Shown here piece after piece: positions 1 to 64,000 of a DNA stretch of 64,000 nucleotides; position 1 is the stretch's first letter; each line of letters opens with the position of its first letter. A program made the translations under genes and the position numbers. The notes under the pieces are model-generated. The model saw nothing but the letters and a program-made list of their open reading frames with translations, did not search any database and was not told the origin of the DNA. Where the stretch lies: NCBI GenBank assembly GCA_018266455.1, contig JAFEAJ010000022.1:1-64000 (forward strand), read 5' to 3'. This stretch comes from Bacteroidota bacterium (GTDB lineage: Bacteria > Bacteroidota > Bacteroidia > Chitinophagales > Chitinophagaceae).

Positions 1-102
1 TCGAGTCTCTGCGAGGACACTAAACCTTCCCACATGTTCTTTGCCTATATCCTTTTTAGCAAAAAGCTGAACAAATACTACATCGGCTCCACTAAAGACA
101 TC
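1..102. repeat. 102-bp direct repeat, left copy
   Basis: Bases 1-102 recur without a mismatch at 313-414, an offset of 312 bp. The repeat starts inside a T-loop-like sequence, runs through a short spacer and covers the first 23 codons of a GIY-YIG ORF. Because the left copy begins at base 1, it may extend further left, outside the window. Confidence 0.95.
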
Positions 103-279
103 AGCCTAAGGATAAAAAGGCACAACAACAGCACAGAAAAGTTCACTTCGACAGGCGTTCCCTGGGAATTGAAATACTTTGAGCGCTTTTCAACACTATC
201 TGAGGCCCGGAAAAGAGAAACGGAAATAAAGAAGAAGAAGAGCAGGGCCTATATCGAGGCCCTTGTCAACAGTTGGTAG
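34..279 (+). CDS. Small GIY-YIG nuclease domain protein
   Basis: 81 residues, consisting only of a GIY-YIG fold as in the UvrC N-terminal domain and stand-alone bacterial GIY-YIG proteins. The first strand carries FAYIL, the second the YYIGST motif near residues 15-20; a basic LRIKRHN helix and a glutamate in the helix SEARKRETEI follow, at the usual catalytic Arg and Glu positions. The C-terminus is a lysine-rich stretch. The stop codon sits in the D-loop part of a tRNA-shaped sequence, so gene and tRNA-like element overlap. A truncated second copy starts at 346. Substrate is unknown; DNA cleavage is inferred from the family only. Confidence 0.85.
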   Translation: MFFAYILFSKKLNKYYIGSTKDISLRIKRHNNSTEKFTSTGVPWELKYFERFSTLSEARKRETEIKKKKSRAYIEALVNSW

Positions 280-331
280 GGCATCCCGATTCTTACCGGG
301 AGGGCCCGGAGCTCGAGTCTCTGCGAGGACA
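259..331 (+). other. tRNA-shaped segment overlapping the end of the GIY-YIG gene
   Basis: The segment has tRNA spacing. A seven-base acceptor strand at 259-265 pairs with 324-330 at six positions, one of them a wobble. A D-loop-like AGTTGGTA lies at 271-278. A perfect 5-bp anticodon-type stem is formed by 284-288 and 297-301, with an eight-base loop. A five-base variable region is followed by a 5-bp T stem (307-311 with 319-323) closing the seven-base loop CTCGAGT. The D stem does not pair and the anticodon loop is one base too long, so it is probably a degenerate or mimic tRNA rather than a working one. No CCA is encoded. Confidence 0.55.
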
Positions 332-414
332 CTAAACCTTCCCACATGTTCTTTGCCTATATCCTTTTTAGCAAAAAGCTGAACAAATACTACATCGGCT
401 CCACTAAAGACATC
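313..414. repeat. 102-bp direct repeat, right copy
   Basis: Exact duplicate of bases 1-102. Identity stops at 414/415, where the copied GIY-YIG reading frame runs into unrelated sequence. Confidence 0.95.
346..414 (+). pseudogene. Truncated second GIY-YIG copy (first 23 codons)
   Basis: The ATG at 346 and 23 codons are identical to the start of the gene at 34, ending after the YYIGSTKDI motif. From 415 the sequence is unrelated but stays open by chance and fuses in frame with the next gene. The copy lacks the basic helix and the catalytic glutamate, so it cannot encode a working nuclease. Confidence 0.8.
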
Positions 415-479
415 CGGCAGAGAAAGAAACTGCCCCGCCCGTCTTTGCTTAAAGCTCCAGCCATCAGCTGTTTATTCTT

Positions 480-487
480 TATATTTG
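480..487 (+). promoter_or_regulatory. Bacteroidota -7 promoter box (TAnnTTTG)
   Basis: TATATTTG matches the TAnnTTTG consensus and lies 17 bases before the ATG at 505. It argues that transcription and translation of the next gene begin here rather than in the upstream nuclease fragment. I did not find a correctly spaced -33 TTG. Confidence 0.55.
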
Positions 488-504
488 CAGTTTATCCAAC
501 AGCA

Positions 505-993
505 ATGAGCGCAAAACTGATATACTTTGTCACAGCCTTCGCATTAGGCATGCCAATGCATGCAGCCTTCGCGCAAAGCTCGTTCGATAAGCCGGCTTTT
601 TATGCCGTCATGTCTGCAAACGACACCTTCAGCATCAACGAACAGCTCAAAAAAGCAGGAGCGCTGCCCATTATCGAAAAAGATGCTTTTACCGGGGCAT
701 TGCTTATGAAAAAAGCAGGGCTCATCAAAGGAGCCTCTTACAAATTGAATTTATTTAAAACAGGCCGGAAAAAGCTGGAAGCCGCCATTCAGGAGAACAG
801 TTCCAGTGCAGAGCTTCGGTTTTTAAGGCTGATGATACAGGAACATGCGCCCGGGGCTTTAGGCTATAAAAGCGATTTGCAACGCGACAGCGAGTTCATT
901 AAAAAAAACTATAGAGCACTTCCTTTGGCAGTACAGCAGGCAGTCATCAGCTATAGCAAAACATCCAAAACCCTGAGCCACTCAGATTTTTAA
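505..993 (+). CDS. Secreted protein of unknown function at the head of the DarA/DarB locus
   Basis: 162 residues when started at ATG 505. This start is preferred over the in-frame ATG at 346 because a TAnnTTTG box precedes it and because it opens with a typical signal peptide (short basic start, hydrophobic stretch, AFAQS cleavage region near residue 24). The mature part is soluble and lysine-rich, with the pattern FYAVMSANDTFSINEQL near its start; it looks helical in its second half. It lies 8 bp before darA and so is probably cotranscribed with pigment synthesis. I do not recognise a family; a periplasmic accessory to dialkylresorcinol or flexirubin assembly is only a guess from position. 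Confidence 0.7.
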   Translation: MSAKLIYFVTAFALGMPMHAAFAQSSFDKPAFYAVMSANDTFSINEQLKKAGALPIIEKDAFTGALLMKKAGLIKGASYKLNLFKTGRKKLEAAIQENSSSAELRFLRLMIQEHAPGALGYKSDLQRDSEFIKKNYRALPLAVQQAVISYSKTSKTLSHSDF

Positions 994-1001
994 ACCCAGG
1001 T

Positions 1002-1916
1002 ATGAATAAAAAAATATTGGCGATCTATTTTAGCCAGACCGGACAGCTTGAAGAAATCATCAATCAATTTACCGCACCATTGACAGAGGCTGGGAACATT
1101 GTTGAAAAACTAAGAATTTATACCAAGCGGCCATATCCATTCCCCTGGACAGGCAAAGCTTTTTTTGAGCAAATGCCCGATTGTGTGCATGGCAACCCTA
1201 CAGAGCTTCAGCCATTTGAACTGAAAGAAAACAAATACGATTTGATTGTGCTGGGCTACCAGCCATGGTTCCTTTCGCCAAGCATCCCTTCAAATTCCAT
1301 CTTGCTTCACCCTTCAGTGCAAGCCATTTTAAAAAGCGCTCCTGTTGTTACCATTACCGGCGCCAGGAACATGTGGATCAGCGCCATGGAGCGAATTAAA
1401 AAATCGCTAAAAGAGGCAGGGGCTATACTGGTCGGGAATATCGCATTGGTAGATAAACACCACAATTTTGTCAGCTTCGTAACCATCCTTCACTGGATGT
1501 TCAATGGCAGGAAAGACAGGTACCTCAATATCTTCCCTAAACCTGGAGTAGCTGATGAGGACATCACCAACACCAGGGCCTTTGGCACCACCGTGCTGAA
1601 CCATCTTGAAAAAAATGATTGGGCTGGCATGCAGGGCGAACTGGTTAAGCAAAAAGCAGTGGTAATAAAATACCCGCTTATGTTTATCGAATCGAAAGCT
1701 ACGAAAATATTTGCTGTATGGGCAAGGATCATAAGCAAGAAAAAAAACCGTGCGCCATGGCTTGTTGCATTCAAATATTATCTTTTAATTGCGCTTTTTG
1801 TAGCGGCCCCTATAATACTGACTGTGGATGCCATTTTCTTTAAGCCGTTTTTATCAAAGAGGATAAAACAGCAGAAACAATATTATACAGGAGTGAACCA
1901 ACACATAAACAACTGA
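1002..1916 (+). CDS. darA: Dialkylresorcinol condensing enzyme DarA (flavodoxin-like)
   Basis: 304 residues, the usual length for DarA. The N-terminus (ILAIYFSQTGQLEEI) is a flavodoxin-type phosphate-binding loop; PYPFPW and the later GNIALVDKHHNF region are DarA-like. The C-terminus has a hydrophobic segment near residues 253-275. DarA works with the ketosynthase DarB in making 2,5-dialkylresorcinols, the lipid part of flexirubin pigments; studies of the pathway assign DarA the aromatising step after DarB condensation. The stop overlaps the darB start by one base, so the two are translationally coupled. Identification is from remembered family features and from the partner gene. Confidence 0.85.
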   Translation: MNKKILAIYFSQTGQLEEIINQFTAPLTEAGNIVEKLRIYTKRPYPFPWTGKAFFEQMPDCVHGNPTELQPFELKENKYDLIVLGYQPWFLSPSIPSNSILLHPSVQAILKSAPVVTITGARNMWISAMERIKKSLKEAGAILVGNIALVDKHHNFVSFVTILHWMFNGRKDRYLNIFPKPGVADEDITNTRAFGTTVLNHLEKNDWAGMQGELVKQKAVVIKYPLMFIESKATKIFAVWARIISKKKNRAPWLVAFKYYLLIALFVAAPIILTVDAIFFKPFLSKRIKQQKQYYTGVNQHINN

Positions 1917-3064
1917 TGCAATTTAGCAACGTATATATTACAGCAACATCGAAATTTCTTCCCAACGCGCCGGTTGATAATGAAGAAATGGAAGCATACC
2001 TGGGACTGATTGATGGCAAGCCGTCGAAGTCCAGGAGGATTGTCCTTCGCAGCAATGGCATCAAACAAAGATATTATGCCCTTACTAAAGAAGGCAAGCC
2101 CACACATACCAATGCGAAGATGACTGCCGCCGCTGTCAGGAGCCTTTTCAACAATGACCCCCAAAAAATAAAATCGCTGCAGCTTTTATGCTGTGGCACG
2201 TCATCGCCCGACCAGATGATGCCTTCACATGCCGTTATGGTACACGGCGAATTGCCCGAAACAAATTCCATGGAGGTTGTTTCGCCATCAGGTGTTTGCT
2301 GCGCAGGCATGCATGCCCTAAAATACGCTTTCATGTCTATACGGACTGGTGAAGCAGAGATGGCGGTTTCGTCAGGTTCCGAAAGGATATCCACTTTGTT
2401 GCGCGCTGAAAATTTTGAAGACGAAGCAAGGAAATTAAACGAACTTGAGGAGAACCCGTACATCAGTTTTGAAAAAGAATTCCTAAGATGGATGCTTTCT
2501 GATGGGGCCTCTGCTTTTCTGTTGTCTAATGCCCCTAATGAAAATGGCGTGAGCTTGCGTATTGACTGGATGGATGGTTTTTCATTTGCGCACCAGAAAG
2601 AAGCCTGCATGTATATGGCAGGCGAAAAAGAGCCCGATGGCTCAATCAAAAGTTACAAAGAATTTTCCCACAAGGACCAGATGGAGAAATCTGTTTTCAG
2701 TATCAAGCAGGATGTAAAACTGTTGAGCGAAAATATTGTGCCGCTGGGCGGCATAGGGGTTATTGCTGTGCTGAAAAAACATGGCATGCAATCTTCTGAG
2801 ATCGATTACTTCCTCCCGCACATGAGCAGTGAATTTTTTCGTGATAAAATTTATACAAGGCTTAAAGAAAACGGGACTGCTGTTGAGTATGACAAATGGT
2901 TCGTTAACCTCCCCCGAGTTGGCAATGTAGGCTCCGCTTCTGTTTATTTAATGGTCGATGAACTTTTTCATAGTGGCAAATTAAAAAAGGGAGAAAAAAT
3001 ATTTTTGCTTGTACCCGAAAGCTCAAGGTTTTCGTACATGTATGCCTTGCTGACAGTAGTATAG
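1916..3064 (+). CDS. darB: DarB, ketosynthase III-like condensing enzyme
   Basis: 382 residues with a thiolase/KAS III fold. The catalytic triad is visible: Cys129 in PSGVCCAGMHAL (Cys128 is adjacent), His302 in LPHMSSEFF and Asn337 in RVGNVGSAS. DarB joins two beta-ketoacyl precursors head to head to form the ring of dialkylresorcinols. Family members act on fatty-acid-derived thioesters in the cytosol. The start codon overlaps the darA stop (TGATG). A general FabH is less likely given the DarA partner and the lack of fab neighbours. Confidence 0.88.
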   Translation: MQFSNVYITATSKFLPNAPVDNEEMEAYLGLIDGKPSKSRRIVLRSNGIKQRYYALTKEGKPTHTNAKMTAAAVRSLFNNDPQKIKSLQLLCCGTSSPDQMMPSHAVMVHGELPETNSMEVVSPSGVCCAGMHALKYAFMSIRTGEAEMAVSSGSERISTLLRAENFEDEARKLNELEENPYISFEKEFLRWMLSDGASAFLLSNAPNENGVSLRIDWMDGFSFAHQKEACMYMAGEKEPDGSIKSYKEFSHKDQMEKSVFSIKQDVKLLSENIVPLGGIGVIAVLKKHGMQSSEIDYFLPHMSSEFFRDKIYTRLKENGTAVEYDKWFVNLPRVGNVGSASVYLMVDELFHSGKLKKGEKIFLLVPESSRFSYMYALLTVV

Positions 3065-3213
3065 CGCCCCATTTCTCCTGTTGAATATATTGTTGCATTA
3101 ACGACAGGCATATGGTGGTCAGGATATATTTCATAAAAGCATGCACGCTGGTTTATCAGTGATTTCCTAATTTCACATCTTTTAAAGCACTAAGCCTTCT
3201 CAAATTCTCTAAT

Positions 3214-3624
3214 ATGAAAAAAGAAGAAATACCACAGGACAAAAGCGCCCTGGAAAAGCTCACCAAAGAAGTCTGTTATGCAGTTGACGAACAGGGCAAC
3301 TACACCACCGCACTCAGCTCAGGATGGGAAGTGAAGGCGAATGCGCTTGATGTTGCATGGGAAGATATTGAACAGCGCATTGCTAATGCCAGGCAAAAAG
3401 TGCTCAACAATGAAGCCAGCCCACTGTTATTCTTTATGGAATGGAGGTTGATGGATATTCCAATTGTTGCAGCTTATACCGGTTTTTGGAAATGGAAGGT
3501 AAAAAAGCACATGAAACCAAATGTGTTCAAAAAAATAAATGAAAAAAAGATGCAGCGCTATGCGGATGCTTTCAATGTAACTATTGAGGAATTGAAAACG
3601 ATGAATGTGGAAAAGGTCAAATAA
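3214..3624 (+). CDS. Conserved-looking unknown protein of the DarA/DarB locus
   Basis: 136 residues, charged and mainly helical, with no signal peptide. A tryptophan-rich centre (FFMEWRLMDIP, FWKWKVKKH) is followed by a C-terminal stretch (MQRYADAFNVTIEELKTM) resembling the last helices of an Xre-type helix-turn-helix, though no complete DNA-binding domain is visible. It sits between darB and the BtrH-like gene, about 150 bp and 200 bp from them, on the same strand. Function unknown; a regulator or an adaptor of the pigment pathway are both possible. Confidence 0.7.
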   Translation: MKKEEIPQDKSALEKLTKEVCYAVDEQGNYTTALSSGWEVKANALDVAWEDIEQRIANARQKVLNNEASPLLFFMEWRLMDIPIVAAYTGFWKWKVKKHMKPNVFKKINEKKMQRYADAFNVTIEELKTMNVEKVK

Positions 3625-3842
3625 TTTTTTAAGATAGCATGCGTGATCTGTATCTATGCGTGCATGTCAAATCCTTGCTTTCTGCTACCTGTTGTAGCTG
3701 GCGAGGCACCTGTCGCATATCCTCATCGTCCTGCAAGGTTTGAAATACGGCAATTGTATGAAACATCAACAACAGCTAACCCACCAAAAATAATCAATCA
3801 AAATATTTCAGGCTAAATTTTAAGCCTGTGAAAAATAATTCT

Positions 3843-4859
3843 ATGAGACTTGAATTTGAGCACCTTCAGTCGGCACACTGTGAAAACGGCGTTACCACCA
3901 ATTTGTTGAAAAGAGTGGGCGCACATAAATTGACCGAGCCGCTTGCGTTCGGCATTGGTTCAGGACTATTCTTTATTTATATCCCGCTATTGAAAATCAA
4001 TAAAGGGCCAGCTATTGCCTTCCGCACGCAACCCGGCCTGATTTTCAAACGAACATGTAAAGCGCTCGATATACCCATTATAAGAAGAAAATTCAGGACA
4101 AAGCAAGAAGCACAAAAGGTGCTTGACGAATGCCTTCAGTCCGGGAGGCCGGTGGGCTGCCAGGTAGGTGTTTATTACCTCACTTATTTCCCGAAGGAAT
4201 ATCGATTCCACTTCAATGCGCATAATATTATCGTGTTCGGCAAAGAAGGAGACAATTATCTCATTAGTGACCCGGTAATGGAAACGCCTACCTCGCTGAG
4301 CAGTTATGAGTTGGAACGGGTACGGTTTGCCAGGGGGGCGCTGGCCCCACGCGGGCAATTATATTATCCTGCCGAAAACAGGCTGGTAACTGATGACCAG
4401 TTCAGGAATGGGATCAAATCCGGCATCAAAAGAAATGTGCGCGATATGCTGTACATACCGGGAAGCATTGCCGGCGTGAGCGGGATAAGATATATTGCAA
4501 AAAAAATAAAAAAATGGAGGAGCAGGCTTGGCCCACATAATGCGGGCTTGTACCTTGCGCAACTGGTGCGCATGCAGGAAGAAATAGGCACAGGAGGAGG
4601 AGGCTTCAGGTATATGTATGCAGCTTTCCTGCAACAGGCTTATGAATTTCATAAAATTGACCAGCTCCATGAAACCTCCGGCCTATTTACAAAAGCTGGC
4701 GACCTGTGGCGCACTGCGGCAGTGCAGGCTTCAGGCATTTACAAAGGCAGGCTGGACAGCCAACAAGATTATAATAAAATGGCAGATCATTTGTTCGAAA
4801 TTGCCGGGATAGAAAAAAAAGCATTCACCGCACTATCAAAAATCAAATGGGCAAAATGA
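3843..4859 (+). CDS. BtrH N-terminal domain protein (C39-like fold)
   Basis: 338 residues. The N-terminus carries the BtrH signature: SAHCENG at about residues 9-15 supplies the nucleophile-like Cys, and FGIGSGLFF follows. BtrH of butirosin synthesis is an acyltransferase that moves an acyl group from a carrier protein onto an amine. Homologues are regular members of flexirubin-type loci, where an acyl-transfer role fits joining a polyene acid to the resorcinol, but this is inference. The ATG at 3843 is preferred; a GTG five codons upstream (3828) is also open. The end overlaps the ABC ATPase gene. Confidence 0.8.
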   Translation: MRLEFEHLQSAHCENGVTTNLLKRVGAHKLTEPLAFGIGSGLFFIYIPLLKINKGPAIAFRTQPGLIFKRTCKALDIPIIRRKFRTKQEAQKVLDECLQSGRPVGCQVGVYYLTYFPKEYRFHFNAHNIIVFGKEGDNYLISDPVMETPTSLSSYELERVRFARGALAPRGQLYYPAENRLVTDDQFRNGIKSGIKRNVRDMLYIPGSIAGVSGIRYIAKKIKKWRSRLGPHNAGLYLAQLVRMQEEIGTGGGGFRYMYAAFLQQAYEFHKIDQLHETSGLFTKAGDLWRTAAVQASGIYKGRLDSQQDYNKMADHLFEIAGIEKKAFTALSKIKWAK

Positions 4860-5602
4860 ACAGCCTTGCCATCAGCATAGAAGACATCAGCTTTGCATAT
4901 AAAGGCCAGGAAAAAAAATGCCTTGAGCATATAAGCCTGGGTATTGAAGCGGGAAAAGGGTTTGGCCTTTTTGGCCCGAATGGGGCAGGCAAAACCACAT
5001 TAATGAATTGCATGACGGGATTGCTTTCTCCCCAACAGGGGAAAATTTCTTTGTTTGGCAATGAAGTAAAAAAACACGATAAAGCCATTAACCATTTTTT
5101 TGGTTTTGTGCCCCAGGATTTTTCTTTTTATCATGAGTTGTCGCCAATTGAAAACCTGGAATTCTTTGGCGCATGGTATGGGCTTTCAAAAACCGAAATC
5201 AAAAAAAGAACGGAAGAGCTGCTGCAAATACTCGGCCTTAAAGAATCAGCCAATAAACAGGTAAAAAAATTTTCAGGTGGCATGAAGCGCCGGGTAAACC
5301 TGGCAATCGGCGTTATGAACAATCCCAAAATTTTATTTTTAGATGAGCCCACAGTTGGCGTGGATGTTCAGACCAAACACGCCATCATTAATTATTTAAA
5401 GGGCCTGAACAGCAGCGGGACAACCCTTGTCTATACTTCCCATCAGTTACAGGAAGCTGAAGAATTGTGTGATGACATTGCCATGATTGATGAAGGAAAA
5501 ATCATTGCAAGAGATTCGCTAAGCAACATGATGCAGCAACATAATGAGAAAGGGTTAGAAGGCCTGTTTTTACATTTAACGGGAAAAGAGTTCAGGGATT
5601 GA
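4847..5602 (+). CDS. ABC transporter ATP-binding protein
   Basis: 251 residues, one complete nucleotide-binding domain: Walker A GPNGAGKTT, Q-loop in FVPQDF, signature FSGGMKRR, Walker B ILFLDEPT with DVQTKH after it, and switch His in YTSHQLQEAEEL. It overlaps the preceding gene; ATG 4847 or the ATGA-overlapping ATG at 4856 could be used. The sequence resembles ABC-2 type exporters such as the one found in flexirubin loci, which may move pigment lipid to the outer membrane. No permease follows: the next gene is proline dehydrogenase, so the membrane partner must be elsewhere. Confidence 0.88.
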   Translation: MGKMNSLAISIEDISFAYKGQEKKCLEHISLGIEAGKGFGLFGPNGAGKTTLMNCMTGLLSPQQGKISLFGNEVKKHDKAINHFFGFVPQDFSFYHELSPIENLEFFGAWYGLSKTEIKKRTEELLQILGLKESANKQVKKFSGGMKRRVNLAIGVMNNPKILFLDEPTVGVDVQTKHAIINYLKGLNSSGTTLVYTSHQLQEAEELCDDIAMIDEGKIIARDSLSNMMQQHNEKGLEGLFLHLTGKEFRD

Positions 5603-5868
5603 GCAGAAAGGCACGCAAGGCGATAAACATTAATAAAAGACCACAACAGGAAACAGAGAAGGGGAAGCGCACCTGTTAATCTTTCCATTAATGAACTAAT
5701 AAACTGCCAGCCTATTAAACATTCGCAAAAACAAAGAGGGCAAAGAGTTTGGTAAAAGGAAAATAAAAAAGCCGTCTAATATTTTAATGAGCCCGCTCTG
5801 CTAACCCATACTATACTTCATACTTATCCCGTATTTTTGTCCACAACAAAGCCCTGAATGCTCTACAT
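5603..5868. other. Intergenic stretch after the ABC ATPase
   Basis: About 270 bp without a convincing gene on either strand. An ABC permease could have been expected here, but I see no open frame with membrane segments and no recognisable remnant. Confidence 0.5.
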
Positions 5869-7089
5869 ATGAATACCATTTCATTCGATAACACCGAGAA
5901 TGCTTTTGCATATAAAAGCAATAAAGATTTAAAAAAGGCAAAATTCCTTTTTTCGTCAATGGCTTATCCACTGCTGGTAAACCTGGGCACTAAACTAACG
6001 CCATGGGCCATCCGTAGCGGATTGCCGGTAAAAGGGCTGGTTAGGGGCACTATCTTTTCCCAGTTCATTGGCGGTGAAACCCTGGAAGAAACAGCAACAG
6101 TTGCCAAAAAATTAGGGGAATATCATGTACAGGTGATATTAGATTATGCTATGGAAGGAAATAACGAAGGGGAGCAAGGATTTGACCGTACTTGCGATGA
6201 ATTCATACGGGTAATCAATTATGCTTCTACCCAACCCAATATCCCGTTCATGAGCGTGAAGGTGACTGGCTTTGCAAGATTTGATTTGCTGGCAAAACTT
6301 GACCAGTCTGTAGCAGATAGCCCAGGCAGCCTGATGAAACGTTACGCGAAAGCTGTAGAGTCATTGACTACAGAAGAAAAAGCTGAATGGCAACGTGTGC
6401 AGGGCCGTATGCAGCGCGTTTGTGAAACTGCTGCCAAAAAAAATGTTGGCGTGCTGATTGATGCAGAAGAAACATGGATACAAGATCCTGTAGATGTAAT
6501 AACGATTTTGATGATGGAACAGTTCAATAAAGAAAAAGTGATCGTGTACAATACCCTTCAGCTATATCGCCATGACCGTTTAAAATTCCTGAAAGATTCG
6601 TTTGAAGCAGCCGAGCTCCGCAATTTCAAGCTTGGCGCCAAGCTTGTCCGAGGGGCATATATGGAAAAAGAAAGAAAGCGTGCCGAAGAATTCAGTTATG
6701 CGTCTCCGATACAGGCCGACAAAGATGCCACTGACAAGGATTATAATGAAGCCATAGCATTTTGTATTGAGCACATTGACAAAGTAGCGCTGATGGTGGC
6801 TTCGCACAATGAATACAGCAATTTGTATACAACACAGTTGCTGGAACAAAAAGGGCTGGCACCGGATCATCCGCATGTGCATTTTTCACAGTTGTTCGGG
6901 ATGAGCGACAACATTACATTTAACCTCGCTAAAACCGGTTGTAACGTAAGCAAGTACCTGCCATTTGGCCCTATAAAATATGTAGTCCCCTATCTCATGC
7001 GCAGGGCACAGGAAAACACTTCCATTTCAGGCCAAACAGGAAGAGAACTCGGGCTGATCAAAAAGGAAATGAACAGAAGAGGGATTTGA
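5869..7089 (+). CDS. Proline dehydrogenase
   Basis: 406 residues, a monofunctional FAD-dependent PRODH barrel as found in Bacteroidota. It oxidises proline to delta-1-pyrroline-5-carboxylate and passes electrons to the respiratory chain. Visible family features include the strand VSVKVTGFARFDLL-like region near residue 125, GVLIDAEETWIQ near 195, KLVRGAYMEKER near 260 and the C-terminal YLMRRAQENTSI segment, whose arginines bind the proline carboxylate. No P5C dehydrogenase domain is fused, so that step is encoded elsewhere. It stands alone between the DarA/DarB locus and tRNA-Val. Confidence 0.92.
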   Translation: MNTISFDNTENAFAYKSNKDLKKAKFLFSSMAYPLLVNLGTKLTPWAIRSGLPVKGLVRGTIFSQFIGGETLEETATVAKKLGEYHVQVILDYAMEGNNEGEQGFDRTCDEFIRVINYASTQPNIPFMSVKVTGFARFDLLAKLDQSVADSPGSLMKRYAKAVESLTTEEKAEWQRVQGRMQRVCETAAKKNVGVLIDAEETWIQDPVDVITILMMEQFNKEKVIVYNTLQLYRHDRLKFLKDSFEAAELRNFKLGAKLVRGAYMEKERKRAEEFSYASPIQADKDATDKDYNEAIAFCIEHIDKVALMVASHNEYSNLYTTQLLEQKGLAPDHPHVHFSQLFGMSDNITFNLAKTGCNVSKYLPFGPIKYVVPYLMRRAQENTSISGQTGRELGLIKKEMNRRGI

Positions 7090-7192
7090 GAGAAGGAAGG
7101 CAGGACTGTTGTGAAATTTTAAATGTTTCCTGGCATTCAAAGTTTAGCAGTTCGAAACTCAGCAATACATCGTACATTTAGCCCTCACTTCA

Positions 7193-7267
7193 GGGCCGTT
7201 AGCTCAGTTGGTTCAGAGCGCTGCTTTGACAGAGCAGAGGTCACTGGTTCGAGCCCAGTACGGCCCA
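7193..7267 (+). tRNA. tRNA-Val (anticodon GAC)
   Basis: Full cloverleaf: acceptor 7193-7199 pairs with 7260-7266 at all seven positions and the discriminator is A at 7267. The D arm GCTCAGTTGG...GAGC is intact. The anticodon stem CTGCT/AGCAG closes the loop TTGACAG, with anticodon GAC at 7228-7230. The T loop is TTCGAGC. CCA is not encoded. Confidence 0.96.
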
Positions 7268-7310
7268 CTAACCTCACACAGCCTTTCTTCAATTGCTCAA
7301 ATTCTTTTTG

Positions 7311-8765
7311 ATGAAAAAATTTTTTTATTTTTTCCTGACAACAATTTTGTTATCATCCCCAACAAATAAAAATTTTGCACAGGAAAAATACCAGCCTTCC
7401 TGGGAATCTCTCAGTAAATACCAATGCCCGGAATGGTACAGGGATGCAAAATTTGGCATTTTCATCCATTGGGGGGTATATTCGGTCCCGGCTTACGGCT
7501 CTGAATGGTATCCGCATGAAATGTACCAGCAGGGCTCTGATGTATATAAACACCATATTGCTGTTTATGGCCCGCAAAATAAATTCGGATATAAAGATTT
7601 TATCCCGATGTTCAAGGCTGAAAAATTCGATCCTGACCAGTGGGCGGCACTTTTCAGGAAAGCTGGCGCTAAATATGTAGTGCCTGTTGCAGAGCATCAC
7701 GATGGCTTTGCCATGTACCACACTACTTTGTCTAAGTGGAATGCAGTGAATATGGGCCCTAAGCGGGACATAATAGGTGAGCTTGCCGTCGCCATCAGAA
7801 AACAGGGCCTGGTATTCGGCCTTTCTTCGCACAGGATTGAGCATTGGTTTTTTATGAACGGAGGAAGAAAATTCGATAGCGATGTGAATGACATGAAATA
7901 CTCAGATTTCTACGGCCCGGCAAAAGACGAAAAAGACCCGCTCACTACTGAATACATGAACGATTGGCTGCTCCGAAGCACCGAGCTGGTCAATAAATAT
8001 CACCCACAATTATTTTGGTTCGACTGGTGGATCGAGCAACCGGCCATGGAGCCTTACAGGAAATCATTCGCTGCTTATTATTATAACCAGTCGCTTGCCT
8101 GGCATAAGGACGTTGTGCTCAATTACAAGAACAAATCTTTCCCAGACAGTGCGGCCGTACTGGACCTTGAACGCGGAAAACTTGAAGGCATCAGGCCACT
8201 GGCATGGCAAACTGATGATGCTGTCGGTTATAAATCCTGGGGATATATTGAAGGAGAGAAATACAAATCTGCTCAATATGTGGTGGATGAACTGGCCGAT
8301 ATAGTAAGCAAGAACGGCAACTTATTATTGAATATTGGCCCGAAGTCAGACGGCACCATACCGGAAGAGCAGCAGCAGCTCCTGTTATCCGTTGGCCAAT
8401 GGCTCTCCGTGAATGGTGAAGCAATATACGGGACAAGGCCGTGGAAAATTTTTGGCGAAGGCCCTACACAAAACATTGGCGGTTCGTTTATTGATGATAA
8501 AGTGAAAGATTTCACGCAGATGGATATCCGATTTACTACAAAAAGCGATACCCTATATGCCATAACACTGATGTTGCCGAAGAAAAATATTTTAATCAAA
8601 TCGTTATCAACTAAAGAAAATAACGCAACAGTTGTCGGGGTTGACCTGTTGGGCTGTGATGAAAAAATCAACTGGTCGCAGAAAGCAGACGGGCTGCATA
8701 TAACACCTTCTGCAAACTACCCTTCGGGTTATGCTGCGGCGTACAGGATACTTTTCAAAAAGTAA
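7311..8765 (+). CDS. Alpha-L-fucosidase, GH29
   Basis: 484 residues. It starts with a signal peptide (MKKFFYFFLTTILLSS, cleavage before the QEKYQ region), so it is exported to the periplasm or surface. The catalytic barrel shows the GH29 motif KFGIFIHWGVYSVPA near the start, EHHDGFAMY near residue 130 and the nucleophile Asp238 in LFWFDWW. A beta-sandwich-like C-terminal part follows. It releases L-fucose from glycans. The ATG at 7311 is chosen over an upstream TTG because it begins the signal peptide. No SusC/D pair is adjacent, so it is not part of an obvious polysaccharide locus. Confidence 0.92.
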   Translation: MKKFFYFFLTTILLSSPTNKNFAQEKYQPSWESLSKYQCPEWYRDAKFGIFIHWGVYSVPAYGSEWYPHEMYQQGSDVYKHHIAVYGPQNKFGYKDFIPMFKAEKFDPDQWAALFRKAGAKYVVPVAEHHDGFAMYHTTLSKWNAVNMGPKRDIIGELAVAIRKQGLVFGLSSHRIEHWFFMNGGRKFDSDVNDMKYSDFYGPAKDEKDPLTTEYMNDWLLRSTELVNKYHPQLFWFDWWIEQPAMEPYRKSFAAYYYNQSLAWHKDVVLNYKNKSFPDSAAVLDLERGKLEGIRPLAWQTDDAVGYKSWGYIEGEKYKSAQYVVDELADIVSKNGNLLLNIGPKSDGTIPEEQQQLLLSVGQWLSVNGEAIYGTRPWKIFGEGPTQNIGGSFIDDKVKDFTQMDIRFTTKSDTLYAITLMLPKKNILIKSLSTKENNATVVGVDLLGCDEKINWSQKADGLHITPSANYPSGYAAAYRILFKK

Positions 8766-8854
8766 TGGCGGATTTTTTGCCTGTGGTGCTATAAACTAAT
8801 TTGCAATATTGCCTGCCTGGATTTTTCCGTTAACTACCCCACTTCCATTTCCGT

Positions 8855-8862
8855 TATATTTG
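8855..8862 (+). promoter_or_regulatory. Bacteroidota -7 promoter box for the thioesterase gene
   Basis: TATATTTG fits TAnnTTTG and lies 15 bases before the ATG at 8878. It excludes the longer open frame that starts further upstream as the translated one. Confidence 0.6.
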
Positions 8863-8877
8863 CAAAAATTTTTTGAA

Positions 8878-9399
8878 ATGGCATTGAAGACAAAAGCGCC
8901 AAAAGACTCACATATCATCATGACGGAAATCGTGCTGCCGAACGATACCAACGTACATGGCAATTTAATGGGCGGCAGGTTAATGTACTGGATGGACATT
9001 GCTGCTGCGCTGGCTGCCGGCAGGCATTGCAGCGCTCCGGTAGTAACCGCCTCGGTTGATAATATTTCTTTTGAAAACCCAATCAAGCTGGGCAATGTGG
9101 TGCACATAGAAGCAGAAGTGAGCCGCGCTTTCAACACCTCCATGGAGGTGCACATAAGGGTTTGGGGCGAAGACCATTTACAGCAATACAAATACAAGAG
9201 CAACGAAGCCTACTACACATTCGTTGCACTCGATCCCAATGGCAACCCAAGAACAGTTCCACAGGTGGTTACAGAAACCGATGAAGAAAAGAAAATATTT
9301 GACGGCGCATTGCGCAGGCGGCAATTGCGCTTGATACTTGGCGGAAAGATGAAGCCCGAAGATGCAGAGGAGCTAAGGGCTTTGTTTGTTAAGGATTAA
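8878..9399 (+). CDS. Acyl-CoA thioesterase, hot-dog fold
   Basis: 173 residues with one hot-dog domain of the YciA/BACH type. The first strands contain VLPNDTNVHGNLMGGRLMYWMD, written here in parts: the Asn-His pair and the GG before the long helix carrying the catalytic Asp (Asp in YWMDIAAALAA). VTASVDNISFENPI follows, as in acyl-CoA hydrolases. It splits acyl-CoA to free acid and CoA in the cytosol, probably as a hexamer. The ATG at 8878 fits both the promoter box and family length. The C-terminal tail (RRRQLRLILGGKMKPEDA) is typical of Bacteroidota homologues. Confidence 0.88.
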   Translation: MALKTKAPKDSHIIMTEIVLPNDTNVHGNLMGGRLMYWMDIAAALAAGRHCSAPVVTASVDNISFENPIKLGNVVHIEAEVSRAFNTSMEVHIRVWGEDHLQQYKYKSNEAYYTFVALDPNGNPRTVPQVVTETDEEKKIFDGALRRRQLRLILGGKMKPEDAEELRALFVKD

Positions 9400-9465
9400 T
9401 ATCGCCTTAATTTATATAAAATGGCTCCCCAAAAATCAAAACCCAGGTTTCTGCGAATAAGCAAC

Positions 9466-10236
9466 TTAAGAAGCCTGCGCTTGTTCCCATTGGGGAGACC
9501 CTTTCACCATAAATTCCTTAGTTTGTTCAATAGCTTCCATTACCTGGCTCAATATTGCTTCTGCTGGAGCATCATAGTCGATTTGGAGAGGCGCTTTGAA
9601 AGTAACTGACAATGCAGTTCCTCTCTTTTTGAGCCCGATGCCTTTTTTATTGAAAGCCCGCCAAAAGTTTTCGATGACAATTGGGATAACAATTGGCCTG
9701 GTTTGTTTAATGATCAGCGCCGTTCCTTTTCGCGCCGGCGCAAAAGGCTTGGTTGTGCCCTGGGGGAAAGTGATGACCCAACTGTTTTTTACAGCATCAA
9801 TAATTTTCCTTGTATCCGAAGCATCAAGCCCCCGCCTCACTTCTTTGCTATCAGAATTCCAGGTGCGGCGCACCATAATTGCACCAGCCAGCGAAAATAT
9901 CTTGGTCATCAAATTAGCCTTCATTGTTTCGGTTGCTGAAACAAAATACACATTTGAAAAAGGGTTTAGCAGATAATAAGGCAGTCCCAACCTGTTTTCT
10001 TTCCGCCATTTCACTGCACAAAAAATATGAAGAAAGGAAATCACGTCGGCAAAATAAGTTTGGTGATTGCTCACGAACAGCACATCCTTTCGTGGCAGGT
10101 TTTTGATATGCTCAGTACCCGATATTTTAAGTTTATTGAACCAAACAAAACCCGGGTAAGTAATGAACCCCACAAGCATATACACCAGTTTTCTTACCAG
10201 TTTTACATTTTTTAGTCTTTCAGTCAGCGTGGTCAT
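9466..10236 (-). CDS. Lysophospholipid (1-acylglycerol-3-phosphate) acyltransferase
   Basis: 256 residues from ATG 10236, a PlsC-type acyltransferase. Motif I is NHQTYFAD (NHx4D) near residue 57. FPQGTTKP stands at the position of the usual FPEGT; the Glu-to-Gln change is notable but also occurs in subfamilies. A hydrophobic segment (LVYMLVGFITYPGFVWF) precedes the domain and probably anchors it to the inner membrane. The likely role is acylation of lysophosphatidic acid or another lysolipid. The open frame reaches 20 codons further upstream, but MTTLTERL fits the family better. It lies 68 bp beyond smpB on the same strand. Confidence 0.82.
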   Translation of the reverse strand: MTTLTERLKNVKLVRKLVYMLVGFITYPGFVWFNKLKISGTEHIKNLPRKDVLFVSNHQTYFADVISFLHIFCAVKWRKENRLGLPYYLLNPFSNVYFVSATETMKANLMTKIFSLAGAIMVRRTWNSDSKEVRRGLDASDTRKIIDAVKNSWVITFPQGTTKPFAPARKGTALIIKQTRPIVIPIVIENFWRAFNKKGIGLKKRGTALSVTFKAPLQIDYDAPAEAILSQVMEAIEQTKEFMVKGSPQWEQAQAS

Positions 10237-10304
10237 ATTCGCGCAATCAGTTATCCGAATGTACGCAGAATTATGAGAAAGCAATAACCTGTTCAACGAG
10301 AATT

Positions 10305-10742
10305 TTATTTCAAATAGCGTTTTATCTCCCGCTCCACATCGCGTTTTTTGACCGTCTCTCTTTTATCGAAATGTTTTTTGCCACGGCCAAGGCCAATCTC
10401 CAGTTTTGCGAGGCCTTTTTCGTTAAAAAATATGCGTAACGGGATGATGGAAAAGCCTTTTTCTTTCATTTTGTTTTCCAGCTTGCGCAGCTCTGTTTTG
10501 TTCAGCAAAAGTTTTCGGTCTTGCACAGCAAGATGGTTATTGGTGGTGCCGAATTTATATTCAGCGATGTGCATGTTTTTAACCCACAGTTCGCCTTTTG
10601 CAAAGAAACAAAAACTGTCTGCAAAGCTTACTTTGCCTTCCCGAATGGATTTCACTTCCGTTCCCGCCAATACCATTCCGGCATCGTATTTGTCTTCGAT
10701 GAAATAATCGTGATAGGCAGATCGGTTTTTTATTTCAGCCAT
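10305..10742 (-). CDS. smpB: SsrA-binding protein SmpB
   Basis: 145 residues, standard SmpB length. The OB-fold part begins [17 protein letters not shown], with [16 protein letters not shown] as the usual signature, and the C-terminal basic tail has [17 protein letters not shown]. SmpB delivers tmRNA to stalled ribosomes in trans-translation. No tmRNA gene lies in this window. The flanking genes (acyltransferase and accD) are functionally unrelated. Confidence 0.96.
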
Positions 10743-10828
10743 AAAAAAAGGTTGGCCTCATATTACAAAAAAGTGGCAAAGGCATGTTTTCGATGTTGAA
10801 ACGGAGCAGGAATTGTTTCAAATGGCTT

Positions 10829-11740
10829 TTAGTTTTTGAATAGCGTCATCATCAGCGCAATTTTCTCCTTCAGTTCTTTCCTGTTCACAATAAAATCAAG
10901 AAAACCATGCTCCAACAAAAATTCGCTGCGCTGAAAACCTTCCGGCAGGTCTTTTTTAATGGTTTCTTTAATAACACGCGGCCCGGCAAAACCGATGAGC
11001 GCACCGGGCTCGGCGATGTTTACATCTCCCAACATGCCAAATGAGGCGGAGATGCCTCCGAAAGATGGATCTGTAAGCAAAGAAATGTATGGCAATTTTG
11101 CATCAGTCATTTGAGAAAGCTTGCCAGATACTTTGGCAAGCTGCATTAGCGAAAAGGCGCTTTCCATCATCCTGGCACCGCCGGATTTGCAAATAATCAT
11201 CAGGCCACATTGATGAACAAGGCAATAATCTATTGCTTTAGCAATGCGCTCGCCCATCACGCTGCCCAAGGATCCCCCGATGAACTCAAAATCCATGCAG
11301 CCCACTACAAGATGGTGTTCTTTCACGTTGCCGGCAGCGATCCTGATGGAATCCGTAATGTCTGTTTTGGCCCATGTTTCTTCCAGCCTTTTTTGATATG
11401 ATTTCAAGTCGGTGAAATGCAGGAAATCTTTCGAGCGGATGTCTTCAAAAAAAACTTCATATTGGTTGTCGTTGAACAATATCTCGAAGTATTCGGCACT
11501 GCCAATACGGTGATGGTGGTTGCATTTCGGGCACACAAATAAATTTTCCCGAAGCTCAGTAACAGTACATATATAGTTGCATATCGGGCATTTTGTCCAC
11601 AACCCTTCCGGCGCCTCTTTTTTTTCAGCAGTACTGGTTAAAATCCCTTTCTTGATCCGCTTGAACCAACTGGCCTTACTTTCATCAGGCGTTCCTTCAT
11701 CACCTGCCAGGTTGGCTTCAAAATCATCTTCATGTTTCAT
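10829..11740 (-). CDS. accD: Acetyl-CoA carboxylase carboxyltransferase subunit beta
   Basis: 303 residues from ATG 11740. The AccD zinc ribbon is visible (WTKCPICN ... FVCPKCNHHHRIG, four Cys), followed by the crotonase-like carboxyltransferase core with GGSLGSVMGERI, KSGGARMMESAFSLMQ and SFGGISASFGMLGDV. With AccA it transfers carboxyl from biotin to acetyl-CoA, giving malonyl-CoA for fatty acids. The frame stays open to 11839, but the upstream residues are hydrophobic and unlike AccD; ATG 11773 is an alternative. The acidic N-terminal leader (KHEDDFEANLAGDEG) is longer than usual. Confidence 0.93.
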   Translation of the reverse strand: MKHEDDFEANLAGDEGTPDESKASWFKRIKKGILTSTAEKKEAPEGLWTKCPICNYICTVTELRENLFVCPKCNHHHRIGSAEYFEILFNDNQYEVFFEDIRSKDFLHFTDLKSYQKRLEETWAKTDITDSIRIAAGNVKEHHLVVGCMDFEFIGGSLGSVMGERIAKAIDYCLVHQCGLMIICKSGGARMMESAFSLMQLAKVSGKLSQMTDAKLPYISLLTDPSFGGISASFGMLGDVNIAEPGALIGFAGPRVIKETIKKDLPEGFQRSEFLLEHGFLDFIVNRKELKEKIALMMTLFKN

Positions 11741-11839
11741 TTGTTTTGATTTTATTTGATAGGCTTCTGCCATATAAAACTTATAAAATGAAAAGGTTTT
11801 TGGATAATTTAAGCAGCTAAGATAACAAACAGAAGCCAT

Positions 11840-12146
11840 TTGAAGCCCGGCTTTTTTGAAATCCCCTTGATGCGGTCTGGTTGGGATTTTTTAGCGTTCG
11901 CTGATACATGCTCACTGGCAATATTGCAGGTAAGCTGTTGCCTGTAAAATTGATGGGCTTTTAAGGTTCCGGCCACCTATTTTATTCCCAGGTAAAAAAT
12001 ATTTGGCCCGGAATATTTTTTCTTTTTCTCGCTATTCAGAAAAAATTTAAATTGCTCATTGCTGCAAGAAGCTTGTAAAGCAAACTTTGATGCCGCTGAA
12101 CAGTTTTCTATTCAAAAATATTCTTTCAGTTTAAACCCCAACGATC
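11840..12146. other. Intergenic region between divergent accD and TIM-barrel genes
   Basis: About 300 bp. I see no open frame, no RNA fold and no well-matched promoter pair. It must contain divergent promoters for both flanking genes. Confidence 0.4.
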
Positions 12147-13070
12147 ATGCGCACTTCCAGAAGGAATTTTATTAAGACAGGAGCGCTTGCTGTTACCGGC
12201 GCCACAATGCTTTCAAATAAATTATTTGCGGAACGGCTATCGTCATCTGCAAAACTGACGGGCCTTCAATTGTACACAGTAAGAGATGCAATGGCAAAGG
12301 CCCCTCTCGACACACTGAAAAAAGTTGCATCGATAGGCTACAAACATGTTGAGCATGCCAGCTATGTAAACAGAAAGTTTTATGGCTACCCTGCTGCTGA
12401 ATTCAAAAAAGTGATTGATGGCCTTGGCCTGAAGATGGTGAGTGGCCATACCGTTTTGGGTCCCTGGCATTGGGACAAAGCAAAAAATGATTTCACCGAT
12501 GTTTGGAAATACACAGTTGACGATGCTGCAGCGCTCGGGCAGCAATATGTCATCAGCCCCTGGCTGGACGAAAGCCTGCGCAAAGATTATGACGGGCTAT
12601 TGAAATGGATGGAGATATTCAATAAAAGCGGGGAGCTATGCAAAAAATCGGGAATGAAATTCGGTTACCATAACCATGATTTTGAATTCAGCACCACCAT
12701 TAACAACATGAAGCTTTATGATGTTATCATGCAACAAACAGATCCGGCACTGGTAGCGCAGCAAATGGATATCGGGAACATGTACGGTGCCGGCGGGCAC
12801 GCTATTGACCTGATTAATCAATACCCCGGGAGGTATGAATTGATGCATGTGAAGGATGAGATCAAAGCGGCAGGCAAAGGCGAGATGGAAGGCGGATATG
12901 AAAGCACCGTGCTGGGCAAAGGAGTAATGGATGTCAAAAAAATTCTTGATGCCGCTGCAGCAAAAGGAGGCACCACGCATTTCATTATTGAACAGGAATC
13001 TTATCAGGCCATCTCTCCAATAGAAGCTGCGAAAGAAGATCTGGCAGCAATGAATAAATGGGGATATTAG
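12147..13070 (+). CDS. Exported sugar phosphate isomerase/epimerase family protein (TIM barrel)
   Basis: 307 residues. The N-terminus is a twin-arginine-like signal (SRRNFIKTGALAVTGATML), so the protein is probably exported folded. The rest is an AP-endonuclease-2/xylose-isomerase-type barrel: GLQLYTVRDAM, KSGMKFGYHNHDFEF (metal-binding His/Asp region near residue 175), QMDIGNMYGAGG and LMHVKDE, with a Glu in FIIEQES at the end. These proteins bind divalent metal and isomerise, epimerise or dehydrate sugars. In Bacteroidota, exported members often accompany DUF1080 and GMC enzymes of 3-keto-sugar breakdown; candidate partners are elsewhere in this window. Substrate unknown. Confidence 0.85.
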   Translation: MRTSRRNFIKTGALAVTGATMLSNKLFAERLSSSAKLTGLQLYTVRDAMAKAPLDTLKKVASIGYKHVEHASYVNRKFYGYPAAEFKKVIDGLGLKMVSGHTVLGPWHWDKAKNDFTDVWKYTVDDAAALGQQYVISPWLDESLRKDYDGLLKWMEIFNKSGELCKKSGMKFGYHNHDFEFSTTINNMKLYDVIMQQTDPALVAQQMDIGNMYGAGGHAIDLINQYPGRYELMHVKDEIKAAGKGEMEGGYESTVLGKGVMDVKKILDAAAAKGGTTHFIIEQESYQAISPIEAAKEDLAAMNKWGY

Positions 13071-14890
13071 ATGTAAACTATTTTCAGTTTTTTGTTCAGT
13101 TCATGTAATTTCTTAATGAGCTCCTGTTGTTTTTGCAGGTCAGCCTGTTGTATTTTAAATTGTTGGCGGATGATTTGCCCTGAAAGCTGTTTTGCTTTTG
13201 GTGAACTGGCATTCTTTAATGCACCCAATGCCAGCAACTGCACTTCAAGATCTTTTTTCAGCCTAGCTTCGCCGGCGTTATTAAGTTGTATAACAAAATC
13301 CACATCTGGCAACTGATTGCTATCAAGCTGTTCAATGCTCCTTTGCAATTCGTCTTCCAGTTTTTCAATATTGTCCCGAATGTTTTGCCTGTCCACAAAT
13401 GTTGCCCTGGCTAAATTCCTGAGGCCAATCAACTTCAAAGCTTGTGAAGCATTTTCCATTGCCAGGTTTGCATCTGCAGTTTCTTTCTGTATCTGGTCAA
13501 GGCCTGGCTTGGGGATATTGGCATCTTCCACATCATTATACAAAAAGCTGGCGCTTGGTATATAAGGAGCGTTTGGAGAAGAGGCCTCTGCATCCGGAAG
13601 CCTTGCCCTATCGCCTGATAAAAAAGAGTAAGTACTGGCGATTGTGGGGAAATCGACAGCGATAGTTCCGCTATTGTCTTCGCTGCTCTGAATATCATTG
13701 TTATTGTTAACAAAATTTACAGGGGCAAGGTCAACTTTATTTTTCCCAGCAGCAATATCCCGCCTTAAGGTTTTTGAGCTCAGCTTTGCAGCCCTGCTTT
13801 GCTTTTTGATTACAACAGGCGCTTTGTTCATATAGCTTAAAAACAGAGGCTCCGCAAATGAAATCCCCTGGCCAGCGCTCATTATTGGCGCAACAATTTG
13901 TTTCGGCCTTGCCAGAGCAATAAAAGCAATGGCCAGCCCCATCAACATAAAAAGCACGACTTGCAGCTTGTTTTCGAACTTTGTTTTTTTATGCCCGGTT
14001 ATCCTCATCACCCTATGCAATAGCATCATCTTGTTTTTCCCAATGGCTGCCATTACCAGTGACGGATAATTGTTCCTACCTACTTCAAGAGACAATAAAG
14101 CTGAAGCATACCCACATGGATCATATTTGAACTGCAATACCAAATCATCACAACTGTTTTCTCTTTCCCTTTTGATCGTACTGGTTAAACATATTGCAAA
14201 GGGGTTAAAAAAGAAAATGATTTCAGTCACAGCGATCAACAGGTTAACCAGGTAATCGTTTCTTTTGATGTGCGCCAGCTCATGAAGCAGTACAGCTTCC
14301 ATTTGGCTGGTGGAGAGGTGATTGACTGCAGCCATTGGTATAAGGATAACAGGCTTCATAAAGCCGATGGTCATGGGACTTCTTGCCGCAGAAGAAAACC
14401 AAAGTTTTACTGTTTTATGAATGCCGATGCTTGCTGCAATATCTTCCATAAAAACCCTCAACCCTTCGGGGGCTTTATCCAAGCTGCAATGTTTTAATTG
14501 CTGTGAAAAAATATACTGCCTGGTGTACCGGGCAGCCAAACCGAACAATATGGCCATATAAAGCAACGAACAATATGGCAATATCAAATTGAACCAATAC
14601 CTGCAGGAGATAATAAAAGCAAATTTTTTATTGGCAATGATACCGAAAGCAGCAAAGTATTGTTCAGTAGGATTATCCATGAATAGGCCGGTAAGAAGAG
14701 AAAGAATAAACCATAAGCTCCCTGCTGCCAGCAATATTAGGGCGATAAAATACCTGGCGCCCGGAGAAAATTTTTTCCCACCCAAAGTAATTGCCTGGAA
14801 GATGAGCCATAATGCGGCCATTTGCCACAGGCTGTTAAAAAGTTCCCATCCAAGCAAGTGCAGCAATATAGATTGGCCAGGCAAATGCAT
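13067..14890 (-). CDS. M56 family membrane metallopeptidase (BlaR1/MecR1-like sensor)
   Basis: 607 residues. The first 330 or so hold about four membrane helices with the zinc site HELAHIKRNDY (HExxH) between them, as in the peptidase half of BlaR1 and MecR1. The remaining 270 residues contain no penicillin-binding sensor motifs; instead there is a variable linker and a Gln/Leu/Lys-rich coiled coil at the end. It should be an inner-membrane protease that cleaves the adjacent BlaI-type repressor in response to an unknown signal. It follows the regulator gene directly, and its tail overlaps the convergent gene at 12147-13070 by 4 bp. Confidence 0.87.
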   Translation of the reverse strand: MHLPGQSILLHLLGWELFNSLWQMAALWLIFQAITLGGKKFSPGARYFIALILLAAGSLWFILSLLTGLFMDNPTEQYFAAFGIIANKKFAFIISCRYWFNLILPYCSLLYMAILFGLAARYTRQYIFSQQLKHCSLDKAPEGLRVFMEDIAASIGIHKTVKLWFSSAARSPMTIGFMKPVILIPMAAVNHLSTSQMEAVLLHELAHIKRNDYLVNLLIAVTEIIFFFNPFAICLTSTIKRERENSCDDLVLQFKYDPCGYASALLSLEVGRNNYPSLVMAAIGKNKMMLLHRVMRITGHKKTKFENKLQVVLFMLMGLAIAFIALARPKQIVAPIMSAGQGISFAEPLFLSYMNKAPVVIKKQSRAAKLSSKTLRRDIAAGKNKVDLAPVNFVNNNNDIQSSEDNSGTIAVDFPTIASTYSFLSGDRARLPDAEASSPNAPYIPSASFLYNDVEDANIPKPGLDQIQKETADANLAMENASQALKLIGLRNLARATFVDRQNIRDNIEKLEDELQRSIEQLDSNQLPDVDFVIQLNNAGEARLKKDLEVQLLALGALKNASSPKAKQLSGQIIRQQFKIQQADLQKQQELIKKLHELNKKLKIVYI

Positions 14891-14891
14891 G

Positions 14892-15275
14892 TCATCTTTT
14901 TTTCAGGTTATCAAGGAACTGCTGGATCTCGTTCAGCTCTTCCGGCGAGGTTTTGTGGTTGCCCAAAGCTTGTATCACCAGTTCTGTAGATGAGCCGCTG
15001 AAAAGGGTGTTGATCATTTTTTTTAGTAAATGCTTTTGTGCTTTTTTCTTACTTACCGATGCTTCGTAAATGTGTGTTTTGAAAGATGCATCACGTTTCA
15101 CAAGGCCCTTTTCAAACATGATCTGCATCAGTTTTAATGTTGTTGTGTAACCGACATCTTTCACTTTAGCCAATTCTTCGTGAACATCGCGCACACTGGC
15201 ATTTTGCTTTTCCCAAAGCACCTGCAGTATCTCTAACTCGCTTTCAGTGGGCTTAAGATATTTTGCAACAGACAT
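14892..15275 (-). CDS. BlaI/MecI/CopY family transcriptional repressor
   Basis: 127 residues, a winged helix from residue 8 (PTESELEILQVLWEKQ, then SVRDVHEELAK and VGYTTTLKLMQIM) and a C-terminal dimer helix set. BlaI-type repressors bind palindromic operators as dimers and are inactivated by proteolysis by their M56 partner, which is encoded immediately downstream here with a one-base gap. A perfect 7+7 bp palindrome lies 23 bp upstream of this start, so autoregulation is very likely. Confidence 0.92.
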   Translation of the reverse strand: MSVAKYLKPTESELEILQVLWEKQNASVRDVHEELAKVKDVGYTTTLKLMQIMFEKGLVKRDASFKTHIYEASVSKKKAQKHLLKKMINTLFSGSSTELVIQALGNHKTSPEELNEIQQFLDNLKKR

Positions 15276-15297
15276 AAGATTGAAATTTGATGCCCAA

Positions 15298-15317
15298 ATT
15301 ACGATAAATTTCGTAAT
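15298..15317. promoter_or_regulatory. Palindromic operator, probable BlaI-type site
   Basis: ATTACGA and TCGTAAT form perfect inverted arms separated by six A/T bases. The site sits just upstream of the repressor gene and on the minus strand overlaps an AT-rich promoter-like region (GTAATTTG follows it). Symmetry, spacing and position are as expected for autorepression by the BlaI-like protein. I saw no second complete copy in the window. Confidence 0.7.
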
Positions 15318-15350
15318 AAAAAGTTAAAGGAACTACAACTTTATGAAGGA

Positions 15351-16244
15351 TTAAAGAATGGGGCTATTGGTATGGGTAGAATTATATTCATCAATCATTT
15401 GCCTGGTAGTTTTGGTGCTTCCGTCATGGCTCCACCCGGGCGGTTGCAAAAAATAATTGATGCCATGTTTTAGTGAGGGCGATGAGAAAGCTTTCCTGAA
15501 AAGATCGGCCCACGTTTTAAAAGCCACTACCACAGGGTTAAAAGAACCGATATTTTTTGTGAGCCCATAATTGGGACGCCCATCTTCTTTTTTAAATGTA
15601 TTGAATAACCTGTCCCAAATAATAAGAATGCCTGCATGATTCTTGTCCAAATATTTCAAATCACTACCATGATGTACACGATGATGAGACGGGGTGTTGA
15701 AAACAAGCTCAAACCAAGAGGGCATTTTATTGATGGTTTCAGTATGTATCCAAAACTGGTAGATCAGGCTTACCTGTTGCATGAACAGGACCCAAATCGG
15801 ATGGAAACCCGCAAAAGGCATCCAAGCCCAGAAAAGGAATGCGCCCGTGGCATTGCCGGTCCATGTTTGGCGCAAGGCTGCGGCAAGGTTATAGTGTTGA
15901 GAAGAATGGTGGACTACGTGACTTGCCCAGAAATAGTTTACATGATGGCTGACGCGGTGAAACCAGTAATACGAAAAATCATCAGCAAGCAATAACAAAA
16001 GCCAAAACCACCATTTGCTATAGTCAAGTGTAAAAATCCGGTATTTATAAATAAAAGTGAATAACCCGAATATCATGGCTTTGGTAAAGAGCCCCACGAT
16101 CACGTTGCCGATTCCAAGGCCAAGGCTGCTGAAAGTGTCCCTAGTCTCATAAGGGTGTTTGTTTTCTTTATAGGTAAACCATGCTTCAATGGAAAGCAAG
16201 ATGACAAAAAACGGAATAGCATAATATAATATGGGGGCGGGCAT
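15351..16244 (-). CDS. Sterol desaturase/fatty acid hydroxylase family membrane protein
   Basis: 297 residues, an integral membrane di-iron enzyme. The histidine boxes are visible: HRVSH and HVVHHSSQHYN near residues 96-115, and HRVHHGSD with the later H near residues 190-200. Hydrophobic segments flank them. Such proteins hydroxylate or desaturate lipids at the inner membrane using oxygen. Bacterial members include carotenoid, ornithine-lipid and sphingolipid hydroxylases; the substrate here cannot be told. It is transcribed leftwards, separated from hppA by a strong terminator. Confidence 0.87.
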   Translation of the reverse strand: MPAPILYYAIPFFVILLSIEAWFTYKENKHPYETRDTFSSLGLGIGNVIVGLFTKAMIFGLFTFIYKYRIFTLDYSKWWFWLLLLLADDFSYYWFHRVSHHVNYFWASHVVHHSSQHYNLAAALRQTWTGNATGAFLFWAWMPFAGFHPIWVLFMQQVSLIYQFWIHTETINKMPSWFELVFNTPSHHRVHHGSDLKYLDKNHAGILIIWDRLFNTFKKEDGRPNYGLTKNIGSFNPVVVAFKTWADLFRKAFSSPSLKHGINYFLQPPGWSHDGSTKTTRQMIDEYNSTHTNSPIL

Positions 16245-16336
16245 GCAATAGTTAGGAATTAGGATCCAAAGCCAAGATATTATTAGAACCTTTCATCACT
16301 GTCTCATATTCACAAAACTACAAATAATCTCAAATA

Positions 16337-16367
16337 AAAAGCCCCGCTGTAGAAACAGCCGGGCTTT
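16337..16367 (-). terminator. Rho-independent terminator of hppA
   Basis: A 14-position stem (AAAAGCCCCGCTGT against ACAGCCGGGCTTTT) with a single mismatch and an AGAA loop. On the minus strand it ends in a T run, about 70 bp after the hppA stop. Confidence 0.85.
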
Positions 16368-16435
16368 TGGTTTTTTGAATCTGATTTAGTGCGTTGCGAA
16401 AATAGCTACTTTTCATCAACATTAATAGAAAAATA

Positions 16436-18826
16436 TTATTTCTTTATGTTTTTTAGATAGGGGTCAAGTTTTTGCAATGTTCCGGTAGGTTGTGGTTTGC
16501 CATTAATAACCAGGCCTCCGCCTTGCAACTCAACAGAAAGAGGGCGGTTATCAGCAAAGCCCTCCTTTTTAAGATCCTCACCCAATCGCTTAAATTCATT
16601 GCGAACATCATTGCAATCCAGGTTAAGGCCCAACACCTGGCCATTGCCGCTGCCTACTGCTGAAATTTTCATTTGAATTTCTTTGTTAGGAGCCATTGCA
16701 GAATCAGTGTTGCTATGTAGCCTGGCAAGAGTAGGAGCAATCACGAGCGACACAATTGACATCAGTTTGATAAGGATATTCATTGACGGCCCTGAAGTGT
16801 CTTTGAATGGGTCGCCAACAGTATCGCCAGTAACGGAGGCTTTATGCGGATCAGATTTTTTGAAGTACATTTCGCCATTGATCTCTACGCCCTTTTCAAA
16901 AGACTTTTTTGCGTTATCCCATGCACCGCCTGCATTGTTCTGGAACATGCCCATCAATACGCCACATACAGTTGCACCTGCCAGGAACCCGCCCAGTGCT
17001 TCAGGGCCAAGAAGGAACCCGATTACCAAAGGTGATACCAGGGCAATTGCCCCTGGCGCCATCATTTTTTTAATAGATGCCTGGGTTGATATGGCAACAC
17101 ATTTATCATATTCAGGCTTGCTTGTGCCTTCCATAATCCCAGGAATGGTTTTAAACTGGCGGCGAACCTCCTCCACCATAGCCATTGCTGCTTGCCCAAC
17201 GGCACGTATTGCCAGTGAAGAAAAGATAAATGGTATCATTCCGCCTACAAAAAGACTGGCCAATACTTTTGCTTTATAAATATCAATTCCATGAATACCT
17301 GCAACGCCTACAAAAGCAGCAAACAACGCGAGCGCAGTTAATGCAGCAGAAGCAATAGCAAAGCCCTTTCCCGTTGCGGCGGTAGTGTTTCCAACCGCAT
17401 CGAGCACATCTGTTTTTTCACGTACTTCTTTGGGAAGCTCGCTCATTTCAGCGATGCCCCCTGCATTATCAGCAATAGGCCCAAATGCATCAATGGCCAG
17501 TTGCATAGCAGTTGTTGCCATCATGCCTGCTGCGGCAATAGCTACGCCGTATAAGCCTGCGCATTCATAAGAACCCCAAATACCGCCAGCCAGTACCAAT
17601 ATTGGCAGGAATGTGGATTCCATCCCAATGGCTAAGCCTCCAATAACATTTGTTGCATGGCCCGTGGAAGATTGGCGGATGATGGTAAGGACGGGCCTTT
17701 TGCCCATAGCGGTATAGTATTCAGTGATGATGCTCATTAATGTACCAACAACAAGGCCAACTGCTATTGCCCCAAGAACCCCCCATTTTGTAAATTCATG
17801 CCCACGCAGCACCATTGTTTCGGGAAGGATATAAGCTACCAGCCCAATGCAGGCTATGGCAGTCAAAACAATGGAGCCCCAGTTGCCCATGTTCAGTGCC
17901 TTCTGCACACTGTCAGTATTGACCCCGGCCGTATCACTAATCCTCACAAAAAAAGTTCCAACGATAGAAAACAAAATTCCTATGCCTGCAATCATCATCG
18001 GCAATAAAATGGGGGCAAGGCCACCAAAATGATCAGACGATTGTGTTTCCTGGCCAAGCACCATGGTAGCAAGCACTGTGGCAACATAGGACCCGAAAAG
18101 GTCGGCGCCCATACCAGCCACATCCCCAACATTGTCTCCTACATTATCAGCGATAGTTGCCGGATTGCGAGGGTCATCCTCAGGTATCCCTGCCTCTACC
18201 TTTCCAACCAGGTCTGCTCCAACATCTGCTGCTTTGGTATATATCCCACCGCCAACTCGGGCAAAAAGCGCAATGGATTCTGCGCCAAGAGAAAAGCCGG
18301 TAAGTACTTCTACCGCTGTTTTCATCTCTTCTGAATTGACTGCAGCAGCAGGGGCAAATATTTGTTTAAGGATAATAAATAAGCTGCCTAAACCAAGAAC
18401 CGCAAGGCCTGCAACACCAAGGCCCATTACTGATCCACCAGTAAATGATACAGATAGCGCCTTGCTCAGGCTGGTACGTGCTGCATTGGCAGTGCGCACA
18501 TTGGCCTTTGTTGCGCTTTTCATACCTATATATCCCGCAGTAGCGCTAAGCACAGCTCCGATAATAAATGAAATAGCAATCACCCAGCTTGAGTTGGGGT
18601 TACTGGCGCCCATAATGCCCAATAAAAGGGCTGCGATGACCACAAAATAACAAAGTATCTTCCATTCGGCTTTCAGGAAGGCCATAGCCCCTTCGGCAAT
18701 ATATTTACTGATTTCCTGCATGTGCGGAGTGCCACTGTCTTGTTTGGAAACCCAGGAGAATTTGACAAAAGTGTACAGGAGGCCAATAGCCCCCATAACA
18801 GGAACGAGGTAAATCAATTTTTCCAT
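16436..18826 (-). CDS. hppA: Membrane-bound pyrophosphatase, K+-dependent type
   Basis: 796 residues with about 16 membrane helices. The pyrophosphate site is recognisable: DVGADLVGKVEAGIPEDDPRNP, given here in two parts as DVGADLVGKVE and DDPRNPATIADNVGDNVGDVAG, and near the end DTVGDPFKDTSGPS. It couples pyrophosphate hydrolysis to pumping H+ or Na+ out of the cytoplasm. Ala483 in GNTTAATGKG marks the K+-dependent class; the K+-independent class has Lys there. Whether Na+ or H+ is moved cannot be decided by eye. The C-terminus has an extra soluble domain of about 85 residues after the last helix. A TAnnTTTG box precedes it. Confidence 0.94.
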   Translation of the reverse strand: MEKLIYLVPVMGAIGLLYTFVKFSWVSKQDSGTPHMQEISKYIAEGAMAFLKAEWKILCYFVVIAALLLGIMGASNPNSSWVIAISFIIGAVLSATAGYIGMKSATKANVRTANAARTSLSKALSVSFTGGSVMGLGVAGLAVLGLGSLFIILKQIFAPAAAVNSEEMKTAVEVLTGFSLGAESIALFARVGGGIYTKAADVGADLVGKVEAGIPEDDPRNPATIADNVGDNVGDVAGMGADLFGSYVATVLATMVLGQETQSSDHFGGLAPILLPMMIAGIGILFSIVGTFFVRISDTAGVNTDSVQKALNMGNWGSIVLTAIACIGLVAYILPETMVLRGHEFTKWGVLGAIAVGLVVGTLMSIITEYYTAMGKRPVLTIIRQSSTGHATNVIGGLAIGMESTFLPILVLAGGIWGSYECAGLYGVAIAAAGMMATTAMQLAIDAFGPIADNAGGIAEMSELPKEVREKTDVLDAVGNTTAATGKGFAIASAALTALALFAAFVGVAGIHGIDIYKAKVLASLFVGGMIPFIFSSLAIRAVGQAAMAMVEEVRRQFKTIPGIMEGTSKPEYDKCVAISTQASIKKMMAPGAIALVSPLVIGFLLGPEALGGFLAGATVCGVLMGMFQNNAGGAWDNAKKSFEKGVEINGEMYFKKSDPHKASVTGDTVGDPFKDTSGPSMNILIKLMSIVSLVIAPTLARLHSNTDSAMAPNKEIQMKISAVGSGNGQVLGLNLDCNDVRNEFKRLGEDLKKEGFADNRPLSVELQGGGLVINGKPQPTGTLQKLDPYLKNIKK

Positions 18827-18858
18827 ATAAGCTTAGTTCTTAATGAATTTAAGGACGG

Positions 18859-18866
18859 CAAAAATA
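18859..18866 (-). promoter_or_regulatory. Bacteroidota -7 promoter box for hppA
   Basis: On the minus strand the sequence reads TATTTTTG, matching TAnnTTTG, 33 bases before the hppA ATG. A properly spaced -33 TTG is not evident. Confidence 0.5.
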
Positions 18867-19119
18867 GGGGAAAAGCAACAAAAATGCGAGAAAAGGGCGC
18901 TTATATTACGCATATAAGACAATAAAGACAGGCCGCATGATTTTTATCTTGATTTCTTAACTGCTTGACATTATTGAAGCACATTCGAATCCGGCCAAAC
19001 GCTTATTGAATTATTTCAGCAGCCAGGCAGTTTTTCCTGGTTATTTTATTAACACCTTTGCAGCCAGGCAAACCTATGAAAAATGACTGAACCATTCATT
19101 TCAATAGAAATCAATTTAA

Positions 19120-20898
19120 TTGGGTTTTGATTTTATCCGGCAATTTATTAGTTTGACCTTGACGCAACGAAACAGGTTAACTTTCCGTCTACTAAAACAA
19201 ACTATTTTGTTGAAGGCTTCATTAATATTCTTGTCTTTTTCATTATTTGGGACCTTCGCGCATTCGCAATGCACAACCATTGGACAGACTCCGGGTACAG
19301 CATTTCCTGTTTGCGGGGTAGATACGTTCATTCAAAATACAGTTCCTGCCTGTGTGAACCATTCTGTGATAGTACCAAATTGTAATACCCCGGGCGCTAA
19401 TTATACAGATATAAACCCATACTGGTATACCTTCACTTGTTATGTCTCAGGAACTTTTGGCTTTGTAATAATACCCAATAATTCTCATGATGATTACGAC
19501 TGGCAGCTTTATGATATTACCATGAACAGCCCTAATGCTGTTTATACAAATGGCTCATTAGCTATTGCAGGCAACTGGTCCGGAGGCCATGGCAATACCG
19601 GTACAAGCTCCTCTGCCAGCGCTTTATTTGAATGCGCTTCAGATTCTATAGTAAATGTTGCCCCTACTTTTAGCTCTATGCCCAACATCATACAAGGGCA
19701 CAAGTACCTGTTGCTTGTGAGCCATTGGACTGCCAGCAACCAAAGTGGTTATGAGTTGATATTTAGTGGGGGGACCGGAAGCATTACCGATCCTAAAATT
19801 CCTACTATTAAAAATGCAGGTTCCGCATGCAAAGACGATGCATTAATCTGGGTCAAAACCACTAAAGCAGTTCGTTGCAGCAGCCTCGCTGCAGATGGCA
19901 GCGATTTTTCTTTGTCTTCGCCCCTTGCATCAATCATTTCTGCAAAGGGCGCCCATTGTAATGAAGGATTTGATATGGATTCAGTATTGCTTACACTCAA
20001 CAATCCGCTCCCTCCGGGCAATTATACTATTACAATCAAAAACGGTTCCGACGGAAACACTTTGATAGATGATTGCCATAACAGTATTGTACCGGGCGAT
20101 AATGCCGCTTTCAATGTACTGCCAATTATTTCCGCACAATTCACTTATCGGGTTTTGTATGGCTGCAGGTCTGATAGCATCGAATTTTTTCACGATGGCC
20201 GCAATGGTGTCAATCAATGGCAATGGAACTTTGACAATAGTACGCAAAGCACTTTGCAAAACCCGATGGAAGTTTATTCTGCCTTCGGGAACAAATCAGC
20301 TCAGTTAATTGTATCCAACGGGGTATGCTATGATACGGCTGCTGTGGCGATAAATTTAGATAACGAATTAAAATCAATCTTTTCTGGGCCTGATAATGTG
20401 TGCCCCGAAGACAAAGCCTTTTTTCAAAACAACAGCATTGGTAATATTACATCCTGGCATTGGGATTTCGGTGATGGCACCAACAGCTCAGATTCAGTCC
20501 CTCCCCCTCACCAATATCCTGCGTCAAACAGTGACGACCAATTTACAGTGAAATTAATAGCTGAAAATAACCTTGGTTGCTATGATACCGCTGCCCGCCA
20601 GATCACAAAGGTTAAAAGCTGTCATATTGCTGTTCCTTCAGGCTTTACCCCAAATGGAGATGGAATCAACGACTATCTGTATCCGTTAAATGCATACAAG
20701 GCCGCTAATCTTGAATTTCGTGTGTTTAACCGTTACGGCCAGCTTGTTTTTGAAACCAGGGATTGGACAAAAAAATGGGATGGCACCATTAACGGAAAGC
20801 CCCAGCCCACTGGTGTTTATGTGTGGATGCTCCGGTATACAGATAGCGATACCGGGAAAAAATATTTTTTGAAAGGCACAACAGTGGTCATCAGGTAA
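19120..20898 (+). CDS. T9SS type B cargo protein with PKD-like domains
   Basis: 592 residues from a TTG start. A hydrophobic signal (ASLIFLSFSLFGTFAHS) ends near residue 50. Two PKD-like beta domains follow: WQWNFDNSTQSTLQNP near residue 370 and WHWDFGDGTNSSD near 445. The end is the gliding-motility/CHU_C type B sorting domain: VPSGFTPNGDGINDYLYP, FNRYGQLVFETRDW and a final TTVVIR. The protein is therefore secreted by the type IX system to the cell surface. No ATG lies before the signal peptide; TTG at 19120, 19207 or 19210 could start it. The ligand or function of the N-terminal half is unknown. Confidence 0.85.
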   Translation: MGFDFIRQFISLTLTQRNRLTFRLLKQTILLKASLIFLSFSLFGTFAHSQCTTIGQTPGTAFPVCGVDTFIQNTVPACVNHSVIVPNCNTPGANYTDINPYWYTFTCYVSGTFGFVIIPNNSHDDYDWQLYDITMNSPNAVYTNGSLAIAGNWSGGHGNTGTSSSASALFECASDSIVNVAPTFSSMPNIIQGHKYLLLVSHWTASNQSGYELIFSGGTGSITDPKIPTIKNAGSACKDDALIWVKTTKAVRCSSLAADGSDFSLSSPLASIISAKGAHCNEGFDMDSVLLTLNNPLPPGNYTITIKNGSDGNTLIDDCHNSIVPGDNAAFNVLPIISAQFTYRVLYGCRSDSIEFFHDGRNGVNQWQWNFDNSTQSTLQNPMEVYSAFGNKSAQLIVSNGVCYDTAAVAINLDNELKSIFSGPDNVCPEDKAFFQNNSIGNITSWHWDFGDGTNSSDSVPPPHQYPASNSDDQFTVKLIAENNLGCYDTAARQITKVKSCHIAVPSGFTPNGDGINDYLYPLNAYKAANLEFRVFNRYGQLVFETRDWTKKWDGTINGKPQPTGVYVWMLRYTDSDTGKKYFLKGTTVVIR

Positions 20899-20902
20899 AA
20901 CA

Positions 20903-20930
20903 AAAACCCTCCCCGGCAGGAGAGGGTTTT
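20903..20930 (+). terminator. Rho-independent terminator after the T9SS gene
   Basis: AAAACCCTC pairs with GAGGGTTTT across a ten-base GC-rich loop, just after the stop codon. Confidence 0.75.
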
Positions 20931-21240
20931 AGGGTAAGCTAACTTCTGAAACCTAACTGCAATATGTTTATTAATGGCCCTCAACAACGACATGTCATTG
21001 ATACTACAGCCCTAATTTCAAATTAGCTCTGATGACCGATCTTCGATTAAAGGGTAACGGTTAAAAAGTCGGGTTATCCATTAATTGGCCAAGTACATGC
21101 CAAAAGCTAAGGTGTTCTTTACCAAGAACAGTTTCCAACCAGATAACCAGCCAATTCCCATTGATGGATTTTTTTTCCAATCATGAGCTTCTTTATTTAT
21201 CCCAAAAAATGTTTTAATATTTTCGCTTCAATTCTTTAGA
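20931..21240. other. Intergenic region upstream of trmH
   Basis: About 310 bp without a gene. It contains a short perfect dyad, CTAATTT/AAATTAG, at 21012-21026. No RNA fold or clear promoter pair was recognised. Confidence 0.4.
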
Positions 21241-21834
21241 ATGACACCGGAAAGAAAAGAAAGATTAATGCAGGTTTTGAGCAAACGCCAGTCAGGCATT
21301 ACCGTGGTACTTGAAAATGTTTTCGACCCGCACAACATTTCAGCAGTAATGCGCACCTGTGACTCCGTGGGCATACAGGAAATCTATGTGTTGAGCACAA
21401 AACTTCCCCCTCACAAAAAATGGGGCGCCAAAAGCAGCAGCAGTGCTGCCAAATGGTTAACCGTACTACAGTTTACGGATGTTAAAGAATGCTTTATTGC
21501 GCTTAGAAAAAAGTACAGTACGATTTTAACAACGCACCTCAGCAGCAGCGCAGTACCTTTGTATGAAATTGATTTCACTAAACCGGTGGCCCTGGTTTTT
21601 GGCAATGAACACGATGGCGTGAGCGAGGAAATCAGGAGATTGGCAGACGGTAATTTTATTATACCTCAGGTAGGCATCATAAAATCACTAAACATCTCTG
21701 TAGCCTGTGCGGTGAGCGTTTATGAGGCATTCAGGCAGAAAAAAAATGCAGGCCATTACGAAACATGCAGTTTACCTGGTGAGCAGTTCAATGCACTGCT
21801 CAATAAATGGGGCTTTGAAGAAAATGAAATTTAA
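21241..21834 (+). CDS. trmH: tRNA (guanosine-2'-O-)-methyltransferase TrmH (SpoU family)
   Basis: 197 residues, a SPOUT methyltransferase. Motif 1 is TVVLENVFDPHNISAVMRTCD near residue 25, cited in parts: the DPHN and the Arg of MRTCD are conserved. Motif 2 is VALVFGNEHDGVSEE near 118 and motif 3 KSLNISVACAVSVYEA near 150. The short basic leader (RKERLMQVLSKRQ) is like E. coli TrmH, which methylates G18 in the D-loop of tRNAs. It is followed after 14 bp by a TlpA-like gene on the same strand. Confidence 0.88.
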   Translation: MTPERKERLMQVLSKRQSGITVVLENVFDPHNISAVMRTCDSVGIQEIYVLSTKLPPHKKWGAKSSSSAAKWLTVLQFTDVKECFIALRKKYSTILTTHLSSSAVPLYEIDFTKPVALVFGNEHDGVSEEIRRLADGNFIIPQVGIIKSLNISVACAVSVYEAFRQKKNAGHYETCSLPGEQFNALLNKWGFEENEI

Positions 21835-21848
21835 TTAAACAACAACTT

Positions 21849-22337
21849 ATGCAGATAAGGCTTTCTTTACTGGCTTGTTTTTTAGTATGTTTTGCATGCA
21901 TGCCGCAGGCGCAGGAAATCAAAAAAATAAAGATTGCAGACTTAGCATCCTACATCCAAAAAAGCGACCATCCACTGGTTGTTAATTTCTGGGCAACCTA
22001 TTGCGCCCCATGCAATAAAGAGATCCCTTATTTTGAAAAGGTGGTAAACGAAAACAAGCTCCATCATGTTGAGCTTTTGCTGGTGAGCCTTGATTTGCCT
22101 AGCTATTATCCCGAGAAAATTGTTTCTTTTATCAAAGCACAACAATACACAGCGTCCGTTTGGTGGCTGAATGAAACCAATGCAGATTATTTTTGCCCGA
22201 AAGTTGACAAAAACTGGACTGGCGGTATCCCTTCAACACTTTTTTTGAATAATAAAACGCATTATAGAAAATTTTTTGAACGCCAGCTCACCGAGCCACA
22301 GGTTGTCGAAAATATCAACGCCTTGCTCAAGGAATAA
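21849..22337 (+). CDS. Periplasmic thioredoxin-like protein (TlpA/ResA type)
   Basis: 162 residues with a signal peptide (LSLLACFLVCFACMPQAQ). The thioredoxin fold shows NFWATYCAPCNKEIPYF with the CAPC redox pair near residue 52 and the cis-proline in GGIPSTLF near 125. It probably reduces disulfides in the periplasm. It is 14 bp after trmH and convergent with a second thioredoxin-fold gene whose stop is 4 bp beyond its own. Confidence 0.88.
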   Translation: MQIRLSLLACFLVCFACMPQAQEIKKIKIADLASYIQKSDHPLVVNFWATYCAPCNKEIPYFEKVVNENKLHHVELLLVSLDLPSYYPEKIVSFIKAQQYTASVWWLNETNADYFCPKVDKNWTGGIPSTLFLNNKTHYRKFFERQLTEPQVVENINALLKE

Positions 22338-22341
22338 TTCA

Positions 22342-22956
22342 TTAGCCCCTGAATATGCTGCACCCTATTGACCGTGTTTCTTTCACCAAAATATTCTTCC
22401 CTGCCACCATCTCATCAATAGCTTCATGTAAATAATGCCGTCTCACATTATCGATATCCCCGGGGCTATCGCCTATTGCTCCGTGATAAACCAGTTTATT
22501 GTTCATATCAAAAAGAAAGCATTCGGGTGTGCGGGCCGCCCCAAAAGCATCGGCAACCACACTTTTTCTATCGAGCAAATAGAACCAGGAATAAGACTGC
22601 GCTTTTGCATACACCCTCATGGATTCAAATGATTCCTCTGTATTTCTCCCGCCTTCATTGGAGTTGATAATGGCAACGCCTATTTTATTATCAAGCGCAT
22701 ATTGGCAGATTTCCTTTATGCGCGACTGGTTTGCTTGAACAACGGGGCAAACATTGCTACCGAACATGACCAATAGGCCATTTTGCCTTTTTGCCTGTTG
22801 CATAGAACTGGTTTTGCCACTCACATCCTGCATGGCCAGGCCGGCCTTGGGCAATACTGAACCGATAGGGAGGCCCACAGGATTATTGATTTGGAATGAA
22901 AAAAGGCTAAACAAAGCCAACAACATCTCTGCAACCATCTCTTTTCTCATGAACAT
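22342..22956 (-). CDS. Exported redoxin-family protein (AhpC/TSA-like)
   Basis: 204 residues; ATG 22956 or 22950. A hydrophobic leader (MLLALFSLFSFQ) suggests export. The fold is peroxiredoxin/thioredoxin-like: LLVMFGSNVCPVVQANQSRI has a single Cys where thioredoxins have CxxC, then VVADAFGAARTPECFLFD, with a cis-proline-type TPE, and a second Cys near the end in RSIGCSI. It resembles the peroxiredoxin-like seleno/thiol family often annotated as thioredoxin family protein. Role in thiol redox is inferred. Convergent with the TlpA-like gene. Confidence 0.8.
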   Translation of the reverse strand: MFMRKEMVAEMLLALFSLFSFQINNPVGLPIGSVLPKAGLAMQDVSGKTSSMQQAKRQNGLLVMFGSNVCPVVQANQSRIKEICQYALDNKIGVAIINSNEGGRNTEESFESMRVYAKAQSYSWFYLLDRKSVVADAFGAARTPECFLFDMNNKLVYHGAIGDSPGDIDNVRRHYLHEAIDEMVAGKNILVKETRSIGCSIFRG

Positions 22957-23121
22957 GAATTTAACAGAGTGAAATATACAACGAAAATCTTGTTCCTCTT
23001 TTCACTTTTTCTGAAAGGGATTATGAGAAAGATGACCTGCCCTTTAATTTAATCGCGATGTCCTCTTCATTTGTTACTTGCTGACAGCACCGTATGTTTT
23101 TTTATGATTCTTTTTTTAACC

Positions 23122-23129
23122 TATATTTG
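23122..23129 (+). promoter_or_regulatory. Bacteroidota -7 promoter box for tRNA-Arg
   Basis: TATATTTG fits TAnnTTTG and ends 11 bases before the mature tRNA, leaving a very short leader. Confidence 0.6.
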
Positions 23130-23140
23130 CAGCCCTTAAC

Positions 23141-23214
23141 GGCCCCGTAGCTCAACTGAATAGAGCATTTGACTACGGATCAAAAGGTTTAAGGTTTGAA
23201 TCCTTACGGGGTCA
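23141..23214 (+). tRNA. tRNA-Arg (anticodon ACG)
   Basis: Acceptor GGCCCCG at 23141-23147 pairs with CGGGGTC at 23207-23213 (one G-T), with discriminator A at 23214. The anticodon stem TTTGA/TCAAA closes loop CTACGGA with anticodon ACG at 23175-23177. The T loop is TTTGAAT. CCA is not encoded. Confidence 0.95.
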
Positions 23215-23215
23215 C

Positions 23216-23255
23216 AAAAAGAGGCTGTCTCAGAAACCCAAGACAGCCTCTTTTT
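23216..23255 (+). terminator. Strong terminator after tRNA-Arg
   Basis: A perfect 15-bp inverted repeat (AAAAAGAGGCTGTCT and its complement) with a ten-base loop, ending in a T run directly after the tRNA. Confidence 0.9.
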
Positions 23256-23599
23256 ATTCTGTAAGGGGATATAGAAAGTTTTTGTCTACGCAATTCCCAG
23301 GACGTTCATTTTGCTTTTTGATACATTCTCTTTTTTATTTCAAAAATCTTATCGTTAGATTCAGTTCTCCATTCCGGCCATTAGCTTCGCAAACACAACC
23401 CGGCCTAAGCTTTCAATATTCAGATACAACTGCTTTGCAATTGGCTCATGGATTGAAAGACAAGATGGTTCCATTAAATTAAAAAATGCCTGTGCCATTA
23501 AAAAGAAAGAACTGGCATAATAGCCTGTTCTCCTATATTGAATCGCAAACTCTGTCATTAAGCCTTACAGGGTAAGTATAGTGCAAAAAAACTATTGCA
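23256..23599. other. Gene-poor stretch before a pseudogene remnant
   Basis: About 340 bp with only short frames. A 65-codon minus-strand frame at 23361-23558 shows no recognisable domain and I do not call it. The stretch may include the decayed front part of the formylglycine-enzyme-like gene that follows. Confidence 0.4.
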
Positions 23600-23894
23600 A
23601 TAACGGGAAGTACGTGGCACTACTCCAGTAAAGCGATTTGAAAAAGACCGCTCTCCTTTCGGCTGCTATGATATGTGCGGAAATACCTGGGAGTGGACGG
23701 AAAGTGAAAGAAGCGATGCTCTGAACCGCTATTGCATCATTAAAGGAGGATCGTATTATCAGGCAACCGGTTCACACTGGCACACCGACGGGAAGGCCCA
23801 ACGAAATGATTTCGCAGCGAAGTTTATTTTAATAAACCCGGGATTGGACAGGTGCGCAACCATCGGTTTTCGTTGCGTGAAAGATGCCCAGTAA
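23600..23894 (+). pseudogene. C-terminal remnant of a formylglycine-generating-enzyme-like (SUMF1/FGE-sulfatase) protein
   Basis: The open frame from 23600, just after an in-frame TAA, encodes GTTPVKRFEKDRSPFGCYDMCGNTWEW-type sequence (SPFGCYDMCGNTWEWTES) and then IIKGGSYYQ and CATIGFRCVKD. These are the last strands of the FGE-sulfatase domain, whose usual pattern is NPFGLYDMxGNVWEW, GGSW and GFRxV. Family members have 250 or more residues; here only about 98 remain, with no start codon upstream of the conserved part. An ATG at 23673 falls inside the core motif. I read it as a decayed gene. Confidence 0.75.
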
Positions 23895-23962
23895 CTTTTA
23901 AATGCGCATCTTTCCAAAGTTCAGGATTTTAAAAAAGATATCGCCCCTGAAAACGGCCCAGG

Positions 23963-25120
23963 CTATTCCGCCCAGCTCATCACATAACCGGGGTTCTCAA
24001 TATTCAATGCAGTTTCTGTTAGCGCAAGCGGGTGAAAAGTGTCCACCATCACCGCAAGTTCTTTTGTTTCTTTTGCCCCAATACTTTTTTGAACTGCACC
24101 GGGATGCGGGCCATGAGGGATCCCTGCGGGATGGAGGGTGATCATCCCCCGCGTTACATTTTTCCGGCTCATAAAATCACCATCAACATAATATAACAGT
24201 TCATCACTGTCAATATTGCTGTGGTTGTATGGCGCAGGAATGGCCTTGGGGTGATAATCGAACAAACGCGGACAGAAGGAGCAAACGACAAAATTATTGC
24301 CTTCAAAAGTCAGGTGGACAGGCGGCGGCTGATGCACTCTTCCGGTTATCGGCTCAAAATCATGAATAGAAAATGCGAATGGGTAACAGCAACCATCCCA
24401 TCCGACAATATCGAAAGGATGATGCCCATAATGAATGCCATAAAGCATCCCTTTCTTTTTGGTCTTTACCAGGAAATCGCCCTTTTCATCTATGGTGATT
24501 AAATCATGCGGTGGCCTGATGTCCCTTTCACAGTATGGCGAATGCTCCAGCAACTGCCCATATTTGCTCAGGTACTTTTTAGGAAAACGCACCGGGCTGA
24601 AAGATTCAACAATAAACAAACGGTTATGACTGTCCGTAAAATCAATTTGATAAATTGTGCCGCGTGGGACAACGAGGTAATCGCCATAGCTAAAATGCAA
24701 AATCCCGTACATGGTTTTCAAAACCCCGCTTCCTTCATGCACAAAAATGATCTCATCAGCATCAGCATTCTTAAAAAAATAATCAGTAAAATCGGGCTGT
24801 GGTGATGCCAGCACAATATGGCAGTCATTATTTACCAAAATGGTTTTCCTGCTTTGCAAAAAATCCTTTTCAGGCTTTATCTTAAACCCTTCGAAACATC
24901 GGTGCTTCAGCATTTTTTCTTCAGCTATTTTTGGAGAAACATTGACAGCTTCATCTGTTTTGATGATTTCAGTGGGCGGATGGCAATGATACAGCAATGA
25001 GTAATCATTCGAAAAACCTTCGGTAGAAAACAATTGTTCTGAATACAGCCCGCCATCAGGCTTGCGAAATTGTGTATGCCGCTTGTGGGGTATATTGCCG
25101 AGCTGATGATAATAAGGCAT
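23963..25120 (-). CDS. hmgA: Homogentisate 1,2-dioxygenase
   Basis: 385 residues, a cupin-type iron dioxygenase of the short Bacteroidota form. It opens YYHQLGNIPHKRHTQFRKP, cited in parts as HQLGNIPHKRHTQF, typical of the family. The later region has NHSNIDSDELLYYVDGDF and HPAGIPHGPHPG, which supply the His/Glu/His iron ligands. It opens the ring of homogentisate in tyrosine and phenylalanine breakdown, giving maleylacetoacetate. No hydroxyphenylpyruvate dioxygenase or fumarylacetoacetase is adjacent. Confidence 0.92.
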   Translation of the reverse strand: MPYYHQLGNIPHKRHTQFRKPDGGLYSEQLFSTEGFSNDYSLLYHCHPPTEIIKTDEAVNVSPKIAEEKMLKHRCFEGFKIKPEKDFLQSRKTILVNNDCHIVLASPQPDFTDYFFKNADADEIIFVHEGSGVLKTMYGILHFSYGDYLVVPRGTIYQIDFTDSHNRLFIVESFSPVRFPKKYLSKYGQLLEHSPYCERDIRPPHDLITIDEKGDFLVKTKKKGMLYGIHYGHHPFDIVGWDGCCYPFAFSIHDFEPITGRVHQPPPVHLTFEGNNFVVCSFCPRLFDYHPKAIPAPYNHSNIDSDELLYYVDGDFMSRKNVTRGMITLHPAGIPHGPHPGAVQKSIGAKETKELAVMVDTFHPLALTETALNIENPGYVMSWAE

Positions 25121-25360
25121 ATAATATGATGATTTGATGATGTAACAAGAAGATAATTTCTCAATAGCTTAATTCCTGAGCATAAGAGCTTAAGCATTTT
25201 TGCGTTCAGCCATTTACTTATTCAATGCAAGAGAAAGCATCAGGAAATAAAATTTCCATTTCCGCTTGTCGATCCAGTAAGTGAAGTTTCTATGGAAAGG
25301 CATTTTCAAATTTTATGAAAAGCTAATCTTATTATTGCAAAACAAAGTTAATAAAATAGA

Positions 25361-25768
25361 ATGGCACAAATATTTACTGCCGGGCTCGTTGTTCTTAAAG
25401 AAAAGAAATTATTACTTGCTTTCAGCAATAATAAACAAGCATGGTATTTGCCCGGGGGCAAAGTTGATACAAACGAAACTGCTGAAGCTGCATTGATACG
25501 CGAATCAAGAGAAGAATTGAATATTGAACTGAAAAAAAGCGACCTCAAATTTTATATGCACATTACAGCCCCCGCTTTTGGAGAAAAAGAAGGTATTATT
25601 ATGGAACAGGATTGCTACCTGTACGATTTACACGAAGAGCCTTTGCCTTCTGCCGAAATCAGGGCGGTAAAATACTTTGACAGCCATAGTTATTCATCGG
25701 AGCCAGAACAGGTCCCGGGCGTTGTGATGATTTTGCAAGCACTTAAAAAGAATGGATTGGCCGACTGA
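25361..25768 (+). CDS. NUDIX hydrolase
   Basis: 135 residues. The Nudix box is complete: GGKVDTNETAEAALIRESREELNIEL, of which the key residues are the first Gly, the Glu after DTN and the REE pair near residues 48-52. It hydrolyses a nucleoside diphosphate linked to another group; the substrate (for example oxidised dGTP or ADP-ribose) cannot be told. It is followed after 18 bp by a phosphoesterase gene on the same strand. Confidence 0.9.
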   Translation: MAQIFTAGLVVLKEKKLLLAFSNNKQAWYLPGGKVDTNETAEAALIRESREELNIELKKSDLKFYMHITAPAFGEKEGIIMEQDCYLYDLHEEPLPSAEIRAVKYFDSHSYSSEPEQVPGVVMILQALKKNGLAD

Positions 25769-25786
25769 TTAACCTTAATAACAAAG

Positions 25787-26284
25787 ATGATTCGAATTGG
25801 CTTGATATCAGACACGCACGGGTTCCTCGATGAAAATATTTTCAAGCATTTTGAGAATTGTGATGAAATATGGCATGCCGGGGACTTTGGCGACATTTCG
25901 ATTGCCGAAAAACTGAAAATATTCAAACCCCTGCGCGCCGTATATGGGAACATAGACGGGAATGATATCAGAAGCCTCTTTCCTGAAAAACTGCACTGGC
26001 AATGTGAAGGCGTAAAAATTTTTATGGCGCATATTGGTGGTTATCCACCAAAATATACCGCTGCAATCAAAAAAGAAATCATCAGCACAAAGCCACAATT
26101 GTTTATCTGCGGGCATTCGCACATCCTCAAAATCATTTACGATAAAACCCTGGGTTGCCTGCACATCAACCCCGGTGCAGCGGGCCGGCAGGGTTGGCAC
26201 AAAACAAAAACAATGGTTCGTTTTGCGGTTGATGGCAAAGAAATCAAAAGTTGCGAAGTGATCGAGTTGGGAAAAAGAGGCTGA
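25787..26284 (+). CDS. YfcE/MJ0936-type metallophosphoesterase
   Basis: 165 residues with all motifs of small calcineurin-like phosphoesterases: SDTHGF, HAGDFGD, VYGNIDGND, MAHIGG, CGHSH and INPGAAG. Two metals bind to these Asp, His and Asn residues. It cleaves phosphodiesters or monoesters in the cytosol; the natural substrate is unknown. Likely cotranscribed with the NUDIX gene upstream. Confidence 0.9.
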   Translation: MIRIGLISDTHGFLDENIFKHFENCDEIWHAGDFGDISIAEKLKIFKPLRAVYGNIDGNDIRSLFPEKLHWQCEGVKIFMAHIGGYPPKYTAAIKKEIISTKPQLFICGHSHILKIIYDKTLGCLHINPGAAGRQGWHKTKTMVRFAVDGKEIKSCEVIELGKRG

Positions 26285-26358
26285 AACAATTCTCTTTTGG
26301 TATGGATTTATTTGCTGAAATTTGTCCTCATTAATACAATAAACACAAAACTTATTTT

Positions 26359-26670
26359 ATGGGAGTAGATGCAAAACACATCGCAACTTTTCTTTTAGGG
26401 GCAGCAGCAGGATTGGCTGCGCACAAATACATGACCATGACACCGGAAGAAAAAGAAAAACTGGCTTCTGATATCAAAAACAAAGCCAACCAATTCAAGA
26501 ATGAAGCAGAAAACGCAGCCGGCAAAGCAAAAGATTATTTTGAAGAGCTCCGTACAAAAGGCGGCGATGCTTTGAAAGAACATTTTGGCAATGCGGAAGG
26601 CTTATTGCACAATTTGTTTGGCGCAAAACCTTCAGCAACGCCCGGGCAGGATACAAAGACAACGGCCTGA
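26359..26670 (+). CDS. YtxH-like small membrane-associated protein
   Basis: 103 residues. One N-terminal hydrophobic helix (HIATFLLGAAAGLAAHKYM) is followed by a Lys/Glu/Ala-rich amphipathic helix to the end, as in YtxH-domain proteins linked to general stress responses in other bacteria. It has its own terminator. Function in Bacteroidota is not established. Confidence 0.75.
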   Translation: MGVDAKHIATFLLGAAAGLAAHKYMTMTPEEKEKLASDIKNKANQFKNEAENAAGKAKDYFEELRTKGGDALKEHFGNAEGLLHNLFGAKPSATPGQDTKTTA

Positions 26671-26689
26671 GCCAATACGCTTTTTATTA

Positions 26690-26723
26690 AAATGCCGGTG
26701 CATCATCAGGTGCATCGGCATTT
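26690..26723 (+). terminator. Terminator after the YtxH-like gene
   Basis: A 13-bp stem (AAATGCCGGTGCA with one G-T) and an eight-base loop, 19 bp after the stop codon. Confidence 0.8.
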
Positions 26724-26890
26724 TATATTTAAATCGCCCCTGATGATTTTTCCGGAAGCGCACACTTGTGGCCATCCAGATAATTTCTACAAAAAATCAA
26801 ACCCATTTCTTAAAAAATATTTGTGCATTGCTCAGCAAATCCATTAAATTTATCCTTTCAATTTCTTCACGCATTTTAGCAAACGTTTTT

Positions 26891-28642
26891 ATGGGAGACA
26901 ATCTTCAGGTCAAAAAACAGCCAAAACAATATGATGCAATAATCGTTGGCTCGGGAGCCGGCGGCGGAATGGCTGCATGGGTGCTTGCCAGCGCAGGGTT
27001 AAAAATCTGTGTACTGGAAGCAGGCCCAATGTTTGATCCGAAAAAAGATTCTAACCAATTAAAAAATCCGTGGGAATCGCCGCGCAGGGGAGCAAGCACA
27101 AAATACCGGCCATTCGGCGACTTTGATGGCTGCTATTGGGGATGGGAGATCGATGGTGAGCCTTACACACATGTTGGCGACACAAAATGGGAGTGGTGGC
27201 GAGCAAGGATGCTTGGCGGAAGAACAAATCACTGGGGAAGGATATCGCTTCGCTTCGGCCCAAGGGATTTTAAAAGAAAAAGTATTGACGGGCTTGGCGA
27301 AGACTGGCCAATTGGCTATGAAGATATAAAACCCTATTACGACAAAATCGATAAACTGCTTGGCGTGTTCGGCACCAATGAAGGCTTGCCAAATGACCCT
27401 GACGGTATTTTTCTTCCTCCGCCAAAACCCAGGCTGCATGAACTTTTTGTCAAAAAAGCAGGAAATAGCATAAACTTACCTGTTATCCCGTCACGGCTTT
27501 CGATTCTTACCAAACCCATGCAGTTGCCCGGCGGTGGCGACAGGAATTGTATCTTTTGTGCACAATGCGGCCGCAGTTGCAAATTCTACGGCGATTTTTC
27601 TTCATCATCAGTTTTGGTGCTTCCTGCCGTCAGGACGGGTAATGTTGATTTGGTTACCAATGCTATGGCAAGAGAAGTGTTGACGAACAACGAAGGCCTG
27701 GCTACCGGGGTTTCCTATATCAATAAAGATGACATGCAGGAATACCAGGTGAGCGGCAGGACTGTTGTTCTGGCTGCCAGTGCCTGCGAAAGCGCAAGGT
27801 TATTATTGAATTCGAAATCCAGCCGCCATCCCAATGGCCTGGCTAATAGCAGCAATGTTGTGGGCAAATATTTGCACGATTCAACAGGTGCAGATATGGG
27901 CGGCATCATCCCTGAGCTTTTCGACAGGAAAAGATACAATGAAGATGGTGTTGGAGGCATGCACGTGTATACGCCCTGGTGGCTTGATAATAAAAAACTG
28001 GATTTTCCCAGGGGCTATCACATTGAATATGGAGGCGGTTTTGGCATGCCGGTTTATGGTTTTAACTGGGGCGTTGAAAACCTGAACGGAAGGTTCCAGG
28101 TGAAAGCCAAACAAAAGCAACCGGGCGGTTACGGAGCTTCTTTGAAAGAAGATTACCGTTACTTCTTTGGGGCGCATGTGGGCATGGCTGGCCGTGGCGA
28201 GGCAGTGGCACGAGAAGACAGTTACTGTGAAATCGACCCGAGTGTTGTCGACAAATATGGCATTCCTGTTCTCCGTTTCAATACTTCTTATTCTGATTAC
28301 GAAATAAAACAAGCCAAACACATGAAGGAAACTTTTGCAGAGCTGCTTCATGCAATGGGCGCCGTGATTACCTGGGGCGGAGATGATGGCCCGCATAACA
28401 ACTACGGCTTGCATAACCCCGGTAACATCATCCATGAAGCGGGCACCGTAAGAATGGGCAGTGACCCTAAACGTTCTGCACTTAATAAATACAGCCAGGC
28501 CCATGACTGCAAAAATGTTTTTTGCGTAGATGGCGGGCCTTTTGTTTCGCAAGCTGACAAAAACATTACATGGACAATTCTCGCTTTGTCTATGCGCACG
28601 AGTGAATATATTGTTGACCAGATGAAGAAAAGGGCTATCTGA
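26891..28642 (+). CDS. GMC-family FAD oxidoreductase, sugar/glucoside dehydrogenase type
   Basis: 583 residues. The FAD loop IIVGSGAGGGMAAW starts near residue 19, with VLEAGP after it. HDSTGADMGG and the late HEAGTVRMGSDP and NVFCVDGG motifs are those of the GMC C-terminal domain, holding the active-site His/Asn pair. Four cysteines in CIFCAQCGRSC (Cys220, 223, 226, 230) are spaced like an iron-sulfur ligand set. A gluconate 2-dehydrogenase subunit 3 gene follows, so this is probably the catalytic subunit of a periplasmic sugar dehydrogenase. ATG 26891 is preferred over GTG 26768. No signal peptide of its own is obvious; the small subunit may carry it across. Confidence 0.9.
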   Translation: MGDNLQVKKQPKQYDAIIVGSGAGGGMAAWVLASAGLKICVLEAGPMFDPKKDSNQLKNPWESPRRGASTKYRPFGDFDGCYWGWEIDGEPYTHVGDTKWEWWRARMLGGRTNHWGRISLRFGPRDFKRKSIDGLGEDWPIGYEDIKPYYDKIDKLLGVFGTNEGLPNDPDGIFLPPPKPRLHELFVKKAGNSINLPVIPSRLSILTKPMQLPGGGDRNCIFCAQCGRSCKFYGDFSSSSVLVLPAVRTGNVDLVTNAMAREVLTNNEGLATGVSYINKDDMQEYQVSGRTVVLAASACESARLLLNSKSSRHPNGLANSSNVVGKYLHDSTGADMGGIIPELFDRKRYNEDGVGGMHVYTPWWLDNKKLDFPRGYHIEYGGGFGMPVYGFNWGVENLNGRFQVKAKQKQPGGYGASLKEDYRYFFGAHVGMAGRGEAVAREDSYCEIDPSVVDKYGIPVLRFNTSYSDYEIKQAKHMKETFAELLHAMGAVITWGGDDGPHNNYGLHNPGNIIHEAGTVRMGSDPKRSALNKYSQAHDCKNVFCVDGGPFVSQADKNITWTILALSMRTSEYIVDQMKKRAI

Positions 28643-28735
28643 TGAATTGATAATTAAAAATCAACAATGAAAAGTGCCAGTCATGAGCAATTGCAAATCA
28701 GGCATCGCACATTAGGTATTTAAAAATAAAATATT

Positions 28736-29455
28736 ATGGACAGACGTAAATCGATAAAGACTTTGCTGATCGGCGGGGTAGCAACTACCATGCTGGCAGA
28801 TGCATGTGCACCACGGGATGAAAAAAACCAAGAACAAAAAACAAGCACTGCCACAACATCAGAAACGACCGGCATCAACCGGATGAAAGAAGAACAGGAC
28901 TATATGAAAAAGTTGCTGGCTGAACCAAATTTTTTCACACCCCATGAAATGGCCACCATCACTGTCCTGGCAGATATCATTATTCCTAAGGACCAGGTAA
29001 GCGGGAGCGCCAGTGATGCCAAAGTCCCCGAGTTCATTGAATTCATTGTAAAAGACATGCCTGACCACCAGACACCAATGCGCGGGGGGTTGCGCTGGAT
29101 GGATATCGAGTCCTTCAAAAGGTTCGATAAAGCATTTACCGATCTCACCAGCGAGCAGCAGATCCAAATTGTTGACGATATCGCTTACCCTGAAATCGAA
29201 TACCAGGAAAATGGCAAGACCGTGAAACGTGGAAAAGTAAAGCCTGGCATGCAGCAGGGCGTTGCCTTTTTCAGCTTAATGCGCGACCTCACCGCAACAG
29301 GTTTTTATACTTCTGAAATAGGAGTGAAAGATGTTGGCTACGTTGGCAATGCGCCTAACCAATGGAATGGTGTTCCGGCCGATGTTTTGAAGCAATACAA
29401 TATGGCCTACACCGAAAAAGAGTTGAAAGAATGCTTAAGTTTTGATAAGGTTTAA
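28736..29455 (+). CDS. Gluconate 2-dehydrogenase subunit 3 family protein
   Basis: 239 residues. A twin-arginine-like leader (DRRKSIKTLLIGGVATTML) suggests Tat export, with a Cys soon after it (ADAC). The conserved body begins FFTPHEMATITVLADIIIPKD near residue 62, cited as FFTPHEMATITVL and LADIIIPKD, as in the gamma subunit of membrane-bound gluconate and glucose dehydrogenases. The subunit helps the GMC flavoprotein mature and be exported. It follows the GMC gene after about 90 bp. The cytochrome c subunit usual in proteobacterial three-part enzymes is not encoded here. Confidence 0.88.
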   Translation: MDRRKSIKTLLIGGVATTMLADACAPRDEKNQEQKTSTATTSETTGINRMKEEQDYMKKLLAEPNFFTPHEMATITVLADIIIPKDQVSGSASDAKVPEFIEFIVKDMPDHQTPMRGGLRWMDIESFKRFDKAFTDLTSEQQIQIVDDIAYPEIEYQENGKTVKRGKVKPGMQQGVAFFSLMRDLTATGFYTSEIGVKDVGYVGNAPNQWNGVPADVLKQYNMAYTEKELKECLSFDKV

Positions 29456-29493
29456 CAGCCTTGGGGCTCCGCTCAGGTCTGCCAGTTTTCAGG

Positions 29494-29748
29494 TTAATTC
29501 TCTGTAGGCCTTATATAAAAGCCTTCCTCGCTTAGCACAAAACTGTTAGGCACAAAATTCAACAATGACTTGCTGACCATTTTTGCTGCTTCCTGGAGAT
29601 AAGTGTGGCGGATGCCGGGGGTTTTTGAAGCAAATTGCCAGCTCTGTATTTTCAGCACGGCAATCTTGCTTTCCTGTATAATTTGTTTTTCTTTATGGCA
29701 AAATTCTTCTGCTAAATAGCCCTGGCTATTCTCGGTATTGGATTTCAT
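29494..29748 (-). CDS. Possible small hypothetical protein
   Basis: 84 codons with an ATG start, soluble and charged, without recognised motif. It stands between a gene on the other strand and a pseudogene, so context gives no support. Amino-acid composition is plausible for a real protein. It could equally be a chance frame or a remnant. Confidence 0.35.
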   Translation of the reverse strand: MKSNTENSQGYLAEEFCHKEKQIIQESKIAVLKIQSWQFASKTPGIRHTYLQEAAKMVSKSLLNFVPNSFVLSEEGFYIRPTEN

Positions 29749-29848
29749 AGTTGCGAACTCTTTAGGGTTTTCTTAGAATACTTTAATCTTGTTTAAAACG
29801 CGGGGCGCCTCACAAAATTGTGTTAACAGGCATAACAATAAACTCCCA

Positions 29849-30222
29849 TCAAGGCATATTCAACCATCTCCTAAAGCTCAATTTTATTGACTTCCGATCC
29901 ATCGCCCATTCAAATTTTCCGTATCCAACTGTTGAACCTCTCCATCAATCTGTATTCCTTCCTTTCTTAGTTCTTGAAACAAGGCAGTAAGGTATCTTAC
30001 TCTGAAATTGATCATTAAGTGTTTTAATGAAGGCTCAAAATAGCTCCAGGTCTCGTTAAAAAAAGAAAAGACAGTATGCTCTTTAGGCTAGGCTTTTCAC
30101 ATTGAAAATTGCAATAAAACCGGCCTCCAAATTCAATTCCCGGTGTTTTGGTGCCACTCAGCCATAGCCTATGGGTCTTTCACTTTGATGAATACCCCGC
30201 CAATCCCATTCACTTTTTCCAT
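29849..30222 (-). pseudogene. Decayed VOC (glyoxalase/bleomycin-resistance-like) gene
   Basis: Read on the minus strand from ATG 30222, the start MEKVNGIGGVFIKVKDP is a typical VOC opening and runs into an in-frame TAG. The following codons continue AMAEWHQNTG and then need frame changes: GIEFGGRF in one frame, TWSYFEPSLKHLMINFRV and LRKEGIQIDGEV in another, YGKFEWAMD in the last. All pieces fall in the order and spacing of a VOC protein of about 125 residues. A premature stop plus at least two frameshifts make it a pseudogene. Confidence 0.8.
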
Positions 30223-30261
30223 AAAAATCTTTTTCTCGAATTACGATAATTAAACATCCAC

Positions 30262-30291
30262 TTGCAAGCCTTTATGAAATGATTAAATTTG
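30262..30291 (+). promoter_or_regulatory. Complete Bacteroidota promoter for clpS
   Basis: TTG at 30262-30264, a 19-bp spacer and TAAATTTG at 30284-30291 match the TTG-N19-TAnnTTTG consensus. The box lies downstream of an alternative ATG at 30279, which would therefore not be on the transcript; the ATG at 30306 is the supported start. Confidence 0.75.
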
Positions 30292-30305
30292 TAGAAAATC
30301 GAAAA

Positions 30306-30611
30306 ATGCCTGTTCTGCCAAATAAGCCAGAGGAACTTGCAATGGAAGAAACGGATGTGCTTGCCATGCATCAAAACCCGCATAGCCTTATTGTGTGGAA
30401 TGACGAGGTGAATACTTTTGAATGGGTAATTGATGCGTTGGTAGAAGTTTGCAAGCACACGCATGAACAGGCTGAACAATGTGCCATGATCATACACACG
30501 CAGGGGAAATATCCTGTTAAGCAAGGGCCTTACGAAGAACTGAAACCCATGTGTGATGCCATTACAGACCGCGGCATAGGAGCCACTATTGAAATACTAC
30601 CCGAATCATAA
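30306..30611 (+). CDS. clpS: ATP-dependent Clp protease adaptor ClpS
   Basis: 101 residues. The ClpS core shows HSLIVWNDEVNTFEWVIDAL (cited as IVWNDEVNTFEWV), with the Asn-Asp-Glu of the N-degron pocket, then CKHTHEQAEQCAMIIHTQGK, with the conserved His. ClpS delivers proteins with N-terminal Leu, Phe, Tyr or Trp to ClpA/C-ClpP. The start is decided by the promoter box at 30284-30291. It is followed after 90 bp by aat, which creates such N-degrons. Confidence 0.93.
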   Translation: MPVLPNKPEELAMEETDVLAMHQNPHSLIVWNDEVNTFEWVIDALVEVCKHTHEQAEQCAMIIHTQGKYPVKQGPYEELKPMCDAITDRGIGATIEILPES

Positions 30612-30701
30612 ACGTTGTAAAAAACAAAAAACCGAAATGCTGAATTCAACAATAGTTTTTAGATTTTGGTTTTAACTATTTTTATTCTTTAGTTTTTCCT
30701 C

Positions 30702-31352
30702 ATGCCTTTATTTGCTTTGGATAATGAGCTCATCTTCCCGCCCGCTCACCTGGCAGAACCGGATGGCTTATTGGCTGTAGGAGGAGACTTGTCTCCCGAA
30801 CGGCTATTGCTGGCCTATCGCAATGGCATATTTCCCTGGTATGAGGGAGAACATATTTTGTGGTGGAGCCCGCAGCCCCGGTTTGTTCTTTTCCCTGATG
30901 AATTGAAAGTGAGCAAGAGCATGCAGCAGCTATTAAAGAAAAATACTTTCGATTTTAGCATCAACAAATGTTTCACTGAAGTCATCAACAATTGCAAAAC
31001 CATTTCGCGGCGCGGTCAGGAAAGCACCTGGATAACGGACGAAGTAAAAAAGGCTTATATCAAACTGCATGACCTGGGCCATGCACACAGCGCTGAAGCA
31101 TGGCATGACCAGAAACTTGTCGGAGGCTTATATGGCATCAGGATCGGGAAAGTATTTTTTGGAGAAAGCATGTTCAGCCAGGAAAGCAATGCCAGCAAAT
31201 TTGCATTCATCAAATATGTGCAAACATTAAAACAGGAAGATATAAAAATCATCGATTGCCAGGTTTATACTGAACACCTGGAAAGCCTTGGGGCAAGAAT
31301 GATAGAAAGGAAAGATTTTATTCAACTGCTGAAAGAATATGCTCAGGAATAA
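30702..31352 (+). CDS. aat: Leucyl/phenylalanyl-tRNA--protein transferase
   Basis: 216 residues. Family signatures: FPPAHLAEPDGLLAVGGDLS near residue 12 (cited as EPDGLLAVGGDL), YRNGIFPWY, WWSPQPRFVL, and GGLYGIRIGKVFFGESMFS with SKFAF after it. It adds Leu or Phe from aminoacyl-tRNA to proteins beginning with Lys or Arg, marking them for ClpS. Adjacency to clpS puts both steps of the N-degron pathway together. A weak AT-rich hairpin (30625-30673) lies in the gap, so whether both share a transcript is open. Confidence 0.95.
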   Translation: MPLFALDNELIFPPAHLAEPDGLLAVGGDLSPERLLLAYRNGIFPWYEGEHILWWSPQPRFVLFPDELKVSKSMQQLLKKNTFDFSINKCFTEVINNCKTISRRGQESTWITDEVKKAYIKLHDLGHAHSAEAWHDQKLVGGLYGIRIGKVFFGESMFSQESNASKFAFIKYVQTLKQEDIKIIDCQVYTEHLESLGARMIERKDFIQLLKEYAQE

Positions 31353-31456
31353 TTTGTCATCCTTGTCAAAACCAGGAGCTCCAGGTCAGATTCAGAAAGT
31401 AGCAAGAGAAATTTGTTTGCCGTATTCAAATTGCAACGGAGAACAGGATTCGTGAA

Positions 31457-31951
31457 CTATTCCTGGTATGTTGCTACGCCATAGCGTTTCAGCGTTGTTA
31501 CTTTTAAATTATTTCCGCCCACAACATGCACTAATTTATATTCGCGGAATTTATTTTCATTGTCCATGAAACCTACTATGCAGGAGTATTTATCTTTCCC
31601 TTTCTGGATAACGGGTTTTGGCGCAAAACCGAAATCAGGAAGTTTCAGGGTGTCTTCGCCCTTTATTTCTTCAAACTGCAACTTCATCAAATAATAAAAA
31701 GTTTTTTGGGTTTCGTAGAGCTTCACTGAAAAGTACCAGTCATTTAACGGGTTACCTGTTTTTTCTTTGTATTCAGCAACAGCCTCTTTCCTGGCGCCTT
31801 GCCTGAATTCAGGAACATTATTCACGGGATTAACAACAACAGGCTTGTCTTTGCTGTCAGTTACGACGGGATCGCCTTGATGGTTTGAATGGCAGCAGAA
31901 AAAACAAACGCTATAAATCAGCAGGGTGGGAACCAATGTTTTTAATTTCAC
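31457..31951 (-). CDS. Exported protein of unknown function
   Basis: 164 residues. A hydrophobic leader with several Cys (LLIYSVCFFCCHS) suggests export, perhaps as a lipoprotein, though the lipobox is poor. A Pro/Val/Asn-rich linker precedes a beta-rich domain (NDWYFSVKLYETQKTFYYLMKLQ, cited as DWYFSVKLYETQ) with KYSCIVGFMDNENKFREYKLV near the end. I recognise no family. It stands alone between aat (convergent) and the exonuclease gene. Confidence 0.7.
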   Translation of the reverse strand: MKLKTLVPTLLIYSVCFFCCHSNHQGDPVVTDSKDKPVVVNPVNNVPEFRQGARKEAVAEYKEKTGNPLNDWYFSVKLYETQKTFYYLMKLQFEEIKGEDTLKLPDFGFAPKPVIQKGKDKYSCIVGFMDNENKFREYKLVHVVGGNNLKVTTLKRYGVATYQE

Positions 31952-32008
31952 AGAAACGTCTTGTTAAGCATTTGAAAAAATTGTTGAAAAGAGATCATAG
32001 GAAAACCG

Positions 32009-33379
32009 CTATACTATATTCACCTTCTTGTTCGGCCATTTTTCAGCATGATGATAAATCAGCCCCCGCATATAATCGTTTTCAGGATACTGTGTGAGGC
32101 AGCCCTTCAATTCTTCTTTATTTGTAATTGTCGTATCTGTTGATAAGTACCCCATGCCGTAGAACTTACCGTTTTCGACCAAAATGCAGCTCTGCTCATT
32201 TATATTTCGGCCATCATCAATCAATGTAAAAGTAGGCAATGCGTTTTGCAAAGACCCGATAGCCAGTTCAACACGCTCGTTATATGATTTTGCATTTTCT
32301 TCCTGTTCACAGGCACCAAAACATTCGCCAGTTTTTATCCCTTCACATTTTCCTTCATTCAACTGAATAAAACAAAGTTTAGGGCAAAGGTGGAATTCAG
32401 CAGCCATCTTTCGCAATATGTTCTGTCCTTCTAACAGCAACGAAAAGGTGTAAACCGGCTTCAGGTGTTTTTTCTTTTTCTCAATAGCAAGGCGAAGATA
32501 ACCGTTCATATCTTCGAAGAGATACAGCCCATAGGTTTGCTCAAACCTTTTCAGGCTGCGATTATATTTTGGCCATAGCCTTTTTATTTCTATGCACTCA
32601 AAAAGATACGCCATCAATTCCGTGCCGCATTCCTGGTAAGAAACCGAATAAATATTGTGAAGAAATTCCTGCTTCTGTTTATTGGGCTTATTATTGGAGA
32701 AATGGCTTGCGACCCGACGCAATAAATTCCGGGCCTTGCCAACATAAATCACTTTCCCATTCTGGTCATGAAAATAATATACACCAGGCAACTGCGGCAG
32801 TTGTTCCAATTGTTCAGCCGGCAGGTTAGGCGGAAGGTATTGCTCCCGATTCCTTCCCTTCAGCATTGATTCAACATAGCCGGACTTGTCATTGTCCAGG
32901 ATCTTTTTGAACAACAAGGAGGTTGCTACTGCATCTCCGCCTGCCCTGTGGCGGTTCGTAATATCGATTTCTAAACTTCTGCAAAAGTTTCCCAGGCTAT
33001 AACTTGGCAATCCCGGGAAAACCTTTCTGCCAAGCCTTACCGTGCACAATTTTTTGCAATTGAGCAAAAAGCCCAATTTTTTAAATTGATGATGGAGAAA
33101 AGAATAATCAAAATTTACATTATGTGCCACAAACACATTTCCCTGCAACATGCTAAACACTTCGTAAGCTATTTCATCAAAATAGGGTGCCTCTTTGATG
33201 GTATCATCTGTAATTCCTGTCAGCACCTGCACATAGCGGGGAATAGGCATTCCGGGGTTAACTAAAGTCTCGAAGCGCTTAAATTCATGTTCACCATCAT
33301 GCAACACAATAGCGATTTCGGTTATTGCGTTATTGACAGCATAACCACCGGTTGTTTCAATATCAACAATAGCATACAT
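32009..33379 (-). CDS. DnaQ-like exonuclease fused to a GIY-YIG nuclease domain
   Basis: 456 residues. Residues 1-165 are a DEDDh 3'-5' exonuclease: IVDIETTGG (Exo I), HNVNFDYSFLHH (Exo II) and HRAGGDAVAT (Exo III). Residues about 190-290 are a UvrC/Cho-like GIY-YIG domain: LPGVYYFHDQNGKVIYVGKA (cited as GVYYF and VIYVGKA) with NLLRRVASHF after it. The last 150 residues are unlike UvrC's helix-hairpin-helix part but include several Cys (CPKLCFIQLNEGKCEGIKTGECFG region). The same two-domain arrangement is common in Bacteroidota and in some Cho-type repair nucleases. Role in DNA repair is inferred. Confidence 0.9.
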   Translation of the reverse strand: MYAIVDIETTGGYAVNNAITEIAIVLHDGEHEFKRFETLVNPGMPIPRYVQVLTGITDDTIKEAPYFDEIAYEVFSMLQGNVFVAHNVNFDYSFLHHQFKKLGFLLNCKKLCTVRLGRKVFPGLPSYSLGNFCRSLEIDITNRHRAGGDAVATSLLFKKILDNDKSGYVESMLKGRNREQYLPPNLPAEQLEQLPQLPGVYYFHDQNGKVIYVGKARNLLRRVASHFSNNKPNKQKQEFLHNIYSVSYQECGTELMAYLFECIEIKRLWPKYNRSLKRFEQTYGLYLFEDMNGYLRLAIEKKKKHLKPVYTFSLLLEGQNILRKMAAEFHLCPKLCFIQLNEGKCEGIKTGECFGACEQEENAKSYNERVELAIGSLQNALPTFTLIDDGRNINEQSCILVENGKFYGMGYLSTDTTITNKEELKGCLTQYPENDYMRGLIYHHAEKWPNKKVNIV

Positions 33380-33538
33380 AAAAGGGTGCTAAAGTTAATC
33401 AATAACCGGGGCATAAGGCTATACCGGTGACTCAAATAAAAAGCGCTGGTATTCCCTAACCTGTCATTTGATTCCGTTTACCCAATTGAAAAATGAGCTT
33501 TATCCGTCCCGCTATTTTTTCACAAAAATCCAAACACC

Positions 33539-33649
33539 ATGGAACAAATGGACACACCATCAACCGCCGAAAACATCGTAATGACCGCAGTTACAGCCGT
33601 GCTGTATTTTTGCGCCATATTGTTGTTTTCCTATCTGATTAGCATGTAG
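33539..33649 (+). CDS. Micro-membrane-protein (36 residues)
   Basis: ATG at 33539 gives 36 codons: a short acidic start (MEQMDTPSTAEN) and one hydrophobic helix (TAVTAVLYFCAILLFSYLI). The stop is followed by a strong terminator. Gene-like features are the helix, the acidic leader and the dedicated terminator. A second one-helix ORF of similar size follows 230 bp on. Below usual gene-calling limits; family unknown. Confidence 0.5.
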   Translation: MEQMDTPSTAENIVMTAVTAVLYFCAILLFSYLISM

Positions 33650-33676
33650 TTAGGATAAAGGCGACAAAAATTTTAG

Positions 33677-33698
33677 CCCCGCCCTGGGCGGGGTTTTT
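33677..33698 (+). terminator. Terminator after the first micro-ORF
   Basis: CCCCGCC/GGCGGGG stem with a three-base loop and five T. It ends a transcript that contains no larger gene on this strand. Confidence 0.9.
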
Positions 33699-33875
33699 CC
33701 ATATTTTGGCTCAGGGCGTTTTCTTTTATCATCAAAATGCTTTATATTAGCATGGTACTAAGGCTTACCAAAGCTGGTCCCACCCTATATCGCTGAAGAA
33801 ACCTACAACAGTTCGAATCCCGTTCCCTCTTGAATTCCAAAAAGAAAAAGGTTTCATCACAAAAATTTTTACGTT

Positions 33876-33989
33876 ATGAAAAAGATTTTTAGCGATTTCC
33901 ACATGAGCGAAACGACAGCTACCGTTTTAATTGGCATCGGGTTTCTTGCACTTGTATATTTCCTGTCCTACCTATTCTGGTTCGCATAA
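33876..33989 (+). CDS. Micro-membrane-protein (37 residues)
   Basis: ATG at 33876 gives MKKIFSDFHMSETT and then one long hydrophobic helix (ATVLIGIGFLALVYFLSYLFWF), cited in two parts, ending at TAA. As with the neighbour at 33539, a terminator follows. Likely a single-pass inner-membrane peptide, for instance a subunit-like stabiliser, but no partner is recognisable. Confidence 0.5.
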   Translation: MKKIFSDFHMSETTATVLIGIGFLALVYFLSYLFWFA

Positions 33990-34066
33990 GAAATTTTGTT
34001 TACTGGCTTAGTATAAAGAACCAGAAGCTTTCCTGGTTCAGGGCAGGCATATCACAACAAACATAT

Positions 34067-34094
34067 TCCCCATTAAAGAATGGGGATTTTTTTT
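34067..34094 (+). terminator. Terminator after the second micro-ORF
   Basis: TCCCCATT/AATGGGGA stem, AAAG loop, eight T. It lies about 60 bp before the valS -7 box, separating valS from upstream transcription. Confidence 0.88.
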
Positions 34095-34157
34095 CTCTCA
34101 ACCAACCAACCTGCCATCTTGGAAACAGAATAACCTTCTTCCTTTCCCAGCATTGCT

Positions 34158-34165
34158 TAACTTTG
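34158..34165 (+). promoter_or_regulatory. Bacteroidota -7 promoter box for valS
   Basis: TAACTTTG fits TAnnTTTG, 37 bases before the valS ATG and after the upstream terminator. No well-spaced -33 TTG was found. Confidence 0.5.
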
Positions 34166-34202
34166 CAGCCCGTTATAAAATTAAATCTTTATCGATATAA
34201 AA

Positions 34203-36881
34203 ATGGAACTGAGCAAGAACTATAACCCTGCTTTGATTGAACAAAAATGGAACAGGCATTGGCGCGAGAAATTGCATTTTAAGAGTTCGCCTGATGACAG
34301 GAAGCCTTTCACTGTGGTTATACCCCCACCAAATGTAACAGGTGTTTTGCACATGGGCCACACACTTAACGAAACCGTGCAAGATATTTTGGTAAGAAGG
34401 GCGAGGATGAATGGTTTTAATGCATGCTGGATCCCCGGCAGCGACCATGCTTCCATTGCAACCGAAGCAAAGGTGGTGCAGATGCTGAAAGAAAAAGGAA
34501 TTGATAAAAATTCATTGTCGCGTCAAGAATTTTTAAAATATGCCTACGAATGGAAAGAAAAATATGGCAGTATTATTTACAGCCAGATCGAAAAATTAGG
34601 CTGCAGCGTAGATTGGGATAGGGTTACCTTCACCATGGATGATCATTATTATAAAGCCGTTATAAAAGTTTTTGTTGACCTGTATAATAAGGATTTGATT
34701 TATCGCGGAGCAAGAATAATCAACTGGGACCCCTCAGCCAAAACCGCATTGAGCGATGAAGAGGTAGAGTATAGAGAAGTTACCGGCAAGTTGTATTATG
34801 TGAAATATAAAGTAGTTGGAGGCCAGAAAACAGGAGATGGTAGCCCAGGTGATTACATTACCATTGCTACCCAACGACCAGAAACCATTATGGGAGATAC
34901 TGCGGTATGTGTTCACCCAAGCGATGAAAGGTACGCGCATTTGAAAGGGAAAAAGGTGATCGTGCCATTGGTGAACCGGGAAGTGCCCGTGATTTTCGAC
35001 GACTATGTTGATAAAGAATTCGGGACTGGTGCATTGAAAATAACCCCCGCGCACGATATCAACGATTATAATATCGGGCTGAAATATAATTTACCAATAA
35101 TAGATACACTGAACGAAGATGGCACTTTGAGCAAAGCGGCTGAAGTTTTTATTGGTCTCGACAGGTTTGAAGCAAGAAAAAAATCAGTTGAAAAACTAAA
35201 AGCGGACGGGCTGTTGATAAAGGAAGAAGATTACCAGACCCGCATGGGTTTTTCACAAAGAACAAATGCAGTTGTTGAACCAAAAATTTCCACACAATGG
35301 TTCGTAAAGATGAAGGAGCTTGCAAAGCCGGCGCTGGATGCGGTTTTGAAAGGCGACATTAACATCCATCCGGAAGAAAGGTTCCTTAACACTTATAAGT
35401 ACTGGCTTGAAAATGTAAAGGACTGGTGCATTAGCCGACAGCTTTGGTGGGGGCAAAGGATCCCCGCCTGGTACGATGACAACGGCAATGTGCATGTAGC
35501 AGAAAGCGAGGCCGCTGCACGTAACCTACAAACGGGAAACGACAGTCACCAGGCTTCAGGCACCGGTCGCTTGTCTCAAGATGAAGATGTACTCGATACC
35601 TGGTTCTCTTCCTGGCTATGGCCTATTGAAGTATTCAACGGCATTACCAACCCCAATAATAAAGATTTCCAGTATTATTACCCTACTTCGGTTTTAGTAA
35701 CCGGGCAGGACATTATTTTCTTTTGGGTAACAAGAATGATCATGGCAGGTTTTGAATTTAAACATCAGAAACCTTTCAGCGATGTTTATTTCACAGGGAT
35801 GGTGCGTGATAAACAAGGAAGAAAGATGAGCAAGAGCCTTGGCAATTCACCCGATTTGCTGGAGCTGATCGACAAATACGGAGCAGATGCAGTTCGACTT
35901 GGCATCATGATCTCTTCACCTGCAGGTAACGACCTGTTATTTGATGAAGCCAGCCTTGAACAGGGAAGAAATTTCAATAATAAGTTGTGGAATGCGCTGA
36001 AGCTGGTCAAAAGTTGGGAGCCCAGAGTTCAAGATTCAGGCTCCATGGCTGATGACTTTGCTACTGTTTGGTTTGATAATCGCTTGAATGAAGCAAAAAA
36101 ACAAATCGAAGACCTATTCAAGGGTTTCAAATTAAATGAAGCATTGAAAATTTTGTACTCGCTTATATGGGATGATTTCTGTAGTTGGTATCTGGAATGG
36201 GCAAAGCCAGAATTTGAAAAACCTGTATACAAATCCGTTTATGTTAAAACAGTTTATTTCTTTGAAGAATTATTACAGTTACTTCACCCTTTCATGCCTT
36301 TTATTACAGAAGAGATTTATCATTTGCTAAAAGAGCAAAACGATGATTTGTGTATAAGACAAATGAAGGATTTAGAAGTTCAGTCTATTGATAATCACAT
36401 TTTGCAAAACGCAGAAAGATTGAAACAGGATATTACTGCGATCAGAGATGTAAGGAAAAAGAACCTAATAAAAAATTCTGAAAAAATAGGATTTAGTGCA
36501 GATTACGATTTGCAAAAGTCATTAGTAAGCAATCCATCAATATTGAAATTGTTAGAAAAGCAAACAAATATTTTTTTAAATACAGGTATTTTAAAAGAAA
36601 AAGAAAACCCGGATATCTTACATAATGAAATAATTATCCATTCCTCAAATCACACTTATTATTTACAAGTTGAAAACGAACTTGACAAATCAGTTCAAAA
36701 GCAGGACCTGCTCAAAGACCTCGAATACCAAAAGGGCTTCCTTCAATCAGTAATGAAAAAACTCAGCAACGAGCGTTTTGTTCAAAACGCAAAACCCGAA
36801 ATCATTGCGCTGGAACAAAAGAAAAAAACAGATGCAGAAGCTAAAATAAAAGCGCTGGAAGGTAGCCTCGCTAACATGTAA
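34203..36881 (+). CDS. valS: Valyl-tRNA synthetase
   Basis: 892 residues, class I. HMGHTLN (HIGH-type) lies near residue 50 in PPPNVTGVLHMGH, and RKMSKSLGNS (KMSKS) near residue 542. The editing domain lies between, with TQRPETIMGDTAV near 225. The end is a Val-specific coiled coil (LANM last). It charges tRNA-Val; a tRNA-Val gene lies at 7193. The segment from about 36.2 to 36.7 kb, covering the anticodon-binding and linker region, is clearly more AT-rich than the rest of the gene: 45 G or C in the 180 bases 36481-36660 against 30 in the 60 bases at 34321-34380. Confidence 0.95.
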   Translation: MELSKNYNPALIEQKWNRHWREKLHFKSSPDDRKPFTVVIPPPNVTGVLHMGHTLNETVQDILVRRARMNGFNACWIPGSDHASIATEAKVVQMLKEKGIDKNSLSRQEFLKYAYEWKEKYGSIIYSQIEKLGCSVDWDRVTFTMDDHYYKAVIKVFVDLYNKDLIYRGARIINWDPSAKTALSDEEVEYREVTGKLYYVKYKVVGGQKTGDGSPGDYITIATQRPETIMGDTAVCVHPSDERYAHLKGKKVIVPLVNREVPVIFDDYVDKEFGTGALKITPAHDINDYNIGLKYNLPIIDTLNEDGTLSKAAEVFIGLDRFEARKKSVEKLKADGLLIKEEDYQTRMGFSQRTNAVVEPKISTQWFVKMKELAKPALDAVLKGDINIHPEERFLNTYKYWLENVKDWCISRQLWWGQRIPAWYDDNGNVHVAESEAAARNLQTGNDSHQASGTGRLSQDEDVLDTWFSSWLWPIEVFNGITNPNNKDFQYYYPTSVLVTGQDIIFFWVTRMIMAGFEFKHQKPFSDVYFTGMVRDKQGRKMSKSLGNSPDLLELIDKYGADAVRLGIMISSPAGNDLLFDEASLEQGRNFNNKLWNALKLVKSWEPRVQDSGSMADDFATVWFDNRLNEAKKQIEDLFKGFKLNEALKILYSLIWDDFCSWYLEWAKPEFEKPVYKSVYVKTVYFFEELLQLLHPFMPFITEEIYHLLKEQNDDLCIRQMKDLEVQSIDNHILQNAERLKQDITAIRDVRKKNLIKNSEKIGFSADYDLQKSLVSNPSILKLLEKQTNIFLNTGILKEKENPDILHNEIIIHSSNHTYYLQVENELDKSVQKQDLLKDLEYQKGFLQSVMKKLSNERFVQNAKPEIIALEQKKKTDAEAKIKALEGSLANM

Positions 36882-36885
36882 GCCT

Positions 36886-37500
36886 ATGCGTAAACTACCC
36901 TGGATTTTTGTTTTTTTCTTTTTGTTCAATACAATTTTTGCACAAACTGCTGAGCAACGTTTCCTGGAACATTTGACGGAACACAGGACAGCAGGCGCCC
37001 TGCACTTCATGCAACTTATTTCCAATACAACTACGCCGTTAAGCTTTGCTGCGCCAGTAGGGCTATTTATTGCAAGTACCATTGACCACGACAGCACCAT
37101 GCAGCAAAAAAGTTTTTATTCGCTTGAAACCATAGCGGTGGCTTCTGGTGCAGCAATTGTATTGAAATATGTTGTAAACAGGCCAAGGCCTGCCGCACAA
37201 GATTCATTAATTATTTCCGCCAGTGACATGGGAAGTCCTTCTTTCCCATCCGGGCATACCTCTATCGCATTTGCAACAGCCACATCATTAAGCCTGGCTT
37301 ATCCAAAATGGTATGTGATCGTTCCCGCTTATTTGTGGGCATGCACTGTTGGTTTTTCGCGCATGTACCTTGGCGTACATTACCCAACTGATGTTTTGGG
37401 CGGAGCTATAGTTGGAGCAGGCAGCGCGTTTCTTTGCAAGGCAGCCAACAAATGGTTGTTCAATCCGAAAAAGGGGCATAAGAAATTCATTTGGTATTAG
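36886..37500 (+). CDS. PAP2-family phosphatase
   Basis: 204 residues with a signal or first helix (LPWIFVFFFLFNTIFAQ) and a complete PAP2 site: KYVVNRPRP, PSGHTS and SRMYLGVHYPTDVLGG, where the two His and Asp form the catalytic set. Such enzymes remove phosphate from lipids such as undecaprenyl diphosphate or phosphatidate on the periplasmic side. Four bp after valS, so probably cotranscribed. Confidence 0.88.
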   Translation: MRKLPWIFVFFFLFNTIFAQTAEQRFLEHLTEHRTAGALHFMQLISNTTTPLSFAAPVGLFIASTIDHDSTMQQKSFYSLETIAVASGAAIVLKYVVNRPRPAAQDSLIISASDMGSPSFPSGHTSIAFATATSLSLAYPKWYVIVPAYLWACTVGFSRMYLGVHYPTDVLGGAIVGAGSAFLCKAANKWLFNPKKGHKKFIWY

Positions 37501-37722
37501 TTTCACAAACATGGCAGCTGCCGTTTTCAATCGCAGATTAGGAGCCTGCTTAAAATTGATTCCAGAGACCTCATATAATATCGGTTTGGCTTTTTACAAA
37601 ACCTGAAATCGCTGATGATTTTTTTATATTTTCTCACAGCTTAGGAAAATTGAAGCCGGTTAATGATTCAAAAATCATTTTTAAAAAGGCTTTAACGTAC
37701 AGGTAAAAAACCGGCATATTTG

Positions 37723-40557
37723 TTAACGGCTCAGCAAATTGATCGGTAAAATAAACTCCCACTGATTAGGGCCACGGCCAAGAAAATCGTTATCCAGCAA
37801 GTGAGCGTAACGGAAACCGAAGCTAACAGGCAATTGGTTCCACCATTTGGTATCAAAAAATATTTCTGTTCCGAAAGATTTGTATTGAGCATTAAATCTA
37901 CTGCTGTTAGTATAGAAATCGCACACTTTGGTATAATCAAAAAAAAGATTGGCACGGATACGAAGGAAATAAATAATATTGCCAAAGCCCCAGTCGGGAT
38001 AAGCCAGAGGAAAATGATAGTTCGCCCCCAGCCTGAACATCCTGTAAAAATTTTCCGCTGAATATCCGCGAGAAAAAGGAAAGCTGTTCGAAAAACTGAT
38101 TTCCCGTAAGCTGTCGTGCTGCTGAAAGGCAGCACTCAGCACTAAACTGTTCGTTTCGGAAAACCCCGGGAAATAAAAATACGAAGAAGCTAAAAATTGA
38201 TTCCCCTCAAAAATACTGACTGCGCGGTAATAGTTCAGATATAATGTTTGCGCAAAGCCAGGGTATATCTGCATCCTTGCCTGCTGGGTTTGGTTGGTAA
38301 AATTAAGGTACGCTAACGTGTATATATAACCGCGATGATCGAAAGTGTCTTTATAGTTATCCTGATAATAACGCTGATTGTACACCATTTCGTTGCCGAT
38401 TTGCAAATTGGTGAGGTGTTTTCCTTTTGACAAATTTAATGGCACGCTCAAACCTGCCTTTGCCTGCGCTTCGTTCCAGTAAACGATTCTGCCCCTGAAA
38501 TAATCATTGCGGCCAAAAGTATAATCGCCACCTATATTGACCCACGGGAACAACTGCCCATAAGTAACATCAGCACCCACCTGTTTATACCCTTCATTGC
38601 GGTTGTAGTCGAAATAAATATCGCTTTGCGCAGTATTAAGTATGTTCTCGCTTTCCAGCGAAAGCATGTAATCGGGATCAGTAATATATGGGCGCCAGCT
38701 ATGAAAATTCAATAAATCAAAAGACTGCGAATAACGGGTAACCGGCTCGTGCCCGGCTCGTACCCCATGCAACAAACCTGATATAGTGCTTTTGCCGATA
38801 GAATAAATTCCCTGCACCGTAAGTGGTGCTAAAAATTCGCTCGGTGTAATCTCTCTTAGGTCAACTGCCCCTTTCGAAGCCAAAACCACATTGTAACCAA
38901 CTGCCGTGAATTCAGTCCAAACATATTTATTTTTTGATGCCTGTAACTGGTAGCTTCCGGTTGCTTGGTTTTTATCCGGCAATTCCATTTTATACAGTTG
39001 ATTTTTTGTTGCAGCAAACAGTTGGTCCTGCCCATTGTGCGAAGCGCTGAAATACACTATATTATTTTTTACTGAAGGAAAACCGATCACGTTCATACTG
39101 AAAGGCACCAGGTATTGGCATGAGCCGTCATTGATATTGACCAGCGCAAGCGACATCTCCCCTCTTGAGTTCCGAACAGCAACAGCTATTAGGTTTTCAT
39201 CATAAAATTTTGGTTGGGCATAATATAAGCCATCCCTGTTCGGGATTTCTCTTTCTATTTCGCCTGTTTCCGCATTCAATATATCTAAGGAAGATGAGCC
39301 ATCTACAGATTGCTTTACAGCAACGATCCCCTTGCCATCATCAGAAATATCGGGAGAAAAATATTTTGAATGGGAAGTAATGCTCTTTTCCTTTCCTGTA
39401 ATCACATCAAGCTCTTTAATTATGCTATAATCACGCCATGCCCATCGCAAATCAGGCTCGAATGCAGCATAAACAATTTTATCATTTTTGTATGAAAAAT
39501 AATTATTGATCGAAACTGATTTGATGCTAATTTTCCTTTCTTCATTTGTTGTAAGGTTGCGAACAACAAAAGCGGCAGGGCATTTGTATGTTGTCCTTGC
39601 AAAAACAATATTGCCCTCATCAATAAACTGGGGGAATTCCTCGTCGGCCACAAAATGTTTTTGTGCAGGGGCATATGCAACAGAAAAAGCTCCCTCTGCT
39701 TCTTCTTTAATGCCATCAGAAAAAAAATGGAATGCACCTGCCCTAAACTGGCTAAAAGAAGCCCCTGAATATTTTTTTATCGCTTTTTGCATTGGATAGA
39801 ACAAGCCCCGAAAAGCCGCGGCATCATGCGAAACTTTTCGCCAGAAATCATCCCCATATTTTTCACGGCCATAAGCTACTAGCATATATCCAAGTGGATA
39901 ATGATCCGGAGTATAATCCCGCAATGAGCCATTGCGCAGTTTCATGTAACTGTAATTTTTATCAGCAGCCCAAAGCGAACGGTAGCCGTTAAAAAAATAA
40001 GGCAGCCGACCTCTGCCCTGCCCGCTTACCAGTGTTTCCTGGTAAACAGCATCTCCTTCATAAAACCAGTTGGGCACAGATAAGCTGTTCGCAAATGCCT
40101 GTCCTCCTTCTCCGAATAAATAAAAAAAAATTTTTGAAAGACCAACACGAAAGTTGTTGTCCTGTTCCACGTGCCTGTATTCATGAATTGCAAGCTGTTG
40201 CTGCCAGGGCAGGCTGCCTAATTCAAAACTGTTCTGATCAGGTGTTAACAAAAACTCACTACGAAAGGGAGCCAATCCAACATAGGCATTTGATATCGTA
40301 GTTTGGTTTTGAAAAACGATATTGATCTTTTTTTGCTTATTGCCAATTGTGCTTAATGTAGATTGGCTTAATACCTGTACTATGGATGAAACCTGTTGTG
40401 CCTGGCTTTCAAGCCCGGCGGGGAAAATGATGCGCGAAGTATCGTTGTTGATTTGCTTCCATTTCAGGGAAGGCGGGTTGCCCCCGAATTGCTGTGCAAA
40501 TAAATGTAAGGCTGGCAAAAGAAACGCAAACCAAAATAAGCAACAGCGAAGGCGCAT
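37723..40557 (-). CDS. Large surface protein: HExxH metallopeptidase-like domain, propeller and outer-membrane barrel
   Basis: 944 residues with a signal peptide (LFWFAFLLPALHLFAQ). Residues about 60-290 contain HEYRH (His125, Glu126, His129) and, 38 residues later, Glu167 in NWFYEGDAVYQE, an arrangement like gluzincin metallopeptidases. Residues about 310-590 look like a TolB-type beta-propeller (YFSPDISDDGKGIVAV, FSASHNGQDQLFAAT). The remaining 350 residues are strongly beta, rich in aromatic residues and end in an outer-membrane-barrel-like strand (WEFILPINLLSR). I infer a barrel-anchored protease or protease-derived binding protein at the outer membrane. Substrate unknown; no neighbour in the same operon. 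Confidence 0.75.
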   Translation of the reverse strand: MRLRCCLFWFAFLLPALHLFAQQFGGNPPSLKWKQINNDTSRIIFPAGLESQAQQVSSIVQVLSQSTLSTIGNKQKKINIVFQNQTTISNAYVGLAPFRSEFLLTPDQNSFELGSLPWQQQLAIHEYRHVEQDNNFRVGLSKIFFYLFGEGGQAFANSLSVPNWFYEGDAVYQETLVSGQGRGRLPYFFNGYRSLWAADKNYSYMKLRNGSLRDYTPDHYPLGYMLVAYGREKYGDDFWRKVSHDAAAFRGLFYPMQKAIKKYSGASFSQFRAGAFHFFSDGIKEEAEGAFSVAYAPAQKHFVADEEFPQFIDEGNIVFARTTYKCPAAFVVRNLTTNEERKISIKSVSINNYFSYKNDKIVYAAFEPDLRWAWRDYSIIKELDVITGKEKSITSHSKYFSPDISDDGKGIVAVKQSVDGSSSLDILNAETGEIEREIPNRDGLYYAQPKFYDENLIAVAVRNSRGEMSLALVNINDGSCQYLVPFSMNVIGFPSVKNNIVYFSASHNGQDQLFAATKNQLYKMELPDKNQATGSYQLQASKNKYVWTEFTAVGYNVVLASKGAVDLREITPSEFLAPLTVQGIYSIGKSTISGLLHGVRAGHEPVTRYSQSFDLLNFHSWRPYITDPDYMLSLESENILNTAQSDIYFDYNRNEGYKQVGADVTYGQLFPWVNIGGDYTFGRNDYFRGRIVYWNEAQAKAGLSVPLNLSKGKHLTNLQIGNEMVYNQRYYQDNYKDTFDHRGYIYTLAYLNFTNQTQQARMQIYPGFAQTLYLNYYRAVSIFEGNQFLASSYFYFPGFSETNSLVLSAAFQQHDSLREISFSNSFPFSRGYSAENFYRMFRLGANYHFPLAYPDWGFGNIIYFLRIRANLFFDYTKVCDFYTNSSRFNAQYKSFGTEIFFDTKWWNQLPVSFGFRYAHLLDNDFLGRGPNQWEFILPINLLSR

Positions 40558-40696
40558 AAACGAATATTAGTAACTGAAATTACAGAATAAGAAGGAAGCT
40601 AAAAACTGTAGAGGCTCCTGAAAAGGGAGAAGTTGTTTTATACCAACCGCAGGTTACTTATAAGATAGCCTTAACTGTTAGTAAAACGCCGAGCTG

Positions 40697-40730
40697 CATT
40701 ATTGCCGCACAACCGAGTGTGGCAATAATG
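40697..40730 (-). terminator. Long hairpin after sdhB
   Basis: CATTATTGCCGCAC pairs with GTGTGGCAATAATG (one G-T) around a six-base loop, 57 bp beyond the sdhB stop. The following T run on the minus strand is short and not adjacent, so it may protect the 3' end rather than terminate. Confidence 0.5.
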
Positions 40731-40786
40731 TCCAATAGTACCCTGTGGCCGGCAACCTCTAATAAAACCCTTTCAATTTATAGTTG

Positions 40787-41536
40787 TTACTTTTCAGCTA
40801 CGAGCCCTGCACAGATATATTCACTGTTGAGCCTGGCGATATAGGTAATGGGGATTTCTTTTGGGCAAACCGCCTCGCATGCGCCAGTAGAAGTGCACGA
40901 ACCAAAACCTTCTTTATCCATTTGCGCAATCATATCAAGCGCACGGATTTTACGTTCGGGGCCTCCCTGCGGCAACAAGGCCAGGTGAGACACTTTTGCC
41001 GATACAAACAATAATGCAGAACTGTTTTTGCACGCAGCAACACAGGCGCCGCAACCAATACAAGCTGCAGCAGCAAATGAAGCATCGGCTTTATCTTTTT
41101 CAATCGGAATGGCGTTAGCGTCAACAGCATTGCCCGTGTTCACAGAGATATATCCGCCTGCCTGGATAATGCGGTCGAATGCACTCCTGTCAACAACCAG
41201 GTCTTTGATTACAGGGAAAGCTTTGGCGCGCCAGGGCTCCACTACAATGGTATCGCCATCCTTGAACGCACGCATGTGCAGCTGGCAGGTGGTAGTACCT
41301 TCCCAAGGGCCATGGGGCCTGCCGTTAATAAACATGGAACACATGCCGCAAATGCCTTCGCGGCAATCGTGGTCGAAAGCAATCGGGGTTTTCCCTTCTT
41401 GGATCAGCCGCTCGTTCAGCACATCGAACATTTCGAGAAAAGACATTTCAGAAGAAATATCGCTAACCTGGTATGTTTCCAAGGCCCCTTTTTCATCTTT
41501 GTTTTTTTGCCGCCACACTTTCAGTGTAAGGCTCAT
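40787..41536 (-). CDS. sdhB: Succinate dehydrogenase/fumarate reductase iron-sulfur subunit
   Basis: 249 residues from ATG 41536; ATG 41551 is also open. The [2Fe-2S] ligands are in [19 protein letters not shown] (cited as CREGICGMC) and TTCQLHM; the [4Fe-4S] and [3Fe-4S] ligands in [13 protein letters not shown] and [16 protein letters not shown]. It carries electrons from the flavoprotein SdhA to the quinone site in the membrane subunit of complex II. In related bacteria the order is sdhC-sdhA-sdhB; here dnaK lies upstream and no sdhA or sdhC is in the window. Confidence 0.93.
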
Positions 41537-41713
41537 CTTGTAATGCTCCATAATTTCTGTAGAATGCCCAAAACTACAAAAACATCGCTAATAAAAAACA
41601 AATCTATCTTATCGTCAGGATGGCGTGGTTTACCCGGCCGGGAGTTCCCTCATTAGCAGTGCTGCTGTTGAACGGAGTAGTATAAAGTGAGGCCCATTGA
41701 AATTAATCCTGAT

Positions 41714-41744
41714 AAAAAAAGCCCCCAACATAGTGAGGGCTTTA
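41714..41744 (-). terminator. Terminator of dnaK
   Basis: AAAGCCC and GGGCTTT arms (with flanking A/T pairs) around a loop of about 12 bases; on the minus strand a T run follows, some 45 bp after the dnaK stop. Confidence 0.7.
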
Positions 41745-41786
41745 TATCTTAAAATCATATCTATCGAAAACTATAGGCCAGGCAGC

Positions 41787-43694
41787 CTACTTCACTTCTT
41801 CAAACTCAGCGTCAGTCACATTTTCAGACCCATTGCCAGCATTCGGTTGTGCATTGCCGTGGGCTTCCTGCCCACCACCTGCTTGTGCGCCCTGTGTGGC
41901 TTTGTACATTTCTTCGCTGGCTGCTGTCCACGCATTGTTGATTTCATTAATGGCTGCATCAACAGCATCTATATTCTGGCTCTTATGCGCTTCTTTCAGC
42001 TTGCTTAAGGCAGCTTCTATTGGTGCTTTCTTAGCAGCCGAAATCTTATCCCCATACTCCTTCAGTTGCTTCTCCGTCTGGAAGATCATGCTATCGGCCT
42101 GGTTTATTTTATCTACTTTTTCGCGAGCCGCTTTATCACTAGTCTCATTTGCCTTTGCTTCGGCTTTCATTTTTTCCACTTCTTCCTTGCTCAAGCCACT
42201 GCCTGCTTCAATGCGTATTTTTTGTTCTTTGCCGGTGCCTTTATCCTTTGCGGTAACATGAAGGATGCCATTCGCATCAATATCGAATATCACTTCAATC
42301 TGCGGAACTCCGCGGGGAGCTGGGGGAATGCCATCGAGGTTGAACATGCCAAGGCTCTTGTTCTGGCTCGCCATTGGCCGCTCGCCCTGTAGCACGTGAA
42401 TCTGGACACCAGGCTGATTGTCGCTCGCAGTAGAGAACACTTCCGATTTCTTAGTGGGGATAGTAGTGTTGCTTTCGATAAGCCTGGTCATCACACCGCC
42501 CATTGTTTCGATGCCGAGAGAAAGCGGAGTAACATCGAGCAACAGCACATCTTTCACTTCGCCGGTCAACACAGCGCCTTGTATGGCTGCACCGATCGCA
42601 ACCACTTCATCGGGATTAACCCCTTTGTTTGGTTTTTTCCCAAAGAATTTTTCTACTATTTCCTGCACCTTAGGTATGCGTGTGCTGCCGCCAACCAAAA
42701 TCACTTCATCAATTTGTGAAGCGCTCATGCCCGCATCCTTCAGAGCCTGCTCGCATGGTTTCAGGCACCTTTCAAACAAGCTGTCTGACAATTGTTCGAA
42801 TTTAGCACGTGTCAGTTTTTTCACAAGGTGCTTAGGCACCCCATCAATGGCAGTAATATAAGGAAGATTGATTTCTGTTTCGCTGGAAGAAGACAATTCA
42901 ATCTTTGCTTTTTCCGAAGCTTCTTTCAGGCGCTGTAACGCCATGGGGTCTTTGCGCAGATCAATGTTTTCGTCTTTTTTGAATTCATCGGCCAGCCAGT
43001 CCATCACCACTTTGTCGAAATCATCACCACCAAGGTGGGTATCGCCGTTGGTAGACTTCACTTCAAATACGCCATCACCCAGTTCCAGCACAGAAATATC
43101 GAATGTGCCGCCGCCAAGGTCAAAAACGGCAATTTTTTCATCCTTATGTTTTTTATCAAGGCCATAAGCCAATGCAGCAGCGGTAGGTTCGTTCACGATC
43201 CTGCGAACGTTCAATCCGGCAATCTCACCGGCTTCTTTGGTAGCCTGGCGCTGTGCATCGTTAAAATAGGCCGGAACAGTGACCACTGCTTCCGTTACTT
43301 CCTGGCCAAGATAATCTTCGGCTGTTTTCTTCATCTTCTGAAGGATCATGGCAGAAATTTCCTGGGGAGTATACTGCCTGCCTTCAATGTCAATACGGCA
43401 AGTATTATTGTCACCTTTCACTACATTGTAGCTCCAATGGCTTATTTCACTGGTCACTTCATCATACCGGCGGCCCATAAAGCGCTTTACCGACATAATG
43501 GTGTTCCTGGGGTTAGTAATTGCCTGGCGCTTTGCCGGATCGCCAACTTTGCGCTCGCCATTTTTGAGGAAAGCCACTACAGACGGGGTTGTGCGCCTGC
43601 CTTCGTCATTAGCGATCACTACCGGTTCATTGCCTTCCATAACAGCTACGCAGCTGTTTGTTGTTCCAAGGTCGATTCCTATTATTTTTCCCAT
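41787..43694 (-). CDS. dnaK: Chaperone DnaK (Hsp70)
   Basis: 635 residues, full length. ATPase motifs: [16 protein letters not shown] at the start, [20 protein letters not shown] near 140, [14 protein letters not shown] near 195 and [12 protein letters not shown] near 335. The substrate domain and helical lid follow, and the tail is Gly/Ala/Gln-rich ending EFEEVK. It folds and protects cytosolic proteins with DnaJ and GrpE, neither of which is adjacent. It has its own terminator; I saw no CIRCE-type repeat upstream. Confidence 0.97.
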
Positions 43695-43989
43695 GTTACT
43701 TGAATTTAATGTTCGCTATTGGGTGTCAATCATTATGCCACGAGGCTAAAAATGAAAAATTGTCAGAAGTCCTGCCTCATGTTTCAGTACAACTACGGTT
43801 TGACAGTTGATCAGATACCTAAAAAGTCGGGTAACTGAACGCTTGACTTGCCCAGGCTCCTATCGCTATTTTTGGGAGCGCTTTAAAGACATATCAATTA
43901 TAGATATCGCAAGAAACTTCTACCCCCGGGCTTAAACCAATCATTGATCCGTGCCCGACGAAAACTATTTTTTAAATCAAAACCATTTT

Positions 43990-44118
43990 ATGAACAATGA
44001 CCTGATAAATAACATTAGCAAGCTCCAGGCGCTGGAATATGGCTTATCGGTCCTTCTCTTCTTCCTCGTTGCAGTAGCCTATTTTCTTTTATTGAGCGAC
44101 CAGGAAAAATTGAGGTAA
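43990..44118 (+). CDS. Micro-membrane-protein (42 residues)
   Basis: ATG at 43990 gives a polar start (MNNDLINNISKLQALEYG), one hydrophobic helix (LSVLLFFLVAVAYFLLL) and a charged tail (SDQEKLR), stop at 44118. It has the form of a single-pass peptide and is followed after 80 bp by a perfect hairpin. Too short for normal gene callers; no family recognised. Confidence 0.45.
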   Translation: MNNDLINNISKLQALEYGLSVLLFFLVAVAYFLLLSDQEKLR

Positions 44119-44196
44119 GAAATAATTGGCCAAAGGATTTGGTCAGGACGGTTACAAACAATTCATCCCACCTTTTAGTAGCAGGCTCCTCTCCTG

Positions 44197-44230
44197 ATGG
44201 CTATCGCGAAATGCGATAGCCATTATTTTT
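44197..44230 (+). terminator. Terminator after the 42-residue ORF
   Basis: A perfect 11-bp stem ATGGCTATCGC with its complement, a five-base loop and then TATTTTT. Confidence 0.85.
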
Positions 44231-44321
44231 GTGGACATTTTGTTTAAAATGGTACAATAATTGGCAGGGAATAGTGTTATCTTTAAATGTCTTAATTTAT
44301 CTTAACTGAAAAACACTTGTT

Positions 44322-44765
44322 ATGCCATCCTCCTCTCCACAAAACTTAGCGCAGTTACATAGTGTAAAAAAGCTGAACCAATTATTGCAGGCGGTGCAGG
44401 AAGCAAAGAAGAAAATCGAATCATTTGCAGCGGGCATCAAAAACACGCAACTGCACCAGGCAATAATAAGCATGGCTTTGGAAAACAATCAATACGCAAT
44501 CGAAATAAAGTCTCTTATCCTCAGCCTGGGCGGCGAAACTGAAACAAAGCCACAGGGCGCTACCGGTCAGCCAAAAAAGAAAATAACAGAAAAGAACGTG
44601 CTTTCTGCCTGTGAAAAAAGCGAAAGGCTGCTGGTGAAAATCTATAAGGAAGTGCTCAACGAATCATACGTTTATGACAGCCTTAAAAAAATCATTGGGT
44701 ACCAATTAAAAGGCGTAACTTTTGCATTTCAGAAACTCAAATTACTGAACACCCTTCAAAGATAG
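44322..44765 (+). CDS. Four-helix-bundle protein, PA2169/DUF2383-like
   Basis: 147 residues, all helical, no signal peptide. The pattern matches the ferritin-like DUF2383 group: an N-terminal helix with LNQLLQAVQEAKKKIESF, then MALENNQYAIEIKSLILSLGGE, where the LGGE turn is typical, and LSACEKSERLLVKIYKEVL later. The middle loop is Pro/Lys-rich. Members are of unknown role and have been linked to stress. It has its own terminator. Confidence 0.7.
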   Translation: MPSSSPQNLAQLHSVKKLNQLLQAVQEAKKKIESFAAGIKNTQLHQAIISMALENNQYAIEIKSLILSLGGETETKPQGATGQPKKKITEKNVLSACEKSERLLVKIYKEVLNESYVYDSLKKIIGYQLKGVTFAFQKLKLLNTLQR

Positions 44766-44788
44766 AACCGGTTTGATGTAGTGCGTTT

Positions 44789-44813
44789 AAAGGCAGCAGG
44801 GCTGCCTTTTTTA
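44789..44813 (+). terminator. Terminator after the four-helix-bundle gene
   Basis: AAAGGCAGC/GCTGCCTTT stem with a three-base loop and a T-rich tail. Confidence 0.9.
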
Positions 44814-44891
44814 TTTTCTGTCTCTCTGTGAAACTTTTTAATGAGCGGTTAGGAATAACAATATTCAGTAATTTTCAAAAAAACTACAACA

Positions 44892-45422
44892 ATGAAAAAG
44901 ACCTTTTCAGTTATTTTGTTACTGGCATCTTTTTGCGCGTACGCTCAAAATAAAACTGCCCCTGCCTTAAAATCTATTTTGCTTGACCAGTTCAGGGCAA
45001 CACACAACAAACAGGAATGGTTTGTTCCTGCCACGCAGGCACTGGGAGGGCTAAGCGCTGAACAAGCCATGTGGAGGCAAGACACCAGCTTACATTCTAT
45101 TGGCCAGTTGGTGAACCATTTGATTTTTTGGGACAATGAAGAACTGGCAAAATTCAAAGGCGAAAAACCAGTCGCCTTCAATGGCAATAACGATGAGACC
45201 TTTGCCAGTTTCGATAAGGACAGTTGGGCCGCAACTGTAAAAAAATTAGATGAAGTGCTCACCGAATGGGAAAAGGCGATTGCACGTGCTGATGAAAAAA
45301 AACTACAGTCGTGGTATGCTGTCATTGCGAACATCAGCACGCACAACGCTTACCATATCGGTCAGATACTTTATATCAGAAAGCTTCAGAAATCATGGAA
45401 CCCTGATAAAGGAGTGAAATAA
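44892..45422 (+). CDS. Exported DinB-superfamily protein
   Basis: 176 residues. A signal peptide (KKTFSVILLLASFCAYAQ) precedes a DinB/YfiT-like four-helix bundle: LHSIGQLVNHLIFWDNEEL has the first metal-type His, and ISTHNAYHIGQILYIRKL near 150 has the usual HxxxH pair. Such proteins bind a divalent metal; some are thiol transferases. Most DinB-like proteins are cytosolic, so the clear signal peptide is notable. Substrate unknown. Confidence 0.82.
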   Translation: MKKTFSVILLLASFCAYAQNKTAPALKSILLDQFRATHNKQEWFVPATQALGGLSAEQAMWRQDTSLHSIGQLVNHLIFWDNEELAKFKGEKPVAFNGNNDETFASFDKDSWAATVKKLDEVLTEWEKAIARADEKKLQSWYAVIANISTHNAYHIGQILYIRKLQKSWNPDKGVK

Positions 45423-45492
45423 AATAAGTGGGGCAAGCGCAAATTCGCTGTTATGCTTATCAGCCTATCAACAGTTCAACTTAGCAACCATG

Positions 45493-45984
45493 TTATGTTT
45501 TAAGTTCTTTGGCTTTAAATGTATAGTGCTTTTGGGTAAGGTAACTGAATGACACTACAATAATCGTGGTTATGATCTTTGCTATTGTTGGGTAAAACCC
45601 CAATTTTTCTACAAAAAATTTTATGAACATGTAATTGAGCAAAATACACACAGCTACAAGTAAAAAGTACCTGAACAATTGCACTCTTCCATGCAATGTA
45701 GATTGGGTAAAAACAATATGGCGCATCAACAAAAACCCTACAGGAAAGCTCACACAAAATGCAGTAATGAATGCCGCTATATAAGGTTGAAACGCGATGA
45801 AACCCAGGTCGAGTATGTGCCTATGATAAATAAAATTATAGCTGATAAAAAACACAAAGATATCGAGCAATGTATTGGCGCCACCACAGGCCGCATACCG
45901 GAAAGTCTGAATGGGCATCAGTTTTCTGAAAGGCGGATAAAAAAAATCAATAAAACTTGTAATAAGGTCTTTCGGCATTGCCAA
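45493..45984 (-). CDS. GtrA-family membrane protein
   Basis: 163 residues with four membrane helices. The start RYAACGGANTLLDIFVFFI (cited as RYAACGGANTLLD) and the late VSFSYLTQKHYTF are GtrA features. GtrA proteins are thought to flip or help move polyprenyl-linked sugars in glycan assembly. No glycosyltransferase is adjacent. Divergent from argS. Confidence 0.87.
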   Translation of the reverse strand: MAMPKDLITSFIDFFYPPFRKLMPIQTFRYAACGGANTLLDIFVFFISYNFIYHRHILDLGFIAFQPYIAAFITAFCVSFPVGFLLMRHIVFTQSTLHGRVQLFRYFLLVAVCILLNYMFIKFFVEKLGFYPTIAKIITTIIVVSFSYLTQKHYTFKAKELKT

Positions 45985-46096
45985 TCAACGTTTAAGTGCG
46001 CAAAGATAATACAATCAGTGTTCATGTCTTGGCCTGGCTGTCAATAATTGCTCAAAGGATATTAAATCTTTGTTATTTACTTTGGTCCATCCCAAA

Positions 46097-46125
46097 TTGC
46101 CGCTTGTTTTATTGTGCTATTTTTG
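46097..46125 (+). promoter_or_regulatory. Complete Bacteroidota promoter for argS
   Basis: TTG at 46097-46099, an 18-bp spacer and TATTTTTG at 46118-46125 match the TTG/TAnnTTTG consensus. The next ATG, at 46143, is the expected argS start. Confidence 0.7.
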
Positions 46126-46142
46126 CGGCCAATCAAAATGAA

Positions 46143-47927
46143 ATGGACATAACCAGCAAAATAAAACATGCTGCAAAAGAAATTTTGCAGGTGGGTTATC
46201 AATTCAACACCGAAGAAAAGAATATATTAGTAAACGAAACAAAGCCTGAATTTGATGGCGACTATACTCTTGTTCTTTTTTCGTTTGTTAAAAGCTTAAA
46301 TAAACCCCCAGAAGCGCTGGGAAATGAAATGGGGAGCATCTTCATTTCAAAATTCCCGGAACTGTTTTCAAAGTTCAATGTGGTCAAAGGTTTTCTCAAC
46401 TTAACCATAACCGATGCGTACTGGGCAAACTTTCTCCGGGAAAATTATGGCCGTAAAGATTTTGGCCGTAAAGAAAAGAATGGCAGAAAGGTGATGATAG
46501 AATATTCATCGCCCAATACCAATAAGCCTTTGCACCTCGGCCATCTACGCAATAATTTTTTAGGATGGAGCATTTCGGAAATTTATAAGGCAAGCGGTTA
46601 CGAAACCGTAAAAACATGCATAGCCAACGACAGGGGCATACATATTTGCAAAAGCATGCTGGCATGGCAGCTTTTTGCCAAAGGGGCAACACCTGAAAGC
46701 ACAGGAAAAAAAGGAGACCATTTTGTAGGAGATTACTACGTGAAGTTTGGTGATGAATACAAAAAACAAGTAATGGCACTTATTTCGGGCGGGATGAGCA
46801 AAGAGGAGGCCGAAAAAGAGGCCCCAATAATGAAAGATGCACAAAAAATGCTTATTGGCTGGGAAGCCGGGCAGCCGGATATCATCGAACTTTGGAAGAA
46901 AATGAACAGTTGGGTATATGCAGGTTTTGATGAAACATATAAAAGAATTGGCAGCGATTTTGATAAAATTTATTATGAGAGCGACACCTATTTACTAGGT
47001 AAAAAACTAGTGCAGTTTGGGCTGGAAAAAGACGTGTTCTATAAAAAGGAAGACGGCAGCGTATGGATAGACCTGGCCGCAGACGGCTTAGATGAAAAAA
47101 TTGTGCAAAGGAAAGATGGTACTGCCGTGTATATAACACAGGATATTGGGCTGGCAGTTCAAAAATATGATGAGTACAAATGCGATCAGAGCATCTATGT
47201 AGTCGGCGATGAGCAAAACCATCATTTTAAAGTGCTGAAACTGATCTGTGAAAAACTGAAGATCCCTTCTGCCGAAAACATTTTCCATTTGAGTTATGGC
47301 ATGGTGGAACTGCCGACCGGCAGGATGAAAACGAGAGAAGGCAATGTAGTGGATGCCGATGATATTGTTGATGAAATGGTAAAAGAAGCTGAAAGAAAAA
47401 CAAGCGAGCAGGGAAAAACAGAAGGCTTTACGCAGGAAGAATTAAAAGACTTATATGAAATAATCGGGCTGGGCGGATTAAAATTCTTTTTGCTGCGTGT
47501 TGACCCAAAGAAAAAAATGCTCTTCAATCCTGAAGAATCAATAGACCTGCATGGCTTCACGGCCACTTTCATTCAATATGCCCATGCCAGGATAAAATCA
47601 ATTTTAAGAAAAGAAGAAGGCCCATGGTCAGCGGATAGCAGCCATATATCAGGAAATTTATTCCCTTCAGAGAAGAGGCTGATTGTTGATTTGGAAAAAT
47701 ACCCATCGGTAATTGAACAGGCTTGCATAGAAATGAGCCCATCGGTAATTGCGTTATACGCATTTAACCTGGCAAAAAATTTTAATTCTTTTTATGCAGA
47801 ACATTCCATATCCAAAGCTGAAACGCCAGAAAAAAAAATGCTTCGCCTTCAGTTAGCTGTGCTGGCCTCAACTGTTTTAAAAAACGCGATGGCTTTATTG
47901 GGCATAAAAGTACCGGAAAGAATGTAA
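46143..47927 (+). CDS. argS: Arginyl-tRNA synthetase
   Basis: 594 residues, class I. The N-terminal Add-1 domain is followed by EYSSPNTNKPLHLGHLRNN, with the HLGH motif near residue 135, TCIANDRGIHICKS and VVGDEQNHHFK. As in many ArgRS a classical KMSKS is replaced, here around GRMKTREGNVV. The end LGIKVPERM is standard. It charges tRNA-Arg; one such gene lies at 23141. The start at 46143 is fixed by the promoter just upstream, against an open frame reaching back to 45996. Confidence 0.95.
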   Translation: MDITSKIKHAAKEILQVGYQFNTEEKNILVNETKPEFDGDYTLVLFSFVKSLNKPPEALGNEMGSIFISKFPELFSKFNVVKGFLNLTITDAYWANFLRENYGRKDFGRKEKNGRKVMIEYSSPNTNKPLHLGHLRNNFLGWSISEIYKASGYETVKTCIANDRGIHICKSMLAWQLFAKGATPESTGKKGDHFVGDYYVKFGDEYKKQVMALISGGMSKEEAEKEAPIMKDAQKMLIGWEAGQPDIIELWKKMNSWVYAGFDETYKRIGSDFDKIYYESDTYLLGKKLVQFGLEKDVFYKKEDGSVWIDLAADGLDEKIVQRKDGTAVYITQDIGLAVQKYDEYKCDQSIYVVGDEQNHHFKVLKLICEKLKIPSAENIFHLSYGMVELPTGRMKTREGNVVDADDIVDEMVKEAERKTSEQGKTEGFTQEELKDLYEIIGLGGLKFFLLRVDPKKKMLFNPEESIDLHGFTATFIQYAHARIKSILRKEEGPWSADSSHISGNLFPSEKRLIVDLEKYPSVIEQACIEMSPSVIALYAFNLAKNFNSFYAEHSISKAETPEKKMLRLQLAVLASTVLKNAMALLGIKVPERM

Positions 47928-48045
47928 GCAAATACCTGATTTAATGTACATGCTATTCGATACTGGCAGAAACGGGCTTTCCGAAAACCGTTACTGAAAA
48001 ACTCGGGAAACTAATTTTTCAGAGGCCATAAAATCATACAATAGA

Positions 48046-49077
48046 TCAAAGCCCCATGCTGCCCCTTTCCTGTTTGAGGTTTTTGAGAGAGGGATCCATG
48101 GCAATTGCCCGGTCGCAAAGCTGGCGGCCTTTATCGGTATCGCCCTTCTTTTGGTAAGCCATACCTATCATGTACAATGCTTTGGAATTGTCTTTATCAT
48201 AGAATAAAATCTTGTCCCAATAATCGATTGCCTCAGGATATTTTTTCATGTGGTAATAAGCATCGGCAACGCTATACAACAATACAAGATCACCCGGTTT
48301 CTTATCGAGGGCCTTCAGCATCAGGTCAACCGCTTTTTGCCCTTCCCCGACAGCAGCGTACGAATCAGCCAGGTTTTCATAATAATCATTATCCACCTTA
48401 TAGCCCTTTTCGGCAGCAAGAAGATAATATTGAATAGCCATCCTGTCGTTAGGGATGGTGGCCAGCACCAATGCCAGCTCATACATCCATTGTGCTTTTG
48501 AAGAATCCAGTGCAATTGCTTTTTGGAAAAAAGGAACAGCAGCTTTATAGTTGTTCATGTCCACAAAAGCACGGCCAACCAGGTAAGGGATTTCTGAATT
48601 GGCGGTATCTTCTTTGGAAGCAGCTTGAAAATATTTAAAAGCCTGTCCATAATCTTCCTGCTGGTAATAGCTTTTTCCTATCACATAGTTCCAACCCGAT
48701 CCTGCTTTAAGTTGCAGGGCCTTTTGAGCATAGGTAATGGCATCTTTCCATTGGTGGGTCCAAAAGCTCAGGTTGGCAAGGTTAACAACGGCTGTGGTAT
48801 CGTTTTTTTGAATAGAAAGTACTTTTGTGAAAGCCAACTCGGCATTGCCATATTTTCTCAGTTCAAGCGCAACAAGGCCTAGCTCGCGTTCGGCATTTAC
48901 ATTGTTGGAATCGTATTGAACTGATTTCTGGAGGCAATTGAAAGCAACCATCCATCGGCGTGCTGTTTTTTCCTGTAGCCCTTTTTGGTAATATACTTCC
49001 GCACTGTCTTTTGATTGAGAAAACGCGCACTGCAGTACCACAATGGTGCTGAGGAATAGCAAGATGGAGTTTTTCAT
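48046..49077 (-). CDS. Exported tetratricopeptide-repeat protein
   Basis: 343 residues. A signal peptide (ILLFLSTIVVLQCAFSQ) precedes about eight TPR units, for example YYQKGLQEKTARRWMVAFNC, AITYAQKALQLKAG and AIDYWDKILFYDKDNSKALY (each cited in part). TPR arrays bind protein partners; here probably in the periplasm or at the inner face of the outer membrane. No neighbour indicates the partner. Confidence 0.85.
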   Translation of the reverse strand: MKNSILLFLSTIVVLQCAFSQSKDSAEVYYQKGLQEKTARRWMVAFNCLQKSVQYDSNNVNAERELGLVALELRKYGNAELAFTKVLSIQKNDTTAVVNLANLSFWTHQWKDAITYAQKALQLKAGSGWNYVIGKSYYQQEDYGQAFKYFQAASKEDTANSEIPYLVGRAFVDMNNYKAAVPFFQKAIALDSSKAQWMYELALVLATIPNDRMAIQYYLLAAEKGYKVDNDYYENLADSYAAVGEGQKAVDLMLKALDKKPGDLVLLYSVADAYYHMKKYPEAIDYWDKILFYDKDNSKALYMIGMAYQKKGDTDKGRQLCDRAIAMDPSLKNLKQERGSMGL

Positions 49078-49170
49078 GATGTTGGGATTACAGATTTAAG
49101 ACTAAAGCAATGCCTGCTATCTTTCAGCCCGGTTGCCAGGTGCATGATGAGCTAGCATAACATGCAAAGC

Positions 49171-51213
49171 CTACTTCAATACCAATGCTCCTAACGGAGG
49201 AAGGGTGAGGTTTATTTCATACATCTTCTCTTTTTTGTCCACCAGATGGGCTCCAATTTCATCATTATGATAATTTCCCGTTCCCCAGTACTTTTTAGCA
49301 TCACTGTTGAATATTTCTTTCCAGTCGGTTTTTCCATAAGCATACACTTTCCAGTTCATCCTTACTTCGGGCGTCAGGTTCAGGATTACGAGCACATCCT
49401 CTTTGGCCTTTTTGCCTTTTCGCCTGTAAACAGCAACGCTCTCCTGCCGGTGGTTAAGGTCTACCCATTCGAAGCCATAAATGTTGAACTGGTTTTCATA
49501 TAAAGCCGGTTCATTGCGCAAAAGCCAATTCAGGTCGCGCACACAATCCCTTAGCAGCTTGTGCGCATCATATTGCAAAAGGTGCCATTGCAATTCGCCT
49601 TTATAGTTCCATTCCTCAGTAGCGCCGAACTCATCGCCCATAAACAGCAATTTACCACCAGGGTGCGTGAACATATAAGTATACATCAAACGAAGGTTGG
49701 CCAATTTTCTCCACTCATCGCCGGGCATTTTAAAAAGCATCGGTGATTTTCCGTGCACTACTTCATCGTGGCTAAGCGGCAGCATGAAATTTTCATCGTA
49801 ATAATAAACCATGCTGAAAGAAAATTTGTCCTGGTGGTACTGGCGGTGTATCGGGTCCAGTTTAAAAAAGTCAAGCGTGTCATGCATCCAGCCCATCATC
49901 CATTTCATGCCAAAGCCGAGGCCGCCGGCATAAGTAGGTTTGCTTACCCCGGGCCAATCTGTTGCTTCTTCAGCAATGGTTTGTATGTCTGGGAAATCGC
50001 GGAATAAAGTTTCATTCAAATCTTTAATGAAAGCTATCGCTTCTAAATTGCCATCGCCACCGTATTCGTTGGGCTCCCATTGGCCCTTTTTTCTTGAGTA
50101 GTTTAATTTCAGCATGGAGCTGACCGCATCTACCCTGATGCCATCGGCATGGAATTTATCCATCCAGAAACGTGCGCTGCTGATGAGGAAAGATTTTACT
50201 TCGCCGCGCTTATAATTGAAAATATAACTGTTCCAGTCGGGATGGAATCCTTTTCGCATATCCGCATATTCATACGTGTTCGTGCCATCAAACATATACA
50301 GCCCGTGGGCATCGTAAGGAAAATGAGAAGGCACCCAGTCGAGGATAACGCCTATGCCCTCCTGGTGAAATGCATCGATCATCGCCATGCATTGCTGCGG
50401 GTCCCCATAACGGGATGTTGATGCAAAATAACCAGTGCCCTGGTAACCCCAGCTCCCATCGAAAGGGTGTTCCATAATAGGCATGAGCTCAATATGGGTA
50501 AAGCCCATTTCCTTTACATATCCAACAAGTTTCTCGCGGAAGAAATCATAACTGTTATAGGTCTCCTCGTCATATTTATCAGGCCGCATCCAACTGGCGA
50601 GGTGCACTTCATAAACGCTCCAGGGAGCTTCAAGTGAATTATGTTTCCCCCTGTTCTTCATCCATTCATGATCCTGCCACTGGTAGGAGAGCTCCCAGGC
50701 TATAGAAGCTGTGTTTGGCCTTTTTTCCCAGAAATTCGCATAAGGGTCGCCTTTATCAAGTATGGCTCCTTTATACCCATGAATGCGGTATTTATAAATT
50801 TCCCCCTTGGCAAGATGGGGAACAAAACCTTCCCAAATGCCCGAATGATCGAGCCTTACATAAAGCGGATGAGTGTCGTTATTCCAATCGTTGAAATTCC
50901 CTTTTACAGAAACATAAGAGGCATTCGGCGCCCATACAGCAAAGTAAAAACCCTGCACGCCAAGCACCTCGCATTGATGGGCCCCGAAAAAATTATATAA
51001 ACTATAATGCGTGCCATTCTGAAAATTGTGGATGTCCTCATCTGAAAATAATGAATAGTTCCAAACTGGTTTTGTCGAATCCACAAAATGAATATCTTCA
51101 TAACGCTTATGATTACCGGAAGGTTTTTTCTTTGGTTTAGGAGCTGCTGCTTCTGTTGTTCCATTCTTTTTTTCTTTTATTTTCTTTATGGATTTTTTCT
51201 TGTCTTCACTCAT
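49171..51213 (-). CDS. glgB: 1,4-alpha-glucan branching enzyme, GH13
   Basis: 680 residues. A Lys-rich leader of about 35 residues is unusual. A CBM48 domain follows (GVQGFYFAVWAPNASYVSVKG, cited as FAVWAPNA), then the GH13 barrel: ELMPIMEHPFDGSWGYQ, DWVPSHFPYD, GIRVDAVSSML with the nucleophile Asp, IAEEATDW with the acid/base Glu, and PLSHDEVVHGK. It makes alpha-1,6 branches in glycogen or a similar glucan. No other glycogen gene is adjacent. Confidence 0.93.
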   Translation of the reverse strand: MSEDKKKSIKKIKEKKNGTTEAAAPKPKKKPSGNHKRYEDIHFVDSTKPVWNYSLFSDEDIHNFQNGTHYSLYNFFGAHQCEVLGVQGFYFAVWAPNASYVSVKGNFNDWNNDTHPLYVRLDHSGIWEGFVPHLAKGEIYKYRIHGYKGAILDKGDPYANFWEKRPNTASIAWELSYQWQDHEWMKNRGKHNSLEAPWSVYEVHLASWMRPDKYDEETYNSYDFFREKLVGYVKEMGFTHIELMPIMEHPFDGSWGYQGTGYFASTSRYGDPQQCMAMIDAFHQEGIGVILDWVPSHFPYDAHGLYMFDGTNTYEYADMRKGFHPDWNSYIFNYKRGEVKSFLISSARFWMDKFHADGIRVDAVSSMLKLNYSRKKGQWEPNEYGGDGNLEAIAFIKDLNETLFRDFPDIQTIAEEATDWPGVSKPTYAGGLGFGMKWMMGWMHDTLDFFKLDPIHRQYHQDKFSFSMVYYYDENFMLPLSHDEVVHGKSPMLFKMPGDEWRKLANLRLMYTYMFTHPGGKLLFMGDEFGATEEWNYKGELQWHLLQYDAHKLLRDCVRDLNWLLRNEPALYENQFNIYGFEWVDLNHRQESVAVYRRKGKKAKEDVLVILNLTPEVRMNWKVYAYGKTDWKEIFNSDAKKYWGTGNYHNDEIGAHLVDKKEKMYEINLTLPPLGALVLK

Positions 51214-51374
51214 ATAGAAATTCTTTAGCGGCAGTTAATAATAAAAGTTGTTTAACGTAAAATTAAGGTTTCGCTTGGGCATATTCATGATTTTTGATTG
51301 ATATTTGAAATACCATGCCCTCTTCTGTACTGCTTTGTGGCATCGTTTACTTTAGGCCTTAACCTTTAAATTGC

Positions 51375-54167
51375 ATGAAAAAACCAATCGCCATTCTAAC
51401 CATTGTCCTTTTTGCCTCACTTAAAACCTACGCGCAGCACAGTTCAATAAGCGGAACGATTTCCGATACGACCGAAAAAAAAATATTGCCGAACAGTTCT
51501 GTCCTCATACTCCGCAAAGCCGACTCTGTTTTAGTTTTTTTTACAAGATCTGGTAGATCAGGGGAGTTTATGGCAACCAGCCTGCCTTCAGGAAAATTCA
51601 TTGTTCTCATCACCTATCCCAAATATGCTGATTATGTCGATACAGTTAGCATTTCAGACAGTTCGACTGTAAGACTGGGCATTATTCCCCTGACACAAAA
51701 AGCGCAGTTATTAAAAGAAGTGGTAGTGCGGCAAAAAATCGGCTCCATAAAAATAAAAGGCGATACCACGGAATTCGCAGCAGACAGCTTTAAGGTGCAG
51801 CCTAATGCAACCGTTGAAGACTTATTAAAGAAAATGCCAGGCATACAAGTGGACAAAAATGGGCAGATAACCGCACAGGGAGAAAAAGTGCAAAAGATAT
51901 TGGTGGATGGCGAAGAATTTTTTGGGGACGACCCAACACTGGTTACCCAAAACCTAAGAGCAGATATGGTTGACAAGGTACAGGTGTACGACAAAAAAAG
52001 TGACCAGGCGGCATTTACCGGGATCGATGATGGGCAGAAGCAAAAAACGATTAACCTTAAATTGAAAGAAGGGAAAAAAAATGGATACTTTGGGAAGATA
52101 AACGCGAGTGCAGGGACCAATGGCTATCACGACAACCAGCTTATGTTTAACCATTTTAAGGACAAACAGAAGTTTGCCTTGTACGGGATCGTATCTAATA
52201 CAGGAACTTCGGGCCTGAATTGGCAAGATCAGAATAATTATGGAGACAACCCGTTAGGCAATGTTGACTACGACCAAAATAATGGATACTTTATACTGGA
52301 AGGATCGGGAGACGAACTCGACTCCTGGAATGGCCAATATAACGGCCAGGGATATCCCCTGGTGCAAACCGGCGGGCTCCACTACAATAACAAATGGAAT
52401 GACGACAAGCAAAGCCTGAATGCGAATTATAAAATCCTTCAATTAAACGTTACCGGTGGAAGCACAACCAATTCGCAATTTATTTTGCCGGACACTTTTT
52501 ATTACAACAATTCCAAACAGCAGTTCACCAACCGGATTTTGCGCAATCGGGCCAGCGGGAATTATGAGTTGCAAATTGACTCATCTTCATCAGTAAAAAT
52601 AAACGCTGATGGGGGGATGGACCATAAAACAACTTATTCCGTTGATTCAACAGAAGCAAGAGCAAGCGACAGCGCCCTGATAAACCAGGGGTTTAACAGA
52701 ACTACTTCAACAGACGACAAGCATGTGGTGAACAGCAACCTGCTGTGGCGAAAAAAACTGAAAAAAAAAGGTAGAACGCTTTCATTTAATCTTCGCGAAA
52801 ACTATACAGCTAATAATTCATCGGGATTTTTATATGCAGACAATTATTTTTATGCCGGGGGAAGCCTTTCACAAAGCCAGGTAACCGACCAATATAAAAC
52901 CAACCAAAGCAAAAACCTGCTATTGGATTCCAAGCTAACCTATACGGAGCCATTAACGAAAGTTTCCTCGCTGATTTTCAACTATGGTATTGTTGTCAAC
53001 AACAGCAATTCATCTGTTAGTTCATTCAATAAAGACAATACGGGCAAATACACTGCACTGGATACTGTTTACAGCAACGATTATGTATTTAATATATTCA
53101 CCCATCGCGCTGGAGCAAGTTACAGCTTGTTCCAAAAAAAATTCAAATTCAGCATTGGCTCCGATGCCGGTTTCGCTAATTTCAATCAGAAAAATGAAAT
53201 GACCGATTCTGCAGCTCATCGCAGTTTCGTGAACTGGTATCCTCAAACTACCTTAATGTACCAGTTTTCACAGTCAAGAAGTATACATTTCAGGTACAAC
53301 GGCTACAGCCAACAGCCTAGCATCCAGCAAATACAACCCGTAGCTACAAATAAAGACCCATTGAATATCGCAATTGGGAACCCCAATCTTAAACCGGAGT
53401 TCTCAAACAACATGTCGCTGAGTTATAATGACTATAAGATAATCAGCGACCGGTTTATTTGGGCGAGCGCAAATTACAGTTTTATTCAAAACAACATCAG
53501 CACAAGTTACTATGTAGATTCATTTGGAAGAAGGGTCAACCAGTCGGTTAACCTCAATGGCAGCAAAAGTTTTTCAGTGAATGGGAACTATGGCATTAAG
53601 ATCAGGAAGATTGATACCCGGCTCGGCTTTAATGGCAATTACAATTTTAACCGAAATGTGAGCATAGTGAACAATATATTGAACACAACAAACAGCAACA
53701 ACTACACCATGGGGATGAACCTTAGCAAGTCAAAGGAAAAGAAATATGAGCTTAACCTGTCTGCCTCAGCTACCTATACCAGCAGTTATTCTACGGTGCA
53801 GCAAGGTATCGCAACCAAATACTGGACTTTTGACATCAACCCAAACTTCGATTTTTTTCTCCCGTTAAAACTCCAGGTCCATTCAGATTGCGATATGAAT
53901 ATCAGGCAAAAAACACCCGTATTCAATACCAACACCAGTGTAATAATATGGAATGCCTGGATAGGGAAAAAATTGCTGAAGAATGACGCACTGATAATAA
54001 AAATCATTGGCAATGACCTTTTAGACCAGAATATCGGCTTCAGCCGGTCAGTGAACAGCAATTTCATTTCGCAAAACACCTACAGTACCATAAGAAGATA
54101 TTTTCTTTTAGGGATAACCTGGAATTTTACTAAAGCCGGGACAAAAATGCCCGGCCAAAGCGAATAA
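51375..54167 (+). CDS. TonB-dependent receptor-like outer-membrane beta-barrel protein
   Basis: 930 residues. Signal peptide (IAILTIVLFASLKTYAQ), a carboxypeptidase-regulatory-like beta domain (residues about 22-115), then a plug-like region: ATVEDLLKKMPGIQVDKNGQ (cited as DLLKKMPGIQVDKNG) and KILVDGEEFFGDDPTLVTQN, and a barrel of the OMP_b-brl_3 type to the end. This family resembles SusC/TonB receptors but usually lacks a SusD partner. A GLPGLI protein is encoded 10 bp downstream, the usual pairing. The ligand is unknown. Confidence 0.88.
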   Translation: MKKPIAILTIVLFASLKTYAQHSSISGTISDTTEKKILPNSSVLILRKADSVLVFFTRSGRSGEFMATSLPSGKFIVLITYPKYADYVDTVSISDSSTVRLGIIPLTQKAQLLKEVVVRQKIGSIKIKGDTTEFAADSFKVQPNATVEDLLKKMPGIQVDKNGQITAQGEKVQKILVDGEEFFGDDPTLVTQNLRADMVDKVQVYDKKSDQAAFTGIDDGQKQKTINLKLKEGKKNGYFGKINASAGTNGYHDNQLMFNHFKDKQKFALYGIVSNTGTSGLNWQDQNNYGDNPLGNVDYDQNNGYFILEGSGDELDSWNGQYNGQGYPLVQTGGLHYNNKWNDDKQSLNANYKILQLNVTGGSTTNSQFILPDTFYYNNSKQQFTNRILRNRASGNYELQIDSSSSVKINADGGMDHKTTYSVDSTEARASDSALINQGFNRTTSTDDKHVVNSNLLWRKKLKKKGRTLSFNLRENYTANNSSGFLYADNYFYAGGSLSQSQVTDQYKTNQSKNLLLDSKLTYTEPLTKVSSLIFNYGIVVNNSNSSVSSFNKDNTGKYTALDTVYSNDYVFNIFTHRAGASYSLFQKKFKFSIGSDAGFANFNQKNEMTDSAAHRSFVNWYPQTTLMYQFSQSRSIHFRYNGYSQQPSIQQIQPVATNKDPLNIAIGNPNLKPEFSNNMSLSYNDYKIISDRFIWASANYSFIQNNISTSYYVDSFGRRVNQSVNLNGSKSFSVNGNYGIKIRKIDTRLGFNGNYNFNRNVSIVNNILNTTNSNNYTMGMNLSKSKEKKYELNLSASATYTSSYSTVQQGIATKYWTFDINPNFDFFLPLKLQVHSDCDMNIRQKTPVFNTNTSVIIWNAWIGKKLLKNDALIIKIIGNDLLDQNIGFSRSVNSNFISQNTYSTIRRYFLLGITWNFTKAGTKMPGQSE

Positions 54168-54177
54168 ACTTCAAACC

Positions 54178-54933
54178 ATGAAAAAAATAAAATTCCTGCT
54201 GATGTTTGCCTTATTCATTACAGGCATGCGCGGCACCGCTCAAAACAGTATTTTCCTTTCACAGGGAAGGATCGAATATGAGCGAAAGGTGAACCTTTTT
54301 GCGCAAATTGACGATGAGACGGATGGAGATGATGCAGGCTGGCGGGAACTGATGAAAAAAACGATGCCTAAATTTAAAGCCATGTATTTTGACCTGTTCT
54401 TCAACAACAATATTACTTTATACAAGCCAGGGCGAGACAATCCGGATAATAACCGGATCTGGCAAAACCCAGCTGAAGACAATATTGTTTTTACCAACCT
54501 GGAAACCAAACAAACAACAAGCAAAAAAAATGTGGGAGGCAGTTCCTTTTTAGTGGAAGACAGTATGCGGAAAATAAAATGGAAGATAACAGATGAGACC
54601 AGGAATATAGCCGGCTTCGAATGCAGGCGCGCCAACGGGCTGGTCATGGATTCGGTATATGTGGTGGCATTCTATACTGATGAGATCACCACTTCGGGAG
54701 GCCCCGAATCCTTTTCGGGTTTGCCAGGGATGATACTTGGCATTGCTATCCCCCATGAACACATCACCTGGTTCGCAACAAAAGTATTTAATGATGATGT
54801 TCCTGTTCCTTCCCTCGTTGCGCCGGCTAAAGGAAAAAAGGTTACCAATGCCACACTGTTGTCGGAGTTGAAAGATACTTTTAAAGATGCTGGAAAGTGG
54901 GGCAAACATTATATCAAAGCCGTGATGTTGTAA
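54178..54933 (+). CDS. GLPGLI family protein
   Basis: 251 residues with a signal peptide (KFLLMFALFITGMRGTAQ). The family motif occurs as SGLPGMILGI near residue 180, preceded by AFYTDEI and by FECRRANG, as in this Bacteroidota-specific family of beta-rich exported proteins. It is in an operon with the receptor upstream (10 bp). Family function is not established; a periplasmic partner of the receptor is a reasonable inference. Confidence 0.92.
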   Translation: MKKIKFLLMFALFITGMRGTAQNSIFLSQGRIEYERKVNLFAQIDDETDGDDAGWRELMKKTMPKFKAMYFDLFFNNNITLYKPGRDNPDNNRIWQNPAEDNIVFTNLETKQTTSKKNVGGSSFLVEDSMRKIKWKITDETRNIAGFECRRANGLVMDSVYVVAFYTDEITTSGGPESFSGLPGMILGIAIPHEHITWFATKVFNDDVPVPSLVAPAKGKKVTNATLLSELKDTFKDAGKWGKHYIKAVML

Positions 54934-55105
54934 GCACAAGTCAAAACCAAAATAAGGCTGTCCCTCTTTTCAATGCCAATAAAATCCGGGCAGATCATAA
55001 TGCGAACTCTACTCTATTTGCAGTGATTATATAATTAAACTCACTGCGCCTGTAAAACGGAAACCGCCACATATCATTATGGCATTTTGCCAGGCGCGAG
55101 AAGCA

Positions 55106-56053
55106 TCACCGGTACAATGCGATAGAGTTGCTGCCATCGCTGCTCCTCATGCCGCGGTACATGCCCGAACTGTTGAAAATCATCGCCGCGCTGCCTTCCC
55201 CATCCACGCCAATCATGCCGCCTTCCCCTTTTATCTTCAACAGCTTTTCATTTACAACAATATCCATCGCTTCTTCTAATGTAAAGCCCTTATACTCCAT
55301 CAGGCAGCTTACATCATAAGCCGCTACGGTGCGGATAAACATTTCCCCATGGCCTGTGCAGGAAATAGCGCAGGTTTTATTATTGGCATAAGTGCCGCAG
55401 CCTATTATCGGGCTATCGCCAATGCGGCCGTATTTCTTATTCGTCATGCCGCCTGTGCTTGTTGCCCCTGCCAGGTTGCCGTTGCGGTCGCATGCCACTG
55501 CACCAACGGTACCAAACTTTTTGTCGCGCATCAGTTCTTCAAGCCGTTGATGGGTATGATCAAGCGAATAGTTATCTGAATCGCGGATTGCTTTCCATTG
55601 ATCGTACCTGAACTGGGAGAAAAAGTATTCATCAGGCTCCAGTTTCACGCCTTGTTTAATCGCGAAATCATTCGCTCCCTTGCCACTTAAAAACACATGG
55701 TTGCTGTTGCGCATCACTTCTGCCGCAAGCACTATCGGGTTGCGCACATTGCGCACTCCCGCTACCGATCCGGCGGCAAGGGTGCTGCCATCCATGATCG
55801 CAGCATCCATTTCCTGCACTCCTTTTTTGGTGAATACCGCACCGCGGCCAGCATTGAACAGCACATTGTCTTCGAGAATGACCAGCGCAGCTTTTACTGC
55901 ATTCACCGCCGAGCCTTCTTCTTCAAGCACGGCAAAACCGGCATCCAGCGCTGCTTGCAGGCCTTCTGTATAGGCCTGCTCAAGGTCAGGGGTCATATCT
56001 TCTTTCAATATGGTCCCTGCTCCGCCATGAATGGCTATCGTAAATTTGGGCAT
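55106..56053 (-). CDS. Isoaspartyl peptidase / plant-type L-asparaginase
   Basis: 315 residues from ATG 56053; the frame is open to 56131 but the family begins at FTIAIHGGAGT. NTN-hydrolase features: NAGRGAVFT near 68 and the self-cleavage site FGTVGAVACD, whose Thr becomes the nucleophile of the beta subunit, then GATSTGGMTNK and GDSPIIGCGTYA. It releases aspartate from isoaspartyl dipeptides and asparagine. Cytosolic by lack of signal peptide. Confidence 0.93.
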   Translation of the reverse strand: MPKFTIAIHGGAGTILKEDMTPDLEQAYTEGLQAALDAGFAVLEEEGSAVNAVKAALVILEDNVLFNAGRGAVFTKKGVQEMDAAIMDGSTLAAGSVAGVRNVRNPIVLAAEVMRNSNHVFLSGKGANDFAIKQGVKLEPDEYFFSQFRYDQWKAIRDSDNYSLDHTHQRLEELMRDKKFGTVGAVACDRNGNLAGATSTGGMTNKKYGRIGDSPIIGCGTYANNKTCAISCTGHGEMFIRTVAAYDVSCLMEYKGFTLEEAMDIVVNEKLLKIKGEGGMIGVDGEGSAAMIFNSSGMYRGMRSSDGSNSIALYR

Positions 56054-56276
56054 GATGAAAAAATAACAAACGAAAATATAGAATTTACAAACTGAGAATT
56101 TTGAATCTTTTTGGCAAAAGCTTGAAAGCATCCCAAGCTCTACCTTGTTTTGTTTGAAACCTGCTAAAAAAGAAATTTATGATTATGGAATTATTTCCTC
56201 AGGACATTAATCGAATAACCTAATGCCATAGCATGGGCCGGGCAATTGATATTGTTTTGAATCTTTTATTTTGTTT

Positions 56277-57650
56277 TTATTTCAGCGGCCTGATCTTAAT
56301 ACTCCTGAAGCTTACTTCATTGCCATGATCCTGCAGCAGGATATGCCCTTCTTTGGCTTCACCAAAGTTTTTCCAGGTTTTGTATTTGCTCACTGCTACG
56401 AGATCCCGGTATGCTTTCGACCCGCGATCATATTCCAGCACCTTTAGGCCATTAAGATAATGTTCAACATGATTATTAGGGTATACAATTATCCTTCCTG
56501 TATTCCATTCTCCTATCAGATGAATAAATCTTTTTTGCTTGTTTGCCCTTATCAGGTCGTATAATGAAGCAAGCGTCCTGTCCCCCTCTCTTCCGAGCTT
56601 GGCATCGGGATGAAGTGAGTCATCGAGGATCTGGTATTCCAGCCCAATAGCCGAGCCTGTATTATGCTCACTAAGGGTCACAAAATATTTAACACCACTA
56701 TTGGCACCAGGTGTAAGCTTAAATTGAAATGAAAGGTCGAACGCGCTATACTCTCCAAGCGTAACAATATCGCCGCCAACCCCGCCTTCTTTCCCCTGAG
56801 AAGCAAGCACAGTCAATATGCCGTCTTTCACCTGCCAGCCCTTTTCAGGGAAGCCGCTTTTGTAAGCGCCCCTCCAGCCATTTGATGTTTTGCCGTCGAA
56901 CAACAATTTCCAACCGCTTTCTTTTTCATAACGGTCAAGGCTATTCGGGATATTGTTCAGCACATAAATGCCCGGAGGAAAAGGTGTTGATTCCAGGCTG
57001 GTAGTTTTAATACGGATATTTTTGAAATAGACCTTCTCGCCTGCTAGTTTTTCATTGCTTCCAATACCATGTACCTGTAGCCCGATAAAACCTTTCGCAT
57101 CCATGGTATCGACTACATAAGCCACGGGAATGTTGTTGAGCCAGGTCTTTATTTCATGCCCGATGCACTCCACTTTCACATGATTGTATTGCCCCGGCTT
57201 GAAAGCATGTTGCGCATTTTCATTTAGTGAGCCAGGATAAAGCCAATCTCGCCTGCCCTCATCATAAATGCCACCGCTCCATTTCCTTGACGAAGGGTCG
57301 ATCTCAAACTGGTAGCCGTATACCAGTCCCCTGCCTTCATGGCCATTGGGATCATAATGGCTCCTTAACTGAATGCCCGAATTTGAGGTAGTGTCATCTG
57401 CCTTTACATCCAGTTCCAAAATAAAATCGCCAAATTCTTTTTCGGTAACAAGAAAAGTATTTCCCGAATTAATTACGGTAGTGCCTACAATGCTCCCTTT
57501 TTCAACTTTATATTCTGCTGTGCCTGCCAGCCTTTTCCAGCCATTAAGGGTTTTGCCATCAAAAAGAGTATGCCACCCTGGTTGCGCATAGGCATGGGCG
57601 TTACAGGCAAGGAGCGCACAAAGCAAGTAAACCAATGCTTTCATATACAA
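56277..57650 (-). CDS. Exported protein with two DUF1080 (3-keto-disaccharide hydrolase) domains
   Basis: 457 residues; ATG 57650 or 57644. A signal peptide (VYLLCALLACNAHAYAQ) is followed by two copies of the DUF1080 beta-sandwich. Copy one starts HTLFDGKTLNGWKRL near residue 28 and has NSGIQLRSHYDP; copy two starts KLLFDGKTSNGWRGA near 247 and has NSGVKYFVTLSE. This domain is now described as a 3-keto-glycoside hydrolase or lyase acting on sugars oxidised at C3. Two tandem copies in one chain are less common than one. It probably acts in the periplasm. Confidence 0.88.
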   Translation of the reverse strand: MYMKALVYLLCALLACNAHAYAQPGWHTLFDGKTLNGWKRLAGTAEYKVEKGSIVGTTVINSGNTFLVTEKEFGDFILELDVKADDTTSNSGIQLRSHYDPNGHEGRGLVYGYQFEIDPSSRKWSGGIYDEGRRDWLYPGSLNENAQHAFKPGQYNHVKVECIGHEIKTWLNNIPVAYVVDTMDAKGFIGLQVHGIGSNEKLAGEKVYFKNIRIKTTSLESTPFPPGIYVLNNIPNSLDRYEKESGWKLLFDGKTSNGWRGAYKSGFPEKGWQVKDGILTVLASQGKEGGVGGDIVTLGEYSAFDLSFQFKLTPGANSGVKYFVTLSEHNTGSAIGLEYQILDDSLHPDAKLGREGDRTLASLYDLIRANKQKRFIHLIGEWNTGRIIVYPNNHVEHYLNGLKVLEYDRGSKAYRDLVAVSKYKTWKNFGEAKEGHILLQDHGNEVSFRSIKIRPLK

Positions 57651-58031
57651 ATTATTTTGAAAGGATGAGTGCTGTTAAGCAAGGCTAAGTTATCTATCTT
57701 CGCCAAATAAATTGTAACGAAATTTTATTCGCAAAAACGGTATCCTGTTCTTGATCTGCTTTAAAGTATGCTTTGCGACCAGATGCTGTCTAATAAACCA
57801 CAGGGGCAAAACAGGCCCAATGTAATCGGCTGATCCTATAAAAAAACACTGAGGCCACTGATCAGCACCATAAAAATAATTATTAAAAGAGGAGGAAAAA
57901 GCAATTCACAAACAGACAAAAGGGTTAAAAAGACATGTATAACATTGCGATGCCTTTTTCACCTTTAAACAAATAATTGCTTCTGGGTTTAAGTTTATAA
58001 ATTGGTTTGCTCAACTTATTCCTCTTTCAAT
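57651..58031. other. Intergenic region between DUF1080 and aspartate kinase genes
   Basis: About 380 bp, AT-rich, without an open frame of note, RNA fold or clear terminator. Confidence 0.4.
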
Positions 58032-59360
58032 TCATTCCAGGCCAAATAACCCCTTATTCAACAACTGCAAGGTTTCTGTTTTATAGGAAGATGGGACGAG
58101 CAACGAGATATTATGCTTGCTCCCTCCATAGCTTACCATGCGCACCGGCACGGGCACAAGCGAAGCAAATAATTTGCTCAGCACTTCCTTGGTCTGCGCA
58201 ATTTCATTCCCCACAATTGAGACAATAGAATGGTTGTCTTCTACCTCAATAGTGCCAAAAGGCTCAAGTTCTTTTACAATCTCTTTCAGCAACGGTGTGC
58301 TTTCAATAGTTACTGACACAGCCACTTCCGAAGTAGTGATCATATCAATTGATGTGCGATATTTTTCAAACACCTCAAATATCTTCCTCAAAAAACCATA
58401 AGCCAGCAACATTCTGCTGCTTTTAATATTAATGGCTACAATGCCATCTTTTGCAGCTACGGCTTTTACACCAACCGAGCCTGCCTGTTCAACAATGGTT
58501 GTGCCTTTTGCACCAGGCTGCATGGTGTTCAAGAGCTTAACAGGGATTTTATATAACTGTGCGGGCCATATAGATGCCGGGTGCAAAATTTTCGCCCCGA
58601 AATAAGCAAGTTCAGCAGCTTCTTCAAAGCTTAGCTGCTCGATAGCAACTGTTTTCTTTACTATGCGCGGGTCATTGTTATGCATCCCATCAATATCTGT
58701 CCAGATCTCACAAACAGATGCATGAATAGCAGCCGCAACCAATGAGGCGGTGTAATCGCTGCCTCCCCTTTTCAGGTTATCTACTTCGCCTTTCGCATTC
58801 CGGCAGATATAACCCTGTGTAATAAATAGTTTCTTGTCCTTATATTTTTTGACCAACTGTTCCAGCCTTATTTTTATGCTTCCAATCTGCGGCTCATCAT
58901 TCGCATCGATGCTCATAAATTCAAGAGCTGGCAACAAAATATGCTCGATCCCTTTTTCTTCAAGATAAACGCAAAAAAGTTTTGTTGACAATAGTTCTCC
59001 TTGCGCAAGGATATCTTTGCTCAGTGCTTCGCTGAATGAAATCTTGAGGATGATGGTCAGAAATTCAAAGTGTTCTGCAACTATTGCTTTGGCTTTTGCA
59101 TAATTTTTTTCTTCTTTCACCAATGCTTTTATGAATGACTGATAATGTGCTTCCAGTTTTTCAATTTGTTTTTTCGCATGCTCCCTTTCACCTGTTGCCA
59201 TTGAATTGCTTATTTCTACCAATGCATTGGTTGTGCCGCTCAACGCGCTAAGCACAACAATTTTAGGTTCGGCATCTTTTGTAATCAGCTCGCATACCTG
59301 GTGCATGCGCTCCGGCTTGCCCACAGAAGTGCCGCCGAATTTCATTATTTTCATTGCCAA
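58032..59360 (-). CDS. lysC: Aspartate kinase (monofunctional)
   Basis: 442 residues. The kinase domain opens MKFGGTSVGKPE and contains KRGGSDYTASLVAAA near residue 210 and IWTDIDGMHNNDPRI near 230. Two ACT regulatory domains follow (KAVAAKDGIVAINIKSS; IVSIVGNEI). It phosphorylates aspartate, the first step towards lysine, threonine and methionine; the ACT domains allow feedback control. No homoserine dehydrogenase is fused. The symbol is provisional since several paralogues exist in these genomes. Confidence 0.93.
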   Translation of the reverse strand: MAMKIMKFGGTSVGKPERMHQVCELITKDAEPKIVVLSALSGTTNALVEISNSMATGEREHAKKQIEKLEAHYQSFIKALVKEEKNYAKAKAIVAEHFEFLTIILKISFSEALSKDILAQGELLSTKLFCVYLEEKGIEHILLPALEFMSIDANDEPQIGSIKIRLEQLVKKYKDKKLFITQGYICRNAKGEVDNLKRGGSDYTASLVAAAIHASVCEIWTDIDGMHNNDPRIVKKTVAIEQLSFEEAAELAYFGAKILHPASIWPAQLYKIPVKLLNTMQPGAKGTTIVEQAGSVGVKAVAAKDGIVAINIKSSRMLLAYGFLRKIFEVFEKYRTSIDMITTSEVAVSVTIESTPLLKEIVKELEPFGTIEVEDNHSIVSIVGNEIAQTKEVLSKLFASLVPVPVRMVSYGGSKHNISLLVPSSYKTETLQLLNKGLFGLE

Positions 59361-59375
59361 AAAAATTTAGGAGTG

Positions 59376-59383
59376 CAAAGATA
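59376..59383 (-). promoter_or_regulatory. Bacteroidota -7 promoter box for aspartate kinase
   Basis: The minus strand reads TATCTTTG, fitting TAnnTTTG, 16 bases before the ATG. Confidence 0.5.
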
Positions 59384-59460
59384 AGAGCAATCTGTTTACA
59401 GTTGGCAGCGAAAGAGAACAAAGCATTTATTTACAGGAAGAAGTATACCCCAAACCAGGC

Positions 59461-60110
59461 TTACAATATATCGGGCACTCCATCATAAGTTTCTGAAAGG
59501 AGAACTGATTTGCCGATTGCTTTGAAGAGGGGCAAATCACAGTTTGCACCATATTCTTCCAGTTCCCGATGGTTGCTTTCATTGGCCTTGAAAACCTCTA
59601 TATGGGTGTTTCCCGAGCCGACAAGAACATGTTCCGGCAAGGCTGTAATTTTCCGGTATAATTTGAATTTTTCTCCGCGGTCATAATTTTTAGTGCCAGA
59701 AGATAAGATTTCAACAATTATTATAGGGTTGAAAACATTAAAGCCATTATCGCTCAAAGCTTCAGGTTCGCCGCAAACAATAAGAATATCTGGATAGGCA
59801 ACAATGTGCGAGATTGGATATGTATGCACGAGCCATTATTCAAAGGCTGGCATTTTTTCTCTTTTAATTTATTCGCAAAGAAGCAAAAAAAGGCTCCCTG
59901 AAACTTTTTACATGTGGCAGCTTTGCGCCAGGCATAGCGAACATATCTCGCCTTTATAGTATCAGGCTTTTCAGGTGAAGCATTTTCTATTTGAAAATAT
60001 TCTTCAATGGAAATTTTTTGTTGCCATAAGATATAGCGGTTCCTTTTATTTCGCCCATGAGAAAAACTTACTAAATGAAAACCTCCATAGCTGAAAAACA
60101 GGTTCACCAT
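59461..60110 (-). pseudogene. Frameshifted Uma2-family endonuclease gene
   Basis: Two overlapping minus-strand frames together give one Uma2 protein. The front part (59754-60110) has KISIEEYFQIENASPEKPD, the usual start of the domain, and later FFANKLKEKKCQP. The rear part (59461-59829) continues with YPDILIVCGEPEAL, NPIIIVEILS and NYDRGEKFKLYR, the core of the PD-(D/E)XK-like fold. The two are in different frames, and the joint falls around 59.8 kb, where the sequence just before YPDI is degenerate. The ATG at 60110 overlaps the stop of the gene upstream. No function is expected unless the shift is a sequencing error. Confidence 0.75.
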
Positions 60111-61180
60111 TCAACCCCAAACCTTTCTCCCAAATATTCCAGGTCCTTTGCTACTGCGTGCAGTAATGGAATTCCCCGCTGAAGCCTTTCCGACTCAGAC
60201 TCCCGCTCAGGATCTCCGGGAATAAGCACTCGTTCTTGGCCTTCCGTTGGCTTAGCTGAACGGAACCGTTTAATCCATTGGTCCATGTGTTTTTTAAATT
60301 CTTCAGCCGGGCGAAAAGCATCGATGCGCATAGCTCCAAAAAAATGTCCTATTCCTTTGCCGGGCATGTTTTCAGGCATGGCTACATAAGCAGGAAAGGG
60401 TGGCACCCATGGGCCATAGTTGGCGCCGCTCAGTACTGCAGAAAAAATATCAACAACTGCCCCGAGGGCATAGCCCTTATGCGATCCGTGCGCTCTGTCT
60501 CCTCCCAGGGGAAGCAATGCGCCGCCCGATTTCAGCTCATGCGGGTTTGTTGAGCAATTGCCCTCCTTATCCTGGATCCATCCTGTTGGCGCCAATTGAT
60601 TTTTTCTTTGAAGGATTTCCAGTTTTCCATTAGCAGCAGTTGTTGTAGCCAGGTCCGCAACAAATGCCGGCTCCGACCCTGCCGGAACAGCTACACAAAT
60701 CGGGTTTGTGCCCAGCAATCTTTCTATGGAAAACGTAGGCGCAACCAGGGCACTTGCATTAGTCATGGCTATGCCGATCATATCTTGCTCCAAAGCCTTC
60801 ATGGCATGATGGCCTGCTATGCCAAAATGGTTGGAATGCCGGACGCTTACCCAACCCGTACCGACGTTTTTTGCTTTTTCAATAGCAACCTGCATAGCAA
60901 AAGGAGCAACTACCAGGCCCAAGCCCCCATCTCCGTCAACCACTGCAGTGGAAGGCGTTTCATGAACAATTTTAATATCCGGTTTTGTATTGGCCCGCTT
61001 CGCTTCCCATAACCGCACGTAGCCTGCTAACCTGGCCACTCCATGCGAATCAATGCCGCGCAGGTCGGCACTTAATAAAGACATTGCTGCAATTCCAGCA
61101 TCTTTTTGAGAACAACCAATCTTTGTGAAAATGGCTTCAGTAAATATTAAAAGCTTTTTATAGCTAACCAATTGTTCCAT
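60104..61180 (-). CDS. Ldh-family (malate/L-lactate/ureidoglycolate) dehydrogenase
   Basis: 358 residues of the NAD(P)-dependent LDH2/MDH2 fold, unrelated to Rossmann lactate dehydrogenases. Motifs: LRGIDSHGVARLAGYV near residue 40, VSVRHSNHFGIAGHHA near 118 with the catalytic His, LLGTNPICVAVPAG and GSHKGYALGAVVDI. It oxidises a 2-hydroxy acid or reduces the 2-keto acid; substrate preference cannot be told. No operon partner except the broken Uma2 gene. Confidence 0.9.
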   Translation of the reverse strand: MEQLVSYKKLLIFTEAIFTKIGCSQKDAGIAAMSLLSADLRGIDSHGVARLAGYVRLWEAKRANTKPDIKIVHETPSTAVVDGDGGLGLVVAPFAMQVAIEKAKNVGTGWVSVRHSNHFGIAGHHAMKALEQDMIGIAMTNASALVAPTFSIERLLGTNPICVAVPAGSEPAFVADLATTTAANGKLEILQRKNQLAPTGWIQDKEGNCSTNPHELKSGGALLPLGGDRAHGSHKGYALGAVVDIFSAVLSGANYGPWVPPFPAYVAMPENMPGKGIGHFFGAMRIDAFRPAEEFKKHMDQWIKRFRSAKPTEGQERVLIPGDPERESESERLQRGIPLLHAVAKDLEYLGERFGVEW

Positions 61181-61284
61181 GCTTGCCTTTATCGTTTGCA
61201 GGTTAAAATATGTTTTGATGCTCGTACTGCTCCAGCCAAAAAAAATGAAGATCGGGTGTTCTGATAGGGGTGTTCATAGAAAAT

Positions 61285-62763
61285 TTATTGCGGTGCATGT
61301 TCAGCCACATCGGTTCCTTTACCTGAATACTCTTCTGGTTCAGTTTTCTTCTTAACGAATCCCATTTTTTTGAATAAACGGTAATAAAACTCTTTGTTGA
61401 ACAATTGTGAATCATTCAGTGCTTTATAAGTGAGGAACAAGCCAATCGGCACAAGCACAAAAGTAGCAAGCCACATTCCGCTAACCGGAAGCAATACTTC
61501 TTCTTTCACAAATTTAGTCCCGTAATTATTCAATAAATAAAATATCACAAAGAAAATAACTGAAAAAATCAGTGGCAGGCCTATGCCTCCTTTTCTGATT
61601 ATCGAGCCCAGGGGAGCACCAATCAGGAACAATACCAGGCATGCTATTGACATGGTTATTTTGCTATGCCATGCAATTTGATGAAGCCTGAGGTTTTTTT
61701 CGTCATTATCGAACAACATGGCAGAAGTCTCAACAACCGACCGCGCACTGTTCGCTGCTGATATCGACATTTCAAGTACCCTCTTTCGGGCGCTGTCAGG
61801 CAACAGCTCGCTAAACGATTTATTTTTGGGCGCCACCTGCGGTTTTGAAACTGACCAGTTAGAATCAAGATATTTGGTGAACCCCAGGTAAACCTTGACA
61901 TCGCTTGTGATCTTTTTTGAATACCCTTTCTGGATAGCTTCAAGCGAATCAATTGTTGTGCCCAGTTGTTTCATATTGAGCATCTGATAATTTCCTTTAA
62001 ACTGGTTCTCATCAGACTGTGTCAATTTGAACGAGCTCAGGTCAAGCACTTTTTTGTAACGCTTAAATCCAACACGAATAAATTCGGTATTTGTTGTATA
62101 ATGATTTCCCCTTTCCTGGTACATCCACCCGTTCTGCAAATTGAATTCAAGAAATTTTTTGTCGGGGGTAATATCCATCTTGCCGCTTTCCGCAGTGATC
62201 AGGTTGTCCTGCAAACCATAGTTCTGTTCATAAATAATAACATTCTTAATGGTTGAGCCATCTTTTTCTTTTTTACCAATTTTAATAACATACCCATCGA
62301 TCCTGTCATAAAAAATTCCTTCTTTAATATCGAATGCAGGCTTTGCAACAATAATATCGTATTGCATGGTGCGCATTTTCAAAGTAGCAACAGGCCCGAT
62401 ATTGTTATTAAACAAAAAAGCCACTCCGCATATCAACAGGCTTACAACAAATAAAGGCCGCATGAAGCGGAGCAATGGGATGCCTGCGGATTTGATTGCC
62501 ACCAGCTCAAAAGTTTCGCCGAGGTTGCCAAAGGTCATAATAGACGAAAGCAATACTGCCAATGGCAGTGCAAGCGTCACCAGTGTTGCGCTTACATACA
62601 TGATGAAACGCCCGATAGTAAAGAAATCAAGGTCCTTTCCGACGATGTCGTCGATATAGAGCCAGAAGAACTGCATGACCAGAACAAAGAGCGTAATAAA
62701 AAAAGTGGCCACAAAAGGGCCGAGGAATGCTTTGATGACAAGTATATCCAGCTTTTTTATCAC
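61285..62763 (-). CDS. LptF/LptG family permease
   Basis: 492 residues from GTG 62763. Three helices at each end flank a periplasmic beta-jellyroll, as in LptF/LptG: LVIKAFLGPFVATFFITLFV (cited as FLGPFVATFF), ALPLAVLLSSIMTFGNLGETFELVA-type sequence with FGNLGE and AIKSAG, and late IGAPLGSIIRKGGIGLPL. Together with LptB and LptC these proteins lift lipopolysaccharide from the inner membrane to the Lpt bridge. The frame is open back to 62853, but the GTG just before IKKLDILVIK matches the family start. Confidence 0.88.
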   Translation of the reverse strand: MIKKLDILVIKAFLGPFVATFFITLFVLVMQFFWLYIDDIVGKDLDFFTIGRFIMYVSATLVTLALPLAVLLSSIMTFGNLGETFELVAIKSAGIPLLRFMRPLFVVSLLICGVAFLFNNNIGPVATLKMRTMQYDIIVAKPAFDIKEGIFYDRIDGYVIKIGKKEKDGSTIKNVIIYEQNYGLQDNLITAESGKMDITPDKKFLEFNLQNGWMYQERGNHYTTNTEFIRVGFKRYKKVLDLSSFKLTQSDENQFKGNYQMLNMKQLGTTIDSLEAIQKGYSKKITSDVKVYLGFTKYLDSNWSVSKPQVAPKNKSFSELLPDSARKRVLEMSISAANSARSVVETSAMLFDNDEKNLRLHQIAWHSKITMSIACLVLFLIGAPLGSIIRKGGIGLPLIFSVIFFVIFYLLNNYGTKFVKEEVLLPVSGMWLATFVLVPIGLFLTYKALNDSQLFNKEFYYRLFKKMGFVKKKTEPEEYSGKGTDVAEHAPQ

Positions 62764-62802
62764 AACCTGTAACTTTCTTGAATGATAGAATAACTTTAGT
62801 GG

Positions 62803-63408
62803 ATGAAAAGAGCAAAAATAAAGCTTTCTGCACATGAATTGAATCTGGCCCAAAACGCTTCTTTTATTTTAACAAAGAATGTGGTGATGCAAAAAACAAT
62901 CAGTTTGTTGGGGGCAGTGGCCGAAAAAATGCAGGCCGAGCTTCCATATTTTAATTTACCGGAAGAAGTTGTTGCCATTGGCCCAAAAATTTCAAAAGGA
63001 GAAAATTATAAAGGGCTCCCTTACGTGATACTGGATTATCCGCGATTTTTTAATCATGAAAATGTTTTTGCCGTACGCACTATGTTCTGGTGGGGGGACT
63101 ATTTCACTACTACCTTACACCTGAAAGGAATTTATAAAAAAATGTATGCTCCACAACTGAAAAAGAACCTGCCATTGCTATCAGGTAAAAATTTTTCAGT
63201 TTCCTGCTCACACAACGAATGGCAGCATGAGCACGAAAACAACTATGTTCCACTGTCATGCATAACCGAAAAAAAATTTGCAGCAACCATCATAAGCAAA
63301 TCTTTTTTAAAACTTTCGGCCCGGGCCGAATTATCTCAATGGAACAATGGCGAAGAAACCCTGGTGGGATCGATCAAAGATGCGCTGAGGTCAATTTTGC
63401 CATGTTAG
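62803..63408 (+). CDS. Hypothetical cytosolic protein
   Basis: 201 residues, no signal peptide, aromatic-rich in the middle (LPYVILDYPRFFN, TMFWWGDYFTTTLHL). The pattern suggests a mixed alpha/beta fold, and I recall similar unnamed proteins in Bacteroidota, without known role. It is divergent from the LptF/G gene, with starts 39 bp apart, and its end overlaps the convergent START-like gene by 4 bp. Confidence 0.7.
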   Translation: MKRAKIKLSAHELNLAQNASFILTKNVVMQKTISLLGAVAEKMQAELPYFNLPEEVVAIGPKISKGENYKGLPYVILDYPRFFNHENVFAVRTMFWWGDYFTTTLHLKGIYKKMYAPQLKKNLPLLSGKNFSVSCSHNEWQHEHENNYVPLSCITEKKFAATIISKSFLKLSARAELSQWNNGEETLVGSIKDALRSILPC

Positions 63409-63785
63409 TTTCCCAGGCGATGGAACAAATCTTTAACCTGATAATTCCACAACTGGCTCTGGTCTTTTATATCTTTTTTATCAGCAAAGTCTTTGATCAC
63501 TAAAATAGTTTGGTTCGTCACTTCAGATTTTTCGATCCTGAATTCAAAAAATTCTTCCTTTGGGGCATCGGCCCAATGAAACCGGATGTATTTTTCAAGC
63601 TCGCTTTCCAGCACTTCAGCCTTGTTTACAGAACCGTTCCAGGAAAAACTGAAAACTTTTTCGCGCTCATCAACCTTATCGGCAAACCACTCCTGCAGGC
63701 CTGCGGGAGTGCTCAAAAAATCGTATAAAATGGAAGGCGAACATCTTACAGGATACTCCAACGTAAATAATTGTTTCTTGTTCAT
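63405..63785 (-). CDS. START-like (SRPBCC/AHSA1-type) domain protein
   Basis: 126 residues, a single helix-grip fold: FTLEYPVRCSPSILYDFLST at the start (cited as EYPVRCSPSILYDF), GLQEWFADKVD, FSFSWNGSVNKAEV and IRFHWADAPKEEFFEFRI. Small members of this superfamily bind lipids or hydrophobic ligands or assist other proteins. Similar proteins in Bacteroidota are annotated only as START-like. Role unknown. Confidence 0.82.
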   Translation of the reverse strand: MNKKQLFTLEYPVRCSPSILYDFLSTPAGLQEWFADKVDEREKVFSFSWNGSVNKAEVLESELEKYIRFHWADAPKEEFFEFRIEKSEVTNQTILVIKDFADKKDIKDQSQLWNYQVKDLFHRLGN

Positions 63786-64000
63786 CTATTTTCTCAATTG
63801 AATCTTTACCAATCGCCCGCAGTTATTATTTACTTAGCTTAAGGTAATCAATAATCCCTGCAGCGTCTCCAACCAGCACAATGAATCGTGCCCATGCTGC
63901 AATGATAAAAAAATATTCCAAGCATCAAAATTTTTTTTATTTCAATTTTTGTTAAGAGCAAAAACGCCAAACAAAGCGCTATTTACTAATATTAAATGAG

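Follow-up and report, generated by a model that had tools for sequence, protein, structure and literature searches.

The left end of the stretch of DNA analysed here (64,000 nucleotides of a Bacteroidota bacterium, hereafter the window) carries a small GIY-YIG nuclease gene set between an intact tRNA-Lys gene and a broken copy of that gene which bears a hairpin, and nuclease genes adjoining intact tRNA genes were found for 16 tRNA isotypes. We consider this arrangement to be probably the product of a minimal, freestanding homing-type nuclease gene, which inserts in a tRNA gene, rebuilds one half of it and leaves a hairpin-marked remnant. It has the look of a selfish gene, one that passes between tRNA genes and does not destroy them.

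The window is contig C14 from its first base, and position 1 is therefore a contig start. Bases 1–102 are identical to bases 313–414 at all 102 positions, at an offset of 312, which bears out the exact duplication described in an earlier note on this DNA that had been made from the sequence alone. A search of the whole genome revealed that the last 102 bases of another contig, C29, equal window positions 1–102 exactly, the overlap having the length of the repeat. Since assemblers break at true repeats in just this manner, the 102-bp repeat is confirmed as genuine and not an artefact. Short-read assembly breaks at repeats of this size; hence, the array caused the contig edge and not the reverse, and it comprises at least one full and one partial unit. 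The earlier note had allowed for an assembly-edge artefact and for the unit having no further copies in the genome or its relatives; apart from the origin of the edge, it is now clear that relatives hold many copies. Upstream of the shared 102 bases, C29 carries an intact tRNA-Lys(CTT) gene (C29:75070–75143, corresponding to 2071–2144 of locus L005, on which it was called by ARAGORN). This gene lay outside what the earlier note could see, and by the exact 102-base overlap its last 20 nt (nt 55–74) form window positions 1–20. The joined C29–C14 order is tRNA-Lys, spacer, GIY-YIG gene, broken tRNA-Lys, spacer, the first 23 codons of a GIY-YIG gene and unique flank.

All features of the unit lie on the plus strand. 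The first copy of the direct repeat (1–102), defined by sequence identity, contains the tRNA 3′ end, the spacer and GIY-YIG codons 1–23, and the complete nuclease ORF of 81 aa, taken from the ORF list and Pfam, spans 34–279. Comparison with the intact tRNA places a tRNA-Lys stub (nt 13–26) at 270–283, overlapping the end of the ORF, whose stop codon TAG falls in D-loop sequence of the stub. The 18-nt hairpin TCCCGATTCTTACCGGGA at 284–301 replaces tRNA nt 27–43, the anticodon arm, as the tRNA pieces stop at 26 and restart at 44; with five perfect pairs it is weaker than most. The displaced tRNA 3′ part (302–332, nt 44–74) has three mismatches to the intact gene. What the earlier note had called a tRNA-like segment is thus indeed derived from a tRNA, not as a tRNA gene, however, but as a broken copy of tRNA-Lys bearing a hairpin, and ARAGORN finds no tRNA gene in this segment of the window. 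The second repeat copy (313–414) includes, at the distal end of the array, an N-terminal fragment of a second nuclease copy (346–414, 23 codons). The note had this copy stop after 23 codons; it is the similarity that ends there, at 414, for there is no stop at codon 23 and the frame continues into the next ORF, 346–993. The likely native start of this ORF is at 505, and automatic annotation of 346–993 may yield a chimeric protein of 215 aa.

The 81-aa protein matches Pfam PF01541 (E 1.7e-15), in agreement with the small GIY-YIG gene recognised in the earlier note. Nine columns are invariant in an alignment of 31 relatives, including Tyr5, Tyr16, Gly18, Arg26 and Glu62, and the protein is a GIY-YIG catalytic domain with conserved catalytic residues (the Tyr, Tyr, Arg and Glu columns). 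This domain stands alone, as Pfam recognised no separate DNA-binding domain such as NUMOD, and an NCBIfam model of a group I intron endonuclease was matched over its initial part alone, below its cut-off. Closest by sequence are the UPF0213 structures 1zg2 (E 4.3e-16, profile residues 2–78) and 1ywl (E 2.1e-13, profile residues 2–73), with a profile similarity that spans the whole small domain; next after these, the nearest solved structures include structure-specific nucleases of the SLX1 kind. The dN/dS ratio has a median of 0.19 and a maximum of 0.45 (11 usable pairs), which points to purifying selection on the nuclease.

Relatives were drawn from 60 related genomes, from 198 genomes of the phylum (at least 90% completeness), from which the best-scoring loci were retrieved for analysis, and from a named genome collection that included Saganbacteria, Shapirobacteria, Woesebacteria, Wolfebacteria and Marinimicrobia records. 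Of the 126 GIY-YIG clusters, which come from Bacteroidota and from some candidate-phylum genomes, 107 lie within 250 nt of an intact tRNA gene on the same strand, and two have one on the opposite strand. Eleven of the 19 clusters other than those 107 have a contig end within about 190 nt. Sequence matching the same tRNA is present on the far side of the ORF at 101 of 105 testable loci, the match being short in some. Phage and plasmid records and viral contigs, considered as a vehicle, held no close relative apart from three weak viral-contig loci.

Two mirror-image types of the arrangement occur. In type A the order is intact tRNA, terminator, GIY-YIG gene, stub, hairpin and tRNA 3′ part, and in type B it is tRNA 5′ part, hairpin, stub, GIY-YIG gene, promoter region and intact tRNA. 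Between the nuclease gene and the hairpin, the stub amounts to a median of 16 tRNA nt (47 clear loci). The position of the interruption is characteristic of the isotype: it lies between nt 28 and 46 in tRNA-Val, mostly between 50–51 and 59–60 in tRNA-Asp, mostly between 37 and 48 in tRNA-Met and mostly between 48–49 and 57–58 in tRNA-Gly. Both types may use one site, as seen in tRNA-Pro (28 and 45–46) and in tRNA-Asp, for which the type A locus L028 and the type B locus L036 share the site between 38 and 51, the site given above being the commoner one of type A. In the remnant the putative target site is interrupted by the hairpin, and in the rebuilt tRNA it is unchanged. The genome of the window holds two further broken tRNAs, 5′ parts that lie directly upstream of an intact tRNA and have no nuclease gene. 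One of them, a tRNA-Lys, occupies 1996–2036 of L005 (on C29, upstream of tRNA-Lys), with the tRNA part at 1996–2018 followed by the same 18-nt hairpin. The tRNA-Lys gene of this genome is thus flanked by remnants of both mirror types, both of which are interrupted after nt 26. The other is a tRNA-Asn remnant at 1672–1730 of L006 (on C55, upstream of tRNA-Asn) with the hairpin TCCCGATTGTTATCGGGA; this remnant resembles a unit from which the ORF has been lost.

The hairpin is conserved as a structure and not as a sequence. When inserts were delimited by the two flanking tRNA pieces alone, blind to pairing (n = 62), a perfect stem of at least 6 bp was found in 53 of them, compared with a mean of 1.5 and a maximum of 5 in shuffled inserts; about nine inserts have no such stem. 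The insert sequences are distinct in 61 of 62 cases, and the majority start with TCC and finish with GGA. An orthologous tRNA-Pro insertion is shared by the genomes G107 and G244, in which the tRNA cluster upstream and the gene downstream also correspond. Its hairpin TGGCGCTTAGGCGCCA is identical in both to the last letter, and the terminators that follow the tRNA are not alike. Exact palindromes of the form TCCCGA(0–8)TCGGGA number four in the 3.9 Mb of the window genome, and the tRNA-Asn remnant accounts for one of these. That the hairpin is a genome-wide repeat which merely landed in remnants was considered and rejected, palindromes elsewhere being too rare to account for 53 of 62.

On a tree of 122 nuclease sequences, which is based on 81 columns only and leaves many forks unresolved, the isotype changes 37 times, as counted on those 91 rows for which a host family is given. 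After shuffling of isotypes within host family, 62.9 ± 2.4 changes are required (0 of 200 shuffles as low), and the host family needs 55 changes. The nuclease tree follows the tRNA isotype better than the host family, and these counts argue for a horizontal spread in which the target stays fixed. Three loci that have no adjoining tRNA (L030, L038 and L054) form one group on the tree with modest support.

Arrays of 3–5 units with a period of 317–366 lie mid-contig in the finished genomes G228, G244 and G190, anchored at an intact tRNA. Distal N-terminal fragments are present in 10 of the 22 type A multi-copy clusters that have a full proximal copy, reverse cases being rare, and the outermost broken copy in type A arrays is nearly always such a fragment, as in the window. 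Sites lacking the element were found in the genus of G228, where G267, G259 and G292 share the upstream region, the tRNA-Met and the downstream gene and have no GIY-YIG gene. Their tRNA-Met is identical to the rebuilt tRNA-Met of the G228 array; since the terminator after it differs in G228, the comparison leaves the exact right boundary unfixed. No clean element-free site was obtained for L085, whose downstream gene sits elsewhere in the genomes examined, and in the genus of the window the downstream gene has no tRNA-Lys adjoining it in the same orientation, these genomes being too diverged for synteny.

We therefore propose a homing-type reading, as it accommodates the tRNA adjacency, the tRNA match on the far side, the hairpin inserts at isotype-specific sites and the sites shared by types A and B, together with the isotype tracking, the arrays in finished contigs, the element-free sites, the insertion common to G107 and G244, the dN/dS ratios and the precedent of the phage nuclease SegB discussed below. 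The earlier note had suggested a homing-type element that copies itself at tRNA-like sites, which fits the same-strand adjacency, the many isotypes and the isotype-tracking tree; homing itself is what we infer, as are DNA cleavage, the growth of arrays by re-homing and a hairpin that blocks re-cutting. The small GIY-YIG nuclease, the sole gene of the element, would cut one kind of tRNA gene at one interruption site. The element would come to sit inside the tRNA gene and bring its own copy of one tRNA half, whereby the tRNA is rebuilt on one side: the 3′ half and terminator in type A, the promoter and 5′ half in type B. The half that it displaces would stay beyond the nuclease gene, parted from the short tRNA stub by the hairpin at the interruption site. 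The tRNA halves would be the homology arms by which the element is copied into further genes for the same tRNA, and this would account for a spread from one bacterial family to another in which the tRNA target does not change. As the rebuilt tRNA is unchanged in sequence, it may be struck again, each strike adding an adjoining unit, and repeated strikes would build arrays in which the units close to the tRNA are intact and the outermost one is eroded. The remnant, in turn, would be protected from re-cutting by its hairpin. For the window, the target would be tRNA-Lys(CTT); the interruption lies between nt 26 and 44, and one full unit and a 23-codon remnant are present.

Several points speak against homing. 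With the GIY-YIG domain alone in the protein, site-specific recognition is only putative. The rebuilt tRNA equals that of element-free sites, so the host is not obviously protected, and a hairpin that merely blocks re-cutting would need no palindrome. Finally, isotype tracking could also stem from the physical linkage of the nuclease gene to its tRNA arms and not from nuclease specificity.

The main rival to homing starts from the hairpin. The nuclease would act on its own hairpin as a structure-specific enzyme like SLX1, and the freed tRNA ends would recombine with intact copies, so that the tRNA itself goes unrecognised and the arms alone choose the target. The structure that is kept while its sequence varies between elements, the identity of the hairpin in the two orthologous tRNA-Pro insertions next to differing terminators, the place of SLX1 nucleases among the closest solved structures and the lack of a DNA-binding domain are all consistent with this model. 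We nevertheless judge it rather unlikely, as an interruption position that is characteristic of the isotype across hosts is more directly explained by nuclease specificity, and as about nine of the 62 inserts lack a perfect stem of at least 6 bp.

Quite improbable, in our estimation, is a domesticated host system that acts in tRNA gene dosage, in the quality control of tRNA or in defence against phages, and in which the nuclease has the broken tRNA as its decoy or as a regulatory RNA. The purifying selection on the nuclease and the fact that G107 and G244 have long kept one insertion would agree with such a role, and the dosage of tRNA-Tyr in phage T6 is raised by SegB amplification (PMC13096335). 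The repeated units, however, hold broken tRNAs, so that dosage does not rise; the distribution is patchy, with a match in 22 of 60 near relatives; and profiles of defence systems match weakly and partially, and only to nuclease domains.

Ordinary tandem duplication, by which tRNA loci that recombine often would have a GIY-YIG gene beside them by chance and hairpins as neutral dispersed repeats in dead copies, is already disfavoured and seems to us marginally less probable still. TCCCGA...TCGGGA hairpins do occur elsewhere in these genomes, often as terminators, and distal units are eroded. Against this stand the four exact palindromes in the window genome when compared with hairpins at 53 of 62 tRNA interruptions, the purifying selection on the nuclease, and the 16 isotypes, the ORF on the strand of the tRNA and the isotype-tracking tree, none of which is expected by chance. 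An assembly artefact deserves next to no credence: although the repeat is placed exactly where C14 begins and C29 ends, its second copy runs on into unique flank in the window, and the same architecture with true tandem arrays in the middle of finished chromosomes rules it out.

When compared to characterised systems, the proposed homing-type element comes closest to the freestanding GIY-YIG homing endonucleases of T-even phages, among them SegB, which cuts inside tRNA genes and drives a nuclease-dependent tandem amplification of tRNA and segB (PMC13096335). By our own reading, its motif RAWTSGAAC (PMC13096335) would be the reverse complement of the tRNA T-loop, GTTCSAWTY. Both systems have a GIY-YIG nuclease gene among tRNA genes and tandem units. 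Unlike SegB, the genes described here are chromosomal and hardly found in phage, plasmid or viral collections, their proteins have only about 80 aa, their clades follow the isotype, and each gene lies between an intact tRNA and its broken hairpin-bearing copy, the repeated tRNA part being non-functional. No sequence relationship to phage SegB-type proteins was detected, the window protein having no match in PHROG at E 0.001 and none by tblastn against phages at 1e-5. Elements that integrate into tRNA genes by tyrosine integrases likewise restore the tRNA and leave a partial direct repeat. In contrast to these, the only gene here is the GIY-YIG nuclease, no integrase gene being present in the repeated units of about 312–366 bp; the duplicated part reaches the anticodon arm or D-loop; and there are mirror-image 5′ and 3′ types with a hairpin that replaces the interruption site. 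The small UPF0213 GIY-YIG proteins resemble the window protein most by sequence and in their single-domain size; to our knowledge, no tRNA-nested, array-forming arrangement as described here is known for them, and we know of no settled function of these proteins. The loci differ from group I introns and inteins, whose host gene is restored by splicing, in that an intact tRNA is present as DNA beside the unit. Homing endonuclease genes have been described in insertion sequences of rRNA genes of CPR bacteria (PMC11270868); a location in RNA genes and CPR hosts are common to both, some of our loci being CPR as well, but those nucleases lie within rRNA genes, whereas here the tRNA appears to be rebuilt by duplication, with no splicing.

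Freestanding GIY-YIG homing nucleases are thus known already, and what is new is the rebuilt half of the tRNA together with a remnant marked by a hairpin. No published description of a GIY-YIG gene between an intact and a hairpin-bearing broken tRNA was found in the open-licence PMC literature, and a subscription paper could exist. If the homing reading is true, very small nuclease genes that keep to one target and rebuild it have colonised the tRNA genes of bacterial chromosomes, a third solution beside introns or inteins and integrase attachment sites. Many of the small GIY-YIG genes and unusual broken tRNAs that occur in genomes of Bacteroidota would then have an explanation, as would, probably, some of the breaks in assemblies at tRNA loci, and this reading would provide natural nuclease lineages with different tRNA targets that are open to testing. 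More tentatively, and with somewhat less than even confidence, we suggest that these loci may form a distinct and widespread class of minimal elements, composed of a GIY-YIG nuclease of about 80 aa, a rebuilt tRNA half and a sequence-free, site-marking hairpin, with one lineage per isotype in Bacteroidota, candidate-phylum bacteria and beyond, that would move by hairpin-dependent recombination without integrase, intron or transposase.

Many nuclease genes lie less than 200 nt from a contig end (L084–L107 and many other contig ends). It is therefore probably the arrays that break assemblies at tRNA loci, and draft genomes understate the number of copies. The genome G228 has about 70 TCCCGA(0–8)TCGGGA palindromes, most of those listed being the 16-nt hairpin TCCCGAAGCCTCGGGA or near variants of it, a dispersed family not observed at such density in the other seven genomes. 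At L090 (G084) and L094 (G206) an intact tRNA of the same isotype is present on both sides of the nuclease unit or units, which is perhaps a state without a broken copy.
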